From: a virus
Reading direction: 5' to 3' (one strand)
IMG/VR virus record: IMGVR_UViG_3300030099_006531
Coordinates: 1 to 21,766 of that record
Length of the DNA: 21,766 bases
In this document: positions 1 through 21,766 of the stretch, one piece after another
How positions within the stretch are numbered: position 1 is the first letter of the stretch
How the letters are laid out: each line of letters starts with the position of its first letter
The notes under the pieces: generated by a model
Seen by the model: only the letters and a program-made list of their open reading frames with translations
Database searches by the model: none
What the model was told of the DNA's origin: nothing
Position numbers and translations under genes: made by a program

Positions 1-1
1 T

Positions 2-1588
2 GTATTCGGTGGTCTTATTGCAAATGACCTTGTTAGCGTTCAGCCAATGTCGCTTCCATCCGGTCTTATCTTCTTCATGGACTTCACTTTCGGTGGTGTC
101 GATGGAGACGACAGCAGAATAGGTTTTGATAATAATCAATCACTATATGGTGGCGGGCGTGTAGGCTCAGAGATCACCGGTGGTGTCAACCTAGATGGCG
201 ATGAGGGAACGGCCGCAGGTCAGTTCTATAACTTGACCAATGGTTACTCTTCACCAACTGCTTCATACGCTCGTGGAGCATCCGGAGTAGGTGCAGATGA
301 TGTTCTGCTGCTTTTCTCTGGTACGTTCGGATTGCACGACACGTACAAGTCAGGCACCGGTGCTGGCGCATCGCGTACCGCTGAAGCAAAAGAAATTGAT
401 TCACTTCTTCGCTACGACCCAGCGCTGGTTTCTGGAAGCACGACGTTCCTTGTTGGTAAGGTTGTACGCACATCGCTTACGGGCTCTGGTGGATCATTAT
501 TTAATTTTGATGATCTAGTGGGTCTTAAGATTGAAATGGGTTCCGACGCAGCCGATGCACGCACTAAGCACCTCCGTCGTCTAACTCAGTTTAGCCGCTC
601 TTTCGCTGATGCGGCCGCAGGTGTAGCAGCTGATCGCGGAAATGCAGACGTTCTATTCGTTCTCGCTTCAGACACTGCAGATGTAGACGTTGTAGATACC
701 GATGCAAAAGCTGCTGGAACGGCTTTCCCAATTGTCGATGACTTTATTGCCGGGTCAGCTCTAGGCTCTGTTGTTGGTGATAGCTCTTGGGGTCTTGAGA
801 ATACACCGCAGATTCCAGAGATCAACCTATCAGTTGATTCAATCTCTGTAACTGCAGTCACCAAAAAGCTCAAGGCAAAGTGGACGCCAGAATTAGGTCA
901 AGACCTAAATGCATACCACAACCTTGACGCAGAGGTTGAGCTTACTTCGATTCTTTCTGAGCAAATCGCTCTTGAGATCGACCGTGAGATCGTAGAAGAC
1001 CTCGTAAAAGGCGCAACTGCTGGTAAGTACTACTGGTCACGCAGCCCAGGCCTTTTTGTTAACAAGCTTACCGGTGCAGAACTAGGTGCTAGCTCCGCTG
1101 CTCCAGACTTCACTGGTACTGTTTCTGAGTGGTACGAGACTCTTGGTGAGACCATCAACGATGTCTCCGCTAACATTCATCGTAAGACTCTACGAGGCGG
1201 CGCGAACTTCCTTGTTACTTCCCCAGAGGTTGCTAACATTCTTGAGTTCACAGCCGGTTTCCGCGCTAACGTAACCGCTGATGATGCTACTGGTACTGCC
1301 GGTACTCACCAGGTTGGTACCCTAAGCAAGCGTTATGACGTATACGTTGATCCTTACTTCCCACGTAACCTTATCCTCGTTGGACGTAAGGGTGGTTCCT
1401 TCCTAGAGAGCGGTTATGTATACGCTCCATACGTGCCACTACAAGTCACTCCTACCATCTTCGGTGTGGAAGACTTCGTACCACGTAAGGGTGTTATGAC
1501 TCGCTACGCGAAGAAGATGGTCCGTCCAGATATGTACGGTCTAGTCGTTTGTCGCGGACTCTTAGGTGAGCAAGGCGCAACAGCGTAA
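2..1588 (+). CDS. gp23: Major capsid protein, T4 gp23-like (5' end outside window)
   Basis: This is the shell protein of the phage head, which T4-like phages assemble into hexamers around a scaffold and mature by proteolysis. The frame is open from base 2, so the gene enters from the left. The residues before the first ATG (base 47) continue the family match: VSVQPMSLPSGLIFFMDF corresponds to the VQPM..PTGLIF signature of gp23. Further matches are KWTPELGQDLNAYHNLDAE with the following ILSEQIALEIDREIV, and the C-terminal run around VGTLSKRYDVYVDPYFPRN and RKGGSFLESGYVYAPY. There are 528 codons visible. T4 gp23 has 521 residues and this motif lies about 100 residues in, so the full protein is probably over 600 aa (inference). 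ATG 47 is not the true start. Arginine codons are almost all CGT/CGC (a single AGA), unlike most neighbours, which use AGA. That fits very high expression. A terminator follows. Confidence 0.93.
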   Translation, partial: VFGGLIANDLVSVQPMSLPSGLIFFMDFTFGGVDGDDSRIGFDNNQSLYGGGRVGSEITGGVNLDGDEGTAAGQFYNLTNGYSSPTASYARGASGVGADDVLLLFSGTFGLHDTYKSGTGAGASRTAEAKEIDSLLRYDPALVSGSTTFLVGKVVRTSLTGSGGSLFNFDDLVGLKIEMGSDAADARTKHLRRLTQFSRSFADAAAGVAADRGNADVLFVLASDTADVDVVDTDAKAAGTAFPIVDDFIAGSALGSVVGDSSWGLENTPQIPEINLSVDSISVTAVTKKLKAKWTPELGQDLNAYHNLDAEVELTSILSEQIALEIDREIVEDLVKGATAGKYYWSRSPGLFVNKLTGAELGASSAAPDFTGTVSEWYETLGETINDVSANIHRKTLRGGANFLVTSPEVANILEFTAGFRANVTADDATGTAGTHQVGTLSKRYDVYVDPYFPRNLILVGRKGGSFLESGYVYAPYVPLQVTPTIFGVEDFVPRKGVMTRYAKKMVRPDMYGLVVCRGLLGEQGATA

Positions 1589-1618
1589 GTTTAAATTAAA
1601 ATAATTTAAAACAAATCC

Positions 1619-1656
1619 GACCCTGTGTTTCTTTTGAGACATGGGGTCTTTTGTTT
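1619..1656 (+). terminator. Rho-independent terminator after the capsid gene
   Basis: A 10-bp stem (gaccctgtgt at 1619-1628 with acatggggtc at 1639-1648, two G-T wobbles) closes a 10-base loop and is followed by a T-rich run (ttttgtttt). It lies 31 bases after the capsid stop. It would end the abundant capsid transcript and separate it from the next gene, which has its own promoter motif. Confidence 0.8.
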
Positions 1657-1697
1657 TATGGCCGAACTAGTTACTGTACCCGTGTTTTTGACATGAT

Positions 1698-1704
1698 TAT
1701 AAAT
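1698..1704 (+). promoter_or_regulatory. Putative T4-type late promoter (TATAAAT)
   Basis: TATAAAT matches seven of eight bases of the T4 late promoter (TATAAATA) recognised by the gp55/gp33 late sigma system. It lies 29 bases before the next gene and directly after the capsid terminator, so the position is sensible. TTGACA at 1688-1693 sits only 4 bases upstream, too close to form a sigma70 pair with it. No late sigma gene is in the window. Confidence 0.45.
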
Positions 1705-1733
1705 GGCGTGGAGCCAAGGGAGGGTTATAACAA

Positions 1734-2357
1734 ATGGGTACAAAGAGAGTAGGTCTTGCGAGAACGCAAGCATTAATTCAAAATCTAAAGAGAGAGTTAA
1801 ATTTAGGTGATGGAACCGCTTTTAAAGGAGCGGCTAGCACCGATGGATCTGGTACATCATTACAGTCAGGATCAATTGATGCGCCATCAACGCGTATAAT
1901 GGATATTAATGGTGAAGTTATTACCACTATTACTGTTGATCTACAGCACTTAAGTGCTAGTGGTACTGCAGCGAGGGTTATTGGAAATCCAACACTCGAC
2001 ACATCGGCACACCTTATAGTGTGGTCAGATGCAGAAAATGGCAAATGCACATCGGTCGAGTTAGCTTGCATTGAAACACCAGTAGCTGCTTACGGCGCTG
2101 TCGCAAAAGACATTGACCTAGTGTCCGGAGACACAGGTGAAAAGCCTTTCGAGGCCGTAGCTAATGACGCGTCAGTTATTGCGGCTGGTGGCAACAACGT
2201 CTCAGTAAATACGACTTTGCAAACACTTACGCCAACGACGGTTACAGATGGTAAAGCGCTTTACTTAACTACTGGTGCGGCGCCCGGTGCAACAGGTGAG
2301 GCTAAATATACTGCAGGTAAGCTAGTTATTACACTTAAAGGTCGTAAAGATTTTTAA
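1734..2357 (+). CDS. Unknown 207-aa protein, possible capsid-associated structural protein
   Basis: I do not recognise this protein firmly. It opens with a basic segment (MGTKRVGLARTQALIQNLKR), predicted to form an amphipathic helix, followed by a Gly/Ser/Thr/Ala-rich, beta-prone body with few charged clusters, as is common for phage surface or decoration proteins. My recollection is that similar MxTKRVGLAR openings occur next to marine phage capsid genes, but that is unverified. There is no signal peptide or membrane segment. The start ATG 1734 follows AGGGAGGG at 1717-1724, a good ribosome binding site. The gene is bracketed by terminators at 1619 and 2391 and carries its own late-promoter motif, so it is probably transcribed as a single high-level late gene. 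That and its place behind gp23 suggest a head role, which is inference. Confidence 0.7.
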   Translation: MGTKRVGLARTQALIQNLKRELNLGDGTAFKGAASTDGSGTSLQSGSIDAPSTRIMDINGEVITTITVDLQHLSASGTAARVIGNPTLDTSAHLIVWSDAENGKCTSVELACIETPVAAYGAVAKDIDLVSGDTGEKPFEAVANDASVIAAGGNNVSVNTTLQTLTPTTVTDGKALYLTTGAAPGATGEAKYTAGKLVITLKGRKDF

Positions 2358-2390
2358 TTATTTAATCTAATACTTTTCAGTATTGTTTAA

Positions 2391-2419
2391 ACCCTCGGCC
2401 TCTGGTCGGGGGTTTTTTT
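2391..2419 (+). terminator. Rho-independent terminator after the 207-aa gene
   Basis: A 10-bp GC-rich stem (accctcggcc, 2391-2400, with ggtcgggggt, 2404-2413, two wobble pairs) closes a 3-base loop and is followed by six T residues. It is the strongest terminator in the window and isolates the 207-aa gene from the genes downstream. Confidence 0.88.
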
Positions 2420-2430
2420 ATATAAAAACA

Positions 2431-2440
2431 ACTATTTATA
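2431..2440 (+). repeat. Intergenic decamer ACTATTTATA, copy 1
   Basis: ACTATTTATA lies 20 bases before the ATG of the lysine-rich gene. The same decamer recurs at 2815-2824, again in an intergenic gap and 17 bases ahead of an ATG. Its reverse complement is TATAAATAGT, which contains the full T4 late-promoter octamer on the - strand. Whether it acts as a promoter in either direction or as a leader RNA element is unknown. Confidence 0.45.
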
Positions 2441-2459
2441 TAAAACAGGAGTTTTTATA

Positions 2460-2804
2460 ATGGGAAAAAAGAGAAGACTAATAAAAACATATTCTAAATT
2501 CAATCGTAAATACTCAGCACATCCAATGTTCAAAAGACTATACTCGGAAGAGAACATTGATACTGTGGATACAGGTAAAACAGAGCCGGTTATTGAAGTG
2601 AAAAAAGCTGATTCGCCACCCGTTGAGATTAAAAATGAAATCAAAGAGGTGGAAACCACAAAACCAACTTTAGCTACCACTATTGAAACAAAAAACACTA
2701 CAACTAAAAAAAGTAATAATACTCAAACAAAAAGAAAAAAACCAACTGTTTCAAAAACTAAAAAAATCAAAAAAACTAAACAAACCTCTGTTAAAGCTAT
2801 TTAG
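2460..2804 (+). CDS. Lysine-rich basic protein, probably disordered
   Basis: No family is recognised. The first 27 residues (MGKKRRLIKTYSKFNRKYSA and on through HPMFKRL) are basic and aromatic and could fold. From about residue 35 the chain is low-complexity Lys/Thr/Glu/Pro, and the last 40 residues are almost only K, T, S, N and R (KKTKQTSVKAI at the end), resembling a histone H1 tail. This composition suggests an unstructured nucleic-acid or scaffold-binding protein. It could be an internal head protein, a scaffold partner or a DNA-binding protein, and nothing in the sequence separates these. The start has AGGAG at 2447-2451 and a 8-base spacer. The tandem poly-A-rich codons (AAA, AAT, ACT) make the region strikingly A-rich. 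It stands between the head and neck genes. Confidence 0.7.
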   Translation: MGKKRRLIKTYSKFNRKYSAHPMFKRLYSEENIDTVDTGKTEPVIEVKKADSPPVEIKNEIKEVETTKPTLATTIETKNTTTKKSNNTQTKRKKPTVSKTKKIKKTKQTSVKAI

Positions 2805-2814
2805 ACCTTCTCTT

Positions 2815-2824
2815 ACTATTTATA
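2815..2824 (+). repeat. Intergenic decamer ACTATTTATA, copy 2
   Basis: This is identical to the decamer at 2431-2440 and placed at nearly the same distance before the next start codon (17 versus 20 bases). Here it immediately precedes the strong ribosome binding site GGGAGGAG. A weaker form, ACTATTTACT, occurs at 10891-10900 in another gap. Confidence 0.45.
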
Positions 2825-2840
2825 GGGAGGAGATATATAA

Positions 2841-4103
2841 ATGGCGCAACCCACACTAACACCTTCATCACAAACTAGTAAGGTCATATTACCTACGGGG
2901 AGCAATCCAGCTGAAGCAGCAGCTGCAGAGTTCCCTTTCAGTGTGTACACTTTAGATAAGTTTTTCTTATCAGGAGCCGCTGATCAAGTTGCTTTTACTT
3001 ATAATAAGTTAGGCGGTGATGTACTTGATATTGAATTAACTAAAGAACAAGTTTTTTCTTCTTATCAAGAAGCAGTATTAGAGTATTCTTATCTTCTTAA
3101 TATACACCAAGCAAAGAACTCAATTGGCGATCTTTTAGGCGCAAAAACAGGTTCTTTCAACGAAGAAGGCCAACTACAAAGTACAACCGATCTTGAGGAT
3201 GTAGCCTTAAAATTCCCTAAGTTTAAGTTTGAATACACTAGAAGAGTAGGACATGGTTACTCTACAGAAGCTGGTATAGGAGGTGTGACACCAATATTCT
3301 CTGCTTCTTTCTCTACTACGGAGGGAGTTCAAGACTATGACTTGCAAGCGATAGTTTCTTCATCTGCTGCAACTGACACTAGTGTTCCTTATTATGGAGC
3401 CGTGAGCGGTAGTAGAATTAATGTAACAAAAGTTTATTACAAAACGCCACAAGCAATGTGGAGATTCTTTGGTTATTACGGTGGTTTAAATACGGTTGGG
3501 GATTTAGCTAGTTATGGTCAATATGCTGATGATAGTACATTTCAATTAGTTCCAACTTGGCAGAATAAAGCACAAGCAATGGCTTTTGAAGATGCTATTT
3601 ACACAAGGAATAGTCATTATAGCTTTGAGATTAAAAACAATAAGTTAAGAATATTTCCACAAGCTGTAACTGTTTCGCCAAAAACAATGTATATAGAATT
3701 TTTCATTGATACAAATACCCCATGGAAGGAAGATGGTACAACAGATAATGGCGTTGACGGTATTAATAATATTAACGCACTACCGTTTGAAAACACACCA
3801 TATCAAAAAATCAACTCTATTGGTAAGCAATGGATAAGACGTTTTGCTCTTGCTCTGTCAAAAGAAACACTGGGCAATATTCGCTCTAAGATAAGCACTA
3901 TACCAATCCCAGGAGATAGCGTAACTCTTGATGGCGCTGGACTTTTAAGTCAAGCACAATCAGAACAAGAAAAATTACGAGAAGAAATTAAAACAGTATT
4001 CGATGAGCTTACTTATGCTAAAATTGCTGCAGGTGATGTTGAGTTATCTGATGCGGTAAACAAAGTTCAAGAAAGAATTCCAATGCGGATTTTTGTGGGG
4101 TAG
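2841..4103 (+). CDS. Neck/head-to-tail adaptor protein, gp13-like
   Basis: Probably the connector that docks under the portal. Residues from about 65 (LTKEQVFSSYQEAVLEYSYL) form a helix of the type seen in phage adaptor proteins. The middle holds an aromatic stretch (QAMWRFFGYYGGLN) and a beta region ending in NNKLRIFPQ. The C-terminal part carries IRSKISTIPIPG followed by VTLDGAGLL, then a charged helix and the terminal RIPMRIFVG, a pattern I associate with T4-like gp13 neck proteins. At 420 aa it is longer than T4 gp13 (309 aa), with extra Gly/Ser/Thr loops around residues 140-200. The start is preceded by a strong GGGAGGAG. It is followed 4 bases later by the gp14-like gene and then the gp15-like gene, the T4 order 13-14-15, which supports the assignment more than the motifs alone. 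Confidence 0.68.
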   Translation: MAQPTLTPSSQTSKVILPTGSNPAEAAAAEFPFSVYTLDKFFLSGAADQVAFTYNKLGGDVLDIELTKEQVFSSYQEAVLEYSYLLNIHQAKNSIGDLLGAKTGSFNEEGQLQSTTDLEDVALKFPKFKFEYTRRVGHGYSTEAGIGGVTPIFSASFSTTEGVQDYDLQAIVSSSAATDTSVPYYGAVSGSRINVTKVYYKTPQAMWRFFGYYGGLNTVGDLASYGQYADDSTFQLVPTWQNKAQAMAFEDAIYTRNSHYSFEIKNNKLRIFPQAVTVSPKTMYIEFFIDTNTPWKEDGTTDNGVDGINNINALPFENTPYQKINSIGKQWIRRFALALSKETLGNIRSKISTIPIPGDSVTLDGAGLLSQAQSEQEKLREEIKTVFDELTYAKIAAGDVELSDAVNKVQERIPMRIFVG

Positions 4104-4107
4104 ATGA

Positions 4108-4602
4108 ATGTCTGATGAAGAAAACAAATGGACACAACCAGACGCTCCCCCTCCTCCGCTCTTTTTAGGAAAAAAAGAGCGAGACTTCGTAAAACAAGTT
4201 AACGATGAGCTTATAGAGCGTGTTATAGGCCAAGGGATATTTTATTATCCTGTTAGCATGGAACATACAAATTTTCATCCAATGTACGGTGAAGCGGTAG
4301 AAAAAACTTATTTGCCGCCAATCAGGGTTTACGCCCTTGTAACCTGGGAAGGCTTTGTAACGGAAACAACAAGCTTAGGAATAGATAGGAGGCCATCAAT
4401 TATTATTCAGTTTCACAAAAGAAGACTAACTGAAGATCAAGACCTTTTTGTAAGAGAGGGTGATTTTGTAAAATATGGGGAAACGTTTTACGAGATAGTC
4501 CAATTAAATGAACCAAAACAAATGTTTGGTCAAATAGATCACAGAATGACTGTAGAAGCAAAGTGTATTAAGGCACGTAAAGGAACGTTTGATGGGAGAT
4601 AG
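4108..4602 (+). CDS. Head-closure/neck protein, gp14-like
   Basis: A predicted small beta-rich connector protein that closes the filled head before tail joining. Short resemblances to T4 gp14 are visible: a YYPVS segment near residue 46 (T4 has YYVPREY), an acidic turn plus FVKYGETFYEIVQLNEP near 122-138 (T4 has [20 protein letters not shown]), then a G-Q element and a final strand. It has 164 aa against 256 in T4, so it lacks a T4 extension. The first 18 residues are polar with a proline run (PDAPPPPLF), likely a flexible arm. It starts 4 bases after the adaptor stop, suggesting translational coupling, and its last 11 bases overlap the next gene. Flanking gp13-like and gp15-like genes support the role, while the sequence match alone is moderate. 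Confidence 0.65.
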   Translation: MSDEENKWTQPDAPPPPLFLGKKERDFVKQVNDELIERVIGQGIFYYPVSMEHTNFHPMYGEAVEKTYLPPIRVYALVTWEGFVTETTSLGIDRRPSIIIQFHKRRLTEDQDLFVREGDFVKYGETFYEIVQLNEPKQMFGQIDHRMTVEAKCIKARKGTFDGR

Positions 4603-5494
4603 TTCACAATATCAAGGAGCAGAAGAAGCGAAAGATAATGTAAGTGTTGAAGAAATACAGCCTTCAACATTAGAAAATATTGATTTTGCTTTTTTCGACT
4701 TTATCAATAAAAAGATGGATAATAGATCGACAACCAACGAAGGTTGGAAAAAAACACCAGTCGTATGGGCTTCCGCGGAGCGTTCTTTTTTATCAAAAAA
4801 TGACCAAGATTTAAGAGATGTCGACGGAACTTTAAATCTTCCGATTATCTCAATAGAGAGAACATCAGTCAATAAAAGTTTGACTAGAAAAGGTCAATAC
4901 TATGGTTTATCAACAGATTTTTCTGAAGATAATAGATTTGGTAGAATAGTTTTAGCAAAAAAGATAGTTAGAGATAAGACAAACAATTTCGCCGTTGCGG
5001 ATAACAGAAAAAGATTTGGCAATTCTGTAAACAGAATTAGAAATAGACAGGCATATTTTCCAAAAAAAGAAAACAATAAAGTGGTTTATGAGACAATAAA
5101 CATACCACTACCAAATTATGTCTCTGTCAATTATACGGTGTTGTTGAGAACTGAGTATGTCCAGCAGATGAATGAGCTAATGGCGCCATTTATAACATTA
5201 GGATCTGCTATAAATTATTTTGTTATAGAAAAAAATGGTCATCGTTACGAAACGTTTTTACAAGAGGGGCTAAACTTATCAAACAACGTATCATCTTTGG
5301 GGACCGACGAAAGAATGTACAAAACAGAAATTAATTTTGAAGTTCTGGGCTACATTATAGGTGAAGGCCCCAATGGAGAAAGGCCCAAGGCGATAAGAAG
5401 AGAAAATGCCGTTGATGTTAAAATTTCAAGAGAAAGGGTTATAGTTGGAGATATTCCAGAGTACGGTGACGGTAAATCATTTTATGTAGAATAA
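4592..5494 (+). CDS. gp15: Tail terminator / sheath stabiliser, gp15-like
   Basis: The T4 gp15 ring caps the finished tube and sheath and provides the surface for head joining. Matches to that family include VVWASAERSF near residue 57 (T4 has ITYASKEHF), a NLPIISIERTSV strand, and a C-terminal half with VNYTVLLRTEYVQQMNELMA (T4: IYELSIFTRYEDDMFQIVEQ) and YKTEINFEVLGYI (T4: IEWSLTFEVNGWM). At 300 aa it is a little longer than T4 gp15 (272 aa). The start is ATG 4592, because AAAGGA at 4579-4584 is 7 bases away. The TTG just upstream (4589) is only 4 bases from it. The ATG lies inside the gp14-like gene, an 11-base overlap. The first 28 residues are acidic and probably disordered. Arginine is almost always AGA here. 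Confidence 0.8.
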   Translation: MGDSSQYQGAEEAKDNVSVEEIQPSTLENIDFAFFDFINKKMDNRSTTNEGWKKTPVVWASAERSFLSKNDQDLRDVDGTLNLPIISIERTSVNKSLTRKGQYYGLSTDFSEDNRFGRIVLAKKIVRDKTNNFAVADNRKRFGNSVNRIRNRQAYFPKKENNKVVYETINIPLPNYVSVNYTVLLRTEYVQQMNELMAPFITLGSAINYFVIEKNGHRYETFLQEGLNLSNNVSSLGTDERMYKTEINFEVLGYIIGEGPNGERPKAIRRENAVDVKISRERVIVGDIPEYGDGKSFYVE

Positions 5495-5510
5495 TTAAAA
5501 TTGGTTTTTC

Positions 5511-5518
5511 GATAAATA
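5511..5518 (+). promoter_or_regulatory. Putative late promoter (GATAAATA) for the sheath-tail operon
   Basis: GATAAATA fits the relaxed late-promoter motif NATAAATA described for T4-like phages of cyanobacteria and one mismatch from T4 TATAAATA. It lies in the 78-base gap between the neck genes and the sheath gene, 54 bases before the sheath ATG. This is the natural place for a new late transcript covering sheath and tubes. Confidence 0.55.
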
Positions 5519-5572
5519 TAATACTAATTAATAAAGAACAAAGCGCTTGTTTTAAAAAGGAGATTATTAACT

Positions 5573-8479
5573 ATGTCAGCAAGAGAATTTAAATTTATTT
5601 CCCCTGGAGTGTTCATTAATGAGATTGACAACTCCCAGATACCACAATCACTCGGTGACGTAGGGCCGGTAATTATTGGTCGAGCACAAGAAGGCCCAGC
5701 TTTAATTCCAACTAAGGTTGCTTCATTCGAAGAATTTGTTCAGGTTTTTGGACCACCAATTCCTGGTCGCGAAAGTGGCGATGTCTCTCGTGATGGAAAC
5801 CGCGTAGGTCCCACATATGGACCATACGCAGCGCAAGCATGGTTAAAAAATAACTCCCCTTTGACATTCGTAAGATTGGTTGGTAAGCAAAACGCTGATG
5901 CTACCACTGCTGGTGTTGCCGGATGGCAAACAGCAAACACCAATCCAATACCGGATAGCACTTGCGGCGGCGCTTACGGCTTGTTCGTCTTCCAATCATC
6001 TTCAGTAGCGACCCCGGCAGATCAAAAAGAGGGCACCTTAGCTGCGGTATGGTACGTTAACTCAGGTTCTGTAGCACTTTCTGGAACAAATGTAGTCGCT
6101 ACAACCCCTGGAAAGTTTATTGATGAGCCTACTCAAACTGCTGCACCTGTAACAAACGGCTGGGTTAGGGCAACTGCAAATCAAGAATTTAAAGTTGCAA
6201 TTACATCAGGGTCTACAACCATTATAGATACTAGTTTTAACTTTACTGATACTTCTGATAACTTTATTAGAAACAGATTCAATGTTAACCCAACACTAAC
6301 TAACGATGAAATCACAGATAGTTCTGCTGTACAAAACTACTGGCTAGGCGAGACATTCGAAGAGGCTGCAAAACTTAATCTAAACGGCGCCGCAGGAGAT
6401 CAATATGGCGTTATTATGCCTTTGTTCGATAAAAATAATAACTCTGGTGGAGATTTTAGAACAGATTATTCTGATCCAGCAACTGGATACTTTATCTCAC
6501 AAGATTTGCAATCAACAACTGGAACTTTTGATGCTGCTGACCCACAGCGCGCATCGCAACTTTTCAAGTTAAGAGCTAGAAACACAGGCCGCTGGGCATC
6601 AAGAAACGTTAAAATTTCTATTGCTGATATCAAGGCTAGCCCGGGCCGCGAGAATCCATATGGCTCATTTAGCGTGCAAATTAGAAAAATGAATGACACG
6701 GACAAAACAAAAGAAATAGTTGAGCAGTTTAACAACTGCAACCTGAACCCTGCATCACCAAACTACATTGGTAGAAAGATTGGTGATAGATATGTTGAAT
6801 GGGATGACAAAGAAAGAAAATGGCAAGAGTATGGTAATTATCCAAACTTATCTGAGTATGTTTATGTAGAGCCTACTGAAGCCTTAGCCGAGGGTAGATT
6901 AAATCCTGAGCTTATACCCTTTGGTGTTATTGGGCCTCCAAAGTTTGAAAATTGGGTCTCCAATGCAACCACCACCAACTCTTTGGTAACTGGTGGTCAA
7001 AATTACGCTGGTCCGGACAAGCAGCCATTTACATTATTTCACGTTGATAAATTAGTATCGGGATCAAACAATCTAGGAGTGACTATGACTTTCCCAAGTC
7101 TAAGACTCAGACAGTCTGCGTCCGAAGGCGAACCTAGTGATCCTACAACCGTGCCTTACTACGGTGTTGATACTACGTTTAAGAATGGCAGCACCCCCTC
7201 TAGAGGCATTGGAGATTACACCGGTAGACTTCCTGGTTTTATCACCGGAGAAAACGTTTATGAAGCTGGTGCAACAGGAACCGTAAACTCATTTGTCTTT
7301 ACACTAGATGATATGACAAAGACCACCGGTGGCAACGCAGTTAACGTTTACGTTAGTGGCTCAAGACAAGCGGCTGGGCCACACGGAGAAAGCATTCGTG
7401 AGGGGAAAGATCTTATTGGCGCAACAAGCTACAAAGCGGTACTTGAGGCCGGCGCAGACCAATTTACAACAGTGCTGCACGGTGCGTTTGATGGTCTAGA
7501 TATTACGGAAGCTGAACCATTTAGAAATACTTTACTAAGTGGCAAAACTGTAGAAAATAATTATGCATACAACTCGATAAAAGTTGCAATCGATTCATTG
7601 AGAGACCCAGAGAATCTTGAATTTGATATTGCTGCAATGCCGGGTATCACGGAAAGAACGCTAAACCGTGCCTTGATCGATGTATGTACATCGAGAGCAG
7701 ACTCACTGGCCGTCATAGACCTTTTCGGTGGTTATGTTCCTTTCACAGAAGGAAAGTCTTCAGAATCTGCTCGACTAGGCTCAGTCAAGGCAACAAAAGA
7801 CGAATTAACTCAAGAGTTAAAAGTTAATTCAAGTTTTGCTGCAGCTTACTACCCATGGGTTCAAATTCAAGATCCGATTCAAGGAAGTGTTCTTTGGGCG
7901 CCCCCTTCAATTGCAGCGATTGGAGCAATGTCTTTTGGACAAAGAACACAAGAGCTTTGGTTTGCACCAGCTGGATTCACGCGTGGCGGACTCTCTGAGC
8001 GCGGCGCAGCCGGTATCCCAGTTGTTGGAGTTAGAGAAAGACTAACTTCGAAAGATCGCGACACACTTTATGATGCAAACATTAATCCAATTGCGCAATT
8101 CCCAGCGGAAGGTATAGTTATCTTCGGTCAAAAGACCCTACAGGTTACACCCTCCGCTCTAGACAGAGTTAATGTAAGACGTTTGTTAATCTTCCTTAAG
8201 AGACAAATTTCTAGAATCGCTGCAACACTCTTGTTCGATCAAAACGTGCAATCAACTTGGAACCGTTTCCGCGGACAGGTTGAGCCATTGTTAGCTGATG
8301 TTCGCTCTGGTTTGGGTCTTTCTGATTACAGATTGATTCTAGATGAAACCACAACAACACCAGATTTGATTGATAGAAATATATTGTACGCAAAGATTCT
8401 ACTTAAGCCTGCAAGAGCAATTGAGTTTATTGCGATTGACTTCGTAATTACAGATTCTGGAGCATCTTTTGAAGACTAA
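5573..8479 (+). CDS. gp18: Tail sheath protein, gp18-like, unusually long
   Basis: The contractile outer sheath of the tail. The N-terminus is typical (ISPGVFINEIDNSQIP at 9-24, then GPVIIGRAQEGPA and FVQVFGPP). The conserved core resumes around residue 660 with NSIKVAIDSLRDPENLEFDI, YYPWV (759-763), APPS (776-779) and QKTLQ, and ends with the helical C-terminal region (RVNVRRLLIFLKRQISRIA, FDQNVQSTWNRFR) that packs against the tube. At 968 aa it is about 300 residues longer than T4 gp18 (659 aa). The excess lies between about 110 and 650, a Thr/Ser/Asn/Gly-rich stretch expected on the outside of the sheath. The start ATG follows AAAAAGGAG. Codon use is mixed: CGT/CGC arginines dominate at the ends and AGA is frequent in the middle. 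Confidence 0.94.
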   Translation: MSAREFKFISPGVFINEIDNSQIPQSLGDVGPVIIGRAQEGPALIPTKVASFEEFVQVFGPPIPGRESGDVSRDGNRVGPTYGPYAAQAWLKNNSPLTFVRLVGKQNADATTAGVAGWQTANTNPIPDSTCGGAYGLFVFQSSSVATPADQKEGTLAAVWYVNSGSVALSGTNVVATTPGKFIDEPTQTAAPVTNGWVRATANQEFKVAITSGSTTIIDTSFNFTDTSDNFIRNRFNVNPTLTNDEITDSSAVQNYWLGETFEEAAKLNLNGAAGDQYGVIMPLFDKNNNSGGDFRTDYSDPATGYFISQDLQSTTGTFDAADPQRASQLFKLRARNTGRWASRNVKISIADIKASPGRENPYGSFSVQIRKMNDTDKTKEIVEQFNNCNLNPASPNYIGRKIGDRYVEWDDKERKWQEYGNYPNLSEYVYVEPTEALAEGRLNPELIPFGVIGPPKFENWVSNATTTNSLVTGGQNYAGPDKQPFTLFHVDKLVSGSNNLGVTMTFPSLRLRQSASEGEPSDPTTVPYYGVDTTFKNGSTPSRGIGDYTGRLPGFITGENVYEAGATGTVNSFVFTLDDMTKTTGGNAVNVYVSGSRQAAGPHGESIREGKDLIGATSYKAVLEAGADQFTTVLHGAFDGLDITEAEPFRNTLLSGKTVENNYAYNSIKVAIDSLRDPENLEFDIAAMPGITERTLNRALIDVCTSRADSLAVIDLFGGYVPFTEGKSSESARLGSVKATKDELTQELKVNSSFAAAYYPWVQIQDPIQGSVLWAPPSIAAIGAMSFGQRTQELWFAPAGFTRGGLSERGAAGIPVVGVRERLTSKDRDTLYDANINPIAQFPAEGIVIFGQKTLQVTPSALDRVNVRRLLIFLKRQISRIAATLLFDQNVQSTWNRFRGQVEPLLADVRSGLGLSDYRLILDETTTTPDLIDRNILYAKILLKPARAIEFIAIDFVITDSGASFED

Positions 8480-8531
8480 AATGATACAACGCACTAGTTA
8501 TAGTAGCATCGCAACAAGGAGACAAAAATAA

Positions 8532-9119
8532 ATGTCTAAGTTTTGGAACAACAGTGGCCTAGAGCCAAAAAGAGGATATAAATTTCAAATGAGTATTTCT
8601 GGTGTAGATGGACAGTCGAATATACCAGCATACATTGTTAAAACTGCAAAAAAGCCAACTTTTACTATGAGTGGCCCTGCAGAGGTCAAGTATATACAGC
8701 ACACATTTAAATACCCCGGTAGGGTTACCTGGGATCCTGTTGATGTTACTATTCTAGATCCAATGACTCCTGACTCGGCGCGCATATTAATGAACATGTT
8801 AGCCATTTCTGGCTACGCACAACCAGCAGATCCACAAGCTGCGTTAACATCAATTTCCAAGGCAAAGGCAGGATTAGCAGTTGGCGGTGTTAAATTAGCT
8901 GAGATTAACTCAGATGGAGCGCAAGTTTCAGAGTGGATGCTTTGGAACCCATATTTCTCTGGTGTGGATTTTGGCTCACTTGGATATGATAGCGATGACT
9001 TGATTGAGTATACTCTGACAATTCAATATGATTATGCAACTTACAGAGTTAGCAATCCAGAACAAGCTGGCGGCCAAGTACTACCAGCGGTGAGACACTC
9101 ATCACAAGGTCGTGGCTAA
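8532..9119 (+). CDS. gp19: Tail tube protein, gp19-like
   Basis: The major subunit of the inner tail tube, stacking as hexameric rings inside the sheath. It opens MSKFWNNSGLEPKRGYKFQM, with the beta strands that start gp19-type proteins, followed by the family's insertion loop (AYIVKTAKKPTFTM) and a C-terminal half with WMLWNPYFSGVDFGSLGYDS and the strand EYTLTIQYDYATY. At 195 aa it is slightly longer than T4 gp19 (163 aa), with an added loop near residues 95-120. It sits directly behind the sheath, as 18-19 do in T4. The start has AAGGAGA with a suitable spacer. A second, diverged copy of this fold follows 21 bases later. Confidence 0.9.
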   Translation: MSKFWNNSGLEPKRGYKFQMSISGVDGQSNIPAYIVKTAKKPTFTMSGPAEVKYIQHTFKYPGRVTWDPVDVTILDPMTPDSARILMNMLAISGYAQPADPQAALTSISKAKAGLAVGGVKLAEINSDGAQVSEWMLWNPYFSGVDFGSLGYDSDDLIEYTLTIQYDYATYRVSNPEQAGGQVLPAVRHSSQGRG

Positions 9120-9128
9120 TTAGCTTAT

Positions 9129-9132
9129 AAGG
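9129..9132 (+). promoter_or_regulatory. Ribosome binding site deciding a TTG start
   Basis: AAGG lies 8 bases before TTG at 9141. No ATG or GTG occurs in frame near it (the next methionine is residue 22). The product from TTG begins MSNFWNQS, aligning exactly with MSKFWNNS of the tail tube, so TTG is the start. Confidence 0.65.
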
Positions 9133-9140
9133 TTTAAATC

Positions 9141-9788
9141 TTGTCTAACTTTTGGAATCAATCTACAATAAAACCTAAAAGATCATTTCAATGGGTAGGC
9201 TATATGAATTTATTTAGTGGAGACGAAAGTGCTATCACTGATCTCGGACCAGCACCGTTTTTAGTATCAACTTTTACAAAACCAAAGTTTACTTTTGATA
9301 ATGAAACATTAATCAATAATTTTACTTCACAGACCGAAATCATAACAAAAAATTATGTGTGGGAAGACATTGCGCTAACAATAATAGATATTCAAAATAG
9401 AAAACAAAATGCTTCAAACGCAGTTTATTCGTGGCTAACCAGTATAGGATATGAGCCGGAACAAACTTTAACTCAATTAAGTACTCTGTTTGGAAATCTA
9501 GATAATAAAAAACTTAGTTTACGTTTACAACATATAGACTCTGAGGGTAAACCTTTCGAAGAGTGGAGTTTTACAAAACCACAAATAACTTCCATTGATT
9601 TCGGTGGTGAATTAAGCTATGATTCAGAAGAAGTGTTAAGAATTAATATTGGCATTACTTATGTAGCGGCCACATATAATTTAATTGGCGCCGCGCCTTC
9701 TGAAACACCAGGTGAACTTAACTTTACACCGGGACCAGTTGGTCAATCTCTAGTACCAGGAGAGTTTTCCCCGGGCGGTATAATTTAG
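9141..9788 (+). CDS. Second tail tube-fold protein (gp19 paralog)
   Basis: A 215-aa paralog of the preceding tube protein. Both start MS-FWN-S--PKR, both have a F/T-KPxFTF/M turn after the first strands (STFTKPKFTFDN here), and both end with a strand pair around SIDFGGELSYDSEEVL and ITYVAATYN (VDFGSLGYDSDDLIE and YDYATY in gp19). Sequence identity outside these points is low. T4-like phages use gp19-fold proteins as tube initiators in the baseplate (gp48 and gp54), so this may be a specialised ring at one end of the tube or a minor tube subunit. Its place directly behind gp19 favours a tube function. The TTG start would lower its yield relative to gp19, consistent with a minor component (inference). 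The C-terminal 30 residues are Pro/Gly-rich and likely flexible. Confidence 0.8.
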   Translation: MSNFWNQSTIKPKRSFQWVGYMNLFSGDESAITDLGPAPFLVSTFTKPKFTFDNETLINNFTSQTEIITKNYVWEDIALTIIDIQNRKQNASNAVYSWLTSIGYEPEQTLTQLSTLFGNLDNKKLSLRLQHIDSEGKPFEEWSFTKPQITSIDFGGELSYDSEEVLRINIGITYVAATYNLIGAAPSETPGELNFTPGPVGQSLVPGEFSPGGII

Positions 9789-9791
9789 AAT

Positions 9792-9820
9792 TTAAAATCA
9801 ACTTTAAAAAATGTTATAAT
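9792..9820 (+). promoter_or_regulatory. Putative sigma70-type promoter with extended -10
   Basis: TGTTATAAT at 9812-9820 is a perfect extended -10 element (TGnTATAAT). A poor -35 (TTAAAA, 9792-9797) sits 17 bases upstream, which an extended -10 can tolerate. It lies in the only gap between the tubes and the gp26-like gene, 24 bases before the ATG. A host-type promoter inside late genes would be unusual, so the call is tentative. Confidence 0.4.
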
Positions 9821-9843
9821 ATTATGTATTTCTAGGAGGAAAT

Positions 9844-10686
9844 ATGAGAAACAATCAAGATCGTCTTGGGCTTGGAGTCCCAAATGAAAACTTGCAGTCT
9901 TCTACGGAACCACCGCAAGAAGTCCCGAGTCAAGTACAGTTTATTGTACCAACAGAAATTGTAGAGCTTCCAAGTGGAGGTTTATTTTATCCTGAAGGTC
10001 ATCCACTTCACGGAAGAGACACAGTAGAAATAAAACACATGACCACTAAAGAAGAGGATATATTAACAAACAAATCTTTTATTAAAAATGGCACTGTTAT
10101 TGATAGATTGCTTAAGTCGGTTATAGTTGAGCCAAAGGTTAATGTTTCTGATATTCTAGTTGGCGATAAAAATGCTCTTGTGGTGGCTTGTAGAAAGTAT
10201 GGTTACGGGTCAGAGTACACAACAAAGGTAAGCTGCAACTCTTGTGGTGCTCCGCAGAAATATACTTTTGATTTGGAAGAAATTGAAAACATTGATTTTC
10301 AATCTAATCTAGATTATTATGATGCGTCAATCGATTATGAAAATCAAACGGTCACTCTTCCGATACCTAGAACAAAAACAAAACTAGAATTAAGAATCTT
10401 AAAAGATGAAAGAAACCCGCAAGCAAATAAAAAGAGAAAAGATACTAATCTGGTAAGCAAGCAGTACAAAAAGATTATTTTTTCTGTTAATGACAACTCA
10501 GATCCTAGATATATTCAATCCTATATTGATTCAATGTCTGCACTAGATAGCCGCTATCTAAGAGCGGCTTACAATAAAATTGTTCCTGGAGTTGATTTTA
10601 GTTGCGAGTTTGAATGCTCAGAATGCGGAGCAGAGACTAAAATGGAGGTTCCGCTTAATGCGGAGTTTTTTTGGCCTGACGCTTGA
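9844..10686 (+). CDS. gp26: gp26-like baseplate/tail assembly protein with zinc-type cysteine pairs
   Basis: It resembles the family called T4 bacteriophage base plate protein (T4 gp26). Signature segments are ELPSGGLFYPEGHPLHGRD (41-59), IKHMTTKEEDILTNKSFIK (63-81) and a downstream helix VIDRLLKSVIVEP. Two CxxC pairs, C131-C134 (CNSCG) and C258-C261 (CSECG), could form one zinc site. The section 217-250 (DPRYIQSYIDSMSALDSRYL) is helical. The first 30 residues are polar and Pro/Gln-rich. Length 280 aa against 208 in T4. It lies between the tube genes and the tape measure, where most tailed phages place the tail assembly chaperone, and its 3' end overlaps a small ORF in the +1 frame. I therefore suspect a chaperone role for tube or tape measure (inference). 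A seven-T run at 10666-10672 lies just before its stop. Confidence 0.75.
   Translation: MRNNQDRLGLGVPNENLQSSTEPPQEVPSQVQFIVPTEIVELPSGGLFYPEGHPLHGRDTVEIKHMTTKEEDILTNKSFIKNGTVIDRLLKSVIVEPKVNVSDILVGDKNALVVACRKYGYGSEYTTKVSCNSCGAPQKYTFDLEEIENIDFQSNLDYYDASIDYENQTVTLPIPRTKTKLELRILKDERNPQANKKRKDTNLVSKQYKKIIFSVNDNSDPRYIQSYIDSMSALDSRYLRAAYNKIVPGVDFSCEFECSECGAETKMEVPLNAEFFWPDA
10644..10648 (+). promoter_or_regulatory. Ribosome binding site inside the gp26-like gene
   Basis: GGAGG sits 9 bases before an ATG at 10658 that is in the +1 frame relative to the gp26-like gene. It fixes the start of the overlapping 70-aa ORF. The longer open frame beginning at 10580 has no comparable signal. Confidence 0.6.
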
Positions 10687-10870
10687 GTACGTTAAACAAG
10701 TTTACGAACAATTTTTCTACATGAAATATTACGGGGGCTGGAGTTTCTTTGAGTTATATAATCTTCCTGTAGGTCTTAGAAACTGGTATATTACAATGTT
10801 GTCAGATCAAAAAGAAAAAGAATCAGAAGAAATAAAGAAATCATCCAAGTCCAATTACAATCCCCGCTAA
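10658..10870 (+). CDS. Small overlapping ORF resembling tail-assembly-chaperone partner (P2 E'/lambda T type)
   Basis: A 70-aa product from ATG 10658 overlapping the end of the gp26-like gene by 29 bases in the +1 frame. Its centre, YYGGWSFFELYNLPVGLRNW, follows the pattern of the short P2 E' domain (hydrophobic-W-x-P/S-x-ELY-x-(L/P)-x2-L-x2-W), and the tail is highly charged (DQKEKESEEIKK). In many phages such a domain is made only as an extension of the upstream chaperone by ribosomal frameshifting, upstream of the tape measure gene. Here both genes are in that position. Independent initiation is possible because GGAGG precedes ATG 10658, but a +1 slip on the T run at 10666-10672 would fuse it to the gp26-like protein, giving about 341 aa. 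The similarity to E' is by pattern only. Confidence 0.6.
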   Translation: MRSFFGLTLEYVKQVYEQFFYMKYYGGWSFFELYNLPVGLRNWYITMLSDQKEKESEEIKKSSKSNYNPR

Positions 10871-10942
10871 AGAATAATTTAATATTTAAAACTATTTACT
10901 TTTATGGAAAACAAAACTATTATCGATCTAGAGGAAATGAAA

Positions 10943-11233
10943 ATGGTTAACGAAGTCTTAGGCTCTTCGTTAGTTGCTTTCGGCGCTAAAATAAAGCAAA
11001 TGCTTTTTTCTATGTTTAGTGAAACTGGTGAAGATTATAGAACTTTCTACATAAAAGGCAGAAAACCCGACATTCTTTCATTCGGCGCTGCACTTGCTTC
11101 CGAAAAAAAATATATGGATTCCTACCTAAAGCACGGCTTAAACGACCCCGGTGTTCTTAAAAATCGGTATCGACTCGAAAGAGCAATTGAAAAATTTGAA
11201 AAAGAGACTGGTATTAAGTGGCCCTTAAAATAA
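10943..11233 (+). CDS. Unknown 96-aa helical protein before the tape measure
   Basis: No family is recognised. The product is predicted mostly helical: an amphipathic first helix (SSLVAFGAKIKQMLFSMFSE), a central polar stretch and a charged C-terminal helix ending KETGIKWPLK. There is no signal peptide or true membrane segment. The ORF is open from ATG 10904 (109 aa), but that ATG has no ribosome binding site. ATG 10943 has GAGG at 10931-10934 with an 8-base spacer and is preferred. If the longer form is real it adds 13 residues (MENKTIIDLEEMK). The gene ends 12 bases before the tape measure ATG, whose ribosome binding site overlaps its stop, so the two are probably co-translated. A tail assembly or tape-measure-binding role is a guess from position. 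Confidence 0.65.
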   Translation: MVNEVLGSSLVAFGAKIKQMLFSMFSETGEDYRTFYIKGRKPDILSFGAALASEKKYMDSYLKHGLNDPGVLKNRYRLERAIEKFEKETGIKWPLK

Positions 11234-11245
11234 GGACAATTGTAA

Positions 11246-14119
11246 ATGGCTGATTTTGATATTGAACAATTTAAGGAACAAGAAGCAGCTGCAGAAAAAC
11301 TTAAAGAGCTATACGATAAAATAGAAGAAAAAAATATAGATATCAATAGCGCTCTTGAATTCCAATTAGAAAATCAAAAAAGAGTGATTGATGCCTTAAG
11401 AGAGGAAATGGGCGCCCAGGCTGATTTGCTTAGAATGAGCGAGTTACAACAGAAAACTCTTGAAGATGTTCTTGCAAGAGAAGAAGACAAACTGAGATTG
11501 TCCAAAGAGCTTCAAAGATTACAGAAAGCTGAGAAAGTGGGTCTAGACCAACAACAACAGCAGCGATTAGCAGAATTAAAAACAATAGAAAAAAGTCTTG
11601 TTTTAGACAAAGAAGAACTAAAAGAGTTAGAAAAACAAGTTAAAACCTTAAAAGCTAAAAACAAAGAACTTGATAAAATTAACGCCACTCAGAAAAATGT
11701 CGATGCATTACTAGAAAGAGAGTTTAAGCAAAGAACAGGCTTAGTAACATCTTCTCAAAGCCTTGCGCAAGAAATGGCGCGTATCGCAGTGGAAGGTGGG
11801 AATTCTATGGAGTTCCTTAATGGTGCGGCTCAAAACATGAACGCTCAATTAACAAAAGCGAATTTGCTTAATTCAGCTATGGCAAAAATGGGAGAGCTAG
11901 GTCAACAATTTAATAGCACGATGTTAGACACCAATGGTTTGTTAATGGAAATGTCGCAAGCTGATATTCGATTTGTTAGAGATACGGGATTAACCAGAGA
12001 ATTAGGAAACGAAGTTAGAAACTTACGTTTTGATTTTAATGCAATCAAGTTTACGGCCGCAGAAACAGATCAAGCTTTTAGAGGATTAACACAATCCTTT
12101 ACAGACTTTACAGAAGTTACACCAAACACAAGGAGAGAATTAACTGAGAATGCAGCAGTATTAGAACGCTTTGGAGTCCAATCAGACACCACCGGTAAAT
12201 CACTTGATGGCTTTACAAAAGCAATGGGAAAAACACCACAAGCTGCAATGAAATCAACAAAGGAAATGGTTAAATTCGCTAGGGCACTCGGAGTAGGTCC
12301 TAACAAGTTACTAGGCGATTTAAATCAAAACTTTGAGATTTTCGCAGAGTTTGGAATGAAAAAAGGTGTAGAGGTATTTAAAAAGCTACAAACGGCAGCA
12401 AAGCAAACTGGTATTGAGTTCGGTAAGCTTACTGGCATAATCGACAAGTTTGATCAAAGTATAGAGGGCACAATGGAAGCCGCAGGTGATTTAAACTTCT
12501 TCCTTGGCGGCCCTTTTATAAACTCGATGGAACTTCTAGAAGCCGAAGGACCAGAGAAATTTGAGATCTTAAGAAGCGCCGTTGAAGCTAGTGGTAAATC
12601 TTTTGATCAATTTGGTCGTTTTCAAAAGCGAGCTATTGCCGGTATATTAAGCACGGACGTTGAAACTGCCGCACGTATGTTTAAAGGAACTGCAGGAGAC
12701 ATTGATGCCGCAACAGCAGCTGTAGATGGACAGGCTGCAAAAATGCAAAGCTTGAACAAGGAGGCAAAAAATCTAACAACACTTCAAGAGGAAGAGACAC
12801 TAGTGCGAGAAGCACAAGCAGCTGCAATGAAAGATTTTGCAAAAGCTATAGAGGGAGTGAATAGATTAATCCTCGAATTAAAACAAACGTTTGCACCTCT
12901 TGTGGTTACTCTCGGAGCCGTAGCCACCGCTGCCGGCACGCTTTTTAATGGTTTTATGATGTATAAAACTTTATTTGGTGGAGGAGGCGCTATAAAAGAA
13001 ACTGCCGATGCAGTTCAAGAAATTGGTGATAATCTTGAAGTGGTGAAAGACCTTGGGGAAGAGGCGCTAGACCCATTAGAAAATGCCGCTCAAAGTGCAT
13101 TTGACGAATTTAAAGTAAAAGCCAAGGATGCTTTTGAAAGCTTTGGAGAAAAACTAAGTGGGATGGGTAAAAATGCAGGCAAAAAATTTGGCGAAATGAA
13201 AGACGCCGTGAGTGATTTTGGTAGCAAAGCCTTTGAAACCGCGAAAGGTGTCGGCAACGCATTTATGAAAAGTGCTGGTGGGATGCTCAAGAGTTTTGGA
13301 GGCGCTATATCCAAGGTCGCGGGCGGCTTTGTTAAAATGGCTGGGCAAGGAATAGCAGCGGCCGGAAAAATATTGGCTAGCTTTGTTACTTCTGCAGTCG
13401 GCACGCTTACAGCTTGGGTAACAGCCCAAGGAGGTTTTATGGCCGCGGCCAGCGCAATGATTGCAGCTGCAGCTCCGATTGTATTACCAATATTAGCAAT
13501 AGGCGCAGCTATCGCCGGCATTGTTATTTTTTGGGATGAACTCGTAGGTGCTTTTAGTACTGGTTTTGATTTTTTGAAAGATGCTTTTTCTGGGTATTTA
13601 GGCTTTATTAAGAGTGGTTTTAAAATGTTTTTACATGGTATGGTTATATTTGCTGAAGTTATAGCTCACGCTCTAACACTTCCGTTTACAGCCATTGTAG
13701 AGGGTGCCGCGGCAGTAATTGATCTTATACCTGGAATGGATAGTGCTGCCGACGCAGCGAGATCTTTTTCACCGGGACGAATAATAAGAACTTACGCTAG
13801 TGAAATACACGCATCAATTGATTCTTTTGAAAAGGGTACTGATGGCACTAAAGGAGGCGCATTTATTGCTGGTGATTCTACCACTGGTCCCGCGAAGCCC
13901 GAAATGGTTGTTGCACCGCCAATGAGTAGTGTGATTAATAATAAAAACCTAGAAACACTCGCTTCGCTAATACAAAACAACAACCAATCTGCCGGTACCG
14001 GACCAGTTAAAGATGCAAATATCAATGTAACGCTGAAGTTGGGTGAAAGAGAAATCGCCTCAATGACCGAAAAAATGACCAAAAAAACTGTAATGGAACT
14101 TTTAGGTCAAGGTAGATAA
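11246..14119 (+). CDS. Tail tape measure protein
   Basis: Sets tail length by running through the tube during assembly. Domain order: a long charged coiled coil at about 8-160 with a glutamine run (DQQQQQRLAE near 101-110); an alpha-helical middle (160-545) including GDLNFFLGGPFINS at 414-427; a first hydrophobic segment at about 549-578; a Gly/Phe/Lys amphipathic repeat region at 612-700 (units such as GKKFGEMKDAVSDFGSKAFE); a strongly hydrophobic alanine-rich block at 705-766 (AAAPIVLPILAIGAAIAGIV) and another at 794-828; then a Gly/Asn-rich linker and a C-terminal helix. This is standard tape measure architecture. At 957 aa the usual 0.15 nm per residue gives a tail near 140 nm (inference). 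The ribosome binding site AAGGA (11232-11236) overlaps the preceding stop. T4 uses gp29 (590 aa) for this job, and no gp29 sequence match was evident. Confidence 0.87.
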   Translation: MADFDIEQFKEQEAAAEKLKELYDKIEEKNIDINSALEFQLENQKRVIDALREEMGAQADLLRMSELQQKTLEDVLAREEDKLRLSKELQRLQKAEKVGLDQQQQQRLAELKTIEKSLVLDKEELKELEKQVKTLKAKNKELDKINATQKNVDALLEREFKQRTGLVTSSQSLAQEMARIAVEGGNSMEFLNGAAQNMNAQLTKANLLNSAMAKMGELGQQFNSTMLDTNGLLMEMSQADIRFVRDTGLTRELGNEVRNLRFDFNAIKFTAAETDQAFRGLTQSFTDFTEVTPNTRRELTENAAVLERFGVQSDTTGKSLDGFTKAMGKTPQAAMKSTKEMVKFARALGVGPNKLLGDLNQNFEIFAEFGMKKGVEVFKKLQTAAKQTGIEFGKLTGIIDKFDQSIEGTMEAAGDLNFFLGGPFINSMELLEAEGPEKFEILRSAVEASGKSFDQFGRFQKRAIAGILSTDVETAARMFKGTAGDIDAATAAVDGQAAKMQSLNKEAKNLTTLQEEETLVREAQAAAMKDFAKAIEGVNRLILELKQTFAPLVVTLGAVATAAGTLFNGFMMYKTLFGGGGAIKETADAVQEIGDNLEVVKDLGEEALDPLENAAQSAFDEFKVKAKDAFESFGEKLSGMGKNAGKKFGEMKDAVSDFGSKAFETAKGVGNAFMKSAGGMLKSFGGAISKVAGGFVKMAGQGIAAAGKILASFVTSAVGTLTAWVTAQGGFMAAASAMIAAAAPIVLPILAIGAAIAGIVIFWDELVGAFSTGFDFLKDAFSGYLGFIKSGFKMFLHGMVIFAEVIAHALTLPFTAIVEGAAAVIDLIPGMDSAADAARSFSPGRIIRTYASEIHASIDSFEKGTDGTKGGAFIAGDSTTGPAKPEMVVAPPMSSVINNKNLETLASLIQNNNQSAGTGPVKDANINVTLKLGEREIASMTEKMTKKTVMELLGQGR

Positions 14120-14127
14120 TTAATAAT

Positions 14128-14883
14128 ATGAGTAGTGAAATATCATCGGTAGAAATAAAAGCATTGCATGTCAACAGAACTGTTAAATTTGCCTGCGCTA
14201 AATTGACTATAAAGCAAAATTTTAAGCCAAACTGGAACTCTGAACCAGCCTATGGTAAAATGGACAATATAGCGACTTATGCCAATACAACAAGAAATGT
14301 TTCTTTTTCTTTTACTTGTTTAGCAAAACAAGAAAATGCGGCCGCAACATTAAAAAACGATATAGACACTTTTGTGCAGATGCAATATCCGCTTTATACT
14401 GCAGCAGACCAAGGTAGAGTGTTAAGGGCGCCGCCATTTTTTAAAATAAGGAGCTTAAATGGAAAGCTGTATAATGACTTTGAAGGGTACATAGAATCAT
14501 TTGATATTGTTCCCGGCTCAGAAGGTGGCACCACACCGCTTATTATTAATGCTGGAGGTCGACAGGTTTTTGCTGAAAGAAGATATGATATAACTATTGG
14601 TTTAACCGTAATGCATTCTGATAATCCTGGGTTTATAGATCAAAATAACTTTAGTGGCGACGAAGGTTTTTATTTTTCTTCAGGCGATAGCGTTCCGAGG
14701 CCAAAACCAATTGATGTAGGTGGGCTGGTCGACTCAGGAGTCGCCGCCATAGAAGGCACCGTGCAAGGACTCAGAGAGCAATTAGGTGCTTATAGTAGTA
14801 CGTATAATAATGGCATCGATGCAGCGAGGAATGCTGCGGCTGCAGCGGCCGACTTGTTGACCCAGATTCCAGATGATGAGTGA
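14128..14883 (+). CDS. Baseplate tube-initiator / hub-lining type protein
   Basis: Probably a baseplate protein that bridges hub and tail tube. The visible pattern is one seen in gp48/gp54-like and similar proteins: AYGKMDNIATYANTTRNVSF (41-60) forming a tube-type strand, APPFFKIRSL (101-110) leading to GYIESFDIVP (120-129), and RRYDITIGLTVMHSDNPGF (151-169), the V-H-x-x-x-P-G turn. The last 50 residues are alanine-rich and helical, ending acidic (IPDDE). The gene follows the tape measure by 8 bases with only a weak ribosome binding site, so its translation is likely coupled. It precedes a small LysM-like gene, the usual partner arrangement in contractile-tail clusters. It could instead be the second inner-tube ring protein. 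Exact T4 equivalence is uncertain. Confidence 0.65.
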   Translation: MSSEISSVEIKALHVNRTVKFACAKLTIKQNFKPNWNSEPAYGKMDNIATYANTTRNVSFSFTCLAKQENAAATLKNDIDTFVQMQYPLYTAADQGRVLRAPPFFKIRSLNGKLYNDFEGYIESFDIVPGSEGGTTPLIINAGGRQVFAERRYDITIGLTVMHSDNPGFIDQNNFSGDEGFYFSSGDSVPRPKPIDVGGLVDSGVAAIEGTVQGLREQLGAYSSTYNNGIDAARNAAAAAADLLTQIPDDE

Positions 14884-14905
14884 TTTAATATTATTGGAGA
14901 AATAA

Positions 14906-15247
14906 ATGGCGATATCTAGATACAAAAAGTCTAAAATTACAACTGTAGGAGGAGGTGCCTATAAAGAGATATTAAAAAATAGACCTAAAAAAAATATAGT
15001 CGCATTAATATTTGAACAGTTTAAAGAGTTAAAAGTTTCAGAGATCGCTGGTCTTGCACTAGAAACACATGTCTGGGGGCCTTCTGATAGATTTTTTAAA
15101 TTATCAAATAAATATTACGGCACTCCTCTTTATTGGTGGGTAATAGCATATTTTAATCAAACGCCGCTTGAAGCAGATGTAAAAGTGGGTCAAAAAATGT
15201 TAATTCCTGTTCCACTAGAGCGAATATTAGAAGTTATGGATTATTAA
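14906..15247 (+). CDS. LysM-like baseplate protein (gp53-like role)
   Basis: The second half of this 113-aa protein is a LysM-type module: WGPSDRFFKLSNKYYGTPLY (57-76), then WWVIAYFNQTPLE, a glycine turn and the closing MLIPVPLERI. In contractile-tail phages such modules bind baseplate or tube neighbours rather than cell wall, as in T4 gp53 (which has YGNPQLYWVLL at the equivalent site) or the XkdP and P2 X type proteins. The first 15 residues are basic. There is no signal peptide, which argues against a secreted wall-binding enzyme. GGAG lies before the ATG. It sits between the tube-initiator type gene and the large hub-like gene, matching a wedge or hub-tube joint. Which T4 gene it replaces is not settled. 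Confidence 0.72.
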   Translation: MAISRYKKSKITTVGGGAYKEILKNRPKKNIVALIFEQFKELKVSEIAGLALETHVWGPSDRFFKLSNKYYGTPLYWWVIAYFNQTPLEADVKVGQKMLIPVPLERILEVMDY

Positions 15248-15256
15248 TTTTAAAAA

Positions 15257-18200
15257 ATGTCAGACGAAACAAAAAAACAAGATAGTGCTATTCAACAGAA
15301 AAGCTTAAACGCAAATAATCAAAAGAATGAAGAGGTGAAACTAGACCCATTGGCCTTTGCACCTCAGATTTTTTTATTAGATTTGTTTTCAGAGGACTCT
15401 GGGATATCTGGATTAAAACTACAAAAAACACCAAATAGCGCTAATAAATTTTCTCCAAATGTTCCCAAATTACAAGAAGGCCAGCTAGACAGAGTTAATT
15501 CAATTTTAGATCTTAATTTTAAAAAGATTGCAGATTTTATTAATACAATTCCTACAAATGAGATAGCACAGTTAGTGCCTGAAATTAATATGTTTATAAT
15601 AGATAGTCTGGAACCATCGAGGCAACTTCAAATTCCACTATCAGACCCTGCAACTTTAAACAAATCACAAATGGGTTCTTTAGGATATTATTCAGGCAAT
15701 ACAATTGGGCTATCCAGTATGGAAATGACTCTGGATGGCAATAGAAATCCTGCTTTTAATAAAGCATATCTAGTCAAGATGAATTTTGTTCTAGATTCTA
15801 TAAATACATTTACAGATCCTATACCGGGTGGTAATGAATTTGGTGGTTTAACATATGCTGATATTTTTAGGTCTGGAGGTAGCCCGGGATCATTAAATGA
15901 TAGATTCTTCATCAAGCTTGCGATATCACATGCCGCATCACCGAACAATAATATATTAGAAAAATATGGCTTACACTCAGATGACATGACTTTTTCACTT
16001 TCTTTAACCTTAAGAGAAAGTACTTTTGGAGTTGGAGAGAATTTAAAAACAACAGTTGATGTCACGTTTACTGGATATGAAGAAAATCTTTATGAAAGAA
16101 AAGATTTATTTGATTTTCTCTCTTTGGATCTTAGATCAGCAAAAGTTGAGTTAAAAAACAAAATTAACAAAGCTAAAAATACATTTTCACTAGCTAAAGC
16201 AACCGCAGAGGAAAGAGCAAAAAAATTCACAGAAATTGCAAAAGAAAACTATGATCAAGAGTTCAAAGATGCAAATAATAAATTTGCTAGCAAATATTTT
16301 GGAGGAGATGCGGCAGCTGCCAAGAATTATTTAAAATACTACAAAAACCCAAGAGACGCACAGCGCCGCAGCGGAGTCGCTGAGAATAGTGAAAAAAGCA
16401 AGTTGGCTCAGACCATATATAAAGATGTCCTCAGTTATAAGAAACGAAGTGATATCCGGCAATCAGGTAAAGGAGGTTACTTTTCCTTTATTCAGCTTGC
16501 GGCCGCAGCCGATGATTTAACTTATGATATTCCAGAAAGATTTAAGACCTTTAATAACGGCATTGAAATTGAAAAAAATAACGCTATAGGTAAAGCAAAA
16601 GCTGATTTTGATAGAATTAATAATGTAGAGAAAGCCAAGTTAGACAATATTAGAATGAATGAGATATCTAGAGTGCTAGAAACAGCTTTTTTTGGAAAAG
16701 AATACTATGATGCTGGTATTATAAAAACAATACAAGTTACTTCTGAGCAATTACAAAACTACTTTCGAAAACAAAAGGATGGTGGTTTTTCGCCTGAAAA
16801 CAGTATAAAAACTTTAGAAGGAACAGACAGCAAAGATGCTGCAAACGTTAAAGAGAGTACGCCCAATCCCACACAGAACACTATAACTCCAAACGAACCA
16901 GATCACAAAAAAATAGAAGAGGTAAAAGAAAATTTAAAAAAGAAAGACGCAGAGATTGCTAGAAAAGAAACAATTTTTAATGTTCAAAATATAAAACAAG
17001 AAGATTATGAGAAAGACGATTCGTATAAAAAATTAATAGAGGAAAAGAACAACCTTCAACAACAATTAAAGGACATAACACAATTTTCTCAGACACTCGG
17101 TGGCTCAGTTCAAGATATTTTAGATAAATTAAATAATTACAAACAGTTTGATTATATTCTTTTAGGTGATTTACTGAGGTTGACTTTTAATAAACTTTTT
17201 GATAATATTTTAATGGATCAAACAAAAGACACTGGCACCGGTGGCTTTGAAGTGGCGTTCAACGCTCTAAATGTCGCCAATAAATTTGCTGGCAATGTTC
17301 AAACAAAAATACTAAGTAGAACAAGATTACTATTAACTGATATAGTCATCCCAAAAGCTGGTCAGACCAATATAAATATTACTAGAAATTTGTTTGATAT
17401 GCCAATATCAGTTAAAAATTTAAAATTTTTATTCGCTGATAAAATATTTGGAAAATCTAAAAACAATTATACTCTTTTTGAACTTATCGGTGATATCGCA
17501 AACTTAATTTCTGTTTCTTTTCAAAATAAAGCAATATTATTAAACGATACAAGTCCGAAAAGAAAATATTCAATACACAAAGCATCATATAGTTTAAAAG
17601 GAGAAAATCCCAATTTTACAATTATATCAAGTAAATATAAAACACCAGATCTAAAGCACGGAGTTGTTATTTATTTTAGATCAACTGAAGAAAACTTTAA
17701 AAGAGACACAAGTTATTCATCAAATGTTGACAATAAAATTCCTCATCTTTATTTTGGAGGATATGATCGCGGCGCCGTAAAAAAAGTAGAATTAACATTG
17801 CATCAAAAAGACAATATGCAATTAGCTGTGATGGAGAGTTTGGGAGGGACTGCAGGAAAAATAATACCAGCTTTTTTTAAAAGCAGGGCTACTCTTATAG
17901 CATGTCCGATATTTCATTTAGGAATGGAATATTATGTTGCAACACCAACAATTAATTCTCAAGGAGAGAACCCTTGGTTGTATTCTGAAGGTTATTATGG
18001 TGTGAATAGTGTTACGCATAGCTATAGGGCCGGCGGCCCGTTTGAAACTGTAGTTGAGGGTATGCGATTAAATTCAAAACAAGATACAAAAGACAAGACA
18101 GCGCCCATTAAAGTTTTAACTGCTGATGAAGCAAAAAAACTAGCCTTGCAAAATATTGAAGATGGTGGCGTGCTTGATGAATATGAAATGCTTAGACAAC

Positions 18201-18301
18201 AACTTTATATGAAAGATCTAAACAGAAGCGTCACCGAAGCGCTCGAAAGGACTAAAAAGCAAGAGCTAAAAGAAGATGAAGAAGGCTTATTCGGGCTGTG
18301 A
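15257..18301 (+). CDS. Large baseplate protein with hub-like C-terminal domain
   Basis: A 1014-aa virion protein. The N-terminal 25 residues are polar. Residues 30-290 are beta-rich with two strand sets ending VDVTFTGYEENLYERKDLFD (267-286). Residues 295-470 are Lys/Ala/Glu-rich and helical, and 548-608 form a strong coiled coil (IEEVKENLKKKDAEIARKE, then EEKNNLQQQL). The C-terminal 660-940 region has a pattern I associate with large phage hub or D-type proteins: HLYFGGYDRGAVKKVELTL (830-848), a CPIFHLGMEYYV segment (883-894), and GYYGVNSVTHSYRAGGPFET (912-931). No lysozyme or peptidase motif was found. The start has little ribosome binding signal and follows the LysM-like stop by 9 bases, so coupling is likely. 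Role in the baseplate hub or arm is inference from these patterns and position. It could equally be an injected or wedge protein. Confidence 0.7.
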   Translation: MSDETKKQDSAIQQKSLNANNQKNEEVKLDPLAFAPQIFLLDLFSEDSGISGLKLQKTPNSANKFSPNVPKLQEGQLDRVNSILDLNFKKIADFINTIPTNEIAQLVPEINMFIIDSLEPSRQLQIPLSDPATLNKSQMGSLGYYSGNTIGLSSMEMTLDGNRNPAFNKAYLVKMNFVLDSINTFTDPIPGGNEFGGLTYADIFRSGGSPGSLNDRFFIKLAISHAASPNNNILEKYGLHSDDMTFSLSLTLRESTFGVGENLKTTVDVTFTGYEENLYERKDLFDFLSLDLRSAKVELKNKINKAKNTFSLAKATAEERAKKFTEIAKENYDQEFKDANNKFASKYFGGDAAAAKNYLKYYKNPRDAQRRSGVAENSEKSKLAQTIYKDVLSYKKRSDIRQSGKGGYFSFIQLAAAADDLTYDIPERFKTFNNGIEIEKNNAIGKAKADFDRINNVEKAKLDNIRMNEISRVLETAFFGKEYYDAGIIKTIQVTSEQLQNYFRKQKDGGFSPENSIKTLEGTDSKDAANVKESTPNPTQNTITPNEPDHKKIEEVKENLKKKDAEIARKETIFNVQNIKQEDYEKDDSYKKLIEEKNNLQQQLKDITQFSQTLGGSVQDILDKLNNYKQFDYILLGDLLRLTFNKLFDNILMDQTKDTGTGGFEVAFNALNVANKFAGNVQTKILSRTRLLLTDIVIPKAGQTNINITRNLFDMPISVKNLKFLFADKIFGKSKNNYTLFELIGDIANLISVSFQNKAILLNDTSPKRKYSIHKASYSLKGENPNFTIISSKYKTPDLKHGVVIYFRSTEENFKRDTSYSSNVDNKIPHLYFGGYDRGAVKKVELTLHQKDNMQLAVMESLGGTAGKIIPAFFKSRATLIACPIFHLGMEYYVATPTINSQGENPWLYSEGYYGVNSVTHSYRAGGPFETVVEGMRLNSKQDTKDKTAPIKVLTADEAKKLALQNIEDGGVLDEYEMLRQQLYMKDLNRSVTEALERTKKQELKEDEEGLFGL

Positions 18302-18398
18302 TCAATATTGTTTCTCTTCAGACAAAAGAACTCTAGGGCAGAGATTTCTTGCTAACAATGCTTTAAAAAAATAATAAACTTGGAGACTAATTATTTTT

Positions 18399-19688
18399 AT
18401 GCCTAGAGATATTCTTATAGTACCACACGCCAGAAATAAATTACCAGCAGATTCCCTTTTCACTCAAAGACGCTATTATGCTCTGGACCCAAAAGTATAT
18501 CCAACAGAAGGTATTCCAAAGCCTGTTGACACTTGGATAGAAAAACCAATGTGGGGAAAAGTAGATATTAAAAATAGATTTGTTTATGCCGATGTTGATT
18601 CTTTGCTGCCTATAGGCAATAATATTTCAGTTATAAATTTTGTGGCTGATGCCTATAGGGATATGGTTAGTTTCGTTTTAAACGCCAGCTTATCATTAAG
18701 GACTTGTATGACTTCTATTGTAGATGTTACAAGTCCAGTTAAAGGTTATGAAGATCTTGTCTCAAACTACCATGGCTACTTTAATGAGAAATTAGAGATA
18801 GCGTTTGTTGATAATTATCTTTCTCAACAAAGTAAAAATGAAATAAAATCATTTAAAGATTATATGAAGTTATACTTAGAATTTGCAAAAAAAAACAACA
18901 CTTATCCTCATACGATGACTGGGCTTTTATCTTCTGCAAATTCTAGCAATAGAACAAGTGGTTTGATTATTGAATTCGAATCACAATATAGATATGATGA
19001 TGACTCACAAAAATGGTATCATTTTTTATCTAGTGATTTTTTTAAAGACTACGTTCGTATTGCAGGGCTTAATGGTTTTTATGTAAATAAGAATATTCCA
19101 TGGTCAATAGCTGCAAACTTAAATTCAATTTATATGAAAGCTAAAATGAAAAAATATGGAATAGAATCAGCCGAAGAAAATTTTAATGTTAATTGTATAC
19201 AGTCAGAATATATTTCTTATGAATCTTTTAAAAAATATATGTTCTATGCATATTATTCTTTAATAACTTTTCAACCAAAAATAGAAAAATTGAGTGTCCA
19301 AAATTGTATTGCTAGTAAAATATTTGATTCCAAATTTAAAACAAAAAGACAAGTTATAACAAGACCAACTGAGTTTGAAAATGTATCGACTGCCACTTTT
19401 GATGAATTTGTTTCTATATATCCAGAAAGTTATTTTATAGAAAATTATATAAACTTAAGATTAATAGAATCAAAAATAAATTTAAGCTCAAAAGAAAAAA
19501 TGAGTTTAATGCGCCAAGTCGTAAGTGAAATTAAAAAAGGCGATACTTTTGATGCAATGCTGGTTTTTTCTGATTATATCGCCAAAAAGTTTACATCGCC
19601 GGGATTGTCTCGCCGCGACAGAGCCTCACAAGATAAAGTCAATGAAACGCAGCCAACACCCTCTCAAAATAATACCTTGACTTATTAA
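18399..19688 (+). CDS. Probable virion structural protein of unknown role
   Basis: A 429-aa protein not assigned to a known function. A 97-base gap with no clear terminator separates it from the hub-like gene. Visible features are MPRDILIVPHARNKLP at the start, HTMTGLLSSANSSNRTSGL near 170-188 leading to IIEFESQYRYDD, FFKDYVRIAGLNGFYVNKNI around 214-233 followed by PWSIAANLNS, and a helical C-terminal third. The combination of a SGL-I-E strand and a G-F-V-(D/N)KN-PW motif recurs, as I recall, in large uncharacterised proteins of T4-like marine phages, but I cannot verify this. The last 30 residues are polar and disordered. GGAGA lies 12 bases before the ATG, rather far. Position between baseplate and polymerase genes suggests a tail or baseplate accessory part. 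Confidence 0.6.
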   Translation: MPRDILIVPHARNKLPADSLFTQRRYYALDPKVYPTEGIPKPVDTWIEKPMWGKVDIKNRFVYADVDSLLPIGNNISVINFVADAYRDMVSFVLNASLSLRTCMTSIVDVTSPVKGYEDLVSNYHGYFNEKLEIAFVDNYLSQQSKNEIKSFKDYMKLYLEFAKKNNTYPHTMTGLLSSANSSNRTSGLIIEFESQYRYDDDSQKWYHFLSSDFFKDYVRIAGLNGFYVNKNIPWSIAANLNSIYMKAKMKKYGIESAEENFNVNCIQSEYISYESFKKYMFYAYYSLITFQPKIEKLSVQNCIASKIFDSKFKTKRQVITRPTEFENVSTATFDEFVSIYPESYFIENYINLRLIESKINLSSKEKMSLMRQVVSEIKKGDTFDAMLVFSDYIAKKFTSPGLSRRDRASQDKVNETQPTPSQNNTLTY

Positions 19689-19711
19689 TTGTATTACGAT
19701 AGAATCCCACC

Positions 19712-20899
19712 ATGCTTTTTCAAACGTTCGACGAAAAAAATAAATGTTCCTTGATTTACAGAAAGGGAACATTTAGTGAACAAATTACAAACAATTGTAC
19801 AAAAACGTGGTCTTATGCTACTTACCTAGAAGACAAGGAGGTCGAGTATGCTAATCTTTACGCTATGGGCAAATCACTGGAGCAGCTTTGCCCAGAAAGT
19901 ATTAGAGGGGAGTGGTCCTCCGTCCAAGCAAGAATTAAAGCGGCTATCAAAGCAGCGAAAGAAGTAGGCTTAGATTTAAATGACTATTGTGTTTATGAAC
20001 TTATTCCAAGCCATTACTTGCAAAACTTTGCAGAAATTAAGAATATAATTTGCGAAGATGTGTTTCAAAAATACACAAAACCTACAAACTATGATCAATT
20101 ATTAAAAATAAATAAAATAATTGCAGACATTAAAACAAGAAAAGTAAATATTGATCCTACAAAAATAGAAAGACTAACAGTTCAAGATCGTAATATGTTT
20201 AAGACCGTGAGCAATTGCAATCCATACATTGACTATGATATGTTTAAAACTGTCACCGGTCGATTGGCAACAAAACCTAATTCTTTCCCAGTTATGACAC
20301 TTCCAAAGAAGTATCGCCAAATCCTTACCCCCACTAACGATTGGCTATTTGAATTAGATTTTAACGCTTGTGAGTTACGTGTCGCTCTTGCTCTTCTTGG
20401 TTATGATCAACCAGAGGAAGACTTACACGATTGGAATCTTAAGAATGTTTTTACAAGAACTAAAAGTAGAGAAAATGCAAAGAAAAGAATCTTTTCTTGG
20501 CTTTATAATCCAAAGAGCACTGATGCCAAGGTAGATAAGATTTATGACCGTAAAATACTAAAAGATATGTATTTTGATAAAGTTTTAGGTAAAGTTTACA
20601 CACAGTTTGGGCGCGAGATTGATGCAGATGAAGATCATGCGATTAGTTACATTATTCAATCTACGGCAGCAGATTTAGTGTTTGAACAAATGTATAAGGT
20701 TTGGGAATATTTAAAAGGTAAAAAATCTTTTGTTAAATTTTGTAATCACGATAGTTTGGTTATAGATCTTTCAGAAGATGATCAATACGAAATAAATGAA
20801 ATTTCTAAACTATTTAGTAATACAAGGTTTGGCAAGTTTAAAATAAACCACGAAGGTGGAAAAAACTGGTCAGATATGAAACCACTACATATTAAATGA
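19712..20899 (+). CDS. polA: Minimal family A DNA polymerase (palm and fingers only)
   Basis: Template-directed DNA synthesis. All three Pol I motifs are present: motif A with FELDFNACELRVALA (D216, E221, R223), motif B with R253, K257, F261 and Y265 (RENAKKRIFSWLYNP), and motif C NHDSLVIDL (H346, D347). TVTGRLATKP (181-189) and QSTAADL (316-322) match other Pol I blocks. Differences: motif C has HDS where Pol I has HDE, and the residue after Y265 is Asn where Pol I has Gly. Position F261 corresponds to E. coli F762. At 395 aa the protein is far shorter than phage Pol I proteins (about 600-900 aa). The first 150 residues show no exonuclease acidic motifs, so proofreading must come from elsewhere or be absent. 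The ATG at 19712 lacks a ribosome binding site, but the frame is closed by a stop 12 bases upstream. The next gene begins 7 bases after the stop. T4 itself uses a family B enzyme. Confidence 0.88.
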   Translation: MLFQTFDEKNKCSLIYRKGTFSEQITNNCTKTWSYATYLEDKEVEYANLYAMGKSLEQLCPESIRGEWSSVQARIKAAIKAAKEVGLDLNDYCVYELIPSHYLQNFAEIKNIICEDVFQKYTKPTNYDQLLKINKIIADIKTRKVNIDPTKIERLTVQDRNMFKTVSNCNPYIDYDMFKTVTGRLATKPNSFPVMTLPKKYRQILTPTNDWLFELDFNACELRVALALLGYDQPEEDLHDWNLKNVFTRTKSRENAKKRIFSWLYNPKSTDAKVDKIYDRKILKDMYFDKVLGKVYTQFGREIDADEDHAISYIIQSTAADLVFEQMYKVWEYLKGKKSFVKFCNHDSLVIDLSEDDQYEINEISKLFSNTRFGKFKINHEGGKNWSDMKPLHIK

Positions 20900-20906
20900 G
20901 GTATAA

Positions 20907-21755
20907 ATGCAAACCGTTATTGGTTTAGGAAAAGCAGGGTGCAATATAGCAGATGCACTATCTATCTATCCACAATACCAAATTAAAAAAATAGATGTAG
21001 GTCTAAAAAAGACCAAAACAACATTTGGTCTTAAGCATCGGGACAGTTCGGAACTTTATGAAAAAAGCAATATGCCGAAAGGTATAAATAATTTTCTAGA
21101 GGGGGTGATGCCTGAAACTTTATTTATCACAAGTTGCGGTGCTGTCTCTGGTGCTTCTTTAAGGATTCTGCAAAAAATACAAGCTAAAACAAAAATAAGA
21201 GTAATTTACATCGTACCACAAGGAGATGACCTGGTAGGTCAAAAACTTCTTCAAAATAGATTACTTTTTAATGTCTTTCAGGAATATGCTCGATCAGGCT
21301 TGCTCGATCGCGTTTTTTTAGTTGACAATTCTAAACTATCTGATATAATGGGTCCTGTACCAATAATGAAATTTTGGGACTCAATAAATAACTTAATGGT
21401 AACAACATACCACATGATAAATGTTTTTCAAAATACACAGCCAGTGATGACCACGCAAACAAAGCGTATTAATACAGCTCGTGTATGCACCTTCGGCCTA
21501 CTTGATTCAGAAAATAATCAAGAAAAAATGTTTTTTAATCTTGACATTCCAAGAGAGAAATGTTACTATTATGGTGTTCCGAAAAAACAATTAGAAGAAG
21601 ATCCTAATTTAATGGAGGTTATTCGTGAAAACTTAAAGTCTAATATAGAACACGAAAAAATGAAAACTACTTATTCGGTACACTCAACCGATTATAATGA
21701 GCTTATAGCTTACTGCGAAAAAAGCAGCACTTTAATACAACAACTAGCAGTGTGA
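20907..21755 (+). CDS. Tubulin/FtsZ-like protein with degenerate nucleotide loops
   Basis: The fold order matches the FtsZ/TubZ nucleotide-binding domain. VIGLGKAGCNIADAL (4-18) is the first strand, glycine loop and helix. TLFITSCGAVSGASLRILQK (71-90) occupies the tubulin signature loop after its hydrophobic strand. RVIYIVPQ (98-105) is the next strand, then a long helix with QKLLQNRLLFNVFQEYARSG. LDRVFLVDNSKLSDIMG (133-149) matches the FtsZ DTLIVIPNDRLL element, and FWDSINNLMVTTYHMINVFQ (156-175) matches its following helix. The classical GGGTG(T/S)G is reduced to CGAVSGAS and the catalytic NxDxxD/E of the T7 loop is not visible near 179-190 (VMTTQTKRIN). At 282 aa it is shorter than FtsZ or PhuZ. 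GAGG precedes the ATG. GTG at 21752 overlaps its stop and may begin another gene. A filament or positioning role is inference. Confidence 0.62.
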   Translation: MQTVIGLGKAGCNIADALSIYPQYQIKKIDVGLKKTKTTFGLKHRDSSELYEKSNMPKGINNFLEGVMPETLFITSCGAVSGASLRILQKIQAKTKIRVIYIVPQGDDLVGQKLLQNRLLFNVFQEYARSGLLDRVFLVDNSKLSDIMGPVPIMKFWDSINNLMVTTYHMINVFQNTQPVMTTQTKRINTARVCTFGLLDSENNQEKMFFNLDIPREKCYYYGVPKKQLEEDPNLMEVIRENLKSNIEHEKMKTTYSVHSTDYNELIAYCEKSSTLIQQLAV

Positions 21756-21766
21756 AAGATCAACAC

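Follow-up and report, generated by a model that had tools for sequence, protein, structure and literature searches.

In the window (the whole stretch of 21,766 nucleotides analysed here), a gp26-like gene is overlapped at its end by a small ORF in another reading frame, ahead of the tape measure gene, which raises the question of whether the two ORFs encode separate proteins or a single tail assembly chaperone made in two lengths. The surroundings are a T4-like structural module, comprising genes for a gp23-type capsid protein, the sheath and two tube paralogues, the gp26-like gene, the small ORF, a 109-aa ORF and the tape measure gene. The gp26-like gene and the small ORF sit between the tube genes (starting at 8532 and 9141) and the tape measure gene (starting at 11246), as tail assembly chaperone genes do. 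A preliminary description of this DNA had proposed a chaperone pair with a possible +1 frameshift, a proposal supported by a PF12322 match, the gene position, structure matches and a conserved slip site. Our analysis indicates that the two overlapping ORFs very probably constitute one tail assembly chaperone gene, the long form of which would be produced by programmed +1 frameshifting. The features of the locus are as follows.

8532–9119 and 9141–9788: adjacent pair of tail tube paralogues, both matching phrog_4542
9844–10686, + strand: gp26-like gene, predicted short chaperone (TAC-N; counterpart of lambda G and T4 gp26), from PF12322, phrog_150 and a structure model
10644–10648, + strand: GGAGG, Shine-Dalgarno-like, within the gp26 gene, from its recurrence at the site and GAG codon bias
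10650–10664, + strand: putative hairpin TCCGC-TTAAT-GCGGA between GGAGG and the slip site, from pairing counts and folding energy
10658–10660, + strand: ATG, possible own start of the small ORF in the window phage, present in 26 of 109 distinct contexts
10666–10674, + strand: proposed +1 slip site TTT_TTT_TGG (P-site UUU, A-site UGG), with YTT_TGG in 161 of 162 locus rows
10670–10870, + strand: putative extension in the +1 frame (TAC-C, the lambda T-like part; apparently similar to T4 gp51 in its C-terminal part), its first new codon after the slip at 10673, from frame conservation and profile links
10904–11233: 109-aa ORF with no convincing family match, between the chaperone pair and the tape measure gene
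11246–14119, + strand: tape measure gene, the expected chaperone client, matching phrog_167 (tail length tape measure, E 1.5e-13)

Small ORFs at the position of the 109-aa ORF were also seen in L159 (7027–7242) and L161.

Sequences examined

Two scans of viral contigs, one with the gp26-like protein as query (best 80 of 102 confirmed matches) and one with the small ORF (best 80 of 389 confirmed), yielded 157 loci. Together with seven phage records (L159–L165), the window's own copy (L158) and the window itself, 166 sequences were examined. Both proteins were detected by tblastn in 162 of the 166, the small-ORF match being absent in L161–L164. Among these 162 rows, the window sequence is present three times and some contigs were caught by both scans, leaving 109 distinct 150-nt contexts; loci and genes share ancestry, and all counts are of non-independent events. 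In the 80 loci of the gp26 scan, the seeds lay outside the overlap, and all 80 were kept in the frame counts. Codon bias was measured in the 101 gp26 genes having a start, with the same genes as background. A third scan, using the gp26 of Synechococcus phage Sf-FS3 as query (best 80 of 591), gave 81 loci with Sf-FS3 itself, 51 of them distinct.

The gp26-like protein

The gp26-like protein matched PF12322 (E 4.2e-13; 49.9 bits, above the curated cut-off of 24.5) and the baseplate hub family phrog_150 (E 4.1e-16). The same PF12322 family is matched by T4 gp26 and by residues 1–201 of T4 gp51. When 707 chains were compared with the structural model of the protein (pLDDT 84.7) by VIA-align, YqbN ranked first (Z 6.0, rmsd 7.0, 90 aligned), followed by the HK97 tail assembly chaperone (Z 5.8, rmsd 5.6, 88 aligned), with the next chain at 3.2, while Foldseek found no match in the PDB with E < 0.001 (E above 1). 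The modelled likeness to YqbN and the HK97 chaperone is middling, suggestive of a tail assembly chaperone fold rather than proof of it. We found no sequence relatives of gp26 or T4 gp51 in the PDB and no plasmid records carrying the gp26 of phage SP-15, and NCBIfam returned nothing useful. The view that gp26-like proteins of this group act as tail assembly chaperones, on which the preliminary description relied, is thus supported, and it had already been published for T4-like phages. T4 gp26 (L166, 7806–8429) also matches the gp28 family phrog_1140 (E 9.4e-4), a possible kinship between gp26 and gp28.

Conservation of the overlap and the proposed slip site

The gp26-like ORF ends in ...AEFFWPDA* and is overlapped in +1 by the 70-aa ORF (ATG at 10658, stop at 10868–10870), the +1 frame being open across the gp26-like stop up to 10870; the ORF coordinates first reported for the window were reproduced. 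The T run at 10666–10672 lies in the overlap, in the context GAG TTT TTT TGG CCT, and a +1 slip on the second TTT reads ...E-F-F-G-L-T..., both as previously described, as is the GGAGG, 9 nt ahead of the ATG. Since the window has seven runs of seven T, such a run by itself means little; it is conservation that exceeds chance.

The small frame was +1 and YTT_TGG stood in the overlap in 161 of the 162 rows (109 distinct contexts, from the scans' best 80 of 102 and best 80 of 389), the exception being L165. Relatives with the two ORFs set apart and no T run, which would have spoken for separate products, were thus not what we found: overlap, frame and slip site are conserved. The run of seven T itself stands in 134 of 161 rows, and the ATG is not conserved (26 of 109 contexts). 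The slip codons were TTT_TTT_TGG in 134 rows, TTC_CTT_TGG in 18, TTC_TTT_TGG in eight and TTT_CTT_TGG in one. The 101 gp26 genes with a start contain 24 further TGG codons elsewhere, and an NTT codon precedes none of them. The TTC_CTT and TTC_TTT rows have at most four consecutive T and an unchanged small frame; in these variants the P-site tRNA can advance by one base (from CUU to UUU, as in prfB, or from UUU to UUU) but would not be well paired after a −2 move, and their existence therefore disfavours both a −2 shift and a need for a homopolymer. Judged from these variants, the essential site appears to be YUU_UGG rather than the run of seven T. Conservation of the small-ORF protein likewise starts at the slip, with F-F-G-L.

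A −1 slippery heptamer of the lambda and P2 type (X_XXY_YYZ) was considered for the window and rejected, given the GAG that places a non-T base before TTT TTT and the +1 frame of the small ORF. The non-T base ahead of the run presumably avoids the −1 heptamer T_TTT_TTT.

In the proposed mechanism, most ribosomes would stop at 10684–10686 and release the short, gp26-like chaperone (TAC-N). In a minority, tRNA-Phe would occupy the P site on UUU (10669–10671) while UGG, the only codon for Trp, awaited decoding in the A site; these ribosomes would move one base forward, re-pair on UUU (10670–10672) and read GGC CUG ACG onwards. Reading on would add a helical C-terminal domain of about 65 residues, giving a long form (TAC-NC) that would be the counterpart of lambda GT and T4 gp51. 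As with lambda G and GT, the two forms would cover the tape measure protein and bring in tube subunits. The slippage itself, its efficiency and the role in assembly are all inferred.

Synonymous constraint, GGAGG and the hairpin

Synonymous choice is strongly biased at the upstream GGAGG, at the small hairpin and at the slip site. Across the 101 gp26 genes, Glu at the GGAGG site is encoded by GAG in 72 of 75 cases (background 31%), Pro at the site by CCG in 66 of 101 (13%), Ala at the site by GCG in 54 of 62 (15%) and Asp ahead of the run by GAC in 42 of 42 (35%), while in the dual-coded part Pro is encoded by CCT in 81 of 83 (28%). GGAGG occurred at the site in 64 of these 101 genes, whose remaining 81,525 bases contain it 45 times.

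For the window segment, the folding energy is −10.1 kcal/mol (z −3.0). All five hairpin pairs are present in 43 of the 78 distinct 36-mers, with no exclusions. In a subset of 64 of the 78, a selection that favours the hairpin, 86.3% of cells were paired compared with 82.4% in shuffles, and cells changed on both sides numbered 14 against 3.5, at two of the five pairs; the other three pairs vary in this subset solely by breaking. The 14 36-mers left out are of other sequence types (four of the TTCCTT group, plus L054, L079, L080, L131, L134, L145, L155, L156, L159 and L160). Though strong in most sequences, the hairpin is broken in the CCC-type group, and no structure was found in L060, the one TTCCTT-type sequence that was folded. 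Neither GGAGG nor the full hairpin is present in the four 36-mers of TTCCTT type or in the one of TTTCTT type, all of which represent few lineages.

The GGAGG and the hairpin are probably stimulators of the slip, and we regard them as candidates for that role. A direct action like that in prfB is opposed by distance: in the window, 20 nt separate GGAGG from the P-site codon, which is too far unless the hairpin closes, and its formation within the ribosome is hypothetical. The corresponding Shine-Dalgarno spacing in prfB is shorter. We therefore put forward, tentatively and as the less probable side of the matter, that GGAGG, the 15-nt hairpin and UUU_UGG make up a +1 recoding element with a folded spacer. 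Closure of the hairpin would shorten the distance between GGAGG and the P-site codon from 20 to about 5 nt. The internal Shine-Dalgarno sequence could then drive a forward step of the ribosome similar to that in prfB, with a sense codon in place of the stop; the CUU_UGG variants, which slip more readily on their own, would have lost both GGAGG and the hairpin. If this were true, one chaperone family would have swapped −1 and +1 sites, each with a Shine-Dalgarno spacing of its own, while keeping the same fusion.

Possible kinship of the extension

The profile of the window-type small ORF matched that of the −1 extension of cyanophages described below (P 1.4e-5), and the cyanophage profile in turn matched residues 209–245 of T4 gp51 at E 3.7e-4, the best of 2,840 shuffles reaching 0.0082. 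T4 gp51 was absent from the matches of the window-type profile itself, the link passing through the cyanophage family. By these profile links, T4 gp51, which is gp26-like in its N-terminal part, appears to resemble the small ORF in its C-terminal part. The extension alone was modelled as three helices, and the model had no viral Foldseek match with E < 0.001.

Against phrog_634 and DUF6760, the window's small protein alone scored weakly (E 0.28 and 0.044), and at E up to 0.1 its relatives matched in 14 of 35 cases (phrog_634, best 1.1e-4) and 16 of 35 (DUF6760, best 3.9e-4). DUF6760 offers a possible link of the small-ORF family (alignment A5) to cellular tail-like systems. A search for it in the phylum of G001 gave 0 of 192 genomes, an uninformative result, as the controls gave no match either. 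The likeness to P2 E' suggested in the preliminary description received no statistical support: the small-ORF profile scored P2 E' no better than shuffles (hhalign P 0.19), and the shared W..ELY..L..W is visible by eye only. Neither P2 E' nor lambda T, both tried as relatives of the extension, gave a signal over shuffles.

Shift direction in the wider family

In phages SP-15, LIS04 and GXN1 and in L161, a small ORF lies in +1 over the end of gp26. The small-ORF profile matched L161 (E 2e-9) and GXN1 (E 3.5e-5) better than all 2,840 shuffles, LIS04 (0.0052) barely so, and SP-15 (0.018) near the best shuffle (0.029). L253, a contig of an uncultured MAG, has TTT_TTT_TGG and +1. On the T4 side, the extension lies in −1 in Synechococcus phage Sf-FS3, IC12, RL38J1, Cygsa01 and phiAS5; RL38J1 has T_TTT_TTG, and Cygsa01 lacks a perfect heptamer. 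All 81 cyanophage-type loci (51 distinct; the best 80 of 591 and Sf-FS3) carry T_TTT_TTC 12 nt ahead of the gp26 stop. The extension of L165 is also in −1, behind T_TTT_TTC (small-ORF profile E 1.2e-4). T4 itself has two separate, divergent genes, gp26 and gp51, both with PF12322, and gp51 is an in-frame fusion of a gp26-like part and an extension-like part.

In a tree of 56 rows, whose deep placements are unsure owing to long branches, the +1 rows were separated from the −1 rows, which lay together with T4 on the opposite side; L165 was the exception, and three changes were counted in all. Placed on the +1 side of this tree, the 595-kb phage L165 (LR756511) is a possible second switch of direction. 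The T4-like gp26 family thus appears to show three ways to the same two products, namely a +1 shift, a −1 shift and two genes: the +1 site is conserved in many marine relatives, and related T4-like phages would use −1 or a second gene.

In the cyanophage-type loci L172–L251, an ATG stands just past the gp26 stop in all 51 distinct contexts, and a free C-terminal domain may also arise there.

Start codons and alternative explanations

The ATG position of the window is ATG in only 26 of the 109 distinct contexts and GTG in five, and ATG is absent in L002, the window's closest relative among the loci listed. Some ATG, GTG or TTG occurs upstream of the slip in 87 of the 109 contexts (an ATG in 57), and in only 32 does an upstream start have an SD-like motif. 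In the remaining 22 the open small frame has no such codon upstream of the slip, and in 12 of these none follows within 45 nt either; L038, L103 and L155 have none in the following 60 nt, and L103 lacks ATG, GTG and TTG in the entire small frame.

The preferred reading, a programmed +1 frameshift, could coexist in some phages with initiation at a start codon, the former giving the fusion and the latter a free C-terminal domain. The Shine-Dalgarno sequence and ATG of the window and the conserved ATG of the cyanophage-type loci speak for this compatible arrangement, which we consider conceivable, if rather unlikely, since start codons are not conserved in the +1 group; the cyanophage Met may reflect a constraint on the protein, and IC12 and phiAS5 have no Met right after the stop.

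Initiation as the sole route, from the ATG at 10658 behind GGAGG and coupled to termination of gp26, would yield a free protein of 70 aa instead of a fusion. The good ribosome binding site that the preliminary description offered as an alternative is indeed present in the window, where GGAGG and ATG at 9 nt spacing make separate initiation possible, and SD-like motifs before upstream starts in 32 contexts and the ATG after the gp26 stop in 51 of 51 cyanophage-type contexts point the same way. For the family as a whole, that binding site does not count as evidence, and separate initiation alone seems improbable, given how few contexts keep the ATG, the 22 without an upstream start, protein conservation that begins at the slip (FFGL) and the fusion of the domain in T4 gp51. 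Transcriptional slippage on the run of seven T, giving mixed mRNAs of which some read into the small frame, would suit the 134 of 161 rows that have the run and is very improbable in view of the 18 TTC_CTT and eight TTC_TTT rows, which keep the frame with no more than four consecutive T, and of the strong constraint on UGG and on the base ahead of the run.

Programmed +1 frameshifting is favoured because the frame and slip site are conserved, synonymous choice is constrained and starts are missing in relatives. It is further supported by the distant relatives that keep the joint: SP-15, LIS04, GXN1, L161 and L253, and, in −1, the cyanophage-type loci and L165. The in-frame joining of the two parts in T4 gp51 speaks for it too.

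Comparison with known systems

The gene of the window shares with T4 gp26 and gp51 the PF12322 domain, and its extension appears to be linked to gp51 through the cyanophage family; T4 uses two divergent genes, whereas the window would use one with a +1 site. The title of a 2022 paper on T4-like chaperones by Vladimirov, Gautam and Davidson reportedly favours a mechanism distinct from frameshifting. The cyanophage-type gp26 and 'baseplate hub assembly catalyst' form an overlapping pair with a related extension as well, but have the −1 heptamer T_TTT_TTC with GGAGGG about 9 nt upstream, in contrast to the YUU_UGG +1 site of the window type. Like lambda G/GT and P2 E/E', the window would have a two-product chaperone gene just ahead of the tape measure gene; these differ in using a −1 shift, and similarity to their extensions is undetectable in sequence. 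The Escherichia coli prfB site is CUU_UGA with an upstream Shine-Dalgarno sequence, according to the relevant passage of PMC10885494. The window type similarly has YUU in the P site followed by UG and an SD-like element upstream, with the CUU variant in 19 of 161 rows, but its A-site codon is UGG instead of a stop, and 20 nt, including a hairpin, separate its GGAGG from the P-site codon.

Tail assembly chaperones of T4-like phages are already in print (Vladimirov 2022, as cited in passages of PMC10885494 and PMC12846349); read alongside our T4 profile matches, these passages would refer to T4 genes 26 and 51. In the portions available, PMC12846349 reports poly-T −1 signals in T4-like phages, and PMC10885494 counts 350 forward shifts among 2,718 positive training cases, so that +1 chaperone-type frameshifts occur elsewhere; one is known, from a source available in part, in HSTV-2. 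The chaperone role of gp26 and gp51 in T4-like phages and +1 chaperone frameshifts in other systems are therefore already known. In a literature search covering mostly papers open without subscription, we found no publication on +1 frameshifting in gp26-type genes. What appears to be new, on comparative grounds, is the prfB-like +1 site with possible stimulators and the switch of direction within one chaperone family.

Implications

A 2016 review, in the part available, describes G-T frameshifting as widely conserved in long-tailed phages 'except T4' (PMC5009743), a statement on which a T4-like gp26 family with putative +1 and −1 shifts bears. The small gene as annotated begins at an internal ATG in SP-15, immuto, IC12 and phiAS5, and public records would thus miss or truncate the long chaperone form. 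Annotated internal-ATG pieces of the extension lie at 4836–4955 in L163, 6866–6976 in L160, 3720–3860 in L168 and 3762–3884 in L171. The switch of direction within the family would be a natural setting in which to compare how shift direction depends on the bases that flank the slip site and on Shine-Dalgarno spacing.

Follow-up and report, generated by a model that had tools for sequence, protein, structure and literature searches.

The 395-aa protein encoded at 19712-20899 of the window is, by its sequence, a divPolA1, a kind of reduced family A DNA polymerase already published in 2024, and it probably acts as an accessory gap-filling or primer-replacement polymerase beside a bacterial-type DnaE replicase, forming a "split Pol I" with a separately encoded 5' nuclease. 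The window is the whole stretch of DNA that was analyzed, 21,766 nt, and comprises an entire 21.8-kb IMG/VR entry with T4-like head and tail genes. The divPolA1 proteins were named by Yutin et al. 2024 as PolA enzymes additional to a regular polymerase of family A, B or C, with gp001 of Flavobacterium phage immuto as a named example (PMC11348598). Fourteen divPolA1 phage genomes of 155-190 kb were published, among them LR796625 and GOV_bin_630 (MK892584), the source of the marine divPolA1 QDP51333; polymerase activity was predicted for these proteins, and divPolA1, rather than the regular polymerase, was described as occupying the conserved replication cluster (PMC11348598). The literature searched yielded no later study of divPolA1.

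The polymerase gene is an intact open reading frame with an ATG start and a TGA stop (Table 1). Its product matches the Pfam DNA_pol_A family at 45.1 bits against a cut-off of 34.3, with the match confined to the profile's palm and fingers region (111-220 and 291-379), and the best PDB matches of its AlphaFold2 model have a TM score of 0.61 by query length. An initial search recovered 43 distinct related loci and a profile search 408 confirmed stretches among IMG/VR relatives, so the observation is not due to chance. In an alignment of 42 family members, the equivalents of E. coli R668, D705, E710, R754, K758, Y766, Q849 (here Q316), H881 and D882 are invariant, while the equivalent of F762 is present in 41. 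An earlier note on this DNA had reported complete motifs A, B and C in a protein of this length, with HDS in motif C and Y-N after motif B as oddities; the motifs hold up across the family, and the oddities proved to be family traits, Y-N being fixed and HDS nearly so. Comparison with six close relatives gave the dN/dS values listed in Table 1, and the gene is under strong purifying selection. Active-site conservation and low dN/dS favor an active polymerase, with catalysis predicted on these grounds.

Table 1. Features of the polymerase gene and of the gene that follows it in the window.
Feature	Position	Strand	Evidence
divPolA1-type family A DNA polymerase, 395 aa	19712..20899	+	PF00476 E 9e-12; AlphaFold2 mean pLDDT 89.4; Foldseek to Pol I/Klenow enzymes E 4e-12, prob 1.00; dN/dS 0.035-0.077
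Residues 1-143, helical domain where the Pol I exonuclease domain sits, without exonuclease motif	19712..20140	+	No Pfam exonuclease match; model helices 62-84, 100-120, 127-141
Residues 144-181, thumb remnant, 38 aa against 122 in E. coli Pol I	20141..20254	+	Distance from KVNID helix to TGRL
TGRL motif (R184 = E. coli R668)	20255..20266	+	R184 invariant in 42 sequences
Motif A ELDFNACELR (D216 catalytic, E221 steric gate)	20351..20380	+	Both residues invariant in 42
Motif B RENAKKRIFSWLYN (R253, K257, F261, Y265, N266)	20468..20509	+	R/K/Y/N invariant, F in 41/42
Motif C NHDS (H346, D347 catalytic, S348 replacing E883)	20744..20755	+	H346 and D347 invariant, S348 in 40/42
FtsZ/tubulin-fold protein, 282 aa	20907..21755	+	AlphaFold2 pLDDT 93.4; Foldseek to FtsZ E 4e-13, TM 0.70

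No profile of an exonuclease family in Pfam matched any part of the 395-aa protein, and no exonuclease motif was found in its N-terminal part, in agreement with the earlier note, which had described a palm-and-fingers-only enzyme and had named a frameshift or a missed upstream reading frame as what would overturn that description. Neither is present. The 429-aa open reading frame just upstream (18399-19688) is a separate gene and the polymerase frame is intact, so no exonuclease part is missing upstream; a frameshift was also rejected because dozens of loci share the frame at a constant length. The state of the thumb likewise makes "palm and fingers only" a fair description. Between the pre-thumb helix, which ends in KVNID, and TGRL lie ~38 residues, with 34 in the LR756508 protein and 36 in immuto gp001, whereas E. 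coli Pol I has 122 there, which leaves the protein without most of a thumb. As profile-profile alignment to full Pol I is unreliable in the N-terminal region, this argument rests on the spacing and on the intermediate sequences, and in the thumb region the profile alignment is in register with LR756508 and immuto gp001. Residues 1-143 align with the degenerate exonuclease-like N-termini of LR756508, immuto gp001 and the Microcystis phage Mel-JY01 protein, which suggests that this segment may be a further reduced remnant of a decayed exonuclease domain.

Assignment to divPolA1 draws on several lines of evidence. A profile of the small PolA proteins matched immuto gp001 (E 1e-11 among 1090 proteins) and the LR756508 protein (E 4e-23), and in the family A tree that the earlier note had called for, the window clade groups with these two apart from the regular PolAs with support of 100/99, a grouping that long branches could affect and that was set against a sample of only five regular PolAs. 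The protein combines a palm whose main catalytic residues (D216, D347, K257, R253 and Y265) are invariant in the 42 members with a truncated thumb and loss of the 3'-5' exonuclease, and so has neither the exonuclease domain nor the full thumb of a regular replicative PolA. Replication genes lie downstream in related records G001, G003, G019 and G020 and in immuto, the window itself stopping after the first downstream gene, and relatives carry a coexisting regular polymerase and reach genome sizes close to those published. Two sequence types can be distinguished within divPolA1: the window clade keeps the equivalents of E710, R754 and H881, whereas immuto, LR756508 and Mel-JY01 have lost all three. 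The Mel-JY01 copy (PP395634.1, 50397-51623; L140:397-1623), annotated as hypothetical protein WWT39333.1, was missed by the first profile and found by an extended one (E 9e-27); it lies upstream of SSB, RecA, 5' exonuclease and helicase genes in a genome with a family B polymerase. The 452-aa homologue in LR756508.1 (L148) is likewise followed by SSB, RecA and 5' exonuclease genes, and at 484,177 bp this genome is far above the published 155-190 kb range. Judged by sequence, these previously unannotated copies widen the divPolA1 group.

Two related records, G019 (190.6 kb) and G020 (186.4 kb), have direct terminal repeats of 98 and 51 bp and were taken as complete genomes. Following the earlier note, we searched for a gp43-type family B polymerase (PF00136), and none was found in 26 related records including these two, so a hidden family B polymerase was rejected for these records. 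Instead, a family C polymerase, DnaE, is present: in G001 it matches DNA_pol3_alpha at E 2e-51 with finger, PHP and HHH domains, and both complete relatives encode it in full. DnaE was found in 19 of 31 records, these being all 19 that are long enough to reach its position; the other 12 extend for 0.5 to 15.4 kb past the polymerase gene and stop short of the DnaE domain position. These observations come from relatives whose polymerase is up to 90% identical, the source record covering 21.8 kb and ending 11 bp past the FtsZ-like gene. DnaE is likely the main replicase in the related genomes, and phage DnaE is common among isolates (1359 records). The DnaE frame of G001 has a break near 16436 (L054:16430-16610), with the N-terminal piece in a separate reading frame, due either to an assembly error or to a real frameshift; the gene is intact in G019 and G020. 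The earlier note had started from the premise that T4-like phages replicate with a family B enzyme, which is too narrow, as the nearest isolates use family A (immuto) or family B (Mel-JY01) and the window's own clade family C. Its suggestion of a replaced or supplementary replication system held up, but it had not foreseen a complete DnaE, and overall its interpretation is supported in part.

That note had also raised a separately encoded exonuclease, for which no candidate emerged: stand-alone RNase_T/DnaQ exonucleases were not found in the 19 records tested nor DNA_pol_A_exo1 in the 13 tested, and a separate DEDD exonuclease was dismissed as searches with PF01612 and PF00929 gave no match in them. 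G019 DnaE has all nine PHP metal ligands (H14, H16, D24, H49, E79, H134, C185, D259 and H261), matching the set of five His, three Asp/Glu and one Cys behind the intrinsic proofreading of M. tuberculosis DnaE1 (PMC5636811); phage DnaE genes with all nine are found at L125:1885-5319 (-) and L137:1112-4540 (-). With the nine ligands kept and DnaQ-type exonucleases not found in the records tested, DnaE may do its own proofreading. This phage DnaE is a plausible candidate for built-in PHP proofreading, and its PHP domain appears a better candidate than a separate exonuclease. The bacterial sliding clamp (PF02768) gave no match in the records tested, and genes of the Mel-JY01 clamp-loader region, sought in the DnaE genomes, gave no match except one small protein.

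In relatives, the genes downstream of the polymerase gene are, in order, an FtsZ/tubulin-fold gene, a gp32-like SSB, RecA, a separate 5'-3' exonuclease and DnaB, with a B12-dependent type ribonucleotide reductase next after DnaB in G001, G003 and G019. The matches in G001 are E 2e-13 for gp32, E 2e-32 for RecA, E 2e-29 for 5_3_exonuc_N and E 1e-25 for DnaB_C. This order is repeated in G019, G020 and immuto, in the last case without the FtsZ-like gene, and the 5' nuclease is part of the cluster in all four large relatives and immuto. The regular polymerase lies ~15 kb from divPolA1, in a more variable neighborhood near GroEL. G001 also encodes SbcCD-like and RuvC-like proteins and a weak but recognizable DnaG-type primase. 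The 282-aa FtsZ-fold protein has no Pfam match, and where a G-rich GTP loop is expected it reads SCGAVSGAS, which differs from the FtsZ signature. Its gene follows the polymerase gene throughout the window clade and in many related loci (e.g., L055:9779-10627 (-), L097:11182-12045 (+) and L137:19122-19976 (-)); the immuto pieces and Mel-JY01 showed no homologue. Elsewhere, at L060:14501-15511 (-) and L054:10850-11869 (-), G001 encodes a protein resembling adenylosuccinate synthetase (E 1e-81) and an IMP dehydrogenase (E 9e-106), a purine-pathway pair that could bear on modified purines. Within the window, 8532-9788 holds two adjacent tail-tube-like reading frames of 195 and 215 aa, and the G001 counterparts of both match one and the same tube gene of G019 and G020, which points to a duplication of the tail tube gene.

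Since relatives carry a DnaE that probably copies the genome, divPolA1 is probably a helper. The family A enzyme has kept the palm and fingers with their catalytic residues while losing the 3'-5' exonuclease function and most of the thumb. DnaE would copy the genome and proofread through its PHP domain, and divPolA1 would make short patches of low processivity in the gaps left once the nearby 5' nuclease has removed RNA primers, the two proteins dividing the work of a Pol I over two genes. The gap-filling step is proposed from gene neighborhood and domain loss. The main alternative, which we consider unlikely, is that divPolA1 extends invading 3' ends in recombination-dependent replication, by D-loop or break-induced synthesis with RecA, before handing over to DnaE. 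RecA and the gp32-like SSB are encoded nearer to divPolA1 than the 5' nuclease is, and the SbcCD-like and RuvC-like genes are in the same genome, but the 5' nuclease also belongs to the cluster in all four large relatives and in immuto. It is distinctly unlikely, although conceivable, that divPolA1 is the fixed core of a replication cluster with an exchangeable main replicase (family A in immuto, B in Mel-JY01, C here), performing a step that each replicase needs, perhaps with the FtsZ/tubulin-fold protein in the family C clade.

The location of divPolA1 in the conserved replication cluster, with the regular polymerase outside it (PMC11348598), counts against an accessory role and could mark divPolA1 as the more central enzyme. 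It also stays in place while the family of the regular polymerase changes between relatives. Nevertheless, a divPolA1 main replicase with DnaE as the accessory enzyme is improbable: without an exonuclease and most of a thumb, divPolA1 should be less processive and less accurate, DnaE is a complete enzyme whose PHP site is full, and immuto-type members have lost the E710, R754 and H881 equivalents. HDS is also the form of motif C in T7 RNA polymerase, which would fit a family A derivative acting as an RNA polymerase or in the manner of a primase. We regard this as highly improbable, as the steric-gate glutamate typical of DNA polymerases is invariant, the best structure matches are Pol I enzymes and G001 has its own DnaG-type primase; an RNA polymerase role was raised in the published work for divPolA2, not divPolA1 (PMC11348598). 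Replacement of E883 by serine and the near loss of the thumb might instead point to a catalytically dead DNA-binding or regulatory subunit, yet in members down to 39% identity neither catalytic aspartate varies, nor do R253, K257, Y265 and Q316, and we give this reading very little credence.

The data correct the view of T4-like phages as dependent on a family B polymerase: a marine branch probably has a bacterial-type DnaE as its main polymerase, alongside a reduced family A enzyme. While divPolA1 is a known kind, its pairing with DnaE and the large marine sample are of moderate interest. The 408 related stretches, against 14 published genomes, are material on which the role of divPolA1 can be tested, and the same sample allows PHP proofreading by phage DnaE to be tested.

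The protein shares with E. coli PolA and its Klenow fragment the palm and fingers fold and motifs A, B and C, but has no 5' nuclease or 3'-5' exonuclease in its chain, only a thumb remnant, shorter fingers and serine in place of E883. Rhodothermus phage RM378, a Far-T4 phage in which the polymerase genes, as annotated, are divided between separate loci, was expected to be a family A precedent and was rejected; its p092 reads FDLDFTSLYPS, a family B motif, and did not match the small-PolA profile. The divPolA2 of barbaviruses is also an accessory PolA without an exonuclease or a homologous thumb, but is set apart, by its published description, by a variable gene neighborhood and another N-terminal domain (PMC11348598). 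The closest likeness is to the immuto-type divPolA1, which is likewise an extra family A enzyme beside a regular one with the exonuclease inactive or missing, the thumb truncated and the palm kept (PMC11348598), and whose gene precedes SSB, RecA, 5' exonuclease and DnaB in T4-like genomes of similar size. Proteins of the window clade differ from it in being shorter (395 aa against 441 in immuto), with a more reduced N-terminal part, and in having Y-N and HDS, the corresponding residues being Y-G and YDA in immuto, LR756508 and Mel-JY01.
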